The notes under the pieces were generated by a model that was given only the letters and a program-made list of their open reading frames with translations, did no database searches and was not told the origin of the DNA. Positions 1 through 64,000 of a stretch of DNA of 64,000 nt are shown piece after piece. A program made the translations under genes and the position numbers. Origin of the DNA: Porphyromonas sp. HMSC065F10 (lineage in GTDB: Bacteria; Bacteroidota; Bacteroidia; Bacteroidales; Porphyromonadaceae). The stretch lies in contig NZ_KV793752.1 in NCBI RefSeq assembly GCF_001808555.1, forward strand, positions 2,474 through 66,473. The letters run 5' to 3'. Positions within the stretch are counted from its first letter, which is position 1; the number at the start of each line of letters is the position of its first letter.

Positions 1-31
1 CGGTAAAAGAATTCTCTAATATCGGTATTAG
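1..31. repeat. CTAATAYCGRTATTAG palindrome array, left end cut by window
   Basis: One complete 16-bp near-palindrome, CTAATATCGGTATTAG, lies at 16-31. The window opens with CGGTAAAAG (1-9), which matches the right half of a variant unit found whole at 40945-40960. A 6-bp spacer separates them, giving the 22-bp period seen in the other arrays. The array ends 73 bp before the -7 box at 104. Function unknown. Confidence 0.75.
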
Positions 32-103
32 ATAAAGGGGAGATCCTGGTCGCTCCGGGGGATGATTTCGTGGCGATGTGAAAGGTGGTGAGAGAAAAAA
101 AGG

Positions 104-111
104 TACATTTG
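104..111 (+). promoter_or_regulatory. -7 box TACATTTG of the phosphoglucomutase gene
   Basis: TACATTTG matches the Bacteroidetes TAnnTTTG -7 consensus. It would start transcription near 118, directly before the hairpin at 121-148. No convincing -33 TTG is seen. Confidence 0.5.
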
Positions 112-120
112 TGACTGTAA

Positions 121-148
121 GGTCACACCTTGTAGATGGGTGTGGACC
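121..148 (+). promoter_or_regulatory. 5'-leader hairpin before the phosphoglucomutase gene
   Basis: GGTCACACC (121-129) pairs with GGTGTGGACC (139-148), leaving one bulged G and a 9-nt loop. The stem would sit at the very 5' end of the mRNA, about 45 nt before the ATG at 195. It may stabilise the transcript; no ligand-binding family is recognised. Confidence 0.35.
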
Positions 149-194
149 TTGACGTGTGAATAAAATAATTGGTAACCAGATATATAATCAAGCT

Positions 195-1946
195 ATGGCA
201 GTATCAGAAAGCTTAATCGCCTCTGCACGTGAGAGAGCCCGCAAGTGGCTCTCTGAGGACTATGATGAGGAGACTCGCCGTCAGGTGCAGCAACTCTTAG
301 ACGCTGAGGATCCTTCGGCGTTGGTCGATGCCTTCTACAGGGATCTGGAGTTTGGCACCGGAGGTATGCGTGGCATCATGGGTGCCGGGACCAATCGTAT
401 GAATAAATACAATATCGGTGCTGCCACTCAAGGGCTCTCCAATTACATGATCAAGGAGTTTGGCGAGGACGCTGACCTTAAGGTGGTCGTAGGCTATGAC
501 GGACGTCACAATAGTACGGCCTTTGCGCGTATCGTGGCAGATGTCTTTACTGCCAATGGCATCCGGGTCTACCTTTTCAAGAGTCTTCGCCCCACGCCGA
601 TGATCTCCTATGCGATCCGCCACTTCGGCTGTCAGAGCGGAGGGATGGTAACCGCCTCACACAATCCGCGTGAGTACAATGGATTTAAGGTCTACTGGGA
701 GGATGGCGCTCAGATCATTGCTCCTCATGACAAGAATATCATCGGTGAGGTCAATAAGATCCGCTCCGTACGTGACATCAAGTTTGAGGGACGAGAGGAC
801 CTGATCACACTCATTGACGAGAGCTTTGATGAGCAGTATATCAATGATCTGCTGACGACCCGCCTGACTCCTGAGGCGATCAAGGCTCACCACGACCTCT
901 GCATCGTCTATACACCGCTCCACGGTACCGGTAGTCAGATCAATGTCCGCGCCATGGAGGATGCAGGATTTGACAACATCCATCCGGTCAAGGAGCAGAT
1001 GGTCGTTGATGGGGACTTCCCTACGGTGGACTCTCCCAATCCGGAAAACCCTGAGGCAATGAAGATGGCGCTTGACCTTGCTCATAAGGTGGATGCCGAT
1101 CTTGTCCTCGCCTCGGATCCCGATGCGGATCGTCTCGCTGTGGGGTGTAAGGATAATGAGGGGAAGTATGTCCTACTCACCGGTAACCAGACCTGCCTCC
1201 TCTATGCTTACTATGCGATCAAGCGGCATCAGGAGATTGGTGACCTTTCGGAGAGTGACTACCTTGTCAAGACCATCGTGACCACCGACCTGATCCGTAA
1301 TGTGGCTGAGGCCGGTCACGTTGAGCTCTACGACTGCTACACAGGCTTCAAGTGGATTGCCAGCGTGATGCGCCAAAACGAAGGCACCCGTCGCTACCTC
1401 GGTGGTGGTGAGGAGAGTATCGGCTACCTATGGGAGGACTTTGTCCGCGACAAGGACTCTGTCTCGGCTTGTATCATCATGGGTGAGATCTTTGCCTGGG
1501 CTCTGGAGCAGGGCATGACTCTCTATCAGCTTCTTGATAAGATCTACCTCGAGTATGGCTACTCCGTCGAGAAGACCATCAGTGTGGTACGTCCCGGCGT
1601 GACCGGCGCTCAGGAGATCGAGGATATGATGAAAAACTTCCGTCACCACCCTCTCAAGGAGCTTGCAGGTGAGCAGGTGACCGAGGTGCTGGACTACTCC
1701 ACGCTTGAGGGCAGAGATCAGGTGAGCGGCGAGACCTATACCCTCGACTTCCCCACCACTTCCAACGTCCTTCAGTTCTTTACCGCCAGTGGCACCAAGC
1801 TCTCTGTCCGTCCCTCGGGTACGGAGCCGAAGATCAAGTTTTACATGGAGGTGCATGCCTCCCCTAAGGATCCCGCTCAACTGGCTGAGGCACGTCGCTC
1901 CTGCGATGAGCGTGTAGAGGCGATCCGTAAGCAGCTCGATATCTGA
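195..1946 (+). CDS. phosphoglucomutase/phosphomannomutase family alpha-D-phosphohexomutase
   Basis: Interconverts hexose 1- and 6-phosphates in the cytoplasm, feeding glycolysis and nucleotide-sugar synthesis. With the ATG at 195 the product has 583 residues. Family landmarks appear in order: phosphoserine loop TASHNP with Ser155, metal loop DPDADR from Asp308, sugar-specificity loop GGGEES around 403-408, and phosphate-binding RPSGTEPK from Arg539. An in-frame GTG at 156 would add 13 residues. I prefer 195 because homologues begin close to this Met, just before the LIASARERARKWL helix, and because the extension lacks family similarity. The family is clear; glucose versus mannose preference cannot be read from sequence. 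A hairpin terminator follows. Confidence 0.93.
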   Translation: MAVSESLIASARERARKWLSEDYDEETRRQVQQLLDAEDPSALVDAFYRDLEFGTGGMRGIMGAGTNRMNKYNIGAATQGLSNYMIKEFGEDADLKVVVGYDGRHNSTAFARIVADVFTANGIRVYLFKSLRPTPMISYAIRHFGCQSGGMVTASHNPREYNGFKVYWEDGAQIIAPHDKNIIGEVNKIRSVRDIKFEGREDLITLIDESFDEQYINDLLTTRLTPEAIKAHHDLCIVYTPLHGTGSQINVRAMEDAGFDNIHPVKEQMVVDGDFPTVDSPNPENPEAMKMALDLAHKVDADLVLASDPDADRLAVGCKDNEGKYVLLTGNQTCLLYAYYAIKRHQEIGDLSESDYLVKTIVTTDLIRNVAEAGHVELYDCYTGFKWIASVMRQNEGTRRYLGGGEESIGYLWEDFVRDKDSVSACIIMGEIFAWALEQGMTLYQLLDKIYLEYGYSVEKTISVVRPGVTGAQEIEDMMKNFRHHPLKELAGEQVTEVLDYSTLEGRDQVSGETYTLDFPTTSNVLQFFTASGTKLSVRPSGTEPKIKFYMEVHASPKDPAQLAEARRSCDERVEAIRKQLDI

Positions 1947-1976
1947 GTAATTAGATCAAGTTAATATTATAGTCAA

Positions 1977-2017
1977 GGGATGGGAGAGCGGTATGGAGCT
2001 GTCTCTCCCACCCCTTT
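1977..2017 (+). terminator. probable intrinsic terminator between the mutase gene and topB
   Basis: GGGATGGGAGAG (1977-1988) pairs with CTCTCCCACCCC (2003-2014) apart from one mismatch, followed by TTTCT. It lies directly before the topB start, so it may attenuate rather than fully block read-through; no separate topB promoter is evident. Confidence 0.5.
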
Positions 2018-2028
2018 CTGTATAACGG

Positions 2029-4059
2029 ATGAAAGTCTGTATTGCTGAGAAACCCTCCGTTGCTCGCTCCATTGCTGCTGTCCTGGGTGCCGGCGAGGCA
2101 CACGATGGCTATATGGAGGGCAATGGATATAGAGTCACCTGGACCTTTGGTCACCTCTGTGAGCTGAAGGAGCCGGCGGAGTATGCCACACGGTGGCAGC
2201 GGTGGAGTCTCGTCCATCTGCCGATAGTGCCGGAGCGCTTCGGGATCAAGCTTAAGGAGGACAGCGGCATCAAGCACCAGTTTGACGTCATCCGCAGACT
2301 GGTATCGGAGGCCGATGAGGTGATCAACTGTGGTGATGCCGGTCAGGAGGGAGAGCTGATCCAGCGCTGGGTACTTCAGCTGGCAGACTGCAGGGTCCCG
2401 ATCCGGCGTCTCTGGCTCTCCTCTATGACTGAGGAGGCTATCCGAGAGGGCTTCGATCACCTGCACGACTCTGCCGAGTATGAGCGACTCTACTATGCCG
2501 GCATGACGCGAGCGATCGGAGACTGGCTCCTTGGGATCAATGCGACTCGCCTCTATACCCTTAAGTATCGGTCGGGAGACTCTCGCCGCTTACTCTCTGT
2601 GGGACGTGTGCAGACGCCTACTTTGGCCCTCATCGTCGAGAGGGCGGAGGAGATAGAGCACTTTGTCCCCGAGCCCTATTGGGAGATCAAGACGATCTAC
2701 AGGGAGACCGCCTTTGCTACCACCGCAGGGCGATATAGCACGGTCGATAAGGCGCAGAAGATATTGGATAAGATCACGGGTAAGCCCTTCTCTGTCACAA
2801 AGGTGACGAAGAAGAAGGGGAAAGAGGCTCCTCCGCATCTCTTTGACCTTACCTCTCTCCAGATCGAGGCGAATAAGAAACTGGGACTCTCAGCCGATGA
2901 GACTCTCAGTACGATCCAGGCACTCTATGAGCGAAAGTTGGTTACCTATCCACGTGTAGATACCACGTATATTACTGAGGATGTCTATGCAAAGTGTCCT
3001 GAGATCCTTAATAACCTCTACCAGAGGTATCAAGTACTAAGAGACCTTATTGCCCCGCTGGGGCACAAGAAGCTACGTAAGCTAAAAAGTGTCGTCGACA
3101 ATAGTAAGGTGACAGACCACCATGCGATCATACCGACCGGTGAGGGTGGGGTGTTTACCGGCAACGAGGAGCAACAGATCTACGACCTCATCTCGAGACG
3201 ATTCCTCGCTGCCTTTTATCCCGACATGCAGTATGAGCAGACGACGGTCCAGGGAGCAGTCGAGGGCGTACGCTTTCGTGCCGGCGGGCGGGTGATTACC
3301 GACCCTGGGTGGCAGGCGGTGGTGAAGCCCGATGAGGATAAGGAGTCTCAGGACGAAGAGTCGACGACTGCTGTGATGCCTTCTTTTGTTGAGGGGGAGC
3401 AGGGACCACACCGACCGGAGCTGCAGGAGAAGCAGACCCGCCCACCCAGAGCCTACACTGAGGCAACCCTCCTCAGGGCTATGGAGACTGCCGGTAAACT
3501 GGTGGAGAGTGAGGAGATGAAGGAGGCGCTGAAGCAGAATGGCATCGGCCGCCCATCCACTCGTGCTGCCATCATAGAGACGCTCCTCAGTCGCGGATAT
3601 ATCCGCAAGCAGCGTAAGACCTTGCTCCCGACTCCCGTTGGGCGGGAGCTGATCCATATCATCCGGGACGATATGCTCAAGAGTGTGGAGCTGACCGGTC
3701 AGTGGGAGAGGAAGCTACGCCAGATAGAGAGTGGCGAGTATGATGCTCGGCAGTTCATCTCCGACCTTACTCAGAAGGTTACCAGGATGGTCACTGAGGT
3801 GATCCGGGATCCTCGCACCATGAGTGCTCTGATCGAGGAGGAGAAAACCGCTGTGTCGGAGAAAGGAGAGGAAAAAGAAAAGAAGAAACGGCAACGCCGC
3901 TCCTCCTCTCAGTCTCGTAAGCCGGCAGATGCTCCTCTCGGCGAGGGAGACCTCTGCCCAAAGTGTCGTAAGGGACATCTGCTTCGTGGGCGGACAGCCC
4001 TTGGTTGCTCGAGGTATGCGGAGGGGTGTGACTACCGACTTCCCCTTCCCGAGGAGTGA
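2029..4059 (+). CDS. topB: DNA topoisomerase III
   Basis: Type IA topoisomerase that relaxes and decatenates DNA. The 676-residue protein opens with the TOPRIM glutamate motif IAEKPSVA, then the acidic DAGQEGELI around residue 105, the SVGRVQTPTLALIV segment, and the active-site tyrosine Tyr307 in LVTYPRVDTTY. A Lys/Arg-rich low-complexity linker near residue 615 precedes a single C-terminal zinc ribbon (CPKC...C...C), shorter than the tail of TopA. Overall it is longer than the catalytic core alone but lacks several repeated zinc fingers, which supports TopB rather than TopA. Its stop lies 2 bp from the stop of the convergent downstream gene. Confidence 0.93.
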   Translation: MKVCIAEKPSVARSIAAVLGAGEAHDGYMEGNGYRVTWTFGHLCELKEPAEYATRWQRWSLVHLPIVPERFGIKLKEDSGIKHQFDVIRRLVSEADEVINCGDAGQEGELIQRWVLQLADCRVPIRRLWLSSMTEEAIREGFDHLHDSAEYERLYYAGMTRAIGDWLLGINATRLYTLKYRSGDSRRLLSVGRVQTPTLALIVERAEEIEHFVPEPYWEIKTIYRETAFATTAGRYSTVDKAQKILDKITGKPFSVTKVTKKKGKEAPPHLFDLTSLQIEANKKLGLSADETLSTIQALYERKLVTYPRVDTTYITEDVYAKCPEILNNLYQRYQVLRDLIAPLGHKKLRKLKSVVDNSKVTDHHAIIPTGEGGVFTGNEEQQIYDLISRRFLAAFYPDMQYEQTTVQGAVEGVRFRAGGRVITDPGWQAVVKPDEDKESQDEESTTAVMPSFVEGEQGPHRPELQEKQTRPPRAYTEATLLRAMETAGKLVESEEMKEALKQNGIGRPSTRAAIIETLLSRGYIRKQRKTLLPTPVGRELIHIIRDDMLKSVELTGQWERKLRQIESGEYDARQFISDLTQKVTRMVTEVIRDPRTMSALIEEEKTAVSEKGEEKEKKKRQRRSSSQSRKPADAPLGEGDLCPKCRKGHLLRGRTALGCSRYAEGCDYRLPLPEE

Positions 4060-4061
4060 CT

Positions 4062-4736
4062 CTAGACCAAGCCGTACTCTACCTCTGTACAAACGCGCTC
4101 GATCATAGCGTCCCGTCCATAAGGGTCGTAGTCAGCCTTTAGAGAAGCGCCAAAGAACTTGGCAAACATATTCCAAAATCCTGCTGCAAAGCCACCGAGG
4201 AAAGAGTCGATCAGCTCGTAAGACGTGCTATTTGTCTCCCTCGTGATGAGCTTAAGTAGGAGCTTACCCTGGCGGAGAGTGAGCTTTTTCATCTCCGGCT
4301 TATATTGCTCGTAGAGCTCCTTCTGCATCCGCTTGAGGTGTGCCTCGCGAGCCTTATCATTTGGCAGCGTCTGGAGGTACTCATACGTCTCCATCATTGT
4401 CTCGCTCACCATCTTGGCGTAGGGGAGGGTGATCTTGACGTCTCTCACGAGACGATTATAAGCCCTGCGCTCCTCGGGCGTTGCATACTTCATCTCTCGA
4501 TAGATAGAGACCGGACCGAGGTCCACAGTCGGGAGAGTCTCGCCGTACTCCGTCCGGACCGGTACCAAGAATCCCTGCACCTTTTTCCCCTCCTTTGAGA
4601 TCTGCTTCAGCTCCTCTCGGAGAGACTCCTGAGCCTCTCCCAGCGCTGAGGTCAGCACCAGGGTGAGGAGTGATAGGAGGACCCGATAGGCGGCACGAAG
4701 CCTAAGAGGATGCACAAGTAAATAGTTCATAGTCAT
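4062..4736 (-). CDS. DUF4294 family exported protein
   Basis: A 224-residue protein with an N-terminal signal sequence (hydrophobic LRAAYRVLLSLLTLVLTSALGEA, cleavage probably after about residue 35). The central part contains the DUF4294 signature around residues 60-150 (VDLGPVSIYREMKYATPEERRAYNRLVRDVKITLPYAKM, then an RMQKELYEQYKPEMKKLTLRQGKLLLKLI helix). The family is common in Bacteroidetes and its function is unknown; the export signal implies a periplasmic role. It is monocistronic with its own -7 box. It converges on topB with only 2 bp between stop codons and no room for a dedicated terminator. Confidence 0.85.
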   Translation of the reverse strand: MTMNYLLVHPLRLRAAYRVLLSLLTLVLTSALGEAQESLREELKQISKEGKKVQGFLVPVRTEYGETLPTVDLGPVSIYREMKYATPEERRAYNRLVRDVKITLPYAKMVSETMMETYEYLQTLPNDKAREAHLKRMQKELYEQYKPEMKKLTLRQGKLLLKLITRETNSTSYELIDSFLGGFAAGFWNMFAKFFGASLKADYDPYGRDAMIERVCTEVEYGLV

Positions 4737-4775
4737 TAAGTCGAGGACGTGTGGTACGCCCCCTTATCTACGGCA

Positions 4776-4783
4776 CAAATATA
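4776..4783 (-). promoter_or_regulatory. -7 box TATATTTG of the DUF4294 gene
   Basis: Read on the minus strand the motif is TATATTTG (TAnnTTTG), about 40 bp before the ATG at 4736. The rest of the 125-bp gap up to 4861 shows nothing else recognisable. Confidence 0.45.
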
Positions 4784-4861
4784 CGCAAAAAGCCCCCTCT
4801 TGATTCGCTCAAAGGCTGATTATAAGGGAGATTTAGGAAAAAGGAGAAAGTATAGTCTTTT

Positions 4862-5662
4862 TTACAATATCAGGAGTGTCCCTGCCATCACCGCCATACC
4901 TGAGATCACGCCGAGTATAGCTTGGTGGTGCTTCCCATACCGCTCTGCTGCAGGGAGCAGCTCGTCGAGAGAGATGTAGATCATCACGCCGGCGATGACC
5001 GCATTAGTGGTATGGAGTAGGGCGGGTGTCAGGTAGGGCTGTAGGAAAAGGTATCCCACCAATGCACCGACCGGCTCAGCCAGTCCGGAGAGGACACCTA
5101 AGAGCAGCGCTCGTGAGCGGCTCCCGGTGGCGTAGTAGATCAGGACCGAGACAGAGATGCCCTCAGGGATATTGTGGATCATGATTGCCAGCATGATCGG
5201 CAGAGCGGTAGTGGGGGAGGATAGCGCGGAGAGGAAGGTGACCATTCCCTCAGGGAAGTTATGTAGCGTAATGATGAGACCGCTCATCAGCCCGATCCTC
5301 CTCAGCCCCTCCAGAGAGTGCTCCTCACCGATCCGCATCTCCTCCACCCCGTGGATCTCATGAGGATTTTCCGTCTCAGGGATTGCTAAGTCAATCAGCA
5401 GTGTTGCCACTATGCCGCCAAAAAATGCCAGCACCGCATATAGCTCCCCTATGGGGCCCCATGTCTCCACGAGAGAGACCCGCGCCTGAGACAGCAGCTC
5501 CACAAAGGAGATATAGATCATCACCCCAGCGGAGAGTCCCAGTCCAATGCAGAGGAGCGACCTGTTGGTTCGCTTGGAGAGAACTGCGATCACGGCACCG
5601 ATGCCGGTGGAGAGCCCTGCCAGCAGGGTCATCATCAGGGCGATGGTAAAATTGCCTTCCAT
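4862..5662 (-). CDS. ZIP family divalent metal transporter (second of a tandem pair)
   Basis: Inner-membrane transporter of 266 residues with about eight hydrophobic segments. ZIP signatures are present: TM4 motif HNFPEGM and TM5 motif HNIPEGIS, whose His and Glu residues form the binuclear metal site, with a His/Glu-bearing loop between TM3 and TM4 (NPHEIHGVEE). The family usually moves Zn2+, Fe2+ or Mn2+ into the cytoplasm. It starts 6 bp after the stop of its paralogue and so is co-transcribed with it and with murF. It resembles the GufA/ZupT branch; the substrate cannot be assigned. Confidence 0.9.
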   Translation of the reverse strand: MEGNFTIALMMTLLAGLSTGIGAVIAVLSKRTNRSLLCIGLGLSAGVMIYISFVELLSQARVSLVETWGPIGELYAVLAFFGGIVATLLIDLAIPETENPHEIHGVEEMRIGEEHSLEGLRRIGLMSGLIITLHNFPEGMVTFLSALSSPTTALPIMLAIMIHNIPEGISVSVLIYYATGSRSRALLLGVLSGLAEPVGALVGYLFLQPYLTPALLHTTNAVIAGVMIYISLDELLPAAERYGKHHQAILGVISGMAVMAGTLLIL

Positions 5663-5668
5663 AAATAA

Positions 5669-6475
5669 TCAGTGGTGTATCAGTGTCATCGTCAGTCCCA
5701 TAACGAGCAGTCCCATGAGGATCCCAAGGAGAGAGGCATGGCGCCTGTCGTAGCTGTAGGAGGCGGGGATCAGCTCGTCGAATGAGACGTAGACCATAAT
5801 GCCGGCAACAAGGGCGAGCATCAGCCCGAGGGAGAGAGGCGACTCCATTGGTCCGGATAGGAAAGCTCCGAGGACAGCCCCGATAAGCTCCATCGCACCC
5901 GAGAGAAGGCAGACCAGCAGTGCCCTCATACGCCCATATCCGGCATAGTATATAGGTATGGCGATCGAGAGCCCTATCGGGATATTGTGCATACCGACGG
6001 CCAGCATGACAGGGATCCCCTCCATGGGTGCCTCCGTCGCTGTCAGGTAGAGCATCATCCCCTCGGGTATGTTGTGTATTGAGATGGCAACCGCTGCCAC
6101 CAGTGCGGAGATGAGGAGGGAGCGCTTCTCCTCAGTATCCTCCTTCATCATCCTCCCATCGCCGTGATGGGTATGGTGCGCACTCCCGGGCAATAGTCTG
6201 TCAAGTAGAGCCATCGCTGCCATCCCGCCGGCGAAGCCCCCGAGAGCCAAGAGGTGCCCCCGCTCTCCATAGAGCGAGGCCAACTCCTCGCACGCCTCAG
6301 GGAGTAGACCCTGTAGAGCCAAGAATAGGAGGACGCCCCCTGCGAGCCCCATCCCTAAAGCGAGGAGCCGATCCTCGTGGGAGCCCCTTCTGCCGATGAG
6401 TGCCAAGGCGCCACCGAGGGGTGTCGCCATACCGGCTCCCAGGGTCAGCAGCAGTGCGTAGAGGTCAATGCTCAT
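5669..6475 (-). CDS. ZIP family divalent metal transporter (first of a tandem pair)
   Basis: A 268-residue multipass membrane protein paralogous to the next gene. It carries HNIPEGMM and HNIPIGLS as the TM4 and TM5 metal-site motifs. The second is HNIPIG instead of HNIPEG, so one conserved Glu ligand is replaced by Ile. The cytoplasmic loop contains a short His cluster, HHTHHGDG, near residue 155, typical of ZIP metal sensing. It starts 3 bp after murF and overlaps nothing. The altered TM5 motif suggests the paralogues differ in metal preference or that they act together; this is inference. Confidence 0.88.
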   Translation of the reverse strand: MSIDLYALLLTLGAGMATPLGGALALIGRRGSHEDRLLALGMGLAGGVLLFLALQGLLPEACEELASLYGERGHLLALGGFAGGMAAMALLDRLLPGSAHHTHHGDGRMMKEDTEEKRSLLISALVAAVAISIHNIPEGMMLYLTATEAPMEGIPVMLAVGMHNIPIGLSIAIPIYYAGYGRMRALLVCLLSGAMELIGAVLGAFLSGPMESPLSLGLMLALVAGIMVYVSFDELIPASYSYDRRHASLLGILMGLLVMGLTMTLIHH

Positions 6476-6478
6476 AGA

Positions 6479-7867
6479 TCAGTATCTGAACTTCGATGTC
6501 GGGAGGGTATATGTGTCGGAGCCGGATACCCCCTCGTCAGCCTTCATTGACAGAGTGTCCTTGAGCCTGTCAAGCCCGATCCTATGCGACCCCTTGAGCA
6601 GCCATACACTCTCATCCGGCACCTCGATCACCTCCAGAAACGACCTAAGCCCCTCGATGTCTCGGAAGGCCATTGTCTCCGGTGAGGCGAGACGGTAGAA
6701 GGATTCGCCCACATAGAGCGTTGTGATCTCCGGCTCACTCTCCATCAGTCTCATAATCTCCAGATGCTCCTCGTCCGAGACATCGCCCAGCTCCAGCATA
6801 TCACCGAGGATGGCAAACTTTGCCGGCTCCGGTGCGGTAAATAGATTTTCAATGGCTGCTCGCATTGAGGATGGATTGGCATTGTAGGCATCCATGATCA
6901 GTGATATGTGGCGCGGAAGCCTGACCACCTGAGAGCGGTCATTGGTCGGCGTGTAGGACTCAATCGCATTGGCAATCGTCGGCATGGTGAGCCCAAAGGT
7001 CACCCCGACTGCAAAGGCTGCGAGGACGTTGTGGTAATTGTATCGCCCCACGAGATGGGTAGCGATATCCTGCTCGCCAAGGCTGCAGCTGATCCGGAGG
7101 GAGAGGTAGGGCTGCTCCCTTAGGATCGTTGCCTTGAAGTCCGGCTCCCTGTCGTATGAACCGTCTGCGAGACCATAGGTCACCTGAGCCTCATCGGACC
7201 ACCGCTCGCGCAGGAGTGGGTCATCGAGATTGAGGAAAACGACTCCCCCGCTCTCGTAGGCTCTCTCAGCGAGGATGCTCTTCTCTCTCAGCGTCCCCTC
7301 CAGTGAGCCAAAGCCCTCAAGGTGCGCCTTTCCGATACCGGTGATCAGGGCGTGGGTCGGGCGTGCAATGTCGGCGAGTGGAGCCATCTCGCCCGGGTGA
7401 TTGATCCCGATCTCCACTACCGCTATCTCGTGCTCGTCATTGAGGCGTAGGAGTGTGAGCGGCATACCGAGGTGGTTGTTGAAGTTGCCCTCCGTGTAGA
7501 GGACCTTGTACCTCTGAGAGAGGACGACAGCGCAGAGCTCCTTCGTTGTTGTCTTGCCGTTGCTCCCGGTGATGGCGATGAGGGGGATCTTGAAGCTTTC
7601 TCGGTGTCTCTTAGCAAGCTGCTGCAGAGCGAGTAATGTGTCCTCGGTGTAGATGCAGCGCTCGTCCCGCTCGGCGAGAGAGGGATCTGAGACCAGCGCC
7701 ACGGCAGCGCCGCGCTCCAGTGCAGCCTCTGCAAAGGTATTTCCGTCCACACGCTCCCCGGGGAGGGCGACAAAGAAGTCTCCCTGCTCTACCTGCCTGG
7801 AGTCGGTGCAGATAGACGGGTGCTCTAAGAAGACCTTGTAGAGCGACTCTATATCTTGATTATTCAT
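6479..7867 (-). CDS. murF: UDP-N-acetylmuramoyl-tripeptide--D-alanyl-D-alanine ligase
   Basis: Cytoplasmic Mur ligase that adds D-Ala-D-Ala to UDP-MurNAc-tripeptide in peptidoglycan synthesis. The 462 residues show the three Mur domains: an N-terminal substrate domain (TDSRQVEQGDFFVALPG), the ATP-binding P-loop GSNGKTTT at 101-108 with NFNNHLGMPLTLL and EIGINHPGEM following, and the C-terminal domain with DAYNANPSSM and LGDMLELG. It is the first gene of a unit that continues into the two ZIP transporters, an unusual pairing for murF. A -7 box lies 23 bp upstream of the ATG. Confidence 0.95.
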   Translation of the reverse strand: MNNQDIESLYKVFLEHPSICTDSRQVEQGDFFVALPGERVDGNTFAEAALERGAAVALVSDPSLAERDERCIYTEDTLLALQQLAKRHRESFKIPLIAITGSNGKTTTKELCAVVLSQRYKVLYTEGNFNNHLGMPLTLLRLNDEHEIAVVEIGINHPGEMAPLADIARPTHALITGIGKAHLEGFGSLEGTLREKSILAERAYESGGVVFLNLDDPLLRERWSDEAQVTYGLADGSYDREPDFKATILREQPYLSLRISCSLGEQDIATHLVGRYNYHNVLAAFAVGVTFGLTMPTIANAIESYTPTNDRSQVVRLPRHISLIMDAYNANPSSMRAAIENLFTAPEPAKFAILGDMLELGDVSDEEHLEIMRLMESEPEITTLYVGESFYRLASPETMAFRDIEGLRSFLEVIEVPDESVWLLKGSHRIGLDRLKDTLSMKADEGVSGSDTYTLPTSKFRY

Positions 7868-7889
7868 ATCCTTTTATCTCTAATTCTTG

Positions 7890-7897
7890 ACAAAATT
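7890..7897 (-). promoter_or_regulatory. -7 box TAATTTTG of murF
   Basis: TAATTTTG on the minus strand fits TAnnTTTG. A start near 7883 would leave a leader of only about 15 nt. The MITE-like element begins 33 bp further upstream. Confidence 0.45.
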
Positions 7898-7939
7898 AGT
7901 CTAAAAGAGGTCCACCCGCAAGTATAGCTCCTATTTCCT

Positions 7940-8345
7940 CAGGGGTGACGCATTTGAGTTTCTCGGCTAAGCAAACCGGACCCATAGGGGTCCTCTACTG
8001 GTTAGCCTCTCGTGAGATAACGCTCCTCGACAAAGGACACCCGAAAGGGATTCTTCGTTTTCCACTCTTCACAATGAGTTGAATGCCTTCTGCAGAGCTA
8101 AAATGCGTCTCCGCCCGGAGCCTTCTCCTCACGGGACTGCAGTGCCACCCCTATGGGACCGCAGTGCCACCCCTACGGGACTGCAGTGCCACGCCTACGG
8201 GACTGCAGTGCCATCCCCACGGGACTGCAGTGCCATCCCTACGGGACTGCAGCCTCTCCCACAAGAGAGAAGGATCACCCGGCTGCGTGGCACCTCGGCA
8301 GGGGTGTTTTCTTCTTAGTTGTAAAGCTCAAATGCGTCACCTCTG
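7940..8345. mobile_element. MITE-like element, 406 bp, non-coding
   Basis: Between murF and thrA lies a gene-free block bounded by 19-bp terminal inverted repeats. The left one, at 7940-7958, reads CAGGGGTGACGCATTTGAG; the reverse complement of 8327-8345 differs from it at one position. Directly outside are 10-bp direct repeats, CCTATTTCCT (7930-7939) and CCTATTCCCT (8346-8355), 9 of 10 identical, as expected of a target-site duplication. A degenerate internal copy of the end sequence lies at 8097-8112. Inside are a 22-bp minisatellite (8133-8252) and a hairpin near 7977-8007. No transposase is present, so movement would need one supplied in trans. The layout recalls, from memory, the BrickBuilt MITEs of Porphyromonas gingivalis; sequence identity with them was not tested. 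Confidence 0.8.
8133..8252. repeat. 22-bp minisatellite, five full copies plus a partial
   Basis: Five head-to-tail units start at 8133, 8155, 8177, 8199 and 8221, each exactly 22 bp, followed by a 10-bp partial. The unit begins GGGACTGCAGTGCCAYCCC; its core ACTGCAGT is a perfect palindrome flanked by GG and CC. Variation is limited to a few positions per unit. It lies inside the MITE-like element. Confidence 0.9.
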
Positions 8346-8374
8346 CCTATTCCCTTACCATATGTTGGGGTGTG

Positions 8375-10771
8375 TCACGAGAGTTCGCCCCGGTCGGCAA
8401 TCCTGAGGAGGTCGCCAAAGACACCGAGCGCAGTCACCTCGGCACCCGCTCCCGCCCCGCGGATGACAAAGGGTAAGTCACCATAGCTTTCGGTGTAGAT
8501 CTCGAAGCAGGAGTCCGCACCACTGACCGAGCCGAGGGCGCTCTCGGCAGGAAGGCTTCTGAGACCGCAGGAGAGGTGGGTGGCATCGGTGCCGTCCCCG
8601 ATAGTCAGTTCTCCGACATATCTTAGCACTTCCCCTTGAGAGGTGCTCGAGAGACTCTCGAAGTAGGACTGAGCCTCGTCCAGCCGCTTCATAAAGTCGT
8701 CTGCTGAGCAGTCCCTGAGAGACGATGGAACCAAATTCTCTACTTCAATGTCTGACATCTCTGCCGCGATGCCCACCTCACGTGCGAGGATAAGGAGCTT
8801 GCGTGCCACATCGAGACCATTGAGGTCCTGCCGTGGGTCCGGCTCAGAGTAGCCGAGACGGGCAGCGGAGCGTATCGCCTCCGCATAGGAGGTGCTGTCG
8901 CTGAGTGAGGAGAGGATGTAGCCGAGGGTGCCACTGAAGAGGCCCCTGATGCGGGTGATGCGGTCGCCGGAGAGGTGCAGGAGCCGGAGGTTGTCGATCA
9001 GGGGTAGTCCGGCTCCCACATTGGTCTCATACCTATAAGTCCGCCGGTGATCCCGCAAGATCTCACGCAGCCGGAGGTAGTCGGAGTAGGGACCGGTATT
9101 AGAGATCTTATTGGAGGAGACGAGATCATAGCCCTGCTCGGCGAGCTCGCAGTAGCGAGCAGCGATGGCAGGCGAAGCGGTGTTGTCGATGACGACTACA
9201 TTCTCTAAGTAATTCTCGTCCGCATAGCGGATGATCTCGCGGATCGGGTCGTCGGAGGCGGGGGCGGCAGCCTTTCGCTTCCTCCAGTCGGTACCGATGC
9301 TCTCCTTGTCGAGGAGGAGCTGCCGGCTACTGGCTATGGCGAAGAGACGGAGGTCGACGGCTTTGTCGGAGAGGATCCGCGCCCGCTCTTCGGTCACCCG
9401 GTCGAGGAAGGCGCCCCCGACGGTGCCGTGACCGACACAGGCGATATGGATCCGCTTGGCGTGGGCAAACATCTCCCCGTGGATCACATTGAGTGCCTTC
9501 GGTACCTCTTCGTCACGGACGAGGAGGAAGAGGGTGTCACCGGTGACGGCATTATTGACCAGTAGGGGTGTGATGCCGTTTCGGATAAGGGCGGAGTAGG
9601 GATGGTCAAAGCCGGAGAGGCTGACACCGATGAGGGCAATGACGGAGAGCCCCTTCGTTGCCTCAATCGTGGGGCGGTGGACGTCCCGCTCAAACTCTCG
9701 CCTCAGTGCTGCCACGGCGTGGTCCGCTTCGCTCTCCGCCACGACGAAGCCGACACCGCGCTCCGTCGATCCCTGGGAGATGATCCCGGTGCTGATGCCC
9801 TCGTCCTTGAGGACGGAGAAGATCCTGGCATCAAAGCCGGGGAGCCCCTTCATCTCGTGCCGCTCAAAGTGGATCAGAGCCTTGCCGGAGAGGGCAGCGA
9901 TGGCTCTCGCCTGCCGGGAGGCTGGAAGGAGATGGACGAGCGTCCCCTCTTGTCGGCATCCCTCGGGGCTAAAGGAGTCGAGTATGCGGAGGGGGATCTG
10001 CTTGGCAGCAAGAGGGTCGATCGTCTTGTAGTGGAGGATCTCCGCGCCCAGCTGGGAGAGCTCAGCAGCCTCGGTGTAGGAGAGCTCGGGGATCTTGTGC
10101 GCTGAGAGGACGATGTCGGGGTGAGCGGAGTAGATGCCGTCGATATTGCTGTAGTTGTCAAGCTGAGAGGCATCAAGGAAGTTAGCGAGTAGAGCAGCTG
10201 TGTAGTTGCTTCCATTTCTTCCGAGGGTTGTCCGCACCCCCTCGTTGCTTCGGGCGATGAAGCCGGTCACGATCGGGAGGGTGTCGGCGGGGAGGTGGGC
10301 AAAGTAGCTGCGCGTCTTATCCTCCGACTCCTTGAGCTCCACATTTGCCTCACCATAGGAGTCGTCGGTGACGATGAGTTCGCCGGCGTCGATCGGCAGT
10401 GCGTGAGGTAAGAGACGGGCAATGTGGTGGGCGGAGAAGATTTCCCCAAAGGAGAGGACCTCATCCAGTGTCTTGGCACTGCACTCTCCAAGGAGTTCGA
10501 TCCCCTCGAGGAGCCTGGTAAGTCGATCTGAGAGTCCTTCGGTCCCCTCTCCTTGGTCAGCAAGGAGCCGGTGAAGGCTCTCCCGCCAGGGTTTCCCGGC
10601 TTCGGCGAGGTGAGCCAGCCCAAGGAGACGATCCGTAGTCTTGCCTCGAGCGGAGACGACGACTAAGGGAGGAGTGTCGTCAGCCTCGGCAATTTCTTGG
10701 ATGATATTGAGGGAGAGACGGAGTGGCTCTCCATTAGCGAGGGACTTGCCCCCAAACTTTAGTACACGCAT
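8375..10771 (-). CDS. thrA: bifunctional aspartate kinase/homoserine dehydrogenase
   Basis: Catalyses the first and third steps from aspartate to homoserine, the shared precursor of methionine and threonine. The 798 residues contain an N-terminal kinase domain (KFGGKSLANGEPLRLS; LGRNGSNYTAALLANFLDA near residue 190), paired ACT regulatory domains around 300-460, and a C-terminal dehydrogenase (GHGTVGGAFLDRV Rossmann loop near residue 470; SSNKISNTG; ETNVGAGLPLIDNLR). The fused arrangement follows the E. coli ThrA/MetL order. It is the last gene of the metY-metX-thrA unit, 23 bp after metX. Placement behind a methionine attenuator suggests it mainly serves methionine supply, closer in role to MetL; symbol follows homology. 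Confidence 0.93.
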   Translation of the reverse strand: MRVLKFGGKSLANGEPLRLSLNIIQEIAEADDTPPLVVVSARGKTTDRLLGLAHLAEAGKPWRESLHRLLADQGEGTEGLSDRLTRLLEGIELLGECSAKTLDEVLSFGEIFSAHHIARLLPHALPIDAGELIVTDDSYGEANVELKESEDKTRSYFAHLPADTLPIVTGFIARSNEGVRTTLGRNGSNYTAALLANFLDASQLDNYSNIDGIYSAHPDIVLSAHKIPELSYTEAAELSQLGAEILHYKTIDPLAAKQIPLRILDSFSPEGCRQEGTLVHLLPASRQARAIAALSGKALIHFERHEMKGLPGFDARIFSVLKDEGISTGIISQGSTERGVGFVVAESEADHAVAALRREFERDVHRPTIEATKGLSVIALIGVSLSGFDHPYSALIRNGITPLLVNNAVTGDTLFLLVRDEEVPKALNVIHGEMFAHAKRIHIACVGHGTVGGAFLDRVTEERARILSDKAVDLRLFAIASSRQLLLDKESIGTDWRKRKAAAPASDDPIREIIRYADENYLENVVVIDNTASPAIAARYCELAEQGYDLVSSNKISNTGPYSDYLRLREILRDHRRTYRYETNVGAGLPLIDNLRLLHLSGDRITRIRGLFSGTLGYILSSLSDSTSYAEAIRSAARLGYSEPDPRQDLNGLDVARKLLILAREVGIAAEMSDIEVENLVPSSLRDCSADDFMKRLDEAQSYFESLSSTSQGEVLRYVGELTIGDGTDATHLSCGLRSLPAESALGSVSGADSCFEIYTESYGDLPFVIRGAGAGAEVTALGVFGDLLRIADRGELS

Positions 10772-10794
10772 ACTATACTATTGTCATACTTGGA

Positions 10795-11745
10795 TTAAGG
10801 GAAGAAGGGACTCATGATCCGGCAGAGCTGGTCATACTCGATGAGGAAGGCGTCGTGACCATGGTCGGAGGCGATGGTGTGGAGCTCAGCTCGCTCTTTG
10901 CCGAAGTGCTTGAGTCCCTCGACAGTCTCTTGAGCAACGAAGTAGGGGAAAAGTCGGTCGCTGTCAATGGCGACGAGGTGGATGTCTGAGGCGATCCGTG
11001 ACAGCTCTTCCTCGCTCTCCGCTGCATGGATCGTGGAGGTGAGGAAGGTCATCACCCTGTAGGCACTCAGGCTGAAGCGCCCCTCCAGTGTACGACCATG
11101 GTAGTCGAGCCAATCAATCACCTTGGGGAGTCTACTATCCTCCACCTTTTTTCCCTCAAAGCGTCCGATGAGGGACTTCGGTGTACGGTAGGTGAGCATG
11201 GCGTGGACCCGCGCATCGTGGATGGGGCGGTCGGAGTGCTCCAGTATCAGTCGCTGTACTTCGGTCTGAGCGAGGAGCCAGTCGGAGGCCTTGTAGTCCG
11301 TGGCGATGGGGAAGAGAAGGTCCGCCAGCGTGGGCTCGAGGGTGGCGATCTGCCAAGCGAGACCACCACCGAGACTGGGCCCGATGAGTGCGTAGAGGTG
11401 ATCGACACGGAGCTCCCTCAGCACGAGCAGCCAGAGGCGAGCCACGTCCTTCACATTGAGTAGACGGGGATCATCCAGTGGAGCAGAACCGGCATATTCA
11501 TTTCCCGGGATGTCGATCGAGAGGATGGTGTAGTGGGCAGTGTCGATCGTCTGTCCGAGTCCGATGAGTTTTGCCCACCAGCCCTCCGGACCGGAGACAG
11601 CGGAGTTGCCGGTAAGGGCGTGACAGACAAGCACGATGGGAGTACTGCCGAGGGAGGGTCCCTCCACTTGGTAGGTGAGGGTGATGGAGGGGATACTCTC
11701 GCCTCGCCAATTGGTGAAGTCCGAGAAGGTTACTTGTCCGAGCAT
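10795..11745 (-). CDS. metX: homoserine O-acetyltransferase
   Basis: Activates homoserine for sulfur incorporation. This alpha/beta hydrolase-fold enzyme has 316 residues, somewhat shorter than the usual 340-380. It shows the oxyanion/entry motif VCHALTGNSAV, the nucleophile elbow GPSLGGG with Ser124, Asp262 in IDSDRLFP, and His296 in the C-terminal HGHDAFL. The DWLLAQTEVQR segment is also family-like. The start at 11745 overlaps the 3' end of metY by 16 bp, so translation is probably coupled. Acetyl versus succinyl donor cannot be proven, but the MetX fold and the neighbouring MetY favour acetyl. Confidence 0.92.
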   Translation of the reverse strand: MLGQVTFSDFTNWRGESIPSITLTYQVEGPSLGSTPIVLVCHALTGNSAVSGPEGWWAKLIGLGQTIDTAHYTILSIDIPGNEYAGSAPLDDPRLLNVKDVARLWLLVLRELRVDHLYALIGPSLGGGLAWQIATLEPTLADLLFPIATDYKASDWLLAQTEVQRLILEHSDRPIHDARVHAMLTYRTPKSLIGRFEGKKVEDSRLPKVIDWLDYHGRTLEGRFSLSAYRVMTFLTSTIHAAESEEELSRIASDIHLVAIDSDRLFPYFVAQETVEGLKHFGKERAELHTIASDHGHDAFLIEYDQLCRIMSPFFP

Positions 11746-13031
11746 ATCTGATCGAGTGCGCTTTGTAGATCCTTTTTTAGGTCCTCGATGCTCTCCAGAC
11801 CGATGGAGAGACGTATGAGATCGTCTGAGATGCCGGCCTGGCTGAGCTCGTCCTCGGTCATCTGGCTGTGGGTAGTGCCGGCGGGGTGGGTGATGAGTGA
11901 CTTGCTGTCACCGAGATTGGCAACGAGGGTGAAGAGTTGAGTACTCTCGGTCACCCTGCGAGCTGCGTGATACCCGCCCTTGGGTGCAAAGGTGAGGATA
12001 CCGCCACCAAAACCATGAAGCGAAGTGGTGCAGAGATCATTCTGCTCGTGGGAGGGAAGAGCGGGGTAGCGGACCCAGGCGACCTTAGGATTTGCCTCAA
12101 GCCACTCAGCCAGCTCACGAGTGTGATCACTGATGGCGTGTGCCCTCAGCTCAAGCGTCTCCAGCCCCTTGATCATCTCGTAGGCGTTGAGGGGGCTGAG
12201 CCCGGTGCCGAGATCCCTGAGACCGATGGCTCGAAGTGCCGTGATGAGTGCCTGGGAACCAAAAGTCTCTGTGAAGGAAATGTTATTATAAGTCGGGCAG
12301 GGCTCAGAGAGCTCAGGGAAGCGACCGCTGCCCCAGTCGTACCGACCGGAGTCGATGATCGCACCACCGAGTGTCGTGCCATTGCCGCAGACGATCTTGG
12401 TGAGAGCAGAGGTGAGGACATCGGCTCCCTCGCTGATGGCGTGGCTGATCCCCTCGGTGAGAGTGATGTCAGCCACGAGGGGCAGTCCATGGCGGTGAGC
12501 GACCTCAGATACCACGGGGATATTGGTGATGGTGAGCCGTGGGTTGCTGAGCGTCTCGCAGAATACCAGCTTCGTGCTCTCGGTGATGGCGGCCTCCACT
12601 TCTTCCACATTATTAATGTCTACAAAGGTGGTGGTGATGCCGAAGCGGGGGAGGGTAGACTCCAATAGGTTGAAGGTCCCACCGTAGATGCTATTGGAGG
12701 CGACAACGTGGTCCCCGGATCGGAGCAGGGTGAGGAAGAGTGTGCTGTGGGCACTCTGTCCGGTGGCGGTAACTACTGTACCGACGCCGCCCTCGTATGC
12801 AGCGAGCCGCCTCTCGAGGACATCCACGGTGGGGCTTCCGAGACGGGAGTAGAGGAAGCCCTCCTTGCGGAGTGCAAAAATGTCGATCGCCTCCTGCGAG
12901 TCAGCGAAGGCGTATGCGGTCGAGGCTACCAACGGGACGGACACCGCATGGTGACCCGTGGCAAGAGGATCGTAGCCGTAGTGAAGTGCAATAGTCTCCG
13001 GAGAGTACTTTGGCTGGATAGTGTGTGACAT
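11730..13031 (-). CDS. metY: O-acetylhomoserine aminocarboxypropyltransferase (PLP enzyme)
   Basis: Cys/Met-metabolism PLP enzyme that makes homocysteine from O-acetylhomoserine and sulfide. Its 433 residues match the MetY length better than cystathionine gamma-synthase (about 385). Visible features are YSRLGSPT (phosphate-side tyrosine/arginine), ATGQSAHSTL, SIYGGTFNL and the Schiff-base lysine Lys212 in SALTKIVCGNGTTLGG. The usual VDNTF cofactor motif reads ADITLTEG, a divergence worth noting. It heads the operon with metX and thrA and follows a leader-peptide attenuator (13055-13278). MetB or MetZ activity remains possible. Confidence 0.9.
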   Translation of the reverse strand: MSHTIQPKYSPETIALHYGYDPLATGHHAVSVPLVASTAYAFADSQEAIDIFALRKEGFLYSRLGSPTVDVLERRLAAYEGGVGTVVTATGQSAHSTLFLTLLRSGDHVVASNSIYGGTFNLLESTLPRFGITTTFVDINNVEEVEAAITESTKLVFCETLSNPRLTITNIPVVSEVAHRHGLPLVADITLTEGISHAISEGADVLTSALTKIVCGNGTTLGGAIIDSGRYDWGSGRFPELSEPCPTYNNISFTETFGSQALITALRAIGLRDLGTGLSPLNAYEMIKGLETLELRAHAISDHTRELAEWLEANPKVAWVRYPALPSHEQNDLCTTSLHGFGGGILTFAPKGGYHAARRVTESTQLFTLVANLGDSKSLITHPAGTTHSQMTEDELSQAGISDDLIRLSIGLESIEDLKKDLQSALDQICSDK

Positions 13032-13054
13032 AATGATAGGGTGTAGTGTATGTG

Positions 13055-13108
13055 ATGATAAAAGTGAAGCGAAACCTAACTGAGCTGTTGGCTCGTCGGT
13101 TTCGCCTC
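13055..13108 (-). terminator. attenuator terminator of the metY-metX-thrA operon
   Basis: On the minus-strand RNA, GAGGCGAAACC (13108-13098) pairs with GGTTTCGCTTC (13076-13066), ten Watson-Crick pairs plus one G-U. ACTTTTATC follows. The loop holds a small inner hairpin (GAGC...GCTC). The element lies 24 nt before the metY ATG, so it must be bypassed for expression. A competing pairing with the leader-peptide region is given in the leader entry. Confidence 0.8.
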
Positions 13109-13137
13109 GTGTGTATGAATGTTGACTTCCGAAATTG

Positions 13138-13248
13138 TTATGAGATCAATTGTGGACACGACAGAGCCGACGAGTGTACGCTGTACATTCGCATCATCAT
13201 CAGGGGCAGCATGCTGCTTGGGGATATGATATAGCTCTTTTGTCTCAT
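13138..13248 (-). CDS. methionine-rich leader peptide of the met operon (36 aa)
   Basis: A 36-codon ORF begins about 15 nt after the expected transcription start and stops before the attenuator terminator. It has six Met codons (1, 13, 17, 18, 19, 21), including three in a row, in the segment PLMMMRMYS. Codons 25-31 include CTCGTCGG and TCGTGT, which pair with CCGACGAG (RNA from 13099-13092) and ACACGA (13112-13107). That pairing would disrupt the 5' arm of the terminator. Stalling at the Met codons when charged Met-tRNA is short would leave these segments free. A ribosome reaching the TAA would cover TCGTGT and allow termination. The sequence elements are direct observations; the regulatory model is inference from classical attenuation. 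Confidence 0.8.
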   Translation of the reverse strand: MRQKSYIISPSSMLPLMMMRMYSVHSSALSCPQLIS

Positions 13249-13270
13249 AACACTTGACTTAACAGTGCGA

Positions 13271-13278
13271 CAAAGTTA
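13271..13278 (-). promoter_or_regulatory. met operon promoter, TAACTTTG with -33 TTG
   Basis: On the minus strand TTG (13300-13298), a 19-bp spacer and TAACTTTG (13278-13271) match the Bacteroidetes -33/-7 arrangement. Transcription would begin near 13263, just ahead of the leader-peptide ATG at 13248. Confidence 0.65.
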
Positions 13279-13419
13279 CGAAAATACTTTTATGTAGCAA
13301 ATTTATTTGCGTCTTATTTTTAATGCGGAATAAAATTATATCGTTTTGGTGATTTTTCGGAATATGTTTGTATTGTCTTTGAGGGGGGAATGTCTTGCTC
13401 AAGGTAGAGAAAAATGAGT

Positions 13420-13427
13420 TACCTTTG
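13420..13427 (+). promoter_or_regulatory. -7 box TACCTTTG of pyrE
   Basis: TACCTTTG lies 34 bp before the pyrE ATG, with a possible TTG at 13395. It is divergent from the met operon promoter; the 140 bp between them are AT-rich without further recognisable sites. Confidence 0.5.
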
Positions 13428-13461
13428 GATGCTGGTAATATAACTCACGAAATAACACCCT

Positions 13462-14103
13462 ATGTTTACCTCAATAACCGTAGCTGAGAAGATTGCTAAG
13501 CTCCTTTTGGATGCTCATGCAGTGTCGCTTAATCCTGAGCACCCTTACACCTGGGCCTCTGGCTGGCATAGTCCCATCTATTGTGATAATAGAGTGACGC
13601 TCTCCTCGACGGAGATCCGGACACAGATTGCTGATGCACTGGTGGCTCTGATCAGGGAGAAATTCCCTCAGGTCACAGCTGTCTCAGGTGTTGCCACGGG
13701 TGGCATTCCACAAGCGGCTCTTGTCGCTGATCGCATGCGCCTACCGCTCTCCTATATCCGCGCAAAGGCTAAGGACCATGGTATGCAAAATCAGATAGAG
13801 GGGGCTATAGATAAGGATGCCAAGGTGGTGGTTATCGAGGATCTTATCTCTACAGGCGGTAGTAGCCTCGCAGCAGCGAAGGCGCTACAGGCAGCTGGGT
13901 ATGAGGTGCTCGGACTGGTCGCCACCTACTCTCATGGCTTTGCCGTTGCAGAGGAGGCCTTTGCTGAGGCCTCTATCCCGATGTTCACCCTCAGCGACTA
14001 CGATCATGTGGTTGCAGAGGCAGAGAGGAGAGGATTTATCCACAGCGATCAAGTGGAGACCCTTAAGGAGTGGCGAAAGGATCCGGCTAACTGGGGTAAG
14101 TGA
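13462..14103 (+). CDS. pyrE: orotate phosphoribosyltransferase
   Basis: Converts orotate and PRPP to OMP in pyrimidine biosynthesis. The 213-residue protein has the type I phosphoribosyltransferase PRPP loop VVVIEDLISTGGSSLAAA around residues 117-132, the basic RAKAKDHGMQNQIEG active-site loop, and the SPIYCDNR substrate motif. It is the first gene of a four-gene plus-strand unit with an SRPBCC protein, a lipoprotein and an acyltransferase. The pyrE-SRPBCC pairing also occurs in other Bacteroidales, as far as I recall. Confidence 0.95.
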   Translation: MFTSITVAEKIAKLLLDAHAVSLNPEHPYTWASGWHSPIYCDNRVTLSSTEIRTQIADALVALIREKFPQVTAVSGVATGGIPQAALVADRMRLPLSYIRAKAKDHGMQNQIEGAIDKDAKVVVIEDLISTGGSSLAAAKALQAAGYEVLGLVATYSHGFAVAEEAFAEASIPMFTLSDYDHVVAEAERRGFIHSDQVETLKEWRKDPANWGK

Positions 14104-14126
14104 TAGACTTAGAATAGAAGATAGTA

Positions 14127-14558
14127 ATGCAGGTAATCAATAGCAGACCATTTACCATCAAGAAGGATATAGACACCGTGTTTGATCTGGCTGGGGAGCC
14201 TGAGTCAGCTCGTCACTTCTTGAGCAAGGTGGGGGACAAGCCGATGTTTAAGGATGTCTCTGTGGCAGATGACGCCATCAGTGCCAAGCTTCCTCTCGTA
14301 GGTGACATTACCCTCCGTCGCCATCGTATGGAGAAGCCCTCTCTCGTCAGCTACAAGGCTGAGGGTGCCCCTGTACCGGTGGAGCTGGTGCTCAACTTCC
14401 AGCCCGAGGGCGACAATACCCAGGCTCAAGTCTCTCTCGAAGTAGAGGCTCCCTCCTTCGTTGCCGGCATGGTGAAGACCAAGATCCAGCCCCTGCTGGA
14501 CAAGATGGCCGATAGTCTCGAACACTTGGACGTGGATCGCTTCCTTGGGAAGAAGTAA
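14127..14558 (+). CDS. SRPBCC/START-like fold protein
   Basis: A 143-residue cytoplasmic protein without signal peptide or membrane segment. Its alternating strand pattern, from an N-terminal SRPFTIKKDIDTVFDLAGEPESA through VTLRRHRMEKPSLVSYKAEG to a long C-terminal helix (KTKIQPLLDKMADSLEHL), is that of the SRPBCC (polyketide cyclase/START) superfamily. This fold binds hydrophobic ligands, but no ligand can be named. It lies 23 bp after pyrE and overlaps the next gene by 14 bp. Confidence 0.75.
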   Translation: MQVINSRPFTIKKDIDTVFDLAGEPESARHFLSKVGDKPMFKDVSVADDAISAKLPLVGDITLRRHRMEKPSLVSYKAEGAPVPVELVLNFQPEGDNTQAQVSLEVEAPSFVAGMVKTKIQPLLDKMADSLEHLDVDRFLGKK

Positions 14559-15069
14559 GTCAGTAGTACCTTACAGCCTATTCACTATAGCCACAACTCT
14601 GATACTGGCTGTGAGCGTGCTCTCTTGCGGACATCTCAGCTCAGACACTCAGATACCGGATACGTTGCCGGACCTTCCTGTAGCGTACACCATTGACCTT
14701 ATGTCCGCTGAGGGGAGGTCCATTGCTTCCCCCCAGACTGCTATCCTTATCCGCACTCCTCGACAGCAGAGTGATTTGCTTGGTGTGGGAGGGCTGATAG
14801 TTTGCCACGGACTTCCGGGTGAGGTGGAGGGCGGAGGCTATGCGGCCTACGATGCCCAGTGCCCCCTCTGCTATCCCACAGTAGGGATAGTCATACCGGA
14901 TCAGACTCCGGCTGAGGAGACGCTGATGTCTGCTACCTGCGACCACTGCTTAGCCGTCTACGATCTCTCACTCGGTGTGGGACAGCAGATCCGCAGGGAG
15001 CTACCGCCGGCTGTGCTAAAGCGCTATCCGACCCTGCTGAGGGGGAGAAACTTGCTGATTGGCAACTAA
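14545..15069 (+). CDS. lipoprotein with a Rieske-like cysteine pattern
   Basis: The frame opens with TTG at 14545, overlapping the previous gene, and gives 174 residues. GRSKS is followed by a hydrophobic stretch and the lipobox AVSVLSC, so Cys28 is the likely lipidated residue. The C-terminal half contains VCHG, QCPLC and later CDHC separated by about 40 residues. This spacing resembles exported Rieske-type or zinc-ribbon lipoproteins of Bacteroidetes, but the canonical CxH...CxxH is not intact. It may bind a metal or disulfides. The function is unknown. No ATG upstream of the lipobox was found, so the TTG start is forced. Confidence 0.6.
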   Translation: MGRSKSVVPYSLFTIATTLILAVSVLSCGHLSSDTQIPDTLPDLPVAYTIDLMSAEGRSIASPQTAILIRTPRQQSDLLGVGGLIVCHGLPGEVEGGGYAAYDAQCPLCYPTVGIVIPDQTPAEETLMSATCDHCLAVYDLSLGVGQQIRRELPPAVLKRYPTLLRGRNLLIGN

Positions 15070-15150
15070 GATGAAGAAGAGATCACGATGAAAGGTCTGC
15101 TGGTGAAGCGGGTGAAAAAGGCAATTGCTGACGATAAACTGAGGTAGACC

Positions 15151-16032
15151 ATGACTGAGAAACAGAAGACTCAGTGGGTGCTTAGGCTTTGGCGCCGACT
15201 GGGGAGGATCCCCCTTAGGAGACTATACAAGCTGTCTGATTTCTTGGCTTGGGTGGTCAGGGATGTAGTCCGGTATCGTAGAGAGGTAGTGGATCACAAT
15301 CTTCAGATAGCCTTCCCAGAGCTTACTAAGGAGGAGAGACGAAAAATTGCGAAGGACTTCTACAGCTACTTCTGCGACCTGATACTGGAGGCTCCGAGGA
15401 TGATGACTTGGTCAGAGGAGGAGATGAAGGAGCACATCACCTTTGAGGGCATAGAGCAGATCTTGGAGGATGCAGCTGGTGGACGCAATTTCACTCTGTA
15501 CATCGGGCACTATGGTCAGTGGGAGTGGATCCCGTCCATAGCTCTCTGGCTCCCAGGGGTCACTTGCGCTCAGATCTACTCTCAGCTCCACGACCCAGTC
15601 TCTGACAAGGTCATCCTCGCCAATCGGCAAGCTCATGGCAGTAAGTCGGTCGAGATGAGGGATACGCTGCGGTATGTGCTCTCAGCAAGACAGTCAGGAA
15701 AGCCCTTCGGGGTGGGGTATGTGGCTGACCAGTCTCCTTCATCAGACAAGCTTCATCACTATATCGACTTCTTTGGTCGGCAGGTGCCTACGCACGTCGG
15801 GGCAGAGAAGATCACAAGGAGGCTGGGGCTGAGTGCTTACTTCCTCGATATGCATCGCGAGCGGAGAGGTTATTGGCGGGTAAGAGTCGTCGAGATGCCC
15901 TATGACATGGAGGACGACCAGGGGGACTTCTCTCTCACGCAGCAGTTTTACGTCCTCTTAGAGGAAATGATAAGGAGGGAGCCAGCTTATTATCTATGGA
16001 GTCATAAGCGCTTCAAGTACGAAAAACGCTGA
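15151..16032 (+). CDS. lysophospholipid/lipid A acyltransferase (LpxL/HtrB family)
   Basis: Membrane-associated acyltransferase of 293 residues, probably adding a secondary acyl chain to lipid A on the inner membrane. The catalytic HX4E motif reads HYGQWE around residue 123, following the NFTLYIGH strand. Other family segments are NLQIAFPELTKEERRKIAKDFY and VADQSP with the DFFGRQVPTHVG block. An N-terminal hydrophobic segment, LYKLSDFLAWVV, anchors it. It is the last gene of the pyrE unit and is followed by a strong bidirectional terminator. Exact acyl position and chain length are not determinable. Confidence 0.88.
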   Translation: MTEKQKTQWVLRLWRRLGRIPLRRLYKLSDFLAWVVRDVVRYRREVVDHNLQIAFPELTKEERRKIAKDFYSYFCDLILEAPRMMTWSEEEMKEHITFEGIEQILEDAAGGRNFTLYIGHYGQWEWIPSIALWLPGVTCAQIYSQLHDPVSDKVILANRQAHGSKSVEMRDTLRYVLSARQSGKPFGVGYVADQSPSSDKLHHYIDFFGRQVPTHVGAEKITRRLGLSAYFLDMHRERRGYWRVRVVEMPYDMEDDQGDFSLTQQFYVLLEEMIRREPAYYLWSHKRFKYEKR

Positions 16033-16044
16033 AATGACGAAAGG

Positions 16045-16087
16045 AAAAAGCAGGACGCAAAGCACTAAGGTTTTGCGTCCTGCTTTT
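16045..16087. terminator. bidirectional terminator between the acyltransferase gene and gltX
   Basis: A-rich AAAAGCAGGACGCAAA and its exact complement TTTGCGTCCTGCTTTT flank a loop of about 10 nt. It serves both converging units. Confidence 0.9.
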
Positions 16088-16102
16088 GATTTGATAGAGA
16101 TA

Positions 16103-17632
16103 TTAGCCCAGTCGCTCAATAGCGTACCGGACTCTTTGCTTGGTTTCCTTGACACCGATGAAGTCGATGATGTCGTAGATGTAGAGCCCTATCGCTTCTC
16201 CTACGAGTGCCACTCTGAGGGCGTTCATCACCACTCCTATCTTATAGCCTTTCTCCTCAAGCCAGCCGTGAGTCTTCTCATCGAGTAGCTTCACATCGAG
16301 AGGTTTAGGGAAGGTGTCAATATACTCCATGTACTCTGTGAGCTGCTTAGCGCTATCTTCCTTCCACCGCTTCTTGACAGACTTCTCATCAAAGTCAGTC
16401 GGAGCTTGGAGGAGGTAGCCTGTCTGCTCGACGACATCCGGAAGGAGGGTCAGTCGCTCTCGTGTCAGATCAAGGGCACAGACCAGCCTATGGTGGTCAC
16501 AAGTGATGCCGGCCTGCTCAAGGTACGGCATACAGAGGTCGGCTAAGCGGTCAAGGTCGCAGATCCGGATGTACTGCTGATTGAACCACTTTCCCTTCTC
16601 GTAGTCGAAGCGGGCGCCACTCTTATTGACACTGCTGAGGTCAAATCGACGGATGAGGACATTCATCGGCATAAGCTCTATGTCATCTCCTGGATTCCAC
16701 CCTAGGAGAGCGAGAAAATTAACCACTGCCTCAGGCAGGTAGCCGCTCTCGCGATATCCCGGACTCACAGCGCCGTCCTCGGGTGACTCCCAGAGAAGGG
16801 GGAAGACCGGGAAGCCAAACTTGTCCCCATCTCTCTTGCTGAGCTTGCCACTGCCCTCCGGCTTAAGCAAGAGAGGCAGGTGCGCAAAGTGAGGCATCTC
16901 CGCCTCCCAGCCAAAGGCACGATATAGCAAGACATGGAGAGGTGTGGAGGTTACCCACTCCTCACCGCGTATGACGTGAGAGATCTTCATCAGGTGGTCA
17001 TCCACAACGTTGGCTAGGTGGTAGGTAGGCAGATCATCGCTCTGCTTGTAGAGTACCTTGTCGTCAAGTTCCGATGAATTGATGGTCACTTCACCACGTA
17101 CCATATCGGTGAAGCTGATCGCCTCTCCCGGCTCTATCCGAAGTCGCACAACGTAAGGCACACCCGCTTGCTCCAGCTCATCGCACTCGCTCTCGGTCAG
17201 TGCGAGGGAGTTGCGCATTCGCATGCGGGTCGATGCATCATACTGAAAGTTCTTAGTACTCTCACGAGCCTGCTCCAGCTCCTCAGGGGTGTCATACGCC
17301 TTGTAGGCCTGACCGCTATCCAATAGCTCACGGACATACTTACGATAGATGTCCCTGCGCTCACTCTGGCGGTAGGGGCCGTACTCACCTCCCACACCTA
17401 CACCCTCGTCTATATGGATGCCAAGCCACTTAAGGGACTCGATGATGTAGTCCTCTGCTCCGGGGACAAACCGACGTGAGTCGGTATCCTCGATCCTCAG
17501 GAGCATTTTCCCCCCTTGATTTTTAGCAAAGAGGTAATTGTATAGAGCCGTTCGTACCCCTCCGATATGGAGTGGCCCTGTAGGGCTGGGAGCAAATCGC
17601 ACTCTTACCTGTGATGGAGTAGTATCAATCAT
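16103..17632 (-). CDS. gltX: glutamate--tRNA ligase
   Basis: Class I aminoacyl-tRNA synthetase charging tRNA-Glu. The HIGH-type motif occurs in [13 protein letters not shown] and the KMSKS loop as KLSKRDGD. I place the start at the ATG ending at 17632 (509 residues, beginning [13 protein letters not shown]), because homologues start just before the [10 protein letters not shown] strand. A longer frame from 17668 would add 12 residues with no family match and begin only 12 bp after the obgE stop. It is the last gene of the hpt-adk-obgE-gltX unit. Confidence 0.94.
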
Positions 17633-17680
17633 GTCTGTATTCTTATCTTTCGTTCGTTCGCTCAGCATCGTATGGGGTGA

Positions 17681-18835
17681 TCAGTAGGGATCTTCGTCGT
17701 GCATTCTCCCTCCGGCATCGCTCTCCGGCTCCTCATCAGTATCGAAGGACTCCTCAGTATCATCTTCGCTCTCATCAAGCTCGACCCCCTGTAGGGTGCG
17801 ATTGAGATTCTGCTCCACGAGGGGAGAGACTGCCTCAAAGTTGTTGATCGTAATGCTCTTCCAGATCAAGTCCTTGAGCTCTGCTACTCCCTCTCCGGTG
17901 ACGGAGGAGAAGAAGCAGACCGGCACTCCGTCAGGAAGGGTTGCGCTGATCATCTCCTTGAGATCCTCATCGATGAGGTCAGACTTTGAGATACCCAAGA
18001 CCCTATTCTTATCCAGCAGCGAGGGGTTGTACTTCTCCAGCTCTCCCAGCAGTATCTCATACTCCTCTGATATATTGTCAGCATTGGAGGGAATGAGGAA
18101 GAGTAGGGCGGCATTGCGCTCGATATGGCGGAGGAAGCGGAGCCCCAGCCCCTTACCCTCAGCAGCACCCTCAATGATTCCGGGGATGTCTGCCATCACG
18201 AAGGAGCGACCATCGCGGTACTTCACGATGCCGAGGTTGGGTACCAGTGTTGTGAAGGGGTAGTTGGCCACCTTGGGCTTGGAGGTGGTGATGGCAGATA
18301 GGAGGGTTGACTTCCCTGCATTAGGGAAGCCTACCAGTCCCACGTCAGCCAGTAACTTCAGCTGGAGTATCACCTCCCGCTCCTCGCGCGCCTCACCTGG
18401 CTGGGCAAAGCGGGGTGCCTGATTGGTCGAGGTGGCAAAGCGGGTGTTTCCCTGTCCTCCACGGCCTCCCTTGAGGATACGGATCTCCTCTCCGTGCTCT
18501 CTCACCTCGGTGATATAGTCTCCGGTGTCAGCATCGTAGCAGGCGGTCCCGAGTGGGACATCGATGTAGATATCTTCTCCATCGGCACCGGTACGATTGT
18601 TCTCACCACCGCTCTTGCCATTCCCTGCAAAGATGTGACGATTGTAGCGGAGGTGAAGTAGCGTCCAGTAGTTCCGGTCGCCCCTGAGATAGACATCCCC
18701 TCCACGACCGCCATCCCCTCCGTCAGGTCCGCCCTTAGGACTCCGCTTGGATCTGTAGAAGTGGACACATCCCTGACCTCCCTTGCCACTCCGGCAATAG
18801 ATCTTTACGTAGTCGACAAATCCTGACTCAGCCAT
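17681..18835 (-). CDS. obgE: GTPase Obg
   Basis: Ribosome-associated GTPase acting in large-subunit assembly and stress control. The 384 residues begin with the glycine-rich Obg fold (SGKGGQGCVHFYRSKRSPKGGPDGGDGGRGGDV), followed by the G domain with P-loop GFPNAGKST, switch VANYPFTTL, DIPGIIEGAA and the guanine-specificity motif written as SKSD rather than NKxD. The C-terminal 60 residues are acidic and low-complexity (DESEDDTEESFDTDEEPESD), replacing the OCT domain of some homologues. It lies between adk and gltX. Confidence 0.94.
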   Translation of the reverse strand: MAESGFVDYVKIYCRSGKGGQGCVHFYRSKRSPKGGPDGGDGGRGGDVYLRGDRNYWTLLHLRYNRHIFAGNGKSGGENNRTGADGEDIYIDVPLGTACYDADTGDYITEVREHGEEIRILKGGRGGQGNTRFATSTNQAPRFAQPGEAREEREVILQLKLLADVGLVGFPNAGKSTLLSAITTSKPKVANYPFTTLVPNLGIVKYRDGRSFVMADIPGIIEGAAEGKGLGLRFLRHIERNAALLFLIPSNADNISEEYEILLGELEKYNPSLLDKNRVLGISKSDLIDEDLKEMISATLPDGVPVCFFSSVTGEGVAELKDLIWKSITINNFEAVSPLVEQNLNRTLQGVELDESEDDTEESFDTDEEPESDAGGRMHDEDPY

Positions 18836-18901
18836 AGCACTTATTATTCTTTAGAGGATGTTTCTTCTCATTACGAGAGAGCGATCTGTTGCTCTCTCGG
18901 A

Positions 18902-19477
18902 TTAGGCAACGTGGCTATCAATCGCCTTGATGATCCGCTCTGTGATCTCATCGATGCTACCCTCACCCTCTACGGCAACGTACTTGCCTTGCTTGGAGTA
19001 GAAGCTGCGGACCGGCTCAGTCTCGCTATGGTAGACCTTAAGTCGCTCACGTGCTGACTCCTCGTTGTCATCAGCACGGCCGGACACTTTCCCTCGCTCC
19101 AGGATACGACTGATCAGCTCCTCTTCGCTGACCTGTAGCTCCAGCAGGAGGGTGACGCTCTCACCATGAGTCCTCAGCATTGTGTCCAGCGCCTCAGCCT
19201 GAGCTACAGTGCGTGGAAAGCCATCGAAGATGATGCCTGCATACTCACCGGGATCCTTGATATGCCCCTCCATGATACTCACGATGGTCTCATCGGGTAC
19301 GAGGTGTCCCTCGCTGATGAGCCCCTCCACCTTCTTCCCCAGGGGAGTTCCCTTCTTGATCTCTGCACGCAGGAGATCCCCTGTGGAGATGTGATTGAGG
19401 TTGTAGTGCTCCTTGATGTGTGCACTCTGAGTACCTTTGCCGGAGCCGGGAGCCCCGAATATGATGATATTTAGCAT
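18902..19477 (-). CDS. adk: adenylate kinase
   Basis: Equilibrates AMP and ATP with ADP. The start at 19477 gives 191 residues beginning MLNIIIFGAPGSGKGTQ, where the P-loop must sit near the N-terminus. A longer frame to 19528 would add 17 residues that overlap hpt and is rejected. Other motifs are STGDLLRAEI (AMP binding), FDGFPRT and RADDNEESARERLKVY. The LID is the short, zinc-free type (LERGKVSGRAD), normal for Bacteroidetes. It lies 4 bp after hpt. Confidence 0.95.
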   Translation of the reverse strand: MLNIIIFGAPGSGKGTQSAHIKEHYNLNHISTGDLLRAEIKKGTPLGKKVEGLISEGHLVPDETIVSIMEGHIKDPGEYAGIIFDGFPRTVAQAEALDTMLRTHGESVTLLLELQVSEEELISRILERGKVSGRADDNEESARERLKVYHSETEPVRSFYSKQGKYVAVEGEGSIDEITERIIKAIDSHVA

Positions 19478-19481
19478 GATA

Positions 19482-20057
19482 TTATATATTGAGTGATTGA
19501 TTCTTCTTCCGGAGGGACTCCTCATCAACTACGAAGATGTCATTGAGCATCCGTCCGAAGCCATTGTAGTCCAGTCCGTGACCCACGATAAAGTCATCCG
19601 GGATCTCCTTCCCCACATAGTCCAGTACCAGGGATGCATCCTTGTGTGCATTGGGCTTATCCAGCATAACAGCGATGCGCACCTCCTCAGCACCTCGGGA
19701 GAGGTAGAGTTTCTTAATCTCTGTCAGGGTAAACCCGGTGTCCACGAGATCTTCCAGCACCACCACTACGCGTCCCATGACATCGATCTGTGGAGCCATT
19801 ACCTCCGTGAGCCGCCCCGTGGAGTGCATGCCCGAGTAAGAGCTGTACTTCGCAAAGGTCATCTCATAAGGCTTGTCCAGCAGGTGAGCAATGTCAGAGC
19901 CAAACATAAATGCCCCATTGAGGATACAGACAAAGAGAGGATCTCTGTCTCCCACATCTGCGATGATCTCCTTAGCAACTCTCGCAATGTGAGGGTGCAG
20001 CTCCTCCTGTGACAGATAGGGCTTAAAGGTCAGCCCATCCACCTCTATTGACTTCAT
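19482..20057 (-). CDS. hpt: hypoxanthine phosphoribosyltransferase
   Basis: Purine salvage enzyme forming IMP/GMP from hypoxanthine/guanine and PRPP. The 191 residues include the flexible-loop SYSG motif (KYSSYSGMHSTG), the PRPP loop VVVLEDLVDTGFTL near residue 100, and the C-terminal purine-binding DKPNAHKDASLVLDYVGKEIPDDFIVGHGLDYNG. It is the first gene of the hpt-adk-obgE-gltX unit and has a -7 box 26 bp upstream. Confidence 0.95.
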   Translation of the reverse strand: MKSIEVDGLTFKPYLSQEELHPHIARVAKEIIADVGDRDPLFVCILNGAFMFGSDIAHLLDKPYEMTFAKYSSYSGMHSTGRLTEVMAPQIDVMGRVVVVLEDLVDTGFTLTEIKKLYLSRGAEEVRIAVMLDKPNAHKDASLVLDYVGKEIPDDFIVGHGLDYNGFGRMLNDIFVVDEESLRKKNQSLNI

Positions 20058-20082
20058 GATCTACGTTCCTGAGATTAAAAAA

Positions 20083-20090
20083 CAAATTTA
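20083..20090 (-). promoter_or_regulatory. -7 box TAAATTTG of hpt-adk-obgE-gltX
   Basis: The minus-strand TAAATTTG fits TAnnTTTG; it lies between the trmN6 stop and the hpt ATG and gives a leader of about 20 nt. Confidence 0.5.
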
Positions 20091-20122
20091 CCATAAAGTA
20101 TGTGCTTATGCCACCCCTTTGG

Positions 20123-20851
20123 TCAAAAGATCGTCAGAAAGTCTCGCATCAAGCCTGCATAGCGGACGCTATAACCAGCCCCTGTGGAGATGGTCAGTAG
20201 CTCCTCCGTGCAGTCGCTATGCCCTCCACCGGTCCACAGTCCGATGACTCGCTTGCAAGCCTTACCTGCTATGGTCTGTATGAGACAGCGGTGAACCATC
20301 TCCAGCCCGCAGGATAATGCTGCACGATCGTAGAGGGGTAGTACGCTTGTCGGGAGGACCACCGCGATGTATCCACTCGGCGATAGCAGCTCTGTGGAGG
20401 TCCCGAAGAGCACCTCCGGAGGCAAAGTCCCGCTATGTCGGGCGATCTGACGCTGCTCATCCCCGGGGAGGTAGCTCCCATTGTGATAGGGCGGGTTGCT
20501 AACGATCAGATCGTACTCACGAGGTGAGGTCCCAGAGCTTACTGAGCTGTAGTCCCCCTCCGTGAGGCTGAGTCGGGATGCGAATGGAGAGCGAGAGAAA
20601 TTTCGCCTCGCAGTCTCTGCAGCCCCATGGTCAATCTCAATGGCAGCAACCTCTGCGGAGGGAAACATCTGAGCCATCATAAGTGCAATGACTCCCGTCC
20701 CGGTCCCCACATCGAGTATCCGCTGAGGCCGGATAAGACTCTTCCTCAGCCACTCGATGGTGTATGCGCCCAGCAAGGTGCCATCGGTACCCACCTTCAT
20801 AGCTGCTTTGCCCTGCTCAAGGTCAAAGCCCTTCATGCGGAAGACGGACAT
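20123..20851 (-). CDS. trmN6: tRNA1(Val) adenine(37)-N6-methyltransferase
   Basis: SAM-dependent methyltransferase of the TrmN6/YfiC family, modifying A37 of tRNA-Val. In 242 residues it shows the N-terminal FRMKGFDLEQGKAAMKVGTDGTLLGAY block typical of the family, the SAM-binding loop LDVGTGTGVIALMMAQ, and the catalytic amino-methylase motif SNPPYHNG near residue 120. It follows metK by 22 bp and is probably co-transcribed, placing a SAM user behind the SAM riboswitch. Confidence 0.88.
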   Translation of the reverse strand: MSVFRMKGFDLEQGKAAMKVGTDGTLLGAYTIEWLRKSLIRPQRILDVGTGTGVIALMMAQMFPSAEVAAIEIDHGAAETARRNFSRSPFASRLSLTEGDYSSVSSGTSPREYDLIVSNPPYHNGSYLPGDEQRQIARHSGTLPPEVLFGTSTELLSPSGYIAVVLPTSVLPLYDRAALSCGLEMVHRCLIQTIAGKACKRVIGLWTGGGHSDCTEELLTISTGAGYSVRYAGLMRDFLTIF

Positions 20852-20873
20852 AAGTCTTTCTCCTGAAAGAAAA

Positions 20874-22172
20874 TCAGAAGTGAAATGCCTCTCGGATCTT
20901 ATCTACGAGATCCGTTTTCTCCCAGGCAAAGAGCTCCACCTCCTTAGTCAGCGTCCGGCCATTTCCGTCCGTGAAGGACTTTGTGGCTACTCGTGGTGTG
21001 CGACCGATATGCCCATAGGCAGAGCTCTCCCGATAGATCGGTGCCTCCAAGTGAAGTGATTTGATGATGTGGTAGGGCCTGAGGTCAAAGAGAGAGGACA
21101 GCATCGAGGCGATCTCGCCATCCGTCTCGCGTACCCTGCTCCTGCCGTAGGTATCTACATAGATGCTCACCGGATCAGCCTGACCGATGGCATAGGCGAC
21201 CTGGATCTTGATTTCGTCGCTCACACCAGCGGCTACCAAGTTCTTGGCGAGGTACCGAGCCGCATAGGTGGCTGACCGATCCACCTTGCTTGGGTCCTTG
21301 CCACTGAAGGCTCCGCCACCATGGGCAGCCCGACCGCCATAGGTATCTACGATGATCTTGCGCCCTGTCAGGCCGGTATCTCCGGCAGGACCCCCGAGGA
21401 CAAAGCGTCCCGTAGGATTGATCAGGTACTTCACCTGATCGTCGAGGAGGTTCTGGACCTTAGAGCTGTACTTCTCGATCAGCCTCGGGATCACAATACG
21501 CTGGACATCCTCCGAGATCTTCTCCTGCATCAGTCGATCAGCCTCTGCCTGGCTCATCCCATCGTGTGGCTTCACGAAGTCATCGTGCTGTGTGCTGAGG
21601 ACAATAGTATTGACTCGCTTGGGTGTGCGATCGATATTGTACTCTAGAGTCACCTGTCCCTTGGCATCCGGGCGGAGGTAGGGCATCAGCTCCGGCTCCT
21701 CCTTGCGGATCTGTGAGAGGATCTGCAGCATCGAGTGAGCCAACTCGATCGGTAGAGGCATATAGTTGTCACTCTCGCAGGATGCGTAGCCAAACATAAT
21801 CCCCTGATCGCCGGCACCCTGATCCTCATCTGCCTCGCGCACAACCCCCATATGGATGTCCGGGCTCTGCTCGTGTATGGCGCTGAGGATGCCGACAGAC
21901 TGGGCGTCGAAGCCGTACACTCCCTTGGTGTAGCCGATGTCAGCGATCACTCCTCTCACGACAGACTGTAGGTCTACGTACGCATCAGAGGTGATCTCGC
22001 CTGCTATGAGTACCTGACCTGCAGTCACCAGTGTCTCGCAAGCGACCTTACTCTTGGGATCCTGGGCAAGGAAGTTGTCCAGGAGGGCGTCGGAGATCTG
22101 GTCGGCCACCTTATCGGGGTGTCCGTCGCTCACTGACTCGGAGCTGAAGAGATAGGTATCGGATGTTTTCAT
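20874..22172 (-). CDS. metK: S-adenosylmethionine synthetase
   Basis: Makes S-adenosylmethionine from methionine and ATP. The 432 residues are longer than the usual 385-400. Signatures: FSSESVSDGHPDKVADQISDALLD at the N-terminus, GAGDQGIMFGYA near residue 123, the P-loop-like GGGAFSGKDPSKVDRSATYAARY, and the AIGQADPVSIYVDTYG strand. Extra residues lie in an insertion around 180-215. It is preceded by a 210-nt leader with a SAM-II aptamer, indicating feedback by its product, and followed by trmN6. Confidence 0.96.
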   Translation of the reverse strand: MKTSDTYLFSSESVSDGHPDKVADQISDALLDNFLAQDPKSKVACETLVTAGQVLIAGEITSDAYVDLQSVVRGVIADIGYTKGVYGFDAQSVGILSAIHEQSPDIHMGVVREADEDQGAGDQGIMFGYASCESDNYMPLPIELAHSMLQILSQIRKEEPELMPYLRPDAKGQVTLEYNIDRTPKRVNTIVLSTQHDDFVKPHDGMSQAEADRLMQEKISEDVQRIVIPRLIEKYSSKVQNLLDDQVKYLINPTGRFVLGGPAGDTGLTGRKIIVDTYGGRAAHGGGAFSGKDPSKVDRSATYAARYLAKNLVAAGVSDEIKIQVAYAIGQADPVSIYVDTYGRSRVRETDGEIASMLSSLFDLRPYHIIKSLHLEAPIYRESSAYGHIGRTPRVATKSFTDGNGRTLTKEVELFAWEKTDLVDKIREAFHF

Positions 22173-22223
22173 ATATCAATGAACCTAATAGATAGTATAG
22201 TGTCTGTAATCCGAGAAGAGACC

Positions 22224-22298
22224 TCACTCTGTCAGCACCCAATGCTCGAAGCCTCTCTCGGTCAGGCGCCACGGCTCGGGAGCGAGAGCTCCGACCAT
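22224..22298 (-). CDS. possible 24-codon upstream ORF between SAM-II aptamer and metK
   Basis: An ATG at 22298 opens a 24-codon frame ending at TGA 22224, starting 19 nt after the aptamer. It contains the hairpin GGAGC-TCTC-GCTCC in codons 3-8. SAM-II elements normally sit directly before the controlled start codon. This small frame occupies that place, while metK is 145 nt away. Coding is unproven; no homologue is recognised. Confidence 0.3.
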   Translation of the reverse strand: MVGALAPEPWRLTERGFEHWVLTE

Positions 22299-22317
22299 AT
22301 GGTTTATTGACTCAAGA

Positions 22318-22374
22318 GTGCCTTTTAGCATTGTTTTAGCGTGGTTGCAAGCAGACACAAATCTCTCCACGTGA
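22318..22374 (-). ncRNA. SAM-II riboswitch (metK leader)
   Basis: On the minus-strand RNA the elements of the SAM-II aptamer appear in order: P1 5' arm CGUGG, conserved GAUUU, UUGCAA, P1 3' arm CCACG, UAAA, and the 3' box GCUAAAAGG. Loop GUGUC (22358-22354) can pair with 3' GGCAC (22322-22318), forming the H-type pseudoknot of the class. The published metX SAM-II RNA has the same order of GAUUU, UUGCAA and GCUAAAAAGG. It lies within about 10 nt of the predicted transcription start and 145 nt before metK. SAM binding should lower downstream expression; the platform is not obvious. Confidence 0.85.
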
Positions 22375-22387
22375 TCTAATATCGGTG

Positions 22388-22395
22388 CAAAGGTA
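22388..22395 (-). promoter_or_regulatory. -7 box TACCTTTG of metK
   Basis: TACCTTTG on the minus strand, with TTTG about 16 bp upstream, places the transcript start near 22381, so the aptamer opens the mRNA. The 120 bp from here to the palindrome array at 22512 hold nothing else recognised. Confidence 0.6.
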
Positions 22396-22511
22396 CGATA
22401 TATTCTTGGCACAAATAGGCTACTCGGCGCATCTGTGTCCGAGATCCGGGAGAAATACGCGTTTCGATCGTCGTTTTGAGCCCTCACTTCGGATCCAGTG
22501 ACAAGCTCAAA

Positions 22512-22571
22512 CTAATATCGGTATTAGAGAAATCTATTACCGGTAATAGAGACGACTAATATCGGTATTAG
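22512..22571. repeat. three-unit palindrome array, 22-bp period
   Basis: Units at 22512-22527 (CTAATATCGGTATTAG), 22534-22549 (CTATTACCGGTAATAG, a perfect palindrome) and 22556-22571 (as the first), with 6-bp spacers AGAAAT and AGACGA. It sits between the divergent metK and FKBP promoters, 95 bp upstream of the latter. Confidence 0.85.
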
Positions 22572-22665
22572 ATAAAACTCTTCAGTAGGATACTTTTGCC
22601 ATGATCCTCGAGCAACTTTCTGATGAGTTAGGGACAGTGTGAGAGTAGGGTGTTACCTTTTTTGT

Positions 22666-22673
22666 TATCTTTG
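22666..22673 (+). promoter_or_regulatory. -7 box TATCTTTG of the FKBP gene
   Basis: TATCTTTG lies 42 bp before the ATG at 22716; no clear -33 TTG. Confidence 0.5.
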
Positions 22674-22715
22674 TGGCGTTTTTGACTATGCCAATTAATA
22701 ACTATAACTCTACCA

Positions 22716-23306
22716 ATGGATAAAGTAAGTTACTCGCTCGGACTGAGTCTCGGCAATAATCTCGTCAGCAGTGGCATCAAGGACCTCAATGTAGAGGACT
22801 TTGTGCGCGGACTCACCTGCGTCCTTGAGAGCGCTGAGCCTGAGATCACCTATGAGGAAGCTGAGGAGGAGCTGAAGAACTACTTCACCCGTCAGCAGGA
22901 GGAGCAGTTCCATAACAATAAGGCTGCCGGTCAGACCTACCTGGCTGAGAATGGAGCACGCGAGGGGGTGGTAACTCTCCCCTCAGGTGTCCAGTACGAG
23001 GTGCTTGTGGAGGGCAATGGCCCTAAGCCATCACCCACGGATACCGTTCGGTGCCACTACGAGGGATCTCGCATTGATGGCCAGATCTTCGATAGCTCTA
23101 TTCGTCGAGGCGAGCCCGCGACCTTTCCGGTCAATGGCGTTATCAAGGGCTGGCAGGAGGTCCTGCCGATGATGCCTGTAGGCTCTAAGTGGAGAGTCGT
23201 GATCCCTGAGGAGCATGCCTACGGGAGCCACGGTGCCGGTCAACTCATCGAGCCATATATGGCGCTTATCTTTGAGATTGAGCTACTCGGTATAGAGGGG
23301 AAGTAA
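22716..23306 (+). CDS. cytoplasmic FKBP-type peptidyl-prolyl cis-trans isomerase
   Basis: A 196-residue isomerase with no signal peptide. The N-terminal 75 residues form the helical dimerisation domain of the FklB/Mip type (MDKVSYSLGLSLGNNL, EEELKNYFTRQQEEQ), joined by a helix to a C-terminal FKBP domain (GVQYEVLVEGNGPKPSPTDTVRCHYEGSRIDGQIFDSS, FPVNGVIKGWQEVLPMMPVGSKWRVVIPEEHAYG). FKBP active-site residues Tyr, Phe, Asp and Trp are present. It is followed by a paralogue with a lipoprotein signal, so the pair supplies proline isomerase activity on both sides of the inner membrane (inference). Confidence 0.93.
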   Translation: MDKVSYSLGLSLGNNLVSSGIKDLNVEDFVRGLTCVLESAEPEITYEEAEEELKNYFTRQQEEQFHNNKAAGQTYLAENGAREGVVTLPSGVQYEVLVEGNGPKPSPTDTVRCHYEGSRIDGQIFDSSIRRGEPATFPVNGVIKGWQEVLPMMPVGSKWRVVIPEEHAYGSHGAGQLIEPYMALIFEIELLGIEGK

Positions 23307-23369
23307 GTCCCTATGGAGCTCTTTTATTGAGAAATAATTCAACTACACTTATTTATACACACAATCAAC

Positions 23370-24245
23370 ATGAAAAAGACCGTAGTAACGCTCCTCGTCG
23401 GCACGATTGCCGCTATGGGAGTGATGACGGGATGTGGCAATGGTCAGGGGACCGCAAAGCTCGTGACCCCTCAGGACTCTGCTGCATACTTCTTAGGTCT
23501 CTCGCAGACTATGCCTCTGCACGAGCAGTGGGATCAGTATCAGTATCAGGTGCCTGGTGACTCTGCGTCCAAGAAGGACCAGTTCATCAAGGGTTTCCGT
23601 GATGCGCTCACCTCAGGCAGTGCCAAGGCAGCCTACTCCAATGGCTACCTAATGGGCTTCCAGCTCATTGACTCTTGGGAGGGCTTTAATGCCCGTATCC
23701 CCGGTGACTCTCTCGATAAGCAGAAGTTTATCGATGGTCTCATCGCCGGTCTCTCCGGCAAGGTAGATACGACCCTGACGATGGATGCCATCAATAACTA
23801 TATGCAGGAGTACTTTGCCAATGCGCAGAAGATCGTAGAGGATAAGAATAAGAAGGCCGGTGCCGACTTCCTCGCTGCTAATAAGTCTAAGGAGGGTGTT
23901 GTGGAGCTGCCCAGCGGCCTGCAGTACCGTATTGACAAGCTCGGAGATGGCATCAAGCCTGCTGCTGAGGATACTGTAGTCGTCCACTACAAGGGGACCA
24001 AGCTCGATGGTACCGTCTTTGACTCCTCTTATGATCGCGGTGAGCCTGCAACCTTCCCCCTTACGGGAGTCATCCAGGGCTTCAGCGAGGGACTCCAGCA
24101 GGTGCCTGCCGGATCCAAGGTGACGCTCTGGATCCCCGGTGATCTTGCCTATGGTCAGCGTGGCTCGGGTGATCAGATCGGTCCGTTCGAGATGCTTACA
24201 TTCGAGATGGAGCTTCAGGAGGTACGTCCCGCAGCTAAGAAGTAA
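23370..24245 (+). CDS. FKBP-type peptidyl-prolyl cis-trans isomerase lipoprotein
   Basis: A 291-residue exported paralogue of the previous gene. The signal peptide ends in lipobox GVMTGC with Cys22 the lipidated residue. A long N-terminal helical region (about 30-170), with two repeats resembling the Mip dimerisation domain (DSAAYFLGLSQTM; AAYSNGYLMGFQLIDSW), precedes the FKBP domain (LQYRIDKLGDGIKPAAEDTVVVHYKGTKLDGTVFDSS to LTFEMELQEV). It probably folds proteins at the outer membrane or in the periplasm. It lies 63 bp after its paralogue and is followed by a strong terminator. Confidence 0.93.
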   Translation: MKKTVVTLLVGTIAAMGVMTGCGNGQGTAKLVTPQDSAAYFLGLSQTMPLHEQWDQYQYQVPGDSASKKDQFIKGFRDALTSGSAKAAYSNGYLMGFQLIDSWEGFNARIPGDSLDKQKFIDGLIAGLSGKVDTTLTMDAINNYMQEYFANAQKIVEDKNKKAGADFLAANKSKEGVVELPSGLQYRIDKLGDGIKPAAEDTVVVHYKGTKLDGTVFDSSYDRGEPATFPLTGVIQGFSEGLQQVPAGSKVTLWIPGDLAYGQRGSGDQIGPFEMLTFEMELQEVRPAAKK

Positions 24246-24288
24246 GCCGGGCATTGTGCCTTACTGATAAGGCATTGTGTCCTTGATA

Positions 24289-24325
24289 AAAAGGAGTGTG
24301 TCGAGTCTTCTCGGCACACTCCTTT
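24289..24325 (+). terminator. terminator after the FKBP pair
   Basis: AAGGAGTGTGTCGAG pairs with CTCGGCACACTCCTT around a TCTT loop with one mismatch, flanked by A and T tracts. Confidence 0.9.
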
Positions 24326-24344
24326 TGCATTGTTAGTTTTTCTT

Positions 24345-24352
24345 TACATTTG
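24345..24352 (+). promoter_or_regulatory. -7 box TACATTTG of the lipoprotein gene at 24426
   Basis: TACATTTG with TTG at 24325-24327 overlapping the terminator tail; leader about 70 nt. Confidence 0.5.
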
Positions 24353-24425
24353 TGACGTGGTTATTGAGTTGCAATATACGTTGTATAGATAGCCGATTAC
24401 CTATCCTATTAGTTTCGTTAGTATT

Positions 24426-25739
24426 ATGAAACAGGTATATAACTTATCAATCCTGCTGATCGGGCTTATGATGCTTCTATCAGGCTGCAGCTTGATGAAG
24501 CTCTTCACCTCGGAGCCAAGGGACGTCTGCAAGGCGCAATTGGAGACCAAGGAAGGGGCTACCTACACCGGGTATCTCAGGATGCCTATGTCGGGGGACA
24601 AGGAGCTCAAACTCTTTGATGACCTCGCCCTCACCCAGTCAGCCGGCACCTTCAAGTCGGAGGACCTAAAAGGCATCGAGCTAAGCAACCCCAAGAAGCC
24701 GGACTTGAGCTATCGCTTTGAGTACAAAAAGTTCTCCGCCTTCTTGCAAAGCAATACCGCATGGATGGCCCTCGTAGATAAGGGGCCTGAGCTTACGGCC
24801 TACCTCCTTGCCTCTTCGTACAAGATTGACGAGAATGGGGACATCTTCTTCATCGGTTACGAGCAGAGGACCATACGTAGTGGAGGAAGTATGTCTGTGG
24901 TAAAGCCCAGCTTCCCGCTATTCTTGGAGAAGCGTGGAGGCACCTTGAAAAAGGTCGCTCTGGTACACGGAGTCAACTATGAGGGGTCTCAGTTTAGAGG
25001 CGGAGTGGTTAGGTTCCTTGCCGATGATCCGGAACTCTGTAGCTATGTAAGGGGACTGAAGTGGGAGTTTGAGGACATTGATAAGGTGGTGAAGTACTAC
25101 GATCCTCACCGTAAGGGTGAGCTGGTCATCAAGGATGACCAGGGTCAAGTCATCACTCTGCCACCATATAAGATGGTTACCGATGCGCTGTCGGGCGAGC
25201 TTATCTATACTGCGGATTTGGCTAAAAACCTAACGCCCCACTTTGGGATGGCCTCCTACCTCGGGCTCCGCTCATCACTCGGGACGTACTTCACCTATGG
25301 CGGGGCTGTAGGGGTCAATCAGCCCTGCCTCGTGGATGATACGGCGCTGATAACGGAGGATCCGAGCTTCTTGATGAAAGATCGCAAGGAAGTGGAGGTG
25401 CCTAAGGAGTTCATCAAGCGAGTGACCCTTTTTAGCTTCAATGCTTTTGCGGGTCTACAGGTACCGCTTGACCTGAAGTCTGTCTATGTCATACCTTCTC
25501 TGAGTGGATGTGTTACCGGTGACCTTCACTCCGACTACAGCTTGATCAGTGTTGGACCACTCGTAAGGTGCGACTTTGGCATCCCCTTGAAGTATGGGAG
25601 TATGCTCTTCCTTGGCGCCGGATACAAGTATGGCTTCCCCATCAAGGATGCAGACGAGATGGCAGCGGACAATTACAAGAATGTGACCCCTTATGGTCAG
25701 TCTCATACTGTCTTCCTGACCATCGGCTATATGTACTGA
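24426..25739 (+). CDS. lipoprotein of unknown function with barrel-like C-terminus
   Basis: A 437-residue protein starting with a lipoprotein signal (hydrophobic LSILLIGLMMLLSGC, Cys21). The first half (about 45-235) is a mixed alpha/beta domain with no family I recognise. The second half is rich in alternating aromatic/hydrophobic strands (GMASYLGLRSSLGTYFTYGGAVGV, LFSFNAFAGLQVPLDL, SMLFLGAGYKYGFPI) and ends FLTIGYMY, the aromatic C-terminus typical of outer-membrane beta-barrel strands. It may be a surface or porin-like protein. It stands alone between two terminators with its own promoter, so the context gives no role. Confidence 0.6.
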   Translation: MKQVYNLSILLIGLMMLLSGCSLMKLFTSEPRDVCKAQLETKEGATYTGYLRMPMSGDKELKLFDDLALTQSAGTFKSEDLKGIELSNPKKPDLSYRFEYKKFSAFLQSNTAWMALVDKGPELTAYLLASSYKIDENGDIFFIGYEQRTIRSGGSMSVVKPSFPLFLEKRGGTLKKVALVHGVNYEGSQFRGGVVRFLADDPELCSYVRGLKWEFEDIDKVVKYYDPHRKGELVIKDDQGQVITLPPYKMVTDALSGELIYTADLAKNLTPHFGMASYLGLRSSLGTYFTYGGAVGVNQPCLVDDTALITEDPSFLMKDRKEVEVPKEFIKRVTLFSFNAFAGLQVPLDLKSVYVIPSLSGCVTGDLHSDYSLISVGPLVRCDFGIPLKYGSMLFLGAGYKYGFPIKDADEMAADNYKNVTPYGQSHTVFLTIGYMY

Positions 25740-25755
25740 TCCATAGATCTTAATT

Positions 25756-25795
25756 AATAAGGGCGCAAAAGAGAAGTCTCTTTTGCGCCCTTATT
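25756..25795. terminator. bidirectional terminator
   Basis: AATAAGGGCGCAAAAGAGA pairs perfectly with its complement TCTCTTTTGCGCCCTTATT; only two bases remain in the middle, so several base pairs would open to form the loop. It lies between convergent genes. Confidence 0.9.
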
Positions 25796-25812
25796 ATTCC
25801 TGATGACACTGG

Positions 25813-26325
25813 CTATTGACGACGGATAGTGGCCCGATAAATCATAGCTCCGGTCTGATGGGCTGTCGGGTCCAGACCCTGTAGAGTCTTAGGAAGAGTC
25901 TCTACCCAGTCAATCAGGGGCGCAATCCCCTCCTCTGTATAGCTCTCTCGCAACCAGTCGGTAGCTCCGCTGTGGAGTAGGGTGATCATATCTCGTCTCA
26001 GCTCCTCTCGCACGCCATTGAGTCCCTCCACGACTAACCAGGCTGCTCCCTCGACAGTACCATTCTCTAAGTCGGTAAATCGAGTAAAGGTGCCTATCCT
26101 GAGTCTTGGTTGTCGGTCAGGTGACTGAGCCAAGCCTGCTTCTGTGATGAGGTCCGAGTAGAGTCGGTCTGCCTCATCGTGCGCATAAGTTACCATCGGA
26201 AAGGACTCGCTGTAGCCCTTATGCCGGAAGAACTCTTCCCAGTCAGCTCGATTAAGCAGCCGTGCTGCCGATACATTGTTAGCTGTCAGCTGGGTGTCTC
26301 CCCATTTGTCGTCTATATCTATCAT
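25813..26325 (-). CDS. hypothetical protein, 170 aa
   Basis: A soluble acidic protein without signal peptide or membrane segment. Notable segments are an N-terminal AARLLNRADWEEFFRHKGY, HDEADRLYSDLITEAGL, and VVEGLNGVREELRRDMITLLHSGATDWLRESY, all predicted helical, with a beta-rich middle (RLRIGTFTRFTDLENG). I do not recognise the family. Codon use matches its neighbours, the frame is closed by a strong bidirectional terminator, and tRNA-Cys lies upstream on the same strand. It is probably a real lineage-specific gene. Confidence 0.6.
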   Translation of the reverse strand: MIDIDDKWGDTQLTANNVSAARLLNRADWEEFFRHKGYSESFPMVTYAHDEADRLYSDLITEAGLAQSPDRQPRLRIGTFTRFTDLENGTVEGAAWLVVEGLNGVREELRRDMITLLHSGATDWLRESYTEEGIAPLIDWVETLPKTLQGLDPTAHQTGAMIYRATIRRQ

Positions 26326-26404
26326 AATTGTTACTTCTCTTGGTGAGGAGACAATATACTTTAATTTGTGGAACTGCGCAGTAGGGCAAGGTGATCTTTA
26401 TATG

Positions 26405-26435
26405 AAAAAAGGTCCCTAACGCTGTGTTAGAGACC
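26405..26435 (-). terminator. terminator of tRNA-Cys
   Basis: GGTCTCTAAC and GTTAGGGACC pair across a 5-nt loop, followed on the minus strand by six T residues (26410-26405), just after the tRNA. Confidence 0.85.
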
Positions 26436-26446
26436 TTTCTTTAGAG

Positions 26447-26517
26447 AGGTGCCTGGCGGATTCGAACCGCCGTGAACGGATTTGCAGTCCGGTGCATAAC
26501 CACTTTGCTAAGGCACC
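26447..26517 (-). tRNA. tRNA-Cys (GCA)
   Basis: Seventy-one nucleotides on the minus strand fold as a cloverleaf: acceptor GGTGCCT/AGGCACC, anticodon loop CTGCAAA with anticodon GCA, T arm GGCGG-TTCGAAT-CCGCC, and discriminator U73, the universal tRNA-Cys identity base. CCA is not encoded. A near-consensus -7 (GACCTTTG) lies about 16 bp upstream. Confidence 0.96.
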
Positions 26518-26622
26518 TTGTTGTTGATTGTGGTGCAAAGGTCACGAAAAAGAATGACATAGGCAAGTCGTTGGCTCGGATGGGATGTCCCTCGAGGACT
26601 TGGGGAAGTGAGAGTAAAGGGG

Positions 26623-26630
26623 TAACTTTG
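26623..26630 (+). promoter_or_regulatory. nadE promoter, TAACTTTG with -33 TTG
   Basis: TTG (26600-26602), 20 bp, then TAACTTTG. The leader contains a GAGACC/GGTCTC stem (26639-26644 with 26669-26674) of unknown role. Confidence 0.55.
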
Positions 26631-26700
26631 ACGAGGAAGAGACCTACTATCACTAAGCTTAACCGATCGGTCTCACTCATTACTCACCTATATTAAGTGT

Positions 26701-28635
26701 ATGAAATACGGATACATCAAGGTGGCTGCTGCCGCTCCCTTTGTGCGTGTCGCTGACTGCTTCTACAATATTGATCGGATCGAAGCTCTCGTCAGACGTG
26801 CTGTGGATCAAAAGGTGGAGGTCCTTGGCTTCCCCGAGTTGTCGATCACCGGCTACACGGCCGGCGACCTTCTGCTACAACCCTTCTTGCTGGAGCAGGC
26901 AGAGAAGGCGGTGCTGGAGCTTGCCAATCGCACCGCCGACACCGACATCCTTTTCTTTGTCGGTATGCCTCTGAGGGCAGAGGAGAAGCTCTACAACGCT
27001 GCCGTCGGTATACAGGGAGGGCGTATCTTAGGTGCCATCCCGAAGACTTTCTTGCCTAATTATAGGGAGTTTCAGGAGAAGCGCTGGTTCTCCAGCTCCT
27101 ATGAGCTCGCCTATTCGACTATTGAGATCGGGGACCAAGAGGTGCCTATAGGTCATGATCTGATCTTCCGTCATAAGGACGTCGGTATCGGAGTGGAGAT
27201 CTGTGAGGATATGTGGGCACCGATCACTCCTGGAGTCCGTCTGTCGCTCCATGGGGCTCACATCATCTTTAATCTCTCGGCAAGTAATGAGAATGCCGGT
27301 AAGAACTCCTACCTCCGTGCGCTGATCTCAGGGCTCTCCTCTCAGGCGATCAATGGATATGTCTACAGTAGCTGTGGTCATGGTGAGAGCTCGACAGATC
27401 TGGTCTACACCGGTAAGGCGTTTATTGCGGAGAATGGTACGATCCTGAAGGAGATGGAGCGCTTTGACCTGAGTGAGAAGCTGATCGTCAGCGATATTGA
27501 CATCGCTCGCATCAGGACTGAGCGGATGCTCAATAGTACCTTCCGCACTGCGGCTACGAAGTATGCAACAGAGAAGCTCATTGTCGTCCCCTTTGACCTC
27601 TCAGAGCAGGATGACGACTATGTGATGACACGTCCGGTGGAGCGCAATCCTTTCATGCCGGGCACAGTGGACCTTGAGGAGCGGAGTGATGAGATATTTA
27701 AGATCCAGGTGACCGGTCTCATGCAGCGTCTTCGCCACCTAGGTAACCCCAAGATGGTCATCGGTGTGAGTGGTGGATTGGATAGTACCCTGGCGCTACT
27801 CGTCTGCCGTCATGCCTGCAAGGTACTTGGGCTCGCGACTCGTCAGATCATCGGCGTGACGATGCCTGCTGAGGCAACGAGCGATCGTACAAAGTCCAAT
27901 GCGGACAAGCTGATGGAGCTCTTGGATATTGATAGTCGAGAGATTCCTATCAGTGCAGCAGCTATGGATCACCTGCGGATGATCGGTCATAATGCAACGA
28001 CACAGGACACGACCTACGAAAATGCTCAGGCGCGCGAGCGGACTCAGATACTGATGGATCTGGCAAATATGGAGGGCGGCATCGTCATCGGTACCGGAGA
28101 TCTCTCGGAGTTGGCCCTTGGCTGGTGTACCTACAATGGCGACCATATGAGTATGTATGGTGTCAACGCTTCGATCCCCAAGACCAGCGTACAGATGATC
28201 GTCACTCGCCTCGCCGGGCAACCGGATGTGTCCCCGGAGCTCAAGAAAGTCTTGCTTGATATTGTGGCAACTCCGGTATCTCCTGAGCTTACCTCCACCT
28301 CCCCCGAGGAGGGGCGGATCACTCAGCGTACCGAGGATCTGATAGGGCCATACGAGGTGCACGACTTCTTTATCTTCCATATGATCTACAGCGCTTACTC
28401 TCCTGCTAAGATCCTATACCTTGCTCAGAATGCCTTTGGTGATGACTACACGAAGGAGCAGCTCAAGGAGTGGATGAAGATCTTCGTGAAGCGCTTCATC
28501 TCTCAGCAATTCAAGCGCAACTGTAGCCCCGATGGACCAAAGGTGGGGGCTGTCTCTCTCTCCTCGAGAGGCTGCTGGCGTATGCCGAGCGATGCCTCTG
28601 CTGATATGTGGCTGAATGAAATAGACAAATTTTGA
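26701..28635 (+). CDS. nadE: glutamine-dependent NAD+ synthetase
   Basis: Makes NAD+ from deamido-NAD+ with glutamine as nitrogen source. The 644 residues comprise an N-terminal nitrilase-fold amidase with the Glu46-Lys115-Cys168 triad (FPELS, IPKTFLPNY, EICEDMW) and a C-terminal ATP-pyrophosphatase domain with the PP-loop GVSGGLDSTLALLV and TGDLSELALGWCTYNGDHMSMYG. The domain order and length match the long, glutamine-using form. It is followed 38 bp later by an ABC-F gene that has its own -7 box overlapping the nadE end. Confidence 0.96.
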   Translation: MKYGYIKVAAAAPFVRVADCFYNIDRIEALVRRAVDQKVEVLGFPELSITGYTAGDLLLQPFLLEQAEKAVLELANRTADTDILFFVGMPLRAEEKLYNAAVGIQGGRILGAIPKTFLPNYREFQEKRWFSSSYELAYSTIEIGDQEVPIGHDLIFRHKDVGIGVEICEDMWAPITPGVRLSLHGAHIIFNLSASNENAGKNSYLRALISGLSSQAINGYVYSSCGHGESSTDLVYTGKAFIAENGTILKEMERFDLSEKLIVSDIDIARIRTERMLNSTFRTAATKYATEKLIVVPFDLSEQDDDYVMTRPVERNPFMPGTVDLEERSDEIFKIQVTGLMQRLRHLGNPKMVIGVSGGLDSTLALLVCRHACKVLGLATRQIIGVTMPAEATSDRTKSNADKLMELLDIDSREIPISAAAMDHLRMIGHNATTQDTTYENAQARERTQILMDLANMEGGIVIGTGDLSELALGWCTYNGDHMSMYGVNASIPKTSVQMIVTRLAGQPDVSPELKKVLLDIVATPVSPELTSTSPEEGRITQRTEDLIGPYEVHDFFIFHMIYSAYSPAKILYLAQNAFGDDYTKEQLKEWMKIFVKRFISQQFKRNCSPDGPKVGAVSLSSRGCWRMPSDASADMWLNEIDKF

Positions 28636-28643
28636 TACCTTTG
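28636..28643 (+). promoter_or_regulatory. -7 box TACCTTTG of the ABC-F gene
   Basis: TACCTTTG begins right after the nadE stop codon and 38 bp before the ABC-F ATG. Confidence 0.55.
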
Positions 28644-28667
28644 TCGCCCACGTTTATTTTAGGATGA

Positions 28668-31294
<2,627 letters not shown>

Positions 31295-31305
31295 TCCGTT
31301 AAAGT

Positions 31306-31953
31306 TTATCTCCAAAGGTCGTCCGGTAGGGGGGCAGCGTCGGAGAGCTCGCACATCAGCTCTTCTTCGTCTACTACGTAGGCCGTAAAGGCTCCGGAGA
31401 CCGGGAATCGATTGAAGTAAGGGTTTCGGGTGCTGAAGAAACGGATCTCACTTATCTCGGGAGACTCTATGACGGCATCGTGGTAACGTCGGATACGCTG
31501 GGCGATCCGAGGCAATACCTTGACCATAGGACCTTGGGCGGTAGTTAGTACCGCAACTATATGCCACCGAGGACGGCGATCGATGTGATCGGTCGTTCCT
31601 CTCGGTAGATGGTGAGAGATACTTATGTGGCGACCGCCCTCCTTATTGATCCTCTCCATCATCTGCCTAAAGAGTGTCCCGTGGGGCGCATCATCACGCT
31701 TGCCTGATAGGTCGATCGCGTAGTGGATCATCTCGTGGAGCAGCGTGTCCTCATATACTTCGCGAGGAAGATCCATCCGGACATTGATCTTGATCTGACG
31801 GGTCACACCGGAGGTACGCCGACGATGCACATACATACCTGCGTAGCTCTTGACATCACTCAGCAGGATGGGAATAGGGGGTAGGGCGTCCCTGAAGAAG
31901 GTCTGATTGAACTCTCCAAATCTTTCCTCCAGAAAGTCAGCTGTAGGTCTCAT
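31306..31953 (-). CDS. SprT-like domain protein
   Basis: A 215-residue protein with the zincin motif HEMIH (His73, Glu74, His77) and a probable third ligand His91 in APHGTLFRQMMERI, as in SprT/SPRTN-like families. The C-terminal part (about 120-215) is a beta-rich extension. The family includes DNA-protein crosslink proteases in eukaryotes; the bacterial role is unclear. The start codon follows the -7 box by only 4 bp, suggesting a leaderless or nearly leaderless mRNA. Convergent with argC, 11 bp apart. Confidence 0.82.
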   Translation of the reverse strand: MRPTADFLEERFGEFNQTFFRDALPPIPILLSDVKSYAGMYVHRRRTSGVTRQIKINVRMDLPREVYEDTLLHEMIHYAIDLSGKRDDAPHGTLFRQMMERINKEGGRHISISHHLPRGTTDHIDRRPRWHIVAVLTTAQGPMVKVLPRIAQRIRRYHDAVIESPEISEIRFFSTRNPYFNRFPVSGAFTAYVVDEEELMCELSDAAPLPDDLWR

Positions 31954-31957
31954 ACAG

Positions 31958-31965
31958 CAAAGTTA
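31958..31965 (-). promoter_or_regulatory. -7 box TAACTTTG of the SprT-like gene
   Basis: TAACTTTG on the minus strand ends 4 bp before the ATG at 31953, which leaves essentially no leader. Confidence 0.45.
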
Positions 31966-32027
31966 ACCAAAGGATGACCATCTTGTGTTTTGTGCTATGC
32001 ACTTGAGATTGGTATCATTTATTCGCT

Positions 32028-32035
32028 TATATTTG
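32028..32035 (+). promoter_or_regulatory. -7 box TATATTTG of the GIN-domain gene
   Basis: TATATTTG lies 30 bp before the ATG, with TTG at 32009. Confidence 0.5.
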
Positions 32036-32065
32036 ACCATTAGATAACCCTTCAAGACGATTGTT

Positions 32066-32860
32066 ATGAAATCAATGACTTTACCCATTATGGCGGCGCT
32101 CGCTATGCTGCTAAGTACCCAACTGACGGTAGCCGAAACGCCAGACAAGATCGTGTCACTTGGCTTTTCTCCCTTAGAAATAGAGATTGAGGATGGTATC
32201 ATCGCCCGGGTCGCTCGTGGAGATGACGAGCGTGTTGAGATCTACTGTGATGAGCCCGGTGAGATCATCTGCAAGAAGGACTCAAGGAGTGGCTCACTAG
32301 AGCTGAAGCGTAAGTCTCGGAAGATTACAAACTTCTTCCAAGATCTGCGTAAGCTAAAGTGTATCGCCATCATTGTGACCAAGGATCCCTCTGCCATCAG
32401 AGAGATCTCGTGTGACTCCGGAGCCTCTATCAAGATGGATGATAAGGGTCTTCGCTTCAGCTCGCTGTCGCTCTCTGCCGACTCGGGCGGCGAGATCCGT
32501 ATCAAGGGCGACTGCCCCGTGATTGACATTGAGGCGGACAGCGGAGCCCGGATCAGCGTGTCGGGAGTCTTTGGTCACCTTGTAGCCTCGGCCGACTCCG
32601 GTGCCGGTGTGACTATCCGAGGTGATATGAAGCGAGGGAGCTTCAGTGTCGACTCCGGAGCTAGGATCAGCGCCAAGGGGCGTGCGAGCTTTGCTGAGGT
32701 GGAGTGCGACTCCGCAGGGGTCTTTGACGGCAAAGGTCTTATCGCAGATGAGGCGGACCTTGAGGCGGACTCCGGTGGTGTGATCCGGATCACCTGCCGA
32801 GGAGAGTACAGGAGCGAAAAGGACTCCGGTGGTGTGATCGAGGTATCACGTCCCAAGTGA
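32066..32860 (+). CDS. exported GIN-domain (DUF2807) protein
   Basis: A 264-residue protein with a signal peptide (LPIMAALAMLLSTQLTVAE, cleavage near residue 23). After a first domain (25-105) the chain is a ladder of DS(G/A) motifs at residues 117, 139, 158, 177, 196, 215, 235 and 253, with a spacing of 18-22 residues. That fits one turn per repeat of a right-handed beta-helix, the fold of DUF2807 putative auto-transporter adhesin head domains. There is no membrane anchor or type IX sorting domain, so it is probably periplasmic or released. Monocistronic with its own promoter and terminator. Confidence 0.82.
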   Translation: MKSMTLPIMAALAMLLSTQLTVAETPDKIVSLGFSPLEIEIEDGIIARVARGDDERVEIYCDEPGEIICKKDSRSGSLELKRKSRKITNFFQDLRKLKCIAIIVTKDPSAIREISCDSGASIKMDDKGLRFSSLSLSADSGGEIRIKGDCPVIDIEADSGARISVSGVFGHLVASADSGAGVTIRGDMKRGSFSVDSGARISAKGRASFAEVECDSAGVFDGKGLIADEADLEADSGGVIRITCRGEYRSEKDSGGVIEVSRPK

Positions 32861-32890
32861 CTCCCTAATATCCCCCCCCAAAAAAAATAC

Positions 32891-32930
32891 CCGAGGGGGT
32901 GTCGATTAGCTAAGATCGACACCCCCTCGG
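32891..32930. terminator. bidirectional terminator
   Basis: CCGAGGGGGTGTCGAT pairs perfectly with ATCGACACCCCCTCGG around an 8-nt loop. A run of A on the left and TTCTTATT on the right serve the convergent GIN and nrdJ genes. Confidence 0.92.
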
Positions 32931-32950
32931 TTCTTATTATTGAGCTAGTA

Positions 32951-35515
32951 TCAGCCGCACCTGGAGGTGCCGCAGTCCTTACAGATCAGGCACCCCTCCT
33001 GGTAGACTAGCTGATGGGAGCCGCAGTTGGGGCAGGTCTGACCATCTGCCACTGTCCCGGATGTGATGTACCTTCTGAGAGCTCGCTCGACACCATTCTT
33101 CCAGGTATTGATGCTCTCATTCCCGAGGTCAAGTCCGCGGACGAGATTGACCACCTGATCGATCGGCATACCATAGCGGAGGACGCTGGAGATGAACTTT
33201 GCATAGTTCCAGAACTCAGGATTGAACTTCTCATCCAGTCCGGCAACTGTGGTCCTCAGTCCCCGCTTATTGGAGAACTCGAAGTCGTAGTGCTTGGATC
33301 CGTCCGGCTCATAGATCTTGATGATCTTGCCTTGGGTAACACGCTTCGGAATGTAGAGACCCTCATCCTCATCATCGATACCGGTGAAGATCTCGTAGGG
33401 ACGACCGTCGCGCATACCGATGAAGGCGATCCAGCGCTCCTTGTTGTTTTGGAAGCGAATGATGTCCGCCTCCAGCTCGTCAGGACGCTTTAAGGGCTCC
33501 TTGCCGTCTGCAGTGAATGAGAGTGTCTGCAGCTCGGGCTCCTTTTTCTCCTCCTTCTTCTTCGTGGAGAGAAGCACGCCGTCACGTGAGCCCTCACGGT
33601 AGATGGTGCAGCCCTTGCAGCCTGCTTCCCAGGCTGTGAGGTAGAGGGTATTGACAAGCTCCTCGTCTACATCGTTGGGGAGATTGACGGTGACGCTGAT
33701 GGAGTGGTCCACCCACTTCTGCATCGCACCCTGCATCTTGACCTTGGAGACCCAGTCCACATCATTGGCGGTAGCCTTATGGTAGGGCGAGCGCTCAACG
33801 AGAGCATCGATCTCCTCCTGCGTGTACTCCTTGTCAGTGGGGATCCCGCTCGCTCTCATCCAGTCCCTAAACTTGGGATGATAGACGATAAACTCCTCAA
33901 AGACATCCCCCGTCTCGTCGGTAAAGGTGGGATGAGTGCTGTCCGCTACCTCATTGCTATTTACCTTGCGCCGACGCTTGTAGACCGGCATAAAGACCGG
34001 CTCGATGCCGGATGTAGTCTGGGTCATCAGGCTGGTGGATCCGGTCGGAGCGATGGTCAGGCAGGCGATGTTTCGGCGACCGTACTTGACCATATCCTCA
34101 TAGAGCTTAGGGTCAGCCTCCTTGATGCGGAGGATAAAGGGATTCTCCTCCTCACGCTTGGGGTCATAGATCTCAAAGGCTCCACGCTCCTGTGCCATCG
34201 TGACGGAGCTGCGATAGGCGCTAAGCGCAAGCGTCTGCTGGACCTTAACGGCGAAGTCAGTCGCCTCCTTAGTACCATAGCGAAGGCCCAGAGCGGCCAG
34301 CATATCTCCTTCGCCTGTGATCCCAAGTCCGGTGCGGCGTCCCTTGAGCGTCTTCTCCCGGATCTTCTCCCAGAGGTGGTGCTCAACATACTTGATCTCG
34401 TCGCTCTCCGGGTCACTCTTGATCTTGGCGAGGATGGTGTCGATCTTCTCCTTCTCAAGGTCGATGATATCGTCCATCAGTCGCTGAGCGTAGCCGATAT
34501 GTTCTCTGAAGAGGTCAAAGTCAAAGGAAGCGTGATCTGTAAATGGATCCTTGACGTACCCATAGAGATTGACTGCCAGCAGGCGGCAGCTGTCGTAAGG
34601 ACAGAGCGGGATCTCTCCACAGGGATTGGTAGAGATGGTCTCAAAGCCAAGGTCCGCATAGCAGTCGGGGATTGACTCCTTGAGGATGGTGTCCCAGAAG
34701 AGGACACCTGGCTCGGCACTCTTCCACGCATTGTGGATGATCCTGCCCCAGAGCTCGCGCGCCCTGATGACCTTGGTGTACTTCGGATCTCCCTCGCTGT
34801 CGACCGGGAATCGGAGGGTGAAGTCCTTGTCGTCACGCACAGCCTCCATAAAGTCGTCCGTGATGCGGACAGAGACGTTGGCTCCTGTCACGGCTCCCTC
34901 CTCCATCTTGGCATCGATGAAGTCAGCGACATCAGGGTGCTTGATGGAGCAGGAGAGCATAAGAGCGCCACGACGACCATCCTGTGCTACCTCTCGGGTA
35001 GAGTTGGAGAAGCGCTTCATAAAGGGGACAAGCCCGGTGGAGGTGAGGGCGGAGTTGCGAACTAATGATCCCTTGGGGCGGATTCCGGACATATCATGTC
35101 CCACTCCGCCACGGCGCTTCATCAGCTGCACCTGCTCCTCATCGATCTTGAAGATCGCCCCATAGCTATCAGAGGGGCCGTCGAGACCGATCACAAAGCA
35201 ATTGGAGAGAGAGGCTATCTGCAGATCGTTGCCGATGCCGGTCATAGGGCTGCCCTGCGGGACCAGGTATTGGAAGTGGTCCAGCAGATCTACCACCTGA
35301 CTCTCGGTAAGTCCGTTGGGATACTGTGCCTCGATCCTCGCTATCTCCCGGGCGATTCGGTGGTGCATATCTATAGGAGACTTCTCGTAGAGATTGCCGT
35401 CGGCATCCTTTAGTGCGTACTTCGTGGTCCACACCTTGGCCGCCAGCTGATCTCCTCCAAAGTACTCCAGAGTAGCTTCGTACGCCTCATCGTACGAGTA
35501 TGTTTTCTGAGTCAT
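32951..35515 (-). CDS. nrdJ: adenosylcobalamin-dependent (class II) ribonucleotide reductase
   Basis: Reduces ribonucleotides to deoxyribonucleotides using a B12-generated thiyl radical, independent of oxygen. I choose the ATG ending at 35515 (854 residues, MTQKTYSYDEAYEATLEYFGG). An upstream in-frame ATG at 35557 lies inside the promoter box. Key segments: SLSNCFVIGLDGPSDSYG, RRGGVGHDMSGIRPKGS, the active-site loop NPCGEIPLCPYDSC, and IAPTGSTSLMTQTTSGIEP. A C-terminal zinc-ribbon-like CPNCGSHQLVYQEGCLICKDCG carries the reductant cysteines. The leader is only about 40 nt, too short for a cobalamin riboswitch. Confidence 0.95.
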   Translation of the reverse strand: MTQKTYSYDEAYEATLEYFGGDQLAAKVWTTKYALKDADGNLYEKSPIDMHHRIAREIARIEAQYPNGLTESQVVDLLDHFQYLVPQGSPMTGIGNDLQIASLSNCFVIGLDGPSDSYGAIFKIDEEQVQLMKRRGGVGHDMSGIRPKGSLVRNSALTSTGLVPFMKRFSNSTREVAQDGRRGALMLSCSIKHPDVADFIDAKMEEGAVTGANVSVRITDDFMEAVRDDKDFTLRFPVDSEGDPKYTKVIRARELWGRIIHNAWKSAEPGVLFWDTILKESIPDCYADLGFETISTNPCGEIPLCPYDSCRLLAVNLYGYVKDPFTDHASFDFDLFREHIGYAQRLMDDIIDLEKEKIDTILAKIKSDPESDEIKYVEHHLWEKIREKTLKGRRTGLGITGEGDMLAALGLRYGTKEATDFAVKVQQTLALSAYRSSVTMAQERGAFEIYDPKREEENPFILRIKEADPKLYEDMVKYGRRNIACLTIAPTGSTSLMTQTTSGIEPVFMPVYKRRRKVNSNEVADSTHPTFTDETGDVFEEFIVYHPKFRDWMRASGIPTDKEYTQEEIDALVERSPYHKATANDVDWVSKVKMQGAMQKWVDHSISVTVNLPNDVDEELVNTLYLTAWEAGCKGCTIYREGSRDGVLLSTKKKEEKKEPELQTLSFTADGKEPLKRPDELEADIIRFQNNKERWIAFIGMRDGRPYEIFTGIDDEDEGLYIPKRVTQGKIIKIYEPDGSKHYDFEFSNKRGLRTTVAGLDEKFNPEFWNYAKFISSVLRYGMPIDQVVNLVRGLDLGNESINTWKNGVERALRRYITSGTVADGQTCPNCGSHQLVYQEGCLICKDCGTSRCG

Positions 35516-35556
35516 GAGTGAGACTTGACTTATAAGGTTGAGTGAAATTTTCCACA

Positions 35557-35564
35557 CAAAGGTA
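35557..35564 (-). promoter_or_regulatory. -7 box TACCTTTG of nrdJ
   Basis: The minus-strand TACCTTTG includes the alternative upstream ATG region, which argues for the internal start at 35515. Confidence 0.6.
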
Positions 35565-35712
35565 CTCTATTTTTTCTTCCGATGGGAGACTTTACTCCAC
35601 AGTTTTGGATAACTTTTTACGTCACATTGCTACGAAAGTTTACCACTTCGTGGCACTCAGAGTCATAGCTTACTTCCTTAAAATAGTCATTCCGAGAGGG
35701 AGGAGTTTTTAG

Positions 35713-35720
35713 TACCTTTG
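35713..35720 (+). promoter_or_regulatory. -7 box TACCTTTG of the 35750-tgt-LptF/G-priA unit
   Basis: TACCTTTG is 30 bp before the first ATG of the unit; no convincing -33 element. Confidence 0.5.
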
Positions 35721-35749
35721 TGCTGTTATAATATAGCTCTGATCATCCT

Positions 35750-36262
35750 ATGTGTCATAATCATCCCACTGAGCATCTGAGCGATAATGCTCCTGCTCTG
35801 AAGTATATCCTTGAATCACTCCGAAGCGAGGCGAGGCTAATGTCAAGGCGACTCCTGCTTAGCGATGCTGAGTGCGAGGCCTCGCCTTCCTCTCCACAGG
35901 AGCCGCTCCCAGAGGGGGCGACCGGAGCTCTGCTCTCTGTCGCAGTGGAGTCTGGTAGGCTCCTGAGCTTGGTGGATGGGTCTCAGGACCCATACAATCT
36001 TCATCTCATCCCATACTCCTTCCGGAGTAGTGGCGATGCGACGCTCCGCTCAGCGCTCTCGTGTGCAGAGCTGATCGCTGCGATGGAGCAGGGAGAGCTT
36101 GATCCGAAGGACGAGGGAGCGATAAAGGAAGTGAAGGGCTCGCTGGATGCCCTTCGGGAGACAGTGGCGGTGGCTTCGATGACGGGGCTACCGATGCCGG
36201 TGATGTCAGCTGCACTGCACTTCTTCCTACAGATAGCGTACCGAGAAGAGAGACAGAAGTAA
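35750..36262 (+). CDS. hypothetical protein, 170 aa, 6PGDH-tail-like
   Basis: A soluble protein with a His-containing start (MCHNHPTEH), a low-complexity acidic/proline segment near residues 40-60, and a helical C-terminal half. The last 30 residues, including TGLPMPVMSAALHFF, resemble the end of the helical domain of 6-phosphogluconate dehydrogenases (IPVPTFSAAVAYY). The preceding EVKGSLDALRETVAVA also aligns plausibly. There is no Rossmann domain, so if related it is a domain remnant or repurposed fragment. The similarity is weak and from memory. It is the first gene of the unit, 2 bp before tgt. Confidence 0.55.
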   Translation: MCHNHPTEHLSDNAPALKYILESLRSEARLMSRRLLLSDAECEASPSSPQEPLPEGATGALLSVAVESGRLLSLVDGSQDPYNLHLIPYSFRSSGDATLRSALSCAELIAAMEQGELDPKDEGAIKEVKGSLDALRETVAVASMTGLPMPVMSAALHFFLQIAYREERQK

Positions 36263-36264
36263 GG

Positions 36265-37401
36265 ATGGGTATTTCACTGGATCTGCAGGCTCAGGACACA
36301 GGATCAGACGCACGTGCCGGGGTACTGCACACACCGCACGGAGACATACACACACCGATATTTATGCCGGTGGGTACGGTCGGCTCCGTCAAGGCGGTCC
36401 ATATGCGGGAGCTTAGAGAGGAAGTGGGTGCGGAGATTATCCTCGGCAATACCTATCACCTCTACCTGAGGCCCGGGACGGAGGTGCTGAGAGCTGCAGG
36501 AGGTCTGCAGAAGTTTAATGGCTGGGGAGGACCGATACTGACGGATAGTGGAGGCTTCCAGGTCTTCTCGCTCACCGATACGAGGAAGATGACGGAGGAG
36601 GGCGTCACCTTCCGTAGCCACATTGACGGGAGCAAGCACCTCTTTACTCCCGAGCGGGTGATGGACATCGAGCGACTGATTGGGGGCGACATCATGATGG
36701 CCTTTGATGAGTGTCCTCCCGGGACTGCTGATCGTCGCTATGCCAAGGAGTCACTGGATCGCACTATGGGGTGGCTGGAGCGATGCTTCCGCCGCTTCCG
36801 GAGTACCGAGCCCCTCTATGGCTATGGACAGTCACTTTTCCCGATCGTGCAGGGAGTCGTCTATCCCGAGCTGAGACGCGAGGCGGCAGAGCGCGTGATT
36901 GAGTACGATGCTGATGGGTATGCCATCGGTGGGTTGAGCGTAGGAGAGTCCAAGGACGATATGCGCGCCATGATCGAGGTGGTCAATGGGGTACTCCCCA
37001 AGGATCGCCCTCGCTACCTGATGGGCGTAGGTACACCGCAGGACATCCTTGATGGCATCGAGCGGGGGATAGATATGATGGACTGTATTATGCCTACACG
37101 AGATGGTCGCAATGCAAGGCTCTACACCTGGAAGGGGACGATGAATATGCGTAATGCGAAGTGGAAGGAAGACTTCTCTCCCCTTGACCCCTATGGCACC
37201 TCTTCCGTGGATAGAGACTACACCAAGGCTTACGTTCGTCATCTCTTTGCAGCGGACGAGCTGCTGGCTCTGCAGATAGCGAGCATACACAACCTCGCCT
37301 TTTACCTCGATCTCGTACGGACAGCAAGGAAGCATATCTTGCAAGGGGACTTCAGCAGCTGGAAGTCGAGTGTCTACGAGGACTTAGATCGTCGGCTATA
37401 A
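36265..37401 (+). CDS. tgt: tRNA-guanine transglycosylase
   Basis: Exchanges G34 for preQ1 in tRNAs with GUN anticodons during queuosine synthesis. The 378-residue TIM-barrel protein has TDSGGFQVFSL with the first catalytic Asp, the GGLSVGE loop, and DCIMPTRDGRNARLYT with the nucleophile Asp. The family's zinc site CxCxxC, expected after PLDP, reads GTSSVD at 311-316, so all three Cys ligands are absent, although the following YTKAYVRHLF and SIHNLAFYL are conserved. I believe several Bacteroidetes Tgt proteins share this change. It starts 2 bp after the preceding gene. Confidence 0.93.
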   Translation: MGISLDLQAQDTGSDARAGVLHTPHGDIHTPIFMPVGTVGSVKAVHMRELREEVGAEIILGNTYHLYLRPGTEVLRAAGGLQKFNGWGGPILTDSGGFQVFSLTDTRKMTEEGVTFRSHIDGSKHLFTPERVMDIERLIGGDIMMAFDECPPGTADRRYAKESLDRTMGWLERCFRRFRSTEPLYGYGQSLFPIVQGVVYPELRREAAERVIEYDADGYAIGGLSVGESKDDMRAMIEVVNGVLPKDRPRYLMGVGTPQDILDGIERGIDMMDCIMPTRDGRNARLYTWKGTMNMRNAKWKEDFSPLDPYGTSSVDRDYTKAYVRHLFAADELLALQIASIHNLAFYLDLVRTARKHILQGDFSSWKSSVYEDLDRRL

Positions 37402-37407
37402 GCATAT

Positions 37408-38541
37408 ATGGGACGCAAAACCCGTGACAAGAGTGCCTGGTACTCCTTCCTGTCCAGGATGGGGATCCTGAGGATTGATCGCTATATCATCTGGCGCTTC
37501 CTCTCTACCTTCCTCTTCACCCTCGCCCTCATCATGGCAATTATTGTAGTGGTGGACGTGCAGGAGAAGCTGGACAACTTTATGAATCCTCTCCTGACTA
37601 TGCGCGAGATCATCGCCTACTACATTGCGCTGATCCCGTACTTCGCCATCCTACTGGCACCGCTATTCATCTTCATTGCGTGTGTCTTCGTGACGAGTAA
37701 GCTAGCAGCCCGGTCGGAGATCATTGCGATGTCATCGGCGGGGATGAGCTTTAATAGGCTGCTTCGTCCCTATATGATTGCGGCGGCCATTTTGTCGGCC
37801 TGCTTCTTTATCCTCTCCAGTGAGGTGATCCCCTATCTCAATAGGACACGCATCGACTTCACCAATCAGTGGGTGTACAATAGGGAGGTGAAGCAGGGGG
37901 ACAATGTCCAGCTGGCTGTCCAGCCGGGTGTAAACGCATTCTTCAGCACCTATGACAAAGACAGCTACACCGGCTACAATTTCTCCCTTGAGCAATTTGA
38001 GGACAATACGCTCAGCAGCCGCTTGACCGCTCGGCGCATTGAGTATCACCCTGACAGTATCTATCACTGGACTGTCTACGACTACCACATAAGAGATTTC
38101 CATGGACTGGTAGAGAAGGATACGATGGGTGATCAGCTCGATACTCTGCTGATGATCACCCCGCAGGATATCCTCATCTCCCCTGAGGATGGGGAAAAGC
38201 TTACGACAGGTCAGCTCTATACCTATATACAAGCGCAGGAAAAGAGGGGTATGGGGAATATCAAAAACTTTCAGGTCGAGTATCACAGGCGATTTGCCAG
38301 CATCCCTGCTGCATTCATCCTCACGCTGATCGGTGTCTGTCTCTCCGCACGTAAGGTAAAGGGGGGCATTGGACTCAATGTTGCCCTTGGACTGCTGATG
38401 GCCTTTGCCTACATCCTCTTCTACACCATCTCAGCCTCTTACGCCATCAGTGGGGCTATGTCTCCCTTTATGGCTGCTTGGCTCCCCAACCTGATCTTTA
38501 TCCCCATCGCAATCTTCCTCTACTGGCGCGCACCGAGGTGA
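37408..38541 (+). CDS. LptF/LptG family permease
   Basis: A 377-residue inner-membrane protein of the YjgP/YjgQ family, forming the permease of the lipopolysaccharide export ABC transporter with LptB. There are three hydrophobic segments near the N-terminus (about 20-45, 60-90, 110-135), a large periplasmic beta-jellyroll region (about 140-300), and three more membrane segments to the C-terminus, the standard 3+3 topology. Typical motifs: LDRYIIWRFLSTFLFTLALIMAIIVVVDVQEKLDNF and RRFASIPAAFILTLIGVCLSARKVKGG. It lies between tgt and priA; whether it is LptF or LptG is uncertain. Confidence 0.9.
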   Translation: MGRKTRDKSAWYSFLSRMGILRIDRYIIWRFLSTFLFTLALIMAIIVVVDVQEKLDNFMNPLLTMREIIAYYIALIPYFAILLAPLFIFIACVFVTSKLAARSEIIAMSSAGMSFNRLLRPYMIAAAILSACFFILSSEVIPYLNRTRIDFTNQWVYNREVKQGDNVQLAVQPGVNAFFSTYDKDSYTGYNFSLEQFEDNTLSSRLTARRIEYHPDSIYHWTVYDYHIRDFHGLVEKDTMGDQLDTLLMITPQDILISPEDGEKLTTGQLYTYIQAQEKRGMGNIKNFQVEYHRRFASIPAAFILTLIGVCLSARKVKGGIGLNVALGLLMAFAYILFYTISASYAISGAMSPFMAAWLPNLIFIPIAIFLYWRAPR

Positions 38542-38542
38542 G

Positions 38543-40912
38543 ATGAAAAAGGGCACCTACAGGTACTATGGGGTGCTGCTTGGGCTCCCTCTCGGCACAC
38601 CGATATTTACCTATCGGTGCGAGGAGGATGAGGTGTCACCGGACGAATTGCTTGGGCGAGTGGTCCTGGTCCCGCTAGGTGCAGGGAAGATTGTCTCCGG
38701 TGTGGTCTGGAGCTATCAGGGTACGGTCTCTCCTCTTCCGGTCGGCAAGGTCAAGAGTATCCGCAAGGTGCTCTCCCATCCTGCCATACCTTTGTCTGTG
38801 CGGAAGTTCTGGAGCTGGGTCGCTTCCTACTATATGTGCAGCCTTGGAGATGTGCTTCGAGCTGCTCTGCCGGCTCCCTTCCGACCGGAGGGAGGACAAC
38901 GCTATGTGCTGCTGGATAGTGCCATAGGAGACGAAGCCGAAGTCTTGCGGAAGGAGCTGGGGACGTCATCCTTCTCACTAAAGGAGCTCAAGCAACTATT
39001 TCCTGACGATTATGCCGATCTCTACTCTTTGTGGTCCGAGGAGGGAAGTGCCGTGCCATACGACAAGGGCATCGGTGGAGGCGGAGCCCCTGTTAATGAA
39101 AGAGGGTGGGCCATCGGTCCTCTTATCCATCAGGTTGAGACTTTAGAGACGGTGCGGAAGTCGCTTAAGCGTAGCCCCCAAGTGCTTGAGGCACTTGATC
39201 GCTTAGCATCCGACCCTGAGGGGAGCGATCTCTTCTTCTCTACTCTCGCTGAGGTCTCAGACTATCTTGAGGTCTCAGCGTATGTAGTCGGGAGACTGAG
39301 AGAGTGCGGAGCCATTGAGGAGAGAGAGCGGGCTGAGGAGGTCTTCTCCGGTGAGACACCGAGCGGGGGACCACACCGAGATGGGATAATGCCCGACCTG
39401 ACGGGGCGTCAGATCCTGCTGCTTCATATGCCTCGCTCCAGAGCTTGTGAGCGACTGCCCCTACACCATCTCTATGAGGAGGTCACTCAGTCGAGAGGGC
39501 AGGCGTTGCTCCTCTTCCCTACATTAGAGAGGCTAAGAGAGGTTGAGGGAGAGATAAAGGAGGTCTTTGGGTCATCATACTTCCCCTACCACAGTGGTGT
39601 CTCTCAGTCGGTTAGGCAGCGATCCTACCTGGCGGCATGGTGCCAGCTATCCGGACTCTTCGTGGGACTCCGGTCGGCAGTTTGGCTCCCTCTGGGATCT
39701 CTTAGCGAGGTGGTGGTGATAGATAGTGAGCATCGTGGGTATAGACAATGGGAGCCGGCACCACGCTTTACCGCCTCCGATGCTGTGCTGGTGCTTGCCG
39801 CGCTGTCCGATGCTAAGTCCTTGATCGTCTCAGCCACACCCTCGGTGGAGTGTATGGCTCAGGTGCTGAGGGGTAAGTATGCCCTCCAGACGATAGCCCC
39901 CGAAGCAAACGGAGGTAGGGTGTCGCTACAGACAGTCAGTATGAGGACCGCCTTTGATGACAATCAGGTACACGCTCGACTCTTATCAGACGTAATGGTG
40001 AGTGCCATTAGGGACACGATAGCAATGAGAGGGAAGGTACTCCTTCTCTATCAGCGTACCGGGTATGCCCGATCCATTGAGTGCAGTCATTGTGGCGAGC
40101 AACTCCTCTGCCCCCGTTGCCACACTGCCTTAAGACTGTCGTCAGATGCCAAGGTCATGGAGTGTCCTCTCTGCGGCTACAAGTCACCGCTCCCCACGAG
40201 ATGCCCTCACTGTGATCAACCCACTCTCAGACCTATCGGGACAGGCATTGATCGACTGCAGGAGGCTGTGAGCCATTACTTCGGCGGAGTACAGGTCGCT
40301 CTGGTGGAGTCGGAAGATAAGGTGCCGAGGGCAGATATTTTGCTCTGCCCCGACTACGATCCCCCCGTCAGTCTCCTACACAAGGTCTCTATGGTGGGAG
40401 TGGTCCAGCTTGATCTGCTCCTTACTCTCCCGGATCATCGGGCAGCCGAGCGAGCCTACCGGATGCTGACCACCTGTAGGGATGAGCTGCGAGATGGGAG
40501 CAAGCTGATCGTCCAGTACTTCTCCAAGTCCCCTGCACTTGATGCGTTCTTAGAGGACGACTACGATACCTTTATGAAGTACGAGATGGAGGAGCGCCAT
40601 CAGCTGCTCTTCCCTCCCTTCTGTCGCATCACGGACATTGTGCTTGAGTCAAGGAGTCAGGCTCTGATCAGCAGGTTTGCTGAGCGTGTGGCAAGGGAGC
40701 TGTCCCGACTGCTTCCTGATGTCCAGATCTTAGGACCTACTCCGCTCCCGGTCAATAAGCGAGGAGTCTCTTTTGGCTACCGGGTGACGCTATTGATCCC
40801 CTTAGATGTTGCGCTGTCGCCTCTCCGCACCTTCCTGAGTAGCACTATGGAGGGCTGGGTAAGGTCCTCCGGCATCCGCTCCCTCCACTGTTACTATGAT
40901 GTGGACCCATAG
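38543..40912 (+). CDS. priA: PriA-like primosomal protein with degenerate helicase motifs
   Basis: A 789-residue PriA homologue, normally the 3'-5' helicase that restarts stalled forks. The N-terminal DNA-binding domain (FWSWVASYYMCSLGDVLRAALPAPFRP) and the complete zinc module (Cys514, 517, 523, 526, 541, 544, 554, 557) are intact. Motif III SATPSVE and a motif IV-like LLYQRTGYAR remain. Motif I, normally GVTGSGKT, reads MPRSRACER (296-304). Motif II DEEH reads DSEH (394-397). Motif V, GTQMxxKGHDF, is replaced by CPDYDPPVSLLHK near 602. Motif VI, QVAGRAGR, is replaced by TTCRDELRDGS (643-653). ATP hydrolysis is therefore unlikely, while DNA and protein binding may persist. No frameshift is present, and the gene starts 1 bp after the permease gene. 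Confidence 0.88.
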   Translation: MKKGTYRYYGVLLGLPLGTPIFTYRCEEDEVSPDELLGRVVLVPLGAGKIVSGVVWSYQGTVSPLPVGKVKSIRKVLSHPAIPLSVRKFWSWVASYYMCSLGDVLRAALPAPFRPEGGQRYVLLDSAIGDEAEVLRKELGTSSFSLKELKQLFPDDYADLYSLWSEEGSAVPYDKGIGGGGAPVNERGWAIGPLIHQVETLETVRKSLKRSPQVLEALDRLASDPEGSDLFFSTLAEVSDYLEVSAYVVGRLRECGAIEERERAEEVFSGETPSGGPHRDGIMPDLTGRQILLLHMPRSRACERLPLHHLYEEVTQSRGQALLLFPTLERLREVEGEIKEVFGSSYFPYHSGVSQSVRQRSYLAAWCQLSGLFVGLRSAVWLPLGSLSEVVVIDSEHRGYRQWEPAPRFTASDAVLVLAALSDAKSLIVSATPSVECMAQVLRGKYALQTIAPEANGGRVSLQTVSMRTAFDDNQVHARLLSDVMVSAIRDTIAMRGKVLLLYQRTGYARSIECSHCGEQLLCPRCHTALRLSSDAKVMECPLCGYKSPLPTRCPHCDQPTLRPIGTGIDRLQEAVSHYFGGVQVALVESEDKVPRADILLCPDYDPPVSLLHKVSMVGVVQLDLLLTLPDHRAAERAYRMLTTCRDELRDGSKLIVQYFSKSPALDAFLEDDYDTFMKYEMEERHQLLFPPFCRITDIVLESRSQALISRFAERVARELSRLLPDVQILGPTPLPVNKRGVSFGYRVTLLIPLDVALSPLRTFLSSTMEGWVRSSGIRSLHCYYDVDP

Positions 40913-40922
40913 TGGCTGATTT

Positions 40923-41004
40923 CTTTTACCGATATTAGAGATCACTAATACCGGTAAAAGAAATGACTAATATCGGTATTAGAGAAAGCTAATACCGATA
41001 TTAG
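40923..41004. repeat. four-unit palindrome array, exact 22-bp period
   Basis: Units start at 40923, 40945, 40967 and 40989. The first two, CTTTTACCGATATTAG and CTAATACCGGTAAAAG, mirror each other with one mismatch; the last two, CTAATATCGGTATTAG and CTAATACCGATATTAG, are exact reverse complements. Spacers are AGATCA, AAATGA and AGAAAG. It lies between priA and nusB, 58 bp before the nusB -7 box. Confidence 0.9.
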
Positions 41005-41062
41005 TTTTGAGGCACTTTTGACCAGACCGTCTTCGCGAAGGTCTTATAACAGTGAAAAGTGG

Positions 41063-41070
41063 TAACTTTG
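41063..41070 (+). promoter_or_regulatory. -7 box TAACTTTG of the nusB operon
   Basis: TAACTTTG, with a leader of about 75 nt to the nusB ATG. An AGACC/GGTCT hairpin (41024-41044) just upstream may terminate priA transcription. Confidence 0.5.
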
Positions 41071-41150
41071 TCTCAGTAAGAGATGGGACTAGGGACCGGA
41101 GGGGTCTCGCTTATCTCCCTGCTTGATTTTGGAACTAATAAGTTAGTGGA

Positions 41151-42074
41151 ATGATCAATCGATCGCTCATTCGTGTCAAGGTACTACAGGTACTCTATAA
41201 TTTTTATCATACGAAGTCGATGTCAATCTCGACTGCCCAGGAGACACTGGAGGCTGCTATGGAGAGCGACTATAGGGTCTATCTCTACCTCTGCGGTTTA
41301 CCACTGGACTTCTCAGACTTGGCTCGCAAGCTGATTGGGATTGAGGAGGGGAAGTTTTCCCCTGACCCAGATCGTCTCGCGCTGCTGAGGGCATTAGAGG
41401 CCAATCCTGTGGTGGAGTACCTCGAGGGTGATCAAGACTTCGTCGTGCGACGGATGGCTACATCTATCTTCCACAACCCCGATCTGAGTGAGCTCCATGA
41501 GATGGTGCTCTCAGAGACACTTGGCGAGCAGCCTGTGAGTGCTTCTCAGCTGGAGACCTTTGATGGAGCGCGCCAGTTCTATCGCGATCTATATGGTACC
41601 AAGTATCGGCAGTCGGATAGGGTCTACGACATTCTGGAGACGACGGATGCCTTTGTCACCGATGCTGATCTACCTGTGGTTTTCTCTTTCGTCACCAAGT
41701 TTTATAACGGCCTGGATCCTGAGAAGGAGGTCTCTAAGCTGTTGCGCCCCAAGTTTGCCTCCAAGAGCGATGGTGACTTCGGTCCGACTCTGCTGCGAGC
41801 TGCCATAGACAATAAAGAGGCCTACCGGGAGAGGATTAGTAAGTACTTCAAGGGCTGGGACGCTGAGCGGGTGAGCGAAGTGGACTACCTGCTCATGCAG
41901 ATGGCAATGGCTGAGGCTATCGCCTTCCCCACCATTGCCACGACGGTGACGATCAATGAGTATCTCAATCTTGCTCACTCCTTTAGCTCCGAAAACTCTT
42001 ATGTCTTTATCAATGGCATCCTCTTTAAGCTCTTCACAGACCTTAAGGAAGAGGGTATGATCATTGGAGACTAA
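41151..42074 (+). CDS. nusB: transcription antitermination protein NusB, long Bacteroidetes form
   Basis: RNA-binding Nus factor for rRNA antitermination. At 307 residues it is about twice the E. coli length, as in other Bacteroidetes. It starts RSLIRVKVLQVLYNFYHTK, carries an extended central region, and has the NusB helical core at the C-terminus (VSEVDYLLMQMAMAEAIAFPTIATTVTINEYLNLAHSFSSENSYVFINGILFKL). It heads the nusB-yajC-ybbR-coaE-DUF5606 unit. Confidence 0.92.
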   Translation: MINRSLIRVKVLQVLYNFYHTKSMSISTAQETLEAAMESDYRVYLYLCGLPLDFSDLARKLIGIEEGKFSPDPDRLALLRALEANPVVEYLEGDQDFVVRRMATSIFHNPDLSELHEMVLSETLGEQPVSASQLETFDGARQFYRDLYGTKYRQSDRVYDILETTDAFVTDADLPVVFSFVTKFYNGLDPEKEVSKLLRPKFASKSDGDFGPTLLRAAIDNKEAYRERISKYFKGWDAERVSEVDYLLMQMAMAEAIAFPTIATTVTINEYLNLAHSFSSENSYVFINGILFKLFTDLKEEGMIIGD

Positions 42075-42108
42075 TAGCTGACTGTTTTTAATCATTATAT
42101 AGGATAAT

Positions 42109-42435
42109 ATGTTACAAGCAATACTTCTTCAGGCTCAAGCGCCTCAGGGAAATGCCTTTATGAGCATCATCATGATCGTCCTGATGATCGTGATCTTCTA
42201 CTTCTTTATGATCCGCCCACAGACGAAGCGGCAGAAGGAATTACAGAAAGCACGCGAGGCCATGAAGGCAGGGGACAAGGTGATCACCAGCGGAGGCATG
42301 TACGGCATCATCCGTGAGATCAATAAACCTAGCGGTCAGGTCACCCTCGAGGTGTGGGATGGTGTCAAGGTCAAGGTGGATATCAATAATATCTTCTCTC
42401 TCGAGGAGGTAGGTAAGGACAAGGACGCCAAGTAA
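42109..42435 (+). CDS. yajC: preprotein translocase subunit YajC
   Basis: A 108-residue single-pass inner-membrane protein associated with SecDF. The membrane helix is SIIMIVLMIVIFYFFMIRPQ (about 19-38), followed by the conserved RPQTKRQKELQKAREAMKAGDKVITSGGMYGIIREI. It lies 34 bp after nusB, a pairing common in Bacteroidetes. Confidence 0.95.
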   Translation: MLQAILLQAQAPQGNAFMSIIMIVLMIVIFYFFMIRPQTKRQKELQKAREAMKAGDKVITSGGMYGIIREINKPSGQVTLEVWDGVKVKVDINNIFSLEEVGKDKDAK

Positions 42436-42465
42436 AGTCCCACCGGTATCGCTTAGTCACCGATC

Positions 42466-43527
42466 ATGATAGGACTTAGACGCAGGCTGAGAGAGGGCCG
42501 CTTCACCGCCTACTTTATGAGAGATAGGCGGTGGGTGGCGCTCTCTATCTGTCTGCTCATCTCTGTCTTCTTCTGGATCGTTGCAGCGATTGATGACCCG
42601 AGAGGCTATACTAAGGAGGTCGCAGTCCAGCTGGATAAGCCTATCCTCCCTACGAACTACCGGATGACAGACCTCTCTCAGTACCCTGAGGTAGTCTATG
42701 TCAAGGTTCATGCTAAGGGAGGTGCTCTGCTGAGGTATACCATTAATCAGATCGGACGCTCCTCCTATAGAGTGCGCCCTACAGTGGATACCACTCAGCT
42801 ACTAACTGAGGGCGGTCAGTATCGACTGAGAGAGGCAGACCTTAAGCGGCTGCTCCTGAGCAAGCCTCTCCACGATATCTCACGGATGGATCTCAATACT
42901 GCGACTGACGTCACGATCTTTCCGGAGGACATCTCCTTCTCCTACGAGCCTCTCAGTGAGGGGAAGGCAGAGGTGCTATTTGGCAGCCAGATTGACTTTG
43001 GCGGTCATCGCAATTTTAAGCTCTCTGACACAATCAGCCTAATTCCTTCATCGGTACGGGTATTTGGGGTCAAGAGTGACCTGGAGGACTTTATGGCAGC
43101 CGGTGGTGTCCTCACGACGGATACGATCGGTCTGAGGATAGACAACCCCGGGCGTGATACCATTCGCGTTGCCGTAGTGACGCCATCCGGTATTGATGCG
43201 CGTCCCGACTCCGTCGACGTTATTCTGAAGACCAACGAGCTGGTGTACCACAGCTTTACTACTTCCGACATTGAGATCCGGAATCTTCCAGCCGGCTATG
43301 ACCTGACTCTCCTTCCCATGCAGGTCACGGTGACCTATTTGGTGCCAAAGGATAGGGTGGGAGAGAAAACACTCTTTGACCCGAGACTATATATCGATGC
43401 TCGCGAAGCATTTGACGAAGCCAACAGAAAGTCTTTAGTGCTCCACGTCGACAAGATTCCGTCTCAGGTGGATATGATCCAGGTGGTACCTGACCGGCTC
43501 GACTTTATCCTCCGTGAGAGGAAGTGA
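42466..43527 (+). CDS. YbbR-like domain protein
   Basis: A 353-residue membrane-anchored protein: short basic N-terminus, one membrane helix (VALSICLLISVFFWIVAAI, about 26-44), then beta-rich repeats typical of YbbR domains (ISFSYEPLSEGKAEV; IPSSVRVFGVKSDLEDF; IEIRNLPAGYDLTLLPMQVTVTYLVP). Bacteroidetes homologues lie next to yajC and coaE as here. The function is poorly known; in Firmicutes YbbR (CdaR) regulates c-di-AMP synthesis, but no diadenylate cyclase is adjacent. Confidence 0.85.
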   Translation: MIGLRRRLREGRFTAYFMRDRRWVALSICLLISVFFWIVAAIDDPRGYTKEVAVQLDKPILPTNYRMTDLSQYPEVVYVKVHAKGGALLRYTINQIGRSSYRVRPTVDTTQLLTEGGQYRLREADLKRLLLSKPLHDISRMDLNTATDVTIFPEDISFSYEPLSEGKAEVLFGSQIDFGGHRNFKLSDTISLIPSSVRVFGVKSDLEDFMAAGGVLTTDTIGLRIDNPGRDTIRVAVVTPSGIDARPDSVDVILKTNELVYHSFTTSDIEIRNLPAGYDLTLLPMQVTVTYLVPKDRVGEKTLFDPRLYIDAREAFDEANRKSLVLHVDKIPSQVDMIQVVPDRLDFILRERK

Positions 43528-43528
43528 G

Positions 43529-44128
43529 ATGAGTAAGCGACCGCTTGTCATAGGCATCTGTGGTGGCATAGGCTCCGGTAAGAGCGTGGTCAGGAGAGTG
43601 CTGGGGCTACTCCTTGGTGCTCCCACCTACGACTGCGACACCCGAGCTAAGGAGCTATACCGAGACCCCGTGGTCCGGGCTGAGATTGCCTCACTTCTGC
43701 ATGAGGACCCCATTGATCAGAGCGGTAGTCTCAATAAAGAACTCCTCTCGCAAGCACTCCATAGCGAGCATCTCAGACCGCAACTTGAGTCAATCGTTCA
43801 TCAGGCTGTCAAGGACGACTTTGCCCGCTGGCTTAGCAAGTCTGCGGAGCCTTATGCGATACTGGAGTCGGGGATCCTTTTCTCCTCAGGACTCTATCGG
43901 AGTGTGGACTGCTCGATCGAGGTGGCTGCTGAGGATGCCTTGCGGTCCATGCGAACCCGTCTCAGGGACCGGGACAATGGTGCCACTCAGTACAAGTCTA
44001 TGAATAGTCTACAGCACAAGGAAGCTGATCTCAGAAGCCGGCTGGTAGACTATACAATCTATAACAATGGATCTGACTCGCTGATCCATCAGTGCGAGCG
44101 GATCCTCTCAGAAATCAATCATCGTTAG
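43529..44128 (+). CDS. coaE: dephospho-CoA kinase
   Basis: Last step of coenzyme A synthesis. I choose the ATG at 43529 (199 residues), one base after the ybbR stop; an overlapping upstream ATG would add five residues. The P-loop is GGIGSGKSVV, followed by YDCDTRAKELYRDP and the LESGILFSSGLYRSVDCSIEVAA strand. The C-terminus LVDYTIYNNGSDSLIHQCERIL matches the family. Confidence 0.93.
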   Translation: MSKRPLVIGICGGIGSGKSVVRRVLGLLLGAPTYDCDTRAKELYRDPVVRAEIASLLHEDPIDQSGSLNKELLSQALHSEHLRPQLESIVHQAVKDDFARWLSKSAEPYAILESGILFSSGLYRSVDCSIEVAAEDALRSMRTRLRDRDNGATQYKSMNSLQHKEADLRSRLVDYTIYNNGSDSLIHQCERILSEINHR

Positions 44129-44130
44129 AC

Positions 44131-44550
44131 ATGAAACTATCAGAAATCGTCTCTATCTCCGGGAAGCCCGGACTTTTCCTCTTCATCAATAGCTCCCGAG
44201 TGCCCTACACTGTGGAGGAACTGGAGACCGGGCGTCGGATGCCGGTCTTTGGCCGGGAAAAGATGAGCCTGCTCAGCAATATCTCTATGTACACTACCGA
44301 GGGGGAGAAGCCCCTAGCCGAGGTGATGCAGGGGATGTACGAGACCTTTGGAGAGGAGATCCCGGATGCACAGACTGTCTCTGAGAGTGCTGAGACACTC
44401 AAGACCTTTATGGATAAAGCTCTCCCCAATTGGGATCGGGAGCGGATCCATCAGAGCGATATCAAGAAGCTGGCTAAGTGGTATCAGATCCTGAGACAGA
44501 AGGGCATGGACTCCTTCCTGCTCACTGAGGAGGAAGAGAAAGAGGACTGA
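44131..44550 (+). CDS. DUF5606 family protein
   Basis: A 139-residue soluble protein starting MKLSEIVSISGKPGLFLFIN. The start at 44131 is 2 bp after coaE and is preferred over an ATG at 44092 inside coaE. It shows the DUF5606 pattern: an N-terminal beta domain (GKPGLFLF, VEELETGRRMPVFGREKMSLLSNISMYT) and a C-terminal helical region ending DRERIHQSDIKKLAKWYQIL. Found with coaE and ybbR in Bacteroidetes; function unknown. Confidence 0.85.
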   Translation: MKLSEIVSISGKPGLFLFINSSRVPYTVEELETGRRMPVFGREKMSLLSNISMYTTEGEKPLAEVMQGMYETFGEEIPDAQTVSESAETLKTFMDKALPNWDRERIHQSDIKKLAKWYQILRQKGMDSFLLTEEEEKED

Positions 44551-44571
44551 AGTACCTTTACCTCTTGATAT

Positions 44572-44611
44572 AAAAAAGCGGAGCACTCATCAGGAGCGCT
44601 CCACTTTTTTT
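44572..44611. terminator. bidirectional terminator
   Basis: AAAAAAG C GGAGC pairs with GCTCC A CTTTTTT (one C-A mismatch). It separates the convergent nusB and alaS units. Confidence 0.85.
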
Positions 44612-44615
44612 ATAA

Positions 44616-45596
44616 CTATCGGAAAGTCCCGTGGGGGAATGGTGAGTGGCCGAGGAGGAAAGCCCGTGTGGGCATCACCTTACTGGAGGGCCACTGTAGC
44701 TCGAGTAGCTCAATCATCCCCTCAGCAGTGCCTACAAATAGTCTCTTGTCGTCTGTCTCGATAGGCTCACCAGGGGCGAGATCACGGCTAATCTGCTTCT
44801 CGCAGTCAGGGCTTACGCTTAAGATCTTGATCTCTATCTCTTCATCGGAGGTCTCATCGTGGAAAAGGGCTACTGCCTTAGGGTAGGGCGCCATGGCTCT
44901 CACACGTCTATCGATCTCCTTTGCAGACATCGTGGTAAAGCAGATGGTCTGCTCCTCCTTGAAGATCTTCGGTGCCATCGGCAGATGAGAGACATCCTCC
45001 GGCTGGGGCCGACCGAGTCGCTCCTTTGGCTCCCCCGACTGCTCTATCAGGTCGATCGTCTCCTCAATCACCTTTGCTCCAACGACCATAAGTTTGTCAT
45101 GCAGGGTCCCGCCTGTCTCATCTGCTGATATCGGTACATGCTCCTGGAGAAGTACTCGCCCGGTGTCGATCTCCTTATCAAGGAGGAATGTGGTGACCCC
45201 GGTCTCCTGCTCGCCATTGATCAGCGCCCACTGGATCGGTGCTGCTCCACGGTATTTAGGGAGTAGAGCGGCGTGGAGATTGATCGTCCCTCGAGAGGGC
45301 ATATCCCAGACCTCCTCGGGGAGCATCCTAAAGGCGACGACAATAAATAAGTCAGCGTCAATCTTTCGTAGGCGCTCCAGAAACTCCTCGTCGCGCAACC
45401 GCTCCGGCTGGAGGACAGGCACATCGGGTAAGAGCTCCAGAGCAGTACGCTTAACGTCTGATGGCTGGAGTTTATGGCCACGCCCCTTGGGCTTATCGGG
45501 CATCGTGACCACAGCAACCACTTCTCGATGATGCTCTACGAGCGATCGGAGAGAGTATGCGGCAAATTCGGGTGTGCCGAAAAATACGATTTTCAT
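44616..45596 (-). CDS. fmt: methionyl-tRNA formyltransferase
   Basis: Formylates initiator Met-tRNA. The true start is the ATG at 45596 (326 residues, MKIVFFGTPEFAAYSL), matching family N-termini; a longer frame to 45728 would run into the clc gene. Motifs: VVTMPDKPKGRGHKL, FIVVAFRMLPEEVW, the folate/catalytic NLHAALLPKYRGAAPIQWALINGE and GVTTFLLDKEIDTGRVL with the catalytic Asp. It is the last gene of the alaS-aroB-tsaC-clc-fmt unit, 4 bp after clc. Confidence 0.95.
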   Translation of the reverse strand: MKIVFFGTPEFAAYSLRSLVEHHREVVAVVTMPDKPKGRGHKLQPSDVKRTALELLPDVPVLQPERLRDEEFLERLRKIDADLFIVVAFRMLPEEVWDMPSRGTINLHAALLPKYRGAAPIQWALINGEQETGVTTFLLDKEIDTGRVLLQEHVPISADETGGTLHDKLMVVGAKVIEETIDLIEQSGEPKERLGRPQPEDVSHLPMAPKIFKEEQTICFTTMSAKEIDRRVRAMAPYPKAVALFHDETSDEEIEIKILSVSPDCEKQISRDLAPGEPIETDDKRLFVGTAEGMIELLELQWPSSKVMPTRAFLLGHSPFPHGTFR

Positions 45597-45600
45597 TTTC

Positions 45601-47400
45601 TTATTCGTCACCAAAGTTGAGGTTGAGCACCCTCCGATAGACGTTGAGGATAGCCGACTTAGAGATGAAGCCGACATACTTACCCTCCGGGGTCTCCACC
45701 GGGAGATTCCAAAGTCCAGAGTCGTCAAAGATGGTCATCACATCCTCCATCTGCATATTTGTTTTGATTCGGATGCCCGGCTCTACCATAAACTTCTTCA
45801 CCCGGAGCCTCTCGTATAGGTCGGGGCGAAACATAATGTTTCGGATATTGTCCAGCATCACAATGCCCACTAAGTGGTCGTCATCGTCCAGCACCGGGAA
45901 GATATTGCGCTGGCTCTCCGTGAAGGTCTTCACCGTCTCACCAAGGGTCTCTTCCGGATGCAGGGTCTTGAATTTCTTCTCCACCACATCCTCTACATCC
46001 ATCAGTGTCAGCACTGCTCGGTCTTTCTCATGCGTCACCAGCTGTCCCTCTTCACCCAGCCGCATTGCATAGATATTGTACTTCGTGAAGATCCGCATAA
46101 AGCCATAGGAGATCAGAGACACCACCAAGAGCGGAAGGAAGAGATTGTACTGCCCTGAGAGCTCCGCAATCAGGAAAGTCCCGGTCAGCGGAGCGTGCAT
46201 GACGCCAGCCATCAGTCCCGCCATACCCATGAGGGTAAAGTTTTGGTGGGGCAGATAGGTCTCTATGCCGAGCTCGCCGCATAGATAGGAGAAGAAGAAG
46301 CCAAGGAAGGCACCCACAAAGAGGGTAGGGGCAAAGGTCCCCCCACAGCCGCCACCGGAGTTGGTTGCTACTGTGGCGAAGATCTTCAGCAGCATAGCTG
46401 CCAGGAGGAAGAGGATAAAGCTCCGATGTGATGGGTCGGAGACATTCTCCAGCAGTGAGCCCTCCAAGATCCTCTCCGGGTGATCGCTCATCAGCATCGA
46501 GATGATGCCGTACCCCTCACCATAGAGAGGGGGGAGGAGGAAGATGAGACTGCTCAGGATCAGAGACGCAATCACAAAGCGGACGCTCCAGGTACTGATA
46601 CCGCCAAGCTTACGCTCCAGCCAGGAAGAGCACCGGGTAAAGTAGAGTGACAGACCACCGCAACAGAGCCCGAGAAGAACCACGTATGGGAGTCTATTGA
46701 GAGTAAATGCCTCCTCCGCCATCACCGGGAAGAGAGCTCCCATTCCGAAGATCAGGTAGCTAACCGTTGCCGCTGTCACGGATGAGATCATTAGAGGCAT
46801 CACGCTGGTGAGGGTGAAGTCCATCATCAACACCTCAATGACGAATAGCAGCCCAGTGATCGGAGCCTTGAAGATCCCCGCAATCGCTCCGGCCGCCCCG
46901 CACCCCACAAGGAGCATAAGGTTTCTGTGCTCCAAATGGAAGAGCCGACCTATATTGCTCCCTATGGCGGCACCGGTAAGCACGATCGGTGCCTCAGCTC
47001 CCACAGAGCCTCCCAGCCCGATGGTGATAGACGAGGCAACGACAGAGGTCCAGGTGTTGTGGGGCTTCAGTCGACTCTGACGTCGGCTGATCGCATAGAG
47101 TACCCTGGTGATGCCATGAGAGATATTGTCTCTGACGATGTACTTCACAAAGAGACCGCAGAGGAAGATCCCCACCACGGGCGTGATGAGGTAGGAGAGA
47201 TAAAGGTCGGTGTGGGTATTCAGTCCGATAACGAAGTGCTGTATCGTGCTGACAAACCACTTCAGCAGCGCAGAGACGAGTGCACATGCGACACCGGTAA
47301 GCAGCGCCAATGCTGTCACCGGCATGCCCCCAGGGAGATGCTTATGGAGCCAGTCGAGAAATGGCTTGCTTGGTTGTGACTTTACCTCTGTCGCCTGCAT
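45601..47400 (-). CDS. ClC family chloride channel/antiporter with CBS domains
   Basis: A 599-residue inner-membrane protein. The membrane part (about 25-430) has the ClC signatures GLGGSVGAEAPIVLTGA (gating Glu) and GGGCGGTFAPTLFVGA, plus the pore tyrosine region near residue 430. The C-terminal 150 residues form two CBS domains (MDVEDVVEKKFKTLHPEETL to NIFPVLDDDDHLVGIVML; RIKTNMQMEDVMTIFDDSGLWNLPV), which often bind adenine nucleotides. Channel versus H+/Cl- exchanger cannot be decided here. It abuts tsaC upstream and fmt downstream. Confidence 0.92.
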   Translation of the reverse strand: MQATEVKSQPSKPFLDWLHKHLPGGMPVTALALLTGVACALVSALLKWFVSTIQHFVIGLNTHTDLYLSYLITPVVGIFLCGLFVKYIVRDNISHGITRVLYAISRRQSRLKPHNTWTSVVASSITIGLGGSVGAEAPIVLTGAAIGSNIGRLFHLEHRNLMLLVGCGAAGAIAGIFKAPITGLLFVIEVLMMDFTLTSVMPLMISSVTAATVSYLIFGMGALFPVMAEEAFTLNRLPYVVLLGLCCGGLSLYFTRCSSWLERKLGGISTWSVRFVIASLILSSLIFLLPPLYGEGYGIISMLMSDHPERILEGSLLENVSDPSHRSFILFLLAAMLLKIFATVATNSGGGCGGTFAPTLFVGAFLGFFFSYLCGELGIETYLPHQNFTLMGMAGLMAGVMHAPLTGTFLIAELSGQYNLFLPLLVVSLISYGFMRIFTKYNIYAMRLGEEGQLVTHEKDRAVLTLMDVEDVVEKKFKTLHPEETLGETVKTFTESQRNIFPVLDDDDHLVGIVMLDNIRNIMFRPDLYERLRVKKFMVEPGIRIKTNMQMEDVMTIFDDSGLWNLPVETPEGKYVGFISKSAILNVYRRVLNLNFGDE

Positions 47401-48006
47401 TTACCGGATCACCTTTACCTCGCCTCTAAGTCCCAGCTTGATGACGTTGGAGGCTACATGCTTCGTCTGCTCCTCTTGGCGATACCTCACGACGTAGTCC
47501 ACGCCATTGCGCACCTCGTCAGTTATGTCTGCAAAGGCAGCGGGCGATGGCTCGCCTGAGATATTTGCCGAGGTACTTACGATGGGTCCACCCAGCCGCT
47601 CACACATTTTCTTACAGAAGGGATCTCCCACCACTCTGATACCGGCGCTGCCATCCTCAGCGAGGAGGTTGGGAGCGAGACCAACGGCGTCGGGATAGAT
47701 GATCGTCAGGGGCTTCGTCGCCGTATCCATCATGTCGTAGGCAATGTCCGGGATGGTCCGGACTACTTGTGCCAGCATCCCATCGCTTGACACGATAGAG
47801 AGGAGTGCCTTAGCATCATCTCTCTGCTTTAGAGCAAAAATCCGACTCACAGCATCAGCATTAGTCGCATCGCAACCAATGCCCCAGATGGTGTCTGTGG
47901 GGTAAAGGATCAGACCACCGCGCTTCAGCGTAGCGACAGCTTCGCTCAAATCGTTTAAGTCCCAGCGGGGCATCTCTTCTTGCTCTTCGTCCATTCTCTT
48001 CTTCAT
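47401..48006 (-). CDS. tsaC: L-threonylcarbamoyladenylate synthase
   Basis: YrdC/Sua5-family enzyme making the precursor for t6A37 in tRNAs. The 201 residues contain GGLILYPTDTIWGIGCDATN, KQRDDAKALLSIVS (family KxR and lysine motifs) and PIVSTSANISGEPSPAAFADI. It is the short YrdC form without a Sua5 C-terminal domain. The preceding aroB stop is 2 bp upstream and the clc ATG abuts its stop. Confidence 0.93.
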   Translation of the reverse strand: MKKRMDEEQEEMPRWDLNDLSEAVATLKRGGLILYPTDTIWGIGCDATNADAVSRIFALKQRDDAKALLSIVSSDGMLAQVVRTIPDIAYDMMDTATKPLTIIYPDAVGLAPNLLAEDGSAGIRVVGDPFCKKMCERLGGPIVSTSANISGEPSPAAFADITDEVRNGVDYVVRYRQEEQTKHVASNVIKLGLRGEVKVIR

Positions 48007-48008
48007 AT

Positions 48009-49049
48009 TTATATCTGCATAAAGTCTCGGTAAAAGTCGATCGCCTCATCCAGCTCCTTTGGTGTAAAAAGCTCTGCAGGCGCAGGCTTGCCAATGCGAT
48101 CTAGCATTACCACTGGCACCCCCTCCTCGGTCGAGCGGAGCTTCTTATCCTGCCGGGCAAGGGTGTGTATCTGCTCATACTCTGTACAGAGGACAGAGAC
48201 GGGGGAAAAGTGGTCTCGCACAACTCTCGCCAGTCGCATCAGATCCTCCTGGGGCAGTCGATCCCTCCGTAGCGATAGGTACCCCTCCATTACCAGACCG
48301 GCAGCCACAGCGATACCGTGTGGCACCGGCTCGCCCTTGCTTAGATGAAGCGCCTCCAGAGCATGCCCGAGGGTGTGCCCGAGGTTGAGGAACTGTCGTC
48401 TGCCGCCCTTGTCCAGCGGGTCCGAGGCGACCACCTCTATCTTATAGTCAATACAGCGTCGGATGAGCGAAGGGGCTACCTCAGCCGTCCCCCACAAGTC
48501 CTCGTCCACGGAGAATCCCGTCAGCATGGAGTACTTCAGGATCTCACCCCAGCCGGAGAGCAGCTCCAACTCAGGTAGTGTGGAGAGGAAAGCGGGTGCT
48601 ATCAGTACCTCCTCGGGGGTGTAGAAAGTCCCGACGCCATTCTTCACGCCCTCAAAGTCTATCGCTGTCTTACCGCCAATTGAGGCATCTACATCGGCCA
48701 GTAGAGTGGTCGGTACATAGACCAGCCCCATTCCTCGCTTGTAGGTCGCAGCGGAGAGCCCCGCCACATCCAGTAGCGCTCCACCTCCGATCGCTATCAT
48801 TAGGTCTCCTCGGGTCGCCCCCAGGTCTGTAAGTCCACTCCAGAGCCGGATCAGCTGCTCAGCTGTCTTCGCTTCCTCGCCGGGAGGAAGCACAATGCCA
48901 GCTGATGCTATCCCGATCCGATCAAGACAATGGTCGGCACAATTGCTCTCGGTTACCCAGATCGCTCGACGACCTGACGTCAGTGACCGAAGTCGGGTGC
49001 GAAGTTCATCGAGGTCTTCGAAGAGAGTATAGCGGAGCGGGGACTCCAT
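48009..49049 (-). CDS. aroB: 3-dehydroquinate synthase
   Basis: Second step of the shikimate pathway. The 346 residues include the NAD-binding AIGGGALLDVAGLSAATYKRGMGLVYVPTTLLADVDASIGGKTAIDF and the zinc ligands in RQFLNLGHTLGHALEALH and PHGIAVAAG. It lies 5 bp after alaS and 2 bp before tsaC in the same unit. Confidence 0.95.
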   Translation of the reverse strand: MESPLRYTLFEDLDELRTRLRSLTSGRRAIWVTESNCADHCLDRIGIASAGIVLPPGEEAKTAEQLIRLWSGLTDLGATRGDLMIAIGGGALLDVAGLSAATYKRGMGLVYVPTTLLADVDASIGGKTAIDFEGVKNGVGTFYTPEEVLIAPAFLSTLPELELLSGWGEILKYSMLTGFSVDEDLWGTAEVAPSLIRRCIDYKIEVVASDPLDKGGRRQFLNLGHTLGHALEALHLSKGEPVPHGIAVAAGLVMEGYLSLRRDRLPQEDLMRLARVVRDHFSPVSVLCTEYEQIHTLARQDKKLRSTEEGVPVVMLDRIGKPAPAELFTPKELDEAIDFYRDFMQI

Positions 49050-49054
49050 CGCAT

Positions 49055-51694
49055 TTACTTATTCTTCTTAAGTCCCAGTTCTTTTAGGACAAAGTCAACC
49101 GCTTCAGACAGTCCCTCAGGTCGCTTCCCGCCTGCCGTAGCGAGGGAGGGCTGACCACCGCCACCTCCTTGGATGAATTGACCAGCAGCCTTGACCAACT
49201 TTCCGGCGTTGTACCCCTTCTTCACGAGGCCATCGCTGATCAGCACGGTAAGGAGTGCCTTGCCCTCATCCTTAGACCCGCTCACGAAGACATAGTCGCC
49301 ATCCAGCACCTGCTTGAGCCCGAAGGCAATGTCCTTAGCAAGAGCAGACGGGATCGCTACGTCAGGGCGTATCACCTTCACGCCATCCACCAGCTCATAG
49401 TGCTTCTGCAGACGACTGATCAGGCTCCCCTTCTCACGCTCATAGGCCTGCTTTACCTCGGCAGAGAGGGTGTGATTCTCCTCTAGCACCTTCTTGATCG
49501 CTGAGATCAAGTTGCCCCCACCGAAGTAGCTCTTCACGCTCTCGATCGTGTCCTCCAGCTCATGCACATAGTCAAGAGCAGCTGGACCGGTAACGGCAAA
49601 GATACGACGTACACCGGCTGCCACGGAGGTCTCCTGGGTGATGTGGAAGCTCCCCAGTACCCCAGTCGATGGAGCATGACAGCCACCACAGAGCTCAATG
49701 CTGTCGCCGAATTGCATCACCCGGACGTAATCCCCGTACTTTTCGCCAAAGAGGGCAATGGCTCCCATCTCCTTCGCCTCAGAGATCGGTACATCCCTAT
49801 GCTCAATCCGCTTGTAGTCTGCTTGGATTGCCTCATTGACCATCCGCTCCACCTCTCGGATCTCCTCCTTCGTCATCTTCTCAAAGTGGGCAAAGTCGTA
49901 CCGGAGTACACGATCGCTCACGAGGGAGCCCTTCTGCTCCGTCGTGTCGCCAAAGAGTGTCCTCAGTGCATGGTCCAGTAGGTGGGTGGCTGTGTGGTTG
50001 CGCTCGATATTATACCTACGCTCACTATCAATGGAGGCAAGGAAGTCCTGATGGGGATCGGAAGGCAGCTTATCCACGAGGAGCATCGGCAGGTTATTCT
50101 CCTGGATCGTGTCGAGGACCTTGATCCTCTCCTGATCCTCCTCCCCGATGAGAGTACCGGTGTCGCCCACCTGACCGCCCATCTCAGCGTAGAAGGGGGT
50201 TGTCTCAAGGACCACCTGATAGCTCTTCTTTCCATTCTGAGTCACCTGTCGGTAGCGGACAATCCGAGTCTGCGCTTCGTGCATCTCATAGCCGACGAAA
50301 GTGGTCACTGTCTCTTGGTCACCGATCCACTGCCAGTCTCCGGTCTCGGTATGCTGAGCCTTACGGGCACGCTCCTTCTGTTTCGCCATCTCGCTGTCAA
50401 AGCCCTTCAGGTCGGCCTCCATCCCCTGCTCCTCAAGGATCAGCTCCGTGAGGTCTGCGGGGAAACCGTAGGTGTCGTAGAGCTCAAAGATGATCTCACC
50501 GGGTAGTGCCTTCTCTCCTCTCTTCTTCGACTCATCAATATGAGACTGCAGCATCTCGATGCCGGTGGAGAGGGTCCTGAGGAAGGCACTCTCCTCCTGC
50601 TTCGTCACGCGGGTGATCAGCTCCTGCTGAGCCACCAGCTCGGTGTAGTGTCCGCCCATGCTCTCCACCAGGGTGGGGATCAGGCGGTACATAAAGGGCT
50701 CCTTAAGATTGAGGAAGGTGTAGCCGTACCGAACAGCGCGCCTGAGGATCCTTCGGATGACGTAGCCCGCTCTGGTACTTGAGGGCAGCTGTCCGTCAGT
50801 AATGGCAAAGGCTATCGCCCTTATGTGGTCAGCGATCACGCGCATAGCCACATCGGTCTTCTCCGACGAGCCGTAGTTCACACCGGAGATCTCTGCCACC
50901 TTGCCGATAAGAGGCTGGAAGACATCGGTGTCGTAATTGGACTTCTTCCCCTGCATCGCCATGCAGAGACGCTCCAGCCCCATGCCGGTATCAATGACGT
51001 GGTGGGGCAGAGCCTCGAGGTGACCATCGGCCATACGATTGTACTGCATGAAGACGAGGTTCCAGATCTCGATCACGAGTGGGTCGTCCTGATTGACGAG
51101 GTCTCTACCGGGGATGCGAGCGATCTCCTCCTCGCTCCGCAGGTCGATGTGAATCTCTGAGCAGGGACCGCAGGGACCGGTCTCGCCCATCTCCCAGAAG
51201 TTATCGTGCTTGTCCCCATTGAGGATCCTATCCTCTGGCAGTAGCTTTGCCCAAGCGTCATACGCCTCTTGATCCCGCTCCAGACCCTCCTGAGGCGCTC
51301 CCTCAAAGATGGTGACATAGAGCCGATCCTTAGGAAGCTGGTACACCTCTGTCAGTAGCTCCCACGCCCAGGGGATGATCTCCTTCTTGAAGTAGTCACC
51401 GAAGGACCAGTTCCCCAGCATCTCAAACATAGTGTGGTGATAGGTGTCGTGTCCCACAGCGGAGAGATCGTTGTGCTTACCGCTCACGCGCAAGCACTTT
51501 TGAGAGTCGGTTACCCGCGGATATTTCCTTGGGGCATTCCCGAGGATGATGTCCTTAAATTGATTCATCCCCGCATTGGTAAACATAAGGGTCGGATCCC
51601 CCTGCAGGACCATCGGAGCGGAGGGAACGATATGATGTCCTCGCTCTGCAAAGAAGTCAAGGTACATCTGACGGATTTCATTAACCGTTTTCAT
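49055..51694 (-). CDS. alaS: alanine--tRNA ligase
   Basis: Class II synthetase of 879 residues. The catalytic core begins RQMYLDFFAERGHHIVPSAPMVLQGDPTLMFTNAGMNQFKD. The editing domain has zinc ligands HTATHLLDHAL and SIELCGGCHAPSTG. The C-Ala domain ends with a glycine-rich AAGQFIQGGGGGQPSLATAGGK. It is the first gene of a five-gene minus-strand unit and is preceded by a GACCCC/GGGGTC leader hairpin. Confidence 0.97.
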   Translation of the reverse strand: MKTVNEIRQMYLDFFAERGHHIVPSAPMVLQGDPTLMFTNAGMNQFKDIILGNAPRKYPRVTDSQKCLRVSGKHNDLSAVGHDTYHHTMFEMLGNWSFGDYFKKEIIPWAWELLTEVYQLPKDRLYVTIFEGAPQEGLERDQEAYDAWAKLLPEDRILNGDKHDNFWEMGETGPCGPCSEIHIDLRSEEEIARIPGRDLVNQDDPLVIEIWNLVFMQYNRMADGHLEALPHHVIDTGMGLERLCMAMQGKKSNYDTDVFQPLIGKVAEISGVNYGSSEKTDVAMRVIADHIRAIAFAITDGQLPSSTRAGYVIRRILRRAVRYGYTFLNLKEPFMYRLIPTLVESMGGHYTELVAQQELITRVTKQEESAFLRTLSTGIEMLQSHIDESKKRGEKALPGEIIFELYDTYGFPADLTELILEEQGMEADLKGFDSEMAKQKERARKAQHTETGDWQWIGDQETVTTFVGYEMHEAQTRIVRYRQVTQNGKKSYQVVLETTPFYAEMGGQVGDTGTLIGEEDQERIKVLDTIQENNLPMLLVDKLPSDPHQDFLASIDSERRYNIERNHTATHLLDHALRTLFGDTTEQKGSLVSDRVLRYDFAHFEKMTKEEIREVERMVNEAIQADYKRIEHRDVPISEAKEMGAIALFGEKYGDYVRVMQFGDSIELCGGCHAPSTGVLGSFHITQETSVAAGVRRIFAVTGPAALDYVHELEDTIESVKSYFGGGNLISAIKKVLEENHTLSAEVKQAYEREKGSLISRLQKHYELVDGVKVIRPDVAIPSALAKDIAFGLKQVLDGDYVFVSGSKDEGKALLTVLISDGLVKKGYNAGKLVKAAGQFIQGGGGGQPSLATAGGKRPEGLSEAVDFVLKELGLKKNK

Positions 51695-51718
51695 ATCTAC
51701 TTAGAAGTGTATCAGTGA

Positions 51719-51742
51719 GACCCCGATCATGACATTGGGGTC
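51719..51742 (-). promoter_or_regulatory. alaS leader hairpin
   Basis: GACCCC and GGGGTC (6 GC-rich pairs, 12-nt loop) lie about 10 nt into the alaS transcript and 25 nt before its ATG. Role unknown. Confidence 0.35.
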
Positions 51743-51758
51743 ATTAGTTTCTCTCTCA

Positions 51759-51766
51759 CAAAGGTA
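51759..51766 (-). promoter_or_regulatory. -7 box TACCTTTG of the alaS unit
   Basis: The minus-strand TACCTTTG gives a leader of about 60 nt. Confidence 0.55.
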
Positions 51767-52060
51767 CTAATGAAAATGGACGCAAAGAAATGCACGTTCC
51801 CACATCCGAGGACAACAGACCAATACTGCGACCATTATCCTAAGAATAAGCCTATCATAAGCCCTGAGAGAATGGACTATATTCTTACAAAGAGTGAGAT
51901 GGTTTTCTTAGCTCTCGGGGTACTCTTACCTAAAGGCAGATCCACTCACGCAGCTTTGGGTGTACATGAGGTAATTGCTGCCGGTCCTCAAGTGTGTAAC
52001 CTCAGGTGCCAGACTTAGGAGAATAGAGGTATTAATCCACCACAATGGCATTATTTTCTC
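51767..52060. other. intergenic spacer between alaS and purF, nothing recognised
   Basis: About 290 bp between divergent promoters. An 82-codon frame (51770-52018, plus) has no recognisable family, no promoter of its own and codon use unlike neighbouring genes; I treat it as chance. No palindrome-array units occur here. Confidence 0.4.
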
Positions 52061-52068
52061 TACCTTTG
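52061..52068 (+). promoter_or_regulatory. -7 box TACCTTTG of purF
   Basis: TACCTTTG lies 49 bp before the purF ATG. Confidence 0.55.
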
Positions 52069-52117
52069 CAGCGTAATCAGTAGTCTAAAATATTCAAGCG
52101 CCTCACATATATAAAGT

Positions 52118-54001
52118 ATGGAGCAACTTAAGCACGAGTGTGGAGTGGTACTAATCCGACTTCGAAAGCCTCTCGAGTATTATTGGGAAAAATATGGCAC
52201 CAGACGCTATGGTCTCAATAAGCTCTACCTGATGATGGAGAAGCAGCACAATCGTGGTCAGGATGGGGCCGGCGTCGCATGTGTCAAGCTTAAGGCTCCT
52301 GTGGGTACAGAATACCTCTACAGAGAGCGTGCCCTCGGCTCAGGAGCCATTTCTGAGATCTTCAATACCATCCATCACTCCATTGATGAGGCCATCGCTG
52401 ACGAAGAGGCTGACGACCGCTTCTACGCTGAGTCGGCTCCCTATATTGGTGAGTGCTATATGGGGCATCTCCGCTACTCCACGACCGGCAAGTCCGGCTT
52501 ACAGTATCTCCAGCCGGCGCTGAGACGCAACAATTGGCGAGCTAAGACACTCGCCATGTGTGGGAATTTTAATCTCACCACAGTCAAGGATATATTCAAG
52601 TACATCACTGCCCGAGGACAGCATCCCCGTGACACTTCTGATACGAGAGTGCTTATGGAGCTCCTTGGTCACCGCCTTGATCGTGAGGTGGAGCGGCGCT
52701 ATGCGGATAGCAAAGCGAAGGGACTCGAGGGGATGGACATTACGGAGGATATTGAGGATCATATTGATGCCCTTCAGCCTCTCAGGGAGTGTGGGCCAAT
52801 GTTTGACGGGGGCTACGTCCTCTGCGGCATGACCGGTAGTGGTGAGATGTATGCATTTCGTGACCCCTGGGGCATCCGTCCTGCCTACTACTACTATGAT
52901 GACGAGATCTTCGTGGTCGCCTCTGAGCGACCGGTGATCCAGACGACACTCAACCTTACCTTCGACAAGGTGCATCAGCTCCAGAGAGGGCAAGCCATTG
53001 CTATCGACCGGAGTGGGGAGAATGTTCATCTGGAGCAGGTGCTAGAGCCGGAGGAGAATAAGGCGTGCTCCTTTGAGCGGATCTACTTCTCCCGCGGAAG
53101 TGACATTGATATATACCATGAGCGAAAGGCTCTCGGCAGCTATGTGGTGCCGGAAATCCTCAAGAAGGTGGATTACGACTTAGACAATACTGTCTTCTCC
53201 TTTATCCCCAATACGGCAGAGGTGGCTTATCAAGGGATGCTTCAGGGACTCGAGGACTACCTTGACCGGCGGAAGCAAGAGCTGCTGGAGATGCCTGAGA
53301 ATAGGAGCTCGGAGAGGATCCACGACATACTCCGGAAGCGTATCCGCTCTGAGAAAGTGGCGATCAAGGACATCAAGATGCGGACCTTCATTACCGAGGG
53401 GGCATCACGTAATGAGCTGGCGGCTCACGTGTACGATGTCACCTATGGGTCTATACGCAGGGGTGAAGACAATCTCGTCGTGATTGATGACAGCATCGTC
53501 CGCGGGACGACTCTCAAGGAGAGTGTCATCCGCATCCTCAATCGACTTGGTCCGCGCAAGATGGTGATCGTCAGCTCCGCTCCTCAGATACGCTACCCGG
53601 ATTGGTATGGCATCGCTATGAGTCGGATGGAGGAGTTCGTCGCTTTCCGTGCCGCCATCTCACTCCATAAGGAGCGGGGTATGGAGGATCGGATCAGCGA
53701 TCTCTACGAGAGGATTAAGTCCCTTATGGGGAGCGAGGAGGTGCGTCAAACTAATTTTGTCAAGGAGATCTACGACCCCTTCTCTGTCGAGGAGCTCAAT
53801 CAACAGATGATCAAGCTGATGCGACCCGCTGAGGTCACTTGCCCGATAGACATTGTCTTCCAGAGCATCGAGGGTCTCCACAAGGCTATCCCCGACAATC
53901 CGGGGGACTGGTACTTTACGGGAGACTACCCGACACCGGGTGGTATGCGCTTAGTTAATCAAGCCTTCATCGACTATTACGAAGAGGACTATAGAAGATA
54001 A
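52118..54001 (+). CDS. purF: amidophosphoribosyltransferase, long Bacteroidetes form
   Basis: First committed step of purine synthesis (PRPP plus glutamine to phosphoribosylamine). The 627-residue protein is longer than classic PurF (about 500). The N-terminal glutamine amidotransferase would use Cys8 after removal of seven residues (MEQLKHEC); GHLRYSTTGKSG and CGNFNL follow. The phosphoribosyltransferase domain has the PRPP loop LVVIDDSIVRGTTLKES near residue 455. The last 100 residues are an extension typical of Bacteroidetes homologues. It precedes carA by 26 bp, so purine and pyrimidine genes share this unit. Confidence 0.92.
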   Translation: MEQLKHECGVVLIRLRKPLEYYWEKYGTRRYGLNKLYLMMEKQHNRGQDGAGVACVKLKAPVGTEYLYRERALGSGAISEIFNTIHHSIDEAIADEEADDRFYAESAPYIGECYMGHLRYSTTGKSGLQYLQPALRRNNWRAKTLAMCGNFNLTTVKDIFKYITARGQHPRDTSDTRVLMELLGHRLDREVERRYADSKAKGLEGMDITEDIEDHIDALQPLRECGPMFDGGYVLCGMTGSGEMYAFRDPWGIRPAYYYYDDEIFVVASERPVIQTTLNLTFDKVHQLQRGQAIAIDRSGENVHLEQVLEPEENKACSFERIYFSRGSDIDIYHERKALGSYVVPEILKKVDYDLDNTVFSFIPNTAEVAYQGMLQGLEDYLDRRKQELLEMPENRSSERIHDILRKRIRSEKVAIKDIKMRTFITEGASRNELAAHVYDVTYGSIRRGEDNLVVIDDSIVRGTTLKESVIRILNRLGPRKMVIVSSAPQIRYPDWYGIAMSRMEEFVAFRAAISLHKERGMEDRISDLYERIKSLMGSEEVRQTNFVKEIYDPFSVEELNQQMIKLMRPAEVTCPIDIVFQSIEGLHKAIPDNPGDWYFTGDYPTPGGMRLVNQAFIDYYEEDYRR

Positions 54002-54027
54002 GAGATACACGAAACCATATAGCGACC

Positions 54028-55110
54028 ATGAAAAAGAAAGGTAAGCTCATCTTACAGGACGGCACCTGCTACGAGGGGACACTCTTTGGTGCCACCGATA
54101 AGAGTGTCAGCGGAGAGGTTGTCTTTAATACCAGTATGACCGGCTACCCTGAGGCCCTGACGGATCCCTCATATATGGGTCAGATGCTTGTCTGCACATA
54201 CCCCATCATAGGCAATTACGGATTCCCTCCGGAGGATGTAGATCCCGCCACCAATCTGGCTCTCTACCTCGAGAGCCGGGAACTCCATCCGCTCGCACTC
54301 ATCGTCCACGACTATACCGATGACTACTCTCACTGGAATGCCGCAGAGTCTCTTTCTGATGCTCTCAAGCGCCATGGTGTGGTCGGACTCTCCGGTATCG
54401 ACACGCGGGAGCTTACCAAGGATATCCGTGACCATGGCCCGCTTATCGGTAAGTTGGTGGTGGACGACCAGGATATAGACTTCTTCCAGACCGACGAGGT
54501 CAACCTCGTTGCTGAGGTCTCTACTCCTGAGGTGATCCACCTACCCAAGAGTGGTGCCAAGCGAGTGGTCCTCGTGGACTGTGGTGCTAAGGAGAATATT
54601 GTCCGGATGCTCCTTGACCGCAACGTTGACCTCACGATCGTTCCTTGGGACTACGACTTTACCGGGATGGACTATGATGGTCTTTTCATCAGTAACGGAC
54701 CGGGTAACCCGATGCAGTGCACCGCCCTCATTGACCATGTACGACAGGTCATTGAGAGCGGTGCAAAGCCTATAGGGGGGATCTGTATGGGAAATCAGAT
54801 CATGGCTCTTGCCATTGGTGCCAAGGTGAAAAAAATGAAGTTTGGTCACCGCTCAGCCAATCAGCCGGTACGTCTCTGTGGCACAGATAAGTGCTTTATC
54901 ACCAGCCAAAATCACGGATTTGCCGTTGATAGTGACACGCTCCCTGCCGGCTGGCGTCCCTACTTTGAGAATCTCAATGATGGCTCCAACGAAGGTATCA
55001 TCCACGAGTCCGGGAGGTACTTCGCAGTCCAGTTCCACCCCGAGTGCCACGGAGGCCCGATGGATACCGAATTCTTTTTTGATGACTTTATTAAGCTCCT
55101 AAACTCGTGA
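54028..55110 (+). CDS. carA: carbamoyl-phosphate synthase small subunit
   Basis: Glutaminase subunit supplying ammonia to CarB for pyrimidine (and arginine) precursors. The 360 residues show an N-terminal CarA domain (LILQDGTCYEGTLFGATDKSVSGEVVFNTSMTGY) and a class I amidotransferase domain with nucleophile Cys in GGICMGNQIMALA, and His/Glu in FHPECHGGP. The usual His after GICLG is Asn here (GICMGNQ), as I recall for Bacteroides. Its TGA overlaps the carB GTG start by 4 bp. Confidence 0.95.
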   Translation: MKKKGKLILQDGTCYEGTLFGATDKSVSGEVVFNTSMTGYPEALTDPSYMGQMLVCTYPIIGNYGFPPEDVDPATNLALYLESRELHPLALIVHDYTDDYSHWNAAESLSDALKRHGVVGLSGIDTRELTKDIRDHGPLIGKLVVDDQDIDFFQTDEVNLVAEVSTPEVIHLPKSGAKRVVLVDCGAKENIVRMLLDRNVDLTIVPWDYDFTGMDYDGLFISNGPGNPMQCTALIDHVRQVIESGAKPIGGICMGNQIMALAIGAKVKKMKFGHRSANQPVRLCGTDKCFITSQNHGFAVDSDTLPAGWRPYFENLNDGSNEGIIHESGRYFAVQFHPECHGGPMDTEFFFDDFIKLLNS

Positions 55111-58100
55111 ACGTAAAGAAATACAAGAAGATCCTCCTCCTCGGGTCCGGTGCCCTCAAGATCGGGGAGGCGGGCGAATTTGATTACTCAGGATCTCAAG
55201 CCCTGAAGGCTCTCAAGGAAGAGGGAATCCATACCGTCCTCGTCAACCCCAATATAGCCACGGTGCAGACATCGGAGGGTATTGCTGATACGATTTACTT
55301 CCTCCCCGTCACTCCGTACTTCATTGAGCGAGTGATTAAGAAGGAGCGTCCCGATGGCATTATGCTCTCATTCGGTGGACAGACTGCACTCAACTGTGGT
55401 GTCGCCCTCTACGAGAAAGGGGTGCTCCGGGACTACAATATAGAGGTCCTCGGGACTCCCGTCCAGGCCATTATGGATACCGAGGATAGGGAGCTCTTCA
55501 GCGATCGTATGCACGAGATCGGGGTCCACACCATCTCCAGTGAGGCATGTGAGGATATAGAGCATGCCCGCGAGGCTGCTAAGAAGCTCGGCTATCCTGT
55601 CATCATCCGTGCGGCCTACGCCCTCGGTGGTATGGGGAGTGGCTTTTGCGACAACGAGGAGGAGCTAAATGCTCTCTGCGAGCGTGCTTTCTCCTTCTCT
55701 CCTCAGGTACTGGTCGAGAAGAGCCTTAAGGGGTGGAAGGAGATCGAGTACGAGGTTGTGCGCGATAAGTATGACAATTGCATAACGGTCTGCAATATGG
55801 AGAACTTCGACCCGCTCGGCATCCATACCGGTGAGAGTATCGTCGTTGCTCCCTCTCAGACCTTGACCAACTCAGAGTTTCAGAAGCTCCGCGACATCGC
55901 CATCCGTATCGTCCGCCACATAGGTATTGTGGGGGAGTGCAATGTCCAGTATGCCTTGGACACCCAGAGCGAGGATTATCGTGTCATTGAGGTCAATGCT
56001 CGTCTAAGCCGCTCCTCAGCACTCGCCTCCAAGGCCACCGGCTATCCGCTCGCCTTTGTGGCTGCCAAGCTCGGTATGGGATATGGTCTTCATGAGCTGA
56101 AGAATAGCGTTACTCAGACTACTTCTGCCTTCTTTGAGCCGGCACTCGATTACATCGTCTGCAAGATCCCCAGATGGGACCTCAGCAAGTTTGCCGGTGT
56201 ATCGCGTGAGATCGGCTCCAGCATGAAGTCTGTAGGTGAGATCATGGCCATCGGTCGCACCATCGAGGAAGCGATCCAGAAGGGGCTTCGGATGATCGGT
56301 CAGGGAATGCACGGCTTCGTCGAGAATAAGGAGCTGGTCATCCCGGACATAGACAAGTCCCTACGGGAGCCTACCGACAACCGCATTTTTGTCATCAGTA
56401 AGGCTTTCCGAGCAGGGTATACGATCGATCAGATCCACGATCTGACTAAGATCGACAAATTCTTCCTCCACAAACTGCACAATATCATCAATACGGCTGA
56501 GGAGCTGGAGACCCTGTCACAGATCAGCGACATCTCGCCTGAGCTGATGAGGAGGGCAAAGGTACAGGGCTTCTCCGACTTCCAGATCGCCCGCGCGGTG
56601 CTCAAGCACACGATCAAGGATATGGATGCGGCTCAGCTGGAGGTCCGAGAGCTTCGAAAGAGTATGGGTATCACCCCGGTGGTGCGCCAGATAGATACTC
56701 TTGCTGCAGAGTACCCTGCCAAGACCAATTACCTCTACCTGACCTACGATGGTCATCGTCACGATGTTTCCTTTGAGGATGGGGACAAGAGTGTGATCGT
56801 GCTTGGCTCAGGGGCATACCACATCGGTAGCTCGGTTGAGTTTGATTGGTGTGGCGTCTCTGCCCTCAATACGATCAAGGAGGAGGGCTACCACTCCATC
56901 ATGATCAATTACAACCCCGAGACCGTCAGCACCGACTACGACATGTCAGATAGGCTCTACTTTGATGAGCTGACTCTGGAGCGGGTACTTGACATCATTG
57001 ACCTGGAGCAGCCTTATGGCACGATCCTGTCGACCGGTGGTCAGATCCCCAACAACCTCGCTATGAGGCTCCACCGCTGTGGCTGCAAGGTCCTCGGCAC
57101 TCAGCCGGAGGATGTCGACCATGCGGAGGATAGATACAAGTTCTCCGAGATGTGCGACAGCTTGGGCATTGACCAGCCGGCGTGGAGCGAGCTGACCTCA
57201 TTTGACGATGTTAAGGATTTTGTTGATAAGGTTGGCTATCCGGTGTTGGTACGTCCCTCCTATGTCCTCAGTGGTGCAGCGATGAATGTCTGCTCCAATG
57301 AGGAGGAGCTTCAGCGCTTCCTCCGTCTCGCCTCGGATGTCTCCCAGGAGCACCCGGTGGTGATCTCCGACTTTATGGAGAATACGAAAGAGATCGAGAT
57401 GGATGCCGTTGCCGATAAGGGCGAGCTGGTTGCCTATGCGATCAGTGAGCATATCGAGTTCGCCGGTGTGCACTCCGGAGACGCCACTATCCAATTCCCC
57501 GGACAGAAGATCTACATTGAGACGGTGCGCCGCATCAAGCGCATCACCCGTCAGATCGCCAAGGCACTTAATATCTCCGGACCATTCAACGTGCAGTACC
57601 TTGCCCGTGGAAATGAGATCAAGGTGATTGAGTGCAATCTCCGGGCCTCGCGCTCTTTCCCCTTCGTCTCCAAGGTGCTCAAGATGAACCTTATCACTCT
57701 GGCAACGAAGATTATGCTTGGCAAGCCATATGACAAGCCTGAGAAGAGTGTCTTTGACCTCGACTATGTCGGTGTCAAGGCGTCTCAATTCTCTTTCTCT
57801 CGCCTTCAGAAGGCTGATCCTGTCTTGGGAGTGGATATGATGTCCACAGGAGAGGTAGGCTGTATCTCCTACAGTCCCTCTGAGGCGCTCCTTGAGTCGA
57901 TGCTTGCCGTAGGGCAAAAGATCCCTGAGAGAGGTGTGCTGATGTCCACGGGTGGAGCTAAGCAAAAGGTAGATCTCCTTGAGCCGGCTCGCTTGCTGAT
58001 CAAGCGCGGTCTCAAGATCTACGCTACCGAGGGTACCTGTCGCTTCCTTAACGAGAATGGTGTCCCTGCTGAGCTCTGCCACTGGCCTAGCGAGGAGGGT

Positions 58101-58334
58101 AAGGAACCCCAAGCCCTCGATCTGGTGCGAGATCACACGGTTGATCTGGTGGTGAATGTCAATAAAAACCTCACTCCGAGAGAGCTGACCAACGGCTACA
58201 AACTCCGTCGTGCTGCTATTGATCACAATATTTCCTTAGTGACCAACGCCCGTCTTGCTGCTTCCTTCATCGAGGCATTCTGTGCCAAGGATGTGGATGA
58301 CATTGAGATCATGAGCTGGGACGAATTCAAGTAA
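55107..58334 (+). CDS. carB: carbamoyl-phosphate synthase large subunit
   Basis: Synthesises carbamoyl phosphate from bicarbonate, ammonia and ATP. The 1075 residues have two homologous ATP-grasp halves (KILLLGSGALKIGEAGEFDYSGSQALKAL; VIVLGSGAYHIGSSVEFDWCGVSAL) and a C-terminal MGS-type allosteric domain (RGLKIYATEGTCRFLNENG). The start is GTG at 55107, overlapping carA, which indicates translational coupling. A hairpin terminator follows. Confidence 0.96.
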   Translation: MNVKKYKKILLLGSGALKIGEAGEFDYSGSQALKALKEEGIHTVLVNPNIATVQTSEGIADTIYFLPVTPYFIERVIKKERPDGIMLSFGGQTALNCGVALYEKGVLRDYNIEVLGTPVQAIMDTEDRELFSDRMHEIGVHTISSEACEDIEHAREAAKKLGYPVIIRAAYALGGMGSGFCDNEEELNALCERAFSFSPQVLVEKSLKGWKEIEYEVVRDKYDNCITVCNMENFDPLGIHTGESIVVAPSQTLTNSEFQKLRDIAIRIVRHIGIVGECNVQYALDTQSEDYRVIEVNARLSRSSALASKATGYPLAFVAAKLGMGYGLHELKNSVTQTTSAFFEPALDYIVCKIPRWDLSKFAGVSREIGSSMKSVGEIMAIGRTIEEAIQKGLRMIGQGMHGFVENKELVIPDIDKSLREPTDNRIFVISKAFRAGYTIDQIHDLTKIDKFFLHKLHNIINTAEELETLSQISDISPELMRRAKVQGFSDFQIARAVLKHTIKDMDAAQLEVRELRKSMGITPVVRQIDTLAAEYPAKTNYLYLTYDGHRHDVSFEDGDKSVIVLGSGAYHIGSSVEFDWCGVSALNTIKEEGYHSIMINYNPETVSTDYDMSDRLYFDELTLERVLDIIDLEQPYGTILSTGGQIPNNLAMRLHRCGCKVLGTQPEDVDHAEDRYKFSEMCDSLGIDQPAWSELTSFDDVKDFVDKVGYPVLVRPSYVLSGAAMNVCSNEEELQRFLRLASDVSQEHPVVISDFMENTKEIEMDAVADKGELVAYAISEHIEFAGVHSGDATIQFPGQKIYIETVRRIKRITRQIAKALNISGPFNVQYLARGNEIKVIECNLRASRSFPFVSKVLKMNLITLATKIMLGKPYDKPEKSVFDLDYVGVKASQFSFSRLQKADPVLGVDMMSTGEVGCISYSPSEALLESMLAVGQKIPERGVLMSTGGAKQKVDLLEPARLLIKRGLKIYATEGTCRFLNENGVPAELCHWPSEEGKEPQALDLVRDHTVDLVVNVNKNLTPRELTNGYKLRRAAIDHNISLVTNARLAASFIEAFCAKDVDDIEIMSWDEFK

Positions 58335-58356
58335 CTCAAGGTCACGAATACTGCTT

Positions 58357-58392
58357 GCAAAGGGCATCTAATCGCTGATTAGTGCCCTTTGC
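58357..58392 (+). terminator. terminator after carB
   Basis: GCAAAGGGCA pairs with TGCCCTTTGC; an inner CTAATC/GATTAG stem continues it. The T tract is weak. Confidence 0.7.
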
Positions 58393-58492
58393 TTCGTATG
58401 GAGACGGAGGTAATAAAAGAGTAAATTAAATGCAACAGGGTTGTATTGATGAAATAATTCGCTAAATCCTTGGTTAAGCTACTATTTTAGAT

Positions 58493-58500
58493 TATCTTTG
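58493..58500 (+). promoter_or_regulatory. pckA promoter, TATCTTTG with -33 TTG
   Basis: TTG (58470-58472), 20 bp, TATCTTTG. The leader of about 95 nt can form a GGGG/CCCC-closed stem near 58512-58545. Confidence 0.65.
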
Positions 58501-58603
58501 TCGTGCAATAAGGGGATGCGAGTGGAGTGCCGGTTGCTCCCCCTACTGCTACCAATAGAGTGTAAGAAAGAAGATAAACTTTATACGAACACAACATTAA
58601 ATT

Positions 58604-60211
58604 ATGGCAAACATCGACTTAAGCAAGTACGGCATCAAGGGTGTCAAGGAGATCATCCACAACCCATCATATGACCGTCTCTTCAAGGATGAGACTGATC
58701 CGTCTCTCGAGGGTTACGAGAAGGGACAGGTGAGCGAGCTGGGCGCTGTCAACGTAATGACAGGCATCTACACCGGTCGCTCTCCTAAGGATAAGTTCTT
58801 CGTCGTAGACGAGACCTCCAAGGATACCATCTGGTGGGACAGCGAGGAGTATCATAACGACAACCACCCCTGCTCCAAGGAGACTTGGGATGTAGTGCGC
58901 AAGCTTGCCACCGATGAGCTCTCAGACAAGAAGCTCTACATCGTGGACGCTTTCTGCGGTGCCAATGAGGACACCCGCGTCAAGATCCGCTTCATCGTCG
59001 AGGTGGCTTGGCAGGCACACTTTGTCACCAATATGTTCATCCGTCCCTCCAAGGAGGAGCTTGAGAACTTTGGTGAGCCGGACTTCGTAGTCTACAATGC
59101 ATCCAAGGCAAAGGTGGACAACTGGAAGGAGCTCGGTCTCCACTCTGAGACTGCTGTTGTCTTCAACCTCACCAGCCGCGAGCAGGTGATCCTCAACACC
59201 TGGTATGGTGGTGAGATGAAGAAGGGGATGTTCAGCTACATGAATTACCTCAACCCCCGTCGTGGCATGGCCTCGATGCACTCCTCTGCCAACACCGATA
59301 TGAATGGCGAGCATACCGCCATCTTCTTTGGTCTCTCCGGTACCGGTAAGACCACCCTCTCCGCTGACCCCAAGCGTCTCCTGATCGGTGACGATGAGCA
59401 CGGATGGGATGACGATGGTGTCTTCAATTACGAGGGTGGCTGCTACGCTAAGGTGATCAACCTGAGCAAGGAGGGTGAGCCTGCCATCTATGGCGCCATC
59501 CGTCGTGATGCACTCCTCGAGAACGTCGCTGTAGACAAGGAGGGTAAGATCGACTTCGCAGACAAGTCTGTCACTGAGAACACTCGTGTCTCTTACCCGA
59601 TCTACCACATCGACAACATTGTAAAGCCGATCTCCAAGGCCGGTCACGCTGAGCGCGTTATCTTCCTGACCGCTGACGCCTTTGGTGTACTGCCTCCTGT
59701 ATCTCTCCTTGATGACGCTCAGACTCAGTACTACTTCCTCAGCGGATTTACCGCTAAGCTCGCAGGTACAGAGCGCGGCATCACCGAGCCTACCCCCACC
59801 TTCTCTGCATGCTTCGGTGCAGCCTTCCTGACTCTGCACCCCACCAAGTACGCTCAGGAGCTGGTCAAGAAGATGAAGGCTCACAATACCAAGGCCTATC
59901 TCGTCAATACGGGATGGAATGGTACCGGTAAGCGTATCTCTCTGAAGCAGACCCGTGCAATGGTAGACGCTATCCTTGATGGCTCTATTGAGAATGCACC
60001 CACGAAGAAGATCCCTTACTTCAATCTCACGATCCCCACAGAGCTGCCCAACGTAGACTCTAATATCCTCGATCCTCGCAGCACCTACGATAGTGAGGCT
60101 GCATGGGAGGAGAAGGCTAAGGACCTCGCTGCTCGCTTCATCAAGAACTTCAAGAAGTTTGAGACCAACGACCACGGTAAGTCTCTCGTACCTGCCGGTC
60201 CTCAGCTCTAA
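58604..60211 (+). CDS. pckA: phosphoenolpyruvate carboxykinase (ATP)
   Basis: Interconverts oxaloacetate and PEP with ATP/ADP; in succinate-producing anaerobes it often fixes CO2. The 535 residues contain [14 protein letters not shown], the kinase P-loop [26 protein letters not shown], and the C-terminal [23 protein letters not shown]. Codon use is strongly biased, as expected of a highly expressed gene; this also produces a 453-codon open shadow frame on the opposite strand. Monocistronic with its own promoter and terminator. Confidence 0.97.
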
Positions 60212-60267
60212 GCAGCATGCATCAATAGCCTGAGACGCTACATTGTTCCGTCTCTCGCCTAAGTACT

Positions 60268-60310
60268 GAGATCCCAGCACCATATATCGGTGCCGGGATC
60301 TCTTTTTTTT
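60268..60310 (+). terminator. terminator after pckA
   Basis: GAGATCCCAGCACC pairs with GGTGCCGGGATCTC (one mismatch), followed by eight T. Confidence 0.95.
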
Positions 60311-60457
60311 ACCCTTGTGTCCTGTGTATACGCAGTGTTATTACGATCTCATGCTGTGCCATTATCGTGGAGAGAGAGGGTGGGGAGCAGGTGAGTGAAA
60401 TCGGGAGGTCTCGAGTAAAATAGACTGCTTGGGGCTTGAAGTGTGAGGAAAAAAGTG

Positions 60458-60465
60458 TACCTTTG
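60458..60465 (+). promoter_or_regulatory. tRNA-Pro promoter, TACCTTTG with -33 TTG
   Basis: TTG (60436-60438), 19 bp, TACCTTTG, 17 bp before the tRNA. Confidence 0.65.
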
Positions 60466-60481
60466 CCACCACTTAAGAGTA

Positions 60482-60554
60482 CGGGATGTAGCACAGTTGG
60501 TAGCGCGCCACGTTCGGGACGTGGAGGTCGACAGTTCGAGTCTGTTCATCCCGA
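60482..60554 (+). tRNA. tRNA-Pro (CGG)
   Basis: Seventy-three nucleotides folding as a cloverleaf: acceptor CGGGATG/CATCCCG with the C1-G72 pair typical of tRNA-Pro, anticodon stem CCACG/CGTGG around TTCGGGA (anticodon CGG), T arm GACAG-TTCGAGT-CTGTT. CCA is not encoded. Confidence 0.96.
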
Positions 60555-60565
60555 CAGATTTCTTG

Positions 60566-60608
60566 GTCGAGAAAGTATGTCCGCATACTTTCTCGACTAT
60601 TGTTTTCC
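60566..60608 (+). terminator. terminator of tRNA-Pro
   Basis: GTCGAGAAAGTATG pairs perfectly with CATACTTTCTCGAC around TCCG, followed by TATTGTTTT. Confidence 0.9.
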
Positions 60609-60633
60609 TTACCATATCCCGTTAGAGAGAAAT

Positions 60634-60692
60634 CTAATACCGATATTAGGTTCTCTAATATCGGTATTAGACTTCTCTAATATCGGTATTAG
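60634..60692. repeat. three-unit palindrome array
   Basis: Units CTAATACCGATATTAG (60634-60649), CTAATATCGGTATTAG (60655-60670) and the same again (60677-60692). Spacers are 5 and 6 bp, so the first step is 21 bp and the second 22 bp. It lies between tRNA-Pro and sdaA. Confidence 0.85.
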
Positions 60693-60873
60693 TGATGAGG
60701 GTAAGCTTGGATAGGTGAGGCAGGTGCTCCGCTAACCTTCTCCTTATTGACAGTCAGTTGATTAGTGCTGTAAATGCCAGGCTGCTATTCGGAGACTATA
60801 TCACCGGGGTCGGACTTCGTAAGAATGCTGCGATTACGTTTCACAGCTGATCCGTTAAGTCGTTTAATTGGGC
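60693..60873. other. spacer upstream of sdaA, nothing recognised
   Basis: About 180 bp after the palindrome array and before the sdaA -7 box, with no ORF, RNA or clear hairpin. Confidence 0.4.
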
Positions 60874-60881
60874 TATCTTTG
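60874..60881 (+). promoter_or_regulatory. -7 box TATCTTTG of sdaA
   Basis: TATCTTTG lies 47 bp before the sdaA ATG; no well-placed -33 TTG. Confidence 0.5.
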
Positions 60882-60928
60882 TAAGGTCATAGAGGGTGTA
60901 ATCCTTCTCTCATAAGCAACTATCACTC

Positions 60929-62224
60929 ATGGAGACAATTAAATCAATATATAAGATAGGTAAAGGCCCCTCGAGCAGCCATACAATGGGACCAAGACGG
61001 GCTGCGCTGATGTTCCTTGATCGTCTGAGTGGAGGTACGCCGGCGAGGTTCAGGGTCACTCTCTACGGCTCCCTTGCAGCCACCGGTAAGGGGCATATGA
61101 CAGATGTAGCCATCCTCGAGGTGCTGGAGCCCGTTGCCCCCACAGAGATCGTATGGGAGCCCCAGACGGTCAAGCGCTTCCATACGAATGGTATGTACTA
61201 TGAGGCGCTGGATAAGGAGGATAAGCTCATCGACTCGTGGACGGTCTACAGTGTCGGCGGTGGGGACCTGGCTAACGAGGAGTTTGATGAGAGTAGGGCG
61301 AGTGAGGTCTATCCTCACAACCGTATGACAGATATCCTGGCTTACTGCTTTGATGAGCACCTGTCGCTCTGGGAGTATGTGGAGCGCTTTGAGGACTCGT
61401 CGATATGGGATCACCTGGGGGAGGCTTGGCAGGTGATGCGATCCGCAGTAGAGCGAGGCCTTGACAACGACAGCATACTCCCCGGAGGACTCAATCTCCG
61501 CCGTAAGGCGGGCGAGTACTACGTACAGGCCAATAACTACAGCTACTCCACCAAGTCTCGCGGGCTGGTGTATGCCTACGCCTTGGCGGCAAGTGAGGAG
61601 AATGCGGGTGGTGGTCAGGTCTGCACCGGTCCCACCTGTGGCTCATCGGGGGTGATGCCGGGAGTACTCTATCACCTCAAGGTATCCAAGGAGATACCGG
61701 ACAAGATGATCCTGCGGGCTATGGCTACGGCGGGACTCTTCGGTGCCATCTGTCGCACGAATGCCTCTATCTCCGGAGCTGAGGTGGGATGCCAAGGTGA
61801 GGTCGGCGTTGCCTGCTCGATGGCTGCTGCCGCTGCCAATCAGCTCTTTGGAGGCAGTCTTAATCAGGTGGAGTATGCAGCCGAGATGGGACTCGAGCAC
61901 CACTTGGGACTGACCTGTGATCCCATCTGCGGTCTCGTGCAGATCCCCTGCATTGAGCGTAACGCCTTTGCGGCGGCAAGAGCACTGGATGCCAATGTCT
62001 ACGCTTCGTTTTCCAATGGATTTCACCGAGTCTCTTTTGACCAAGTGGTCGAGGTGATGCGACAGACGGGTCACGACCTCCCGAGCCTCTACAAGGAGAC
62101 CTCCACCGGTGGTCTGGCTACCAGCTACAGGACCCCCATTGCTCGTCTCGGCAAGGAGATATCGTACAATCGAGAGGAGGCAGAGAAGTCAGAGGAGGGC
62201 CCAAAGTTGTCCTTTTTTATGTAA
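60929..62224 (+). CDS. sdaA: L-serine ammonia-lyase (iron-sulfur type)
   Basis: Deaminates serine to pyruvate. The 431-residue single-chain form has the N-terminal beta domain (YKIGKGPSSSHTMGPRRAAL) and the C-terminal alpha domain with Cys candidates for the [4Fe-4S] cluster in GPTCGSSGVMPG, GCQGEVGVACSMA and LTCDPICGLVQIPCIERN. Serine is a common carbon and nitrogen source for asaccharolytic anaerobes. It is followed by purH after 39 bp. Confidence 0.94.
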   Translation: METIKSIYKIGKGPSSSHTMGPRRAALMFLDRLSGGTPARFRVTLYGSLAATGKGHMTDVAILEVLEPVAPTEIVWEPQTVKRFHTNGMYYEALDKEDKLIDSWTVYSVGGGDLANEEFDESRASEVYPHNRMTDILAYCFDEHLSLWEYVERFEDSSIWDHLGEAWQVMRSAVERGLDNDSILPGGLNLRRKAGEYYVQANNYSYSTKSRGLVYAYALAASEENAGGGQVCTGPTCGSSGVMPGVLYHLKVSKEIPDKMILRAMATAGLFGAICRTNASISGAEVGCQGEVGVACSMAAAAANQLFGGSLNQVEYAAEMGLEHHLGLTCDPICGLVQIPCIERNAFAAARALDANVYASFSNGFHRVSFDQVVEVMRQTGHDLPSLYKETSTGGLATSYRTPIARLGKEISYNREEAEKSEEGPKLSFFM

Positions 62225-62263
62225 GTTTGTCTGCTTCTGAGAAAGAATAATCACTATCCACAT

Positions 62264-63838
62264 ATGACGAGATCAGCAGAGAGTCGCAAGCCTATCCGCA
62301 GAGCGCTTGTATCGGTATACCATAAAGAGGGGCTGGAGAAGCTCCTGAGACAACTAGGGCAGAGTGGAGTGGAGATCCTCTCCACGGGTGGCACCTATGA
62401 CTATGTCACCAGCCTTGACCTTCCCTGTACTAAGGTGGAGGATCGTACCGGTCTTCCCTCCATCCTGGGCGGGAGAGTTAAGACCCTCCATCCGGTGGTC
62501 TTTGGCGGGATCCTTACTCGCCGAGGTAACGAGCAGGATGATAAGGACTGCCGTCGCTTTGACATTGATCCGATAGACCTTGTGATCGTCGATCTCTACC
62601 CCTTTGAGGCTACTGTTGCCTCCGGGGCTTCCCATGAGGATATCATAGAGAAGATTGATATCGGCGGTATCTCTCTGATCCGTGCAGCCGCCAAGAATTA
62701 CTCCGACGTGGTGATCATCCCCTCTGCTAAGTATTACGATGAGCTCACTGCCATGCTCGATGAGCAGGCCGGTGAGACGACGCTGGAGCAGAGGCGACAC
62801 TTTGCACGCGCTGCCTTTGAGGTCTCCTCATCCTACGACACTGCGATCCATAATTACTTCCTCTCTATAGACGATCCGGCAGACGAGTCGGAGGATCTGT
62901 TCCCCGAGGAGCGTTTCGCTCTCTCTATGGAGGGATGTCAGCCTATGAGGTATGGTGAAAACCCTCATCAGCGGGCTGCTTACTATGGTAAGGGCTTTGA
63001 GGAGCGCTTTGACTACCTCCACGGCAAGCAGATTAGCTACAATAACCTGCTGGATGTGGATGCTGCAGTGCATATGATCGAGGAGATGGACGAGCCTGCG
63101 TGCGGTATTGTCAAGCACAATACTCCCTGTGGGCTGGCAGTCCGTGAGACCATACGCGATGCCTATATGGCTGCTCTTGCGTGTGACACGGAATCGGCCT
63201 TTGGCGGCATCGTAGTACTCAACAGACCGGTCGATATGGAGACTGCGGAGGAGCTGCATAAGCTCTTCATTGAGGTCCTTATAGCTCCCGAGTATAGCAA
63301 GGAGGCACTGGAGCTGCTGACACAAAAGAAAAACAGGATCATCCTGAGAGACAAGATCGGCAAGGATAAGTATCCTCTCCAGTACCGATCTGCCCTCGGT
63401 GGTGTGCTGGTGCAGGAGCGTGATACACTTGTGGATCAGGCTAAGGATCTCACGGTGGTCACTCACTTGACTCCCACGGAGAGTGAGACGAGTGATCTAC
63501 TCTTTGCGATGCAAGCGGTAAAGTACTGCAAGAGTAACGCTATAGTCCTCGCCAAGGATCGTCAGATCTTGGGTGCCGGCTACGGTCAGACCTCTCGGGT
63601 GGAGGCGCTGAGACAGGCGATCAGCAAGGCAGCTGCGATGGGCTTCTCTCTCGAGGGATCCGTCATGGCTTCTGATGCATTCTTCCCCTTCCCCGACTGT
63701 GTAGAGATAGCTCATGAGGCGGGCGTGGTGTCCGTCATCCAGCCGGGCGGATCTATACGCGACCAGGAGAGCATAAGCTATTGCGATGAGCATGGTATGT
63801 CCATGGTGACCACCGGTCATCGCCACTTTAGACACTAA
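62264..63838 (+). CDS. purH: bifunctional AICAR formyltransferase/IMP cyclohydrolase
   Basis: Last two steps of IMP synthesis. The 524 residues have an N-terminal MGS-like IMP cyclohydrolase (VSVYHKEGLEKLLRQL, STGGTYDYV, GGRVKTLHP) and a C-terminal transformylase (YGENPHQRAAYY, VKHNTPCGLAV, SAFGGIVVLNRPVD, QPGGSIRDQESI ending GHRHFRH). A T-run 19 bp before mreB lacks a stem, so read-through into mreB is possible. Confidence 0.96.
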   Translation: MTRSAESRKPIRRALVSVYHKEGLEKLLRQLGQSGVEILSTGGTYDYVTSLDLPCTKVEDRTGLPSILGGRVKTLHPVVFGGILTRRGNEQDDKDCRRFDIDPIDLVIVDLYPFEATVASGASHEDIIEKIDIGGISLIRAAAKNYSDVVIIPSAKYYDELTAMLDEQAGETTLEQRRHFARAAFEVSSSYDTAIHNYFLSIDDPADESEDLFPEERFALSMEGCQPMRYGENPHQRAAYYGKGFEERFDYLHGKQISYNNLLDVDAAVHMIEEMDEPACGIVKHNTPCGLAVRETIRDAYMAALACDTESAFGGIVVLNRPVDMETAEELHKLFIEVLIAPEYSKEALELLTQKKNRIILRDKIGKDKYPLQYRSALGGVLVQERDTLVDQAKDLTVVTHLTPTESETSDLLFAMQAVKYCKSNAIVLAKDRQILGAGYGQTSRVEALRQAISKAAAMGFSLEGSVMASDAFFPFPDCVEIAHEAGVVSVIQPGGSIRDQESISYCDEHGMSMVTTGHRHFRH

Positions 63839-63857
63839 CTTTTTTACTAGATACAGG

Positions 63858-64000
63858 ATGGGCTTTTTCTCACTGACAAGGAAATTAGCCGTAGACTTAG
63901 GTACTGCTAACACGGTCATCATAGAGGATGGCAAGATCATCATCGATCAGCCAAGCTATGTGACACTAAATAAGAAGACTGATAAGGTCGAGTGGGTCGG
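63858..64000 (+). CDS. mreB: rod shape-determining protein MreB, 5' part
   Basis: The frame from the ATG at 63858 runs off the window (47 complete codons). It reads MGFFSLTRKLAVDLGTANTV, the phosphate-1 motif of the actin-like ATPase, followed by PSYVTLNKKTDKV. MreB filaments guide elongation-type cell-wall synthesis. The presence of an intact start suggests rod or short-rod shape. Confidence 0.93.
   Translation, partial: MGFFSLTRKLAVDLGTANTVIIEDGKIIIDQPSYVTLNKKTDKVEWV

Follow-up and report, generated by a model that had tools for sequence, protein, structure and literature searches.

A putative methionine leader-peptide attenuator upstream of metY in Porphyromonas, and related leaders in Bacteroidia

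The window, a 64-kb stretch of genomic DNA from a species of Porphyromonas, contains on its minus strand a cluster of genes for methionine synthesis, and the leader region described here lies on the same strand, between a pyrE-like gene and metY. The junctions between metY, metX and the thrA-like gene are short or overlapping. The gene order metY-metX-thrA is the same in P. bennonis, the closest match to the genome of the window (MetY 94% identical), and in other members of the family, as well as in G052, metX follows metY and is itself followed by a thrA-like or homoserine-dehydrogenase sequence. The genes are as follows.

8375..10771, minus strand: thrA-like gene, fused aspartate kinase/homoserine dehydrogenase, in synteny with relatives
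10795..11745, minus strand: metX, homoserine O-acetyltransferase-like, in synteny with relatives
11730..13031, minus strand: metY, O-acetylhomoserine sulfhydrylase, the first gene after the putative attenuator
13462 onward, plus strand: pyrE-like gene, named from its sequence, divergent from metY

The leader region upstream of metY has the following elements.

13298..13301, minus strand: -33 promoter element, TTTG
13271..13278, minus strand: -7 promoter element, TAACTTTG
13138..13248, minus strand: leader peptide ORF of 36 codons, with Met at codons 13, 17, 18, 19 and 21, MRQKSYIISPSSMLPLMMMRMYSVHSSALSCPQLIS
13186..13200, minus strand: putative sensing codons MMMRM (ATGATGATGCGAATG), also within the 5' half of the protector hairpin
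13175..13187, minus strand: small TGTAC-AGC-GTACA stem, 3' of the Met run, TGTACAGCGTACA
13167..13203, minus strand: protector hairpin (1:2), 13203-13191 paired with 13181-13167, -11.9 kcal/mol
13156..13174, minus strand: antiterminator 5' strand (segment 2), blocks CTCGTCGG and TCGTGT
13092..13112, minus strand: 3' strand of the antiterminator (segment 3), sharing bases with the 5' arm of the terminator
13066..13108, minus strand: intrinsic terminator hairpin (3:4), -23.5 kcal/mol
13057..13065, minus strand: short U-tract after the terminator, ACTTTTATC, weaker than in most relatives

The promoter, TTTG-N19-TAACTTTG, has the TTTG-N19-TAnnTTTG spacing of the Bacteroidetes -33/-7 type, and would place the transcript start at around 13263-13266; the -7 element TACCTTTG is found again upstream of most leaders in relatives. 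Within the leader, CTCGTCGG (13174-13167) is exactly complementary to CCGACGAG (13099-13092), and TCGTGT (13161-13156) to ACACGA (13112-13107), while the arms of the terminator are GAGGCGAAACC (13108-13098) and GGTTTCGCTTC (13076-13066). The initial annotation of this DNA had described the promoter, the 36-codon ORF and its Met positions, the antiterminator blocks and the terminator, all of which were confirmed base for base, as was its proposal that the antiterminator overlaps the 5' arm of the terminator (13092-13112 versus 13108-13066) so that the two folds exclude each other. The small TGTAC stem that it placed just after the Met run is indeed present at 13187-13175, but the best protector is formed by the Met run itself, 13203-13191, with 13181-13167, the latter side including the antiterminator strand. 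The small stem is an alternative to this pairing, and most relatives are without it; as a pause hairpin we have replaced it with the Met-run protector.

Among ATG-initiated ORFs of 10-60 codons on both strands of the 64 kb, the leader ORF is the only one with at least four Met codons in nine; 2000 dinucleotide-preserving shuffles of the leader never gave that density. In predicted folding energy the leader RNA is 3.1 SD below its shuffles (more stable), and its antiterminator duplex (-24.6 kcal/mol) beats 197 of 200 shuffles, the other three reaching that energy.

A metY gene of this type is present in 14 of 38 Porphyromonadaceae genomes. In 12 of the 14 it is preceded by a Met-rich leader with terminator and antiterminator, and the Met run is conserved in these; in the other two (G025 and G032) metY is present and no leader was found upstream of it. 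Examples of the family peptides are MNKNMYMMAMMMQMKFASVVLYA, MKCTTNMMTMMMMQMMSASGHSYL and MIHQSVQMMGMMMRMSMIMFADTLYPKESILIV, and a ATGATGATGCRRATG-like core is common to nearly all of the aligned family leaders. All 13 family leaders are followed by a T-rich stretch after a hairpin whose energy lies between -20.9 and -31.5 kcal/mol, the distance from stop codon to terminator being 19-31 nt in every one but that of P. bennonis. In 10 of the 13 the antiterminator duplex beats 95% or more of the post-Met shuffles. In the window and in relatives alike, the Met run or the bases adjoining it pair with segment 2, and the hairpin that corresponds to the protector has compensatory changes in relatives.

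Covariation was analysed in an alignment of the seven well-aligned family leaders. The protector, of the GATGCAGA-TGATG-TCTGCATC type, and the terminator have 98.5% of cells paired, and in four of their pairs both partners have changed. The antiterminator has one strand in common with each of these hairpins; 84.7% of its cells are paired, and five of its pairs are changed on both sides. Slid-partner controls on the same alignment gave maxima of 55% and 48%. The conserved Met runs and compensatory stem changes that the initial annotation had suggested looking for in relatives were thus found, in protector, terminator and antiterminator alike. Because three overlapping pairings have been kept through sequence change, they are hard to explain without an attenuation mechanism.

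Short ORFs and hairpins are common, and a simple scan does not call the terminator of the window, as might be expected if an ATG-repeat ORF lay by chance beside an ordinary hairpin and had no function. However, besides the shuffling result, the leaders are conserved among species whose metY is merely 47-58% identical, and their stems covary. Furthermore, an ORF with four Met in 12 codons was present at only two of 65 further Bacteroidales metY copies; both ORFs lack three Met in a row, and none resembles these leaders. A chance origin is already contradicted by these comparisons, and we give it hardly any credence.

Leaders of this kind are not confined to the family. Through the metY survey and a covariance model, R1, built from one subgroup, tandem pairs of leader and terminator were found before metY in G052 and G132, which belong to two further Bacteroidales families, and in the Porphyromonadaceae genome G023; each tandem copy has its own terminator. 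Order-wide matches of R1 that scored less than about 50 bits proved, once inspected for a Met ORF, to be mostly chance, with the exception of G052; G132 scored 53.9. In the genome of the window R1 yielded no further leader, and it misses the window's own leader as well, because the leaders diverge fast outside the paired blocks. The motif ATGATGATGNNNATG was discarded as a search pattern, being too unspecific, with matches in 285 of 295 genomes. As a separate observation, an antiterminator pairing of GGTAATAC with GTATTACC (or of GGCAATAGT with ACTATTGCC) is retained across families at the second terminator of the tandem Met leaders in L136, L153 and L026.

The phylum-wide survey revealed tandem leaders in many Flavobacteriaceae-like genomes (f124, the family being a probable assignment), whose peptides mix Met and Cys, as in MKTIAKRNMMCCKMMQMCIPICCCQK and MKNNNKMCCMMMMCMCAPP. 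Of 23 further leaders, 15 have an antiterminator that beats 95% or more of the post-Met shuffles, and in all 23 it is better than the shuffle mean. When 81 genomes from a single genus were searched with a model of the second f124 leader, pairs of Met-rich leaders were detected before metX; in G729:C1 and G794:C9 (L287 and L288) the tandem Met leaders are upstream of metX, not metY. In a Flavobacterium-like genome, a Cys-rich leader, MSKRIINKMSNCCCAKCCKHSNSLLPYMKT, with a terminator of its own (L284 1501-1593), is the second of a tandem pair before cysH, the PAPS reductase gene, and is likely to be a cysteine attenuator. Met or Met and Cys codons thus occur before metY and metX, and Cys codons before cysH, so that codon content tracks the pathway. 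A small ORF of about 60 codons lies between the attenuator (the second one in L231) and metY in L231, L238, L243 and L244, and an ORF of similar size follows the attenuator in L285, at 4659.

The initial annotation had remarked that met genes of Bacteroidetes are more often linked to SAM riboswitches. This agrees with a SAM-II riboswitch (50.2 bits) in the window at 22315-22376 on the minus strand, 142 nt upstream of metK (22172-20874, minus strand), and with SAM-I before metY in leaderless relatives. At the 29 closest metY loci of the phylum survey, a leader lies directly upstream in 18 (one of them, L226, a weak leader with few Met) and SAM-I in 11, no locus having both and none having neither; Fisher's test gives 3e-8, a figure that takes related loci for independent ones and can serve only as a guide. 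These SAM-I and SAM-II cases, on metY in related bacteria and on metK in the window, would lend some colour to an undescribed riboswitch for SAM, methionine or homocysteine, with the ORF incidental. We nevertheless consider that very improbable, because an Rfam scan of 12980-13320 gave no match up to E = 1, including to SAM-I, SAM-II and other riboswitches, and because, apart from the pairings, nothing like a conserved aptamer core is evident, whereas the reading frame and Met codons are conserved and the Met/Cys content varies with the downstream pathway. The T-box model in the same scan had no match at the leader.

In a phylogenetic tree of metY, all 32 leader-bearing genes fall in one supported clade, which also contains most of the SAM-I cases and two leaderless genes. 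The few sampled metY genes of Phocaeicola, Bacteroides, Ruminococcus and others are outside this clade, and the metY copies of these and other taxa, taken from genome contigs, have no such leader. The genes of G052 and G132 cluster with a member of f124, which suggests that metY and its leaders moved together between orders.

In P. bennonis the leader (L031 3787-4023) has AAA in place of the TAA stop codon, and the ORF consequently extends to 78 codons, crossing the terminator and overlapping the first 20 nt of metY. Loss of the ORF or of stem complementarity in a close relative had been named in the initial annotation as evidence against an attenuator; here the Met run and the stems are kept and the stop codon is gone. 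Either the attenuator of P. bennonis is decaying, or the stop is less important than in the textbook case. The overlap with the metY start is an arrangement suiting translational coupling, and the U-tract of the window is weak, with just four consecutive U, so that a real, regulatory leader ORF might act by such coupling, or by sequestration of the ribosome site, rather than by transcription termination. This is improbable, though less so than a riboswitch, because the hairpin of the window stops 34 nt short of metY and that of most relatives is placed 44-66 nt before the gene, because many relatives have long uninterrupted U-tracts after the hairpin, and because each tandem copy is provided with a terminator.

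With parts that are mutually exclusive, conserved and covarying, and an operon downstream whose products belong to the pathway, the metY leader is very probably a transcription attenuator mediated by the ribosome and responsive to methionyl-tRNA. Transcription would start near 13265, and a ribosome would begin translation of the 36-codon leader. When Met-tRNA is ample, the ribosome would arrive at the stop codon (13138) and mask segment 2 (13174-13156), whereupon segment 3 would pair with segment 4 and transcription would end at about 13057-13065. When Met-tRNA is scarce, the ribosome would stall on codons 17-21 and open the protector hairpin between the Met run and segment 2; because the Met run of the window forms the 5' side of the protector, the stalled ribosome would free segment 2 directly. 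The freed segment 2 would pair with segment 3 ahead of the synthesis of segment 4 and so pre-empt the terminator, and metY-metX-thrA would then be transcribed, restoring the supply of homoserine, O-acetylhomoserine and homocysteine. Stalling, termination and their dependence on methionine are what we infer from this arrangement.

When the leaders were folded with a ribosome placed on the first Met pair of the run, and with the 3' arm of the terminator still unmade, the antiterminator region paired upstream in every leader (8-22 bases), and with the ribosome at the stop codon the terminator formed. At equilibrium the terminator is predicted in all states, even with a stalled ribosome, and antitermination must therefore be kinetic, as is the choice between folds in the trp attenuator. 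Methionine starvation could also limit initiator tRNA, in which case translation of the leader could cease and termination be favoured; the leader would have to keep initiating while elongation stalls.

Taken across the phylum, the comparisons make it somewhat more probable than not that the sulfur amino acid genes of Bacteroidia have a common family of leader-peptide attenuators, mostly arranged as serial pairs, and that the mixture of Met and Cys codons in the peptides decides what each one senses: Met in Porphyromonadaceae, Met and Cys before metY in Flavobacterium-like genomes, and Cys before cysH. Such leaders would swap with SAM-I on the same gene and could travel with metY between orders, and two serial Met/Cys peptides would constitute a logic gate on two charged tRNAs.

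Leader-peptide attenuation is textbook knowledge for Trp, His, Leu, Thr, Ilv and Phe, the classical attenuators being those of trp, his, leu, thr, ilv and phe in Proteobacteria and of trp, ilv and leu in Actinobacteria. Methionine genes are otherwise known under the control of SAM riboswitches, T-boxes or repressors, and we know of no described leader-peptide attenuator for methionine. The metY leader resembles the classical attenuators in having a leader ORF that contains codons for the amino acid made by the operon, mutually exclusive protector, antiterminator and terminator, and a biosynthetic operon downstream. It differs from them in that methionine, the amino acid putatively sensed, is also the first residue of every peptide, in its Bacteroidetes host, and in that its relatives occur in tandem with mixtures of Met and Cys. 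SAM-I (S-box) and SAM-II riboswitches are found upstream of the same genes (metY and metK) in the same phylum, but they bind SAM directly, without a peptide, and were not detected at the metY leader.

Bacteroid-trp RNA, as its name indicates, is linked to trp genes. Described as a candidate cis-regulatory RNA of Bacteroidetes (RF01692; Weinberg 2010, PMC2864571), it concerns tryptophan, and the Rfam library that contains it gives no match at the metY leader. A 2021 transcriptome study of the Bacteroidetes fish pathogen F. psychrophilum reported strong clues that operons for amino acid biosynthesis are preceded by leader-peptide attenuators, and the predicted attenuators in its main text include no methionine or metY leader (PMC9723704). 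Leader peptides are also discussed by Naville and Gautheret (PMC2965389) and by Korolev et al. (PMC4833913), with no Met case in the sections concerned. A search of the main texts of open-access articles found no methionine leader peptide.

A methionine attenuator raises the question of how a peptide that needs fMet-tRNA to start can report a shortage of Met. The same gene under a SAM riboswitch in one lineage and under a gauge of tRNA charging in its sister offers a natural comparison of the sensing of a product (SAM) with that of a building block (Met-tRNA), and the tandem Met/Cys leaders make a two-input RNA switch testable. Since the window has both SAM-II before metK and the Met leader before metY, the two sensors may divide the pathway, Met-tRNA being sensed for synthesis and SAM for conversion.

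Downstream of the thrA-like gene, at 8083-8406 on the plus strand, ORF translations repeat a GLQCHPYGTAV-like motif, and a short tandem or direct DNA repeat therefore probably lies in this segment.

Follow-up and report, generated by a model that had tools for sequence, protein, structure and literature searches.

Loss of the PriA helicase motifs throughout the family of Porphyromonas

The strong conservation of the PriA helicase motifs is the reason why unwinding by PriA is held to be important in nature. The priA gene of Porphyromonas sp. HMSC065F10, found within the 64,000-nucleotide stretch of DNA analysed here (the window), raises the question of what a PriA can be once its helicase motifs are gone while its frame is still open. 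That the gene is a priA with a frame open for 789 codons, as the first-pass annotation had it, holds: the protein scores 235.6 bits against TIGR00595 (priA), above the cut-off of 230.35, and aligns with E. coli PriA over nearly its full length at 24% identity. The Pfam models PriA_3primeBD and PriA_C are both above cut-off, and the 3'BD, the eight-cysteine zinc region and the CTD expected of a PriA are all present (Table 1), whereas none of the Pfam DEAD, Helicase_C and PriA zinc-ribbon models matches the protein at E 0.001. The 3'BD model also matches 30 of 30 family members scanned. In the AlphaFold model (pLDDT 77.7) the two RecA-like lobes of the PriA fold are predicted to be present. Foldseek ranks 1-9 for this model are all PriA structures, with 8fak, 6dgd, 6dcr and 4nl4 at the top; upon realignment with VIA, PriA chains reach Z 22.5-23.9 over 496-590 residues, and Mfd chains equal or slightly exceed these Z values on about 316 core residues.

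Table 1. Coordinates in the window of priA, its domains and motifs, and the genes on either side
Feature	Position	Strand	Basis
lptF/lptG-type gene upstream of priA	37408..38541	+	PF03739
priA, PriA pseudohelicase, single copy in the genome, 789 aa plus stop	38543..40912	+	ATG start, open frame
3' DNA-binding domain (3'BD), residues 11-110	38573..38872	+	PF17764, E 1.4e-18
Former motif I / Walker A, HMPRSRACER, residues 295-304, P-loop erased	39425..39454	+	alignment
Former motif II, DSEH, residues 394-397	39722..39733	+	alignment and direct reading of the translation
Counterpart of the fork-junction loop, YRQWEPAPRFTAS, residues 400-412, retained	39740..39778	+	alignment; role from the available text of PMC10175261
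Motif III, SATPSVE, residues 430-436, retained	39830..39850	+	alignment
Cysteine-rich zinc region, eight Cys (C514 to C557), retained	40082..40213	+	sequence patterns, alignment
Former motif V, LCPDYDPPVSLL, residues 601-612	40343..40378	+	alignment
Former motif VI, TCRDELRD, residues 644-651, arginine finger lost	40472..40495	+	alignment
PriA C-terminal domain (CTD), residues 692-789	40616..40909	+	PF18074, E 1.1e-8
nusB-type gene downstream of priA	41151..42074	+	PF01029

The lptF/lptG-type gene ends one base ahead of priA and the two are likely on the same transcript. The gene order lptF/lptG-priA-nusB is common to the window and Porphyromonas bennonis (L133). Behind nusB lies an open reading frame of 353 aa (42466-43527), which is conserved in P. 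bennonis with a dN/dS of 0.068 and has no Pfam match at E 1e-5.

Which parts of the motor are missing becomes clear from a comparison with 62 PriAs of Bacteroidales from outside the family. Where these read HGVTSSGKTE in motif I, QVSGRAGR in motif VI and IGTQMVSKGLDF in motif V, the window PriA has HMPRSRACER, TCRDELRD and LCPDYDPPVSLL, in agreement with the first-pass annotation, which had given motif I as MPRSRACER and motifs V and VI as replaced. Its reading of motif II as DSEH was likewise correct; we read this motif from the sequence itself, the automatic alignment being off by one column there. The catalytic glutamate of motif II is thus replaced by serine in the window genome and in P. 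bennonis, and DEE is kept in many relatives within the genus. Moreover, gaps in the alignment show that the window PriA lacks about 14 residues of lobe 2 which E. coli PriA has directly ahead of motif V. The same annotation had considered that functional motifs might be displaced elsewhere in the protein. None was found: there is no displaced Walker A in the window PriA, and the one string of G-x-GK type that it has, GAGKI, lies within the 3'BD (residue 46). The protein therefore carries neither the Walker A of active SF2 helicases (GxTxSGKT) nor their motif VI with the arginine finger (QxxGRxGR), and it combines lost ATPase motifs with retained DNA-binding parts, as a PriA pseudohelicase does.

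The same division runs through the family. In canonical PriAs, 160 alignment columns reach a conservation of 90% or more. Over all of these, mean retention in the family is 0.58; it falls to 0.14 in motif I, 0.24 in Ia, 0.25 in V and 0.21 in VI, and the 0.49 of motif II is an underestimate because the genus alignment is one column off there. Retention is 0.77 in the YKQxxPAPRxxAR loop, 0.75 in motif III, 0.79 in motif IV, 0.86 in DFRxxE and 1.00 for the eight zinc cysteines. The P-loop glycine and threonine are each kept in 3% of family PriAs, and the glycine and last arginine of motif VI in 0%, while the 'TPS' of motif III and the FPPF of the CTD are still present. In short, the parts erased are those for ATP (the P-loop, the arginine finger of motif VI and most of motif V); the DNA-binding domain, SATPSVE and the eight zinc cysteines, listed as kept by the first-pass annotation, are indeed there by Pfam and alignment. 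The retained YKQ..PR loop we infer to be the fork-wedging loop of E. coli PriA. Within the genus, the place of the erased P-loop is taken by a conserved, lineage-specific sequence, I-x-L-x-H...S...R-[IV]-P. Its residues S299, R304 and P306 do not vary in the alignment of 10 of 11 genus PriAs (the eleventh, L043, differs), which suggests a new role rather than random decay.

How far does the loss extend? A single PriA is encoded in the window genome (2.12 Mb, 99.79% complete), and among the 38 family genomes searched, 12 of them in the genus, exactly one PriA was found (E 1e-20 or better) in 37. The remaining genome (G008), which is 89% complete, has no match, and another (G032) holds only a fragment (L094) that lacks the motif I region. 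In all 36 readable family PriAs motif I is absent, those of P. bennonis, Porphyromonas levii and Porphyromonas somerae among them. The question whether the losses are fixed in Porphyromonas is thus answered beyond its terms, as the loss of the motor reaches the whole family rather than the window genome or the genus. A frameshift or assembly artefact was considered and rejected: P. bennonis DSM 23058, an independent assembly, carries the same priA at 78% identity, open and without the motifs, as are 34 further family PriAs.

In the rest of the order, as sampled, motif I is nearly universal. Our sample of the order comprised 149 Bacteroidales genomes, of which 143 gave a PriA match; two of these belong to the family and 141 lie outside it. 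The six without a match are 70-95% complete and, like G008 and the fragment L094, were left out of the motif I count. Motif I is present in 140 of the 141 others (61/62 and 79/79). The 79 genomes contribute 81 loci: 76 match the motif I pattern directly, three have a variant GKT loop, and the last two are fragments of genes, motif I being found in each case on the partner fragment from the same genome. One locus missed by the zinc pattern (L121) was checked within this set. As background only, at least 246 of 247 genomes sampled across the phylum have a PriA match. The sole exception among the 141 (L103, G127:C5:148300-152500) comes from a Bacteroidales genome of 1.2 Mb in 5 contigs; it reads HKNISLGEIE in motif I and QMVEKVKR in motif VI, with DEEH, SATPS and the zinc cysteines kept, and its loss of motif I is separate from that of the family. 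Another PriA (L105, G148:C21:23400-27600) has kept Walker A and reads QISEKACR in motif VI, a possible case of partial or early motor loss.

We placed these losses on a tree of 96 PriAs, computed quickly under LG+G4 with the motif columns removed and rows L094, L114 and L130 dropped. The two genera of the family lie opposite the other 60 rows across a branch with SH-aLRT 91, so that one ancestral loss suffices for the family, and two losses of motif I explain the whole tree. Since the tree is quick and many of its inner branches are weak, a single family-wide loss of motif I is the simplest reading and no proof.

Selection on the gene was assessed by pairwise Nei-Gojobori dN/dS in eight family pairs. 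Values for the whole gene range from 0.063 to 0.205, those of three of the eight pairs being soft because dS is above 2; across the region of the dead ATP site, the seven computable pairs gave 0.070-0.195. Canonical PriA pairs gave 0.050 and 0.112, two further pairs being saturated. In the pair of the window genome and P. bennonis, priA stands at 0.205 against 0.034 for tgt, 0.045 for lptF/G, 0.092 for nusB and 0.068 for the next gene. The family priA is hence under purifying selection, somewhat relaxed in this pair, and constrained yet faster than its neighbours. The first-pass annotation had named a second intact priA together with relaxed selection as the finding that would speak against its reading; of the two, a second PriA is absent from the 38 genomes, and the relaxation is there to the limited degree just given.

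A PriA without ATPase has a precedent. Primosomes still assemble with E. coli PriA whose ATPase is dead (PMC4504706), and the K230A variant was used for DnaB loading in vitro according to the available text of PMC10175261, which agrees with what the first-pass annotation had stated. In that text, E. coli PriA inserts a loop of its helicase domain 1 as a wedge at the fork junction. The fork arms are gripped by the 3'BD, WH and CTD, and a pore built from the CRR, HD2 and CTD takes the lagging-strand ssDNA. Canonical Bacteroidales and E. coli PriAs share with those of the family their orthology, domain order, eight zinc cysteines, fork-junction loop and CTD; they differ in having intact motifs I, V and VI and the part of motif II that the family has lost. 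The PriA of Deinococcus radiodurans is likewise full-length with damaged motor motifs. It has no ATPase or unwinding activity, yet its affinities for ssDNA and forks lie within a factor of about two of those measured for E. coli PriA, and it makes contact with DnaB (PMC4504706). As described in that paper, motif I of the Deinococcus protein is still in position but damaged by a change of Lys to Arg, and its motif II is poor, whereas in the family other sequence stands where the P-loop and motifs V and VI would be, and the lobe 2 residues are missing. Furthermore, the family belongs to a separate phylum, and the relatives that surround it have kept their motor. The suggestion that this would be a natural ATPase-free PriA thus stands as far as the family-wide loss of its motifs goes, and such a PriA is not without precedent: a PriA pseudohelicase is already known from Deinococcus-Thermus, that of the family being more eroded and family-wide. 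In the part of the open-access literature available to us we found no report of a Porphyromonas PriA without a motor, nor any account of a loss that spans the family and has gone so deep. Actinobacterial PriA without helicase motifs, from yet another phylum, is also annotated as lacking helicase activity.

Taken from sequence, the window PriA, the orthologous and sole PriA of its genome, is likely a pseudohelicase that arose in the family's ancestor; it would mark forks and start the reloading of DnaB without unwinding them. With the motor lost and the DNA-binding and zinc parts kept, it probably serves restart as a passive landing pad and not as a helicase. The protein would still recognise forks and D-loops, hold the lagging strand and recruit DnaB, with DciA as the likely loader. 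Loading would need lagging-strand ssDNA that is already exposed or that is opened by another helicase such as RecG; a duplex lagging strand would not be unwound by PriA itself. Against this passive role we count the alterations in motif V and in part of lobe 2, which in E. coli contributes to the frame of the ssDNA pore, the faster evolution of priA relative to its neighbours in the pair with P. bennonis, and the lysine of the P-loop column that survives in 11 of 36 family PriAs, along with the Glu/Asp of motif II in many.

The other restart and fork factors were searched in the same 38 genomes. PriC is absent in 38/38, so that no PriC backup is visible, and the searches for PriC and for a second PriA, intact copies included, showed no restart initiator besides the single PriA. 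RecG is above cut-off in 36/38; in E. coli, helicase-dead priA is linked to recG, and loss of RecG as an explanation is rejected since RecG is present. DciA was matched by PF05258 in 29/38 genomes, without a match in the window genome, and by a genus alignment in 11 of 12 genus genomes, the window genome included (G000:C41:139944-140273, outside the window). Genus DciA has diverged below the PF05258 threshold in the window genome and others; a missing DnaB loader is thereby rejected as well. DciA and PriA may be evolving fast together.

Three other explanations deserve weighing. PriA could have been repurposed as a scaffold that binds forks or D-loops for some other job, with the new motif at the P-loop site as partner interface. 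The conserved stretch with its invariant S299, R304 and P306 would fit such a role; as the protein has the full PriA architecture and is the only PriA present, and as the searches for PriC and PriA showed no other restart initiator, we think this unlikely. A decaying relic, dispensable and drifting toward loss while DnaB is reloaded by another route, is a still slimmer prospect. The faster evolution of the protein compared with four neighbours and the PriA-less G008 could be taken in its favour. Nonetheless, frames are open in all 36 full-length family PriAs extracted (one tblastn alignment of priA in G014 counted an internal TAG), dN/dS is far below 1 in every domain, cysteines and DNA-binding residues are invariant across deep divergence, and the absence of PriC speaks against a bypass. 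In Porphyromonas gingivalis, the gene named priA in the literature is PG2032, and it is reported to be expressed and co-regulated with dnaA, ssb, dnaE and dnaN according to the available text of PMC2637884; the main text of an essential-gene paper on this species (PMC3547785) does not name PriA.

Finally, the motor could be active with an unusual nucleotide site, a weak ATPase working through the DEE/DSE residues and a shifted lysine. The DEE of many genus members and the lysines in the P-loop column are what it could draw on. With the P-loop glycine and threonine and the motif VI residues lost, and given that even K230R abolishes the ATPase of E. coli PriA, as stated in PMC4504706, we find this most improbable.

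The passive landing pad thus remains the reading we prefer. A bolder version of it is doubtful, though worth stating: the whole family, seemingly without PriC, would restart solely via a motor-free PriA that acts as a passive structural switch. Its P-loop, rebuilt into a lineage-specific contact (the conserved sequence given above for the one genus), would probably serve a new partner for fork opening or for the hand-over of DnaB/DciA. Porphyromonas and its kin are bacteria of the mouth and gut. One family with a single, constrained, motor-less PriA, in an order whose other members have the motor, amounts to a natural separation-of-function experiment that bears on the purpose of fork unwinding by PriA, and P. 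bennonis, P. levii and P. somerae are among its members in culture.
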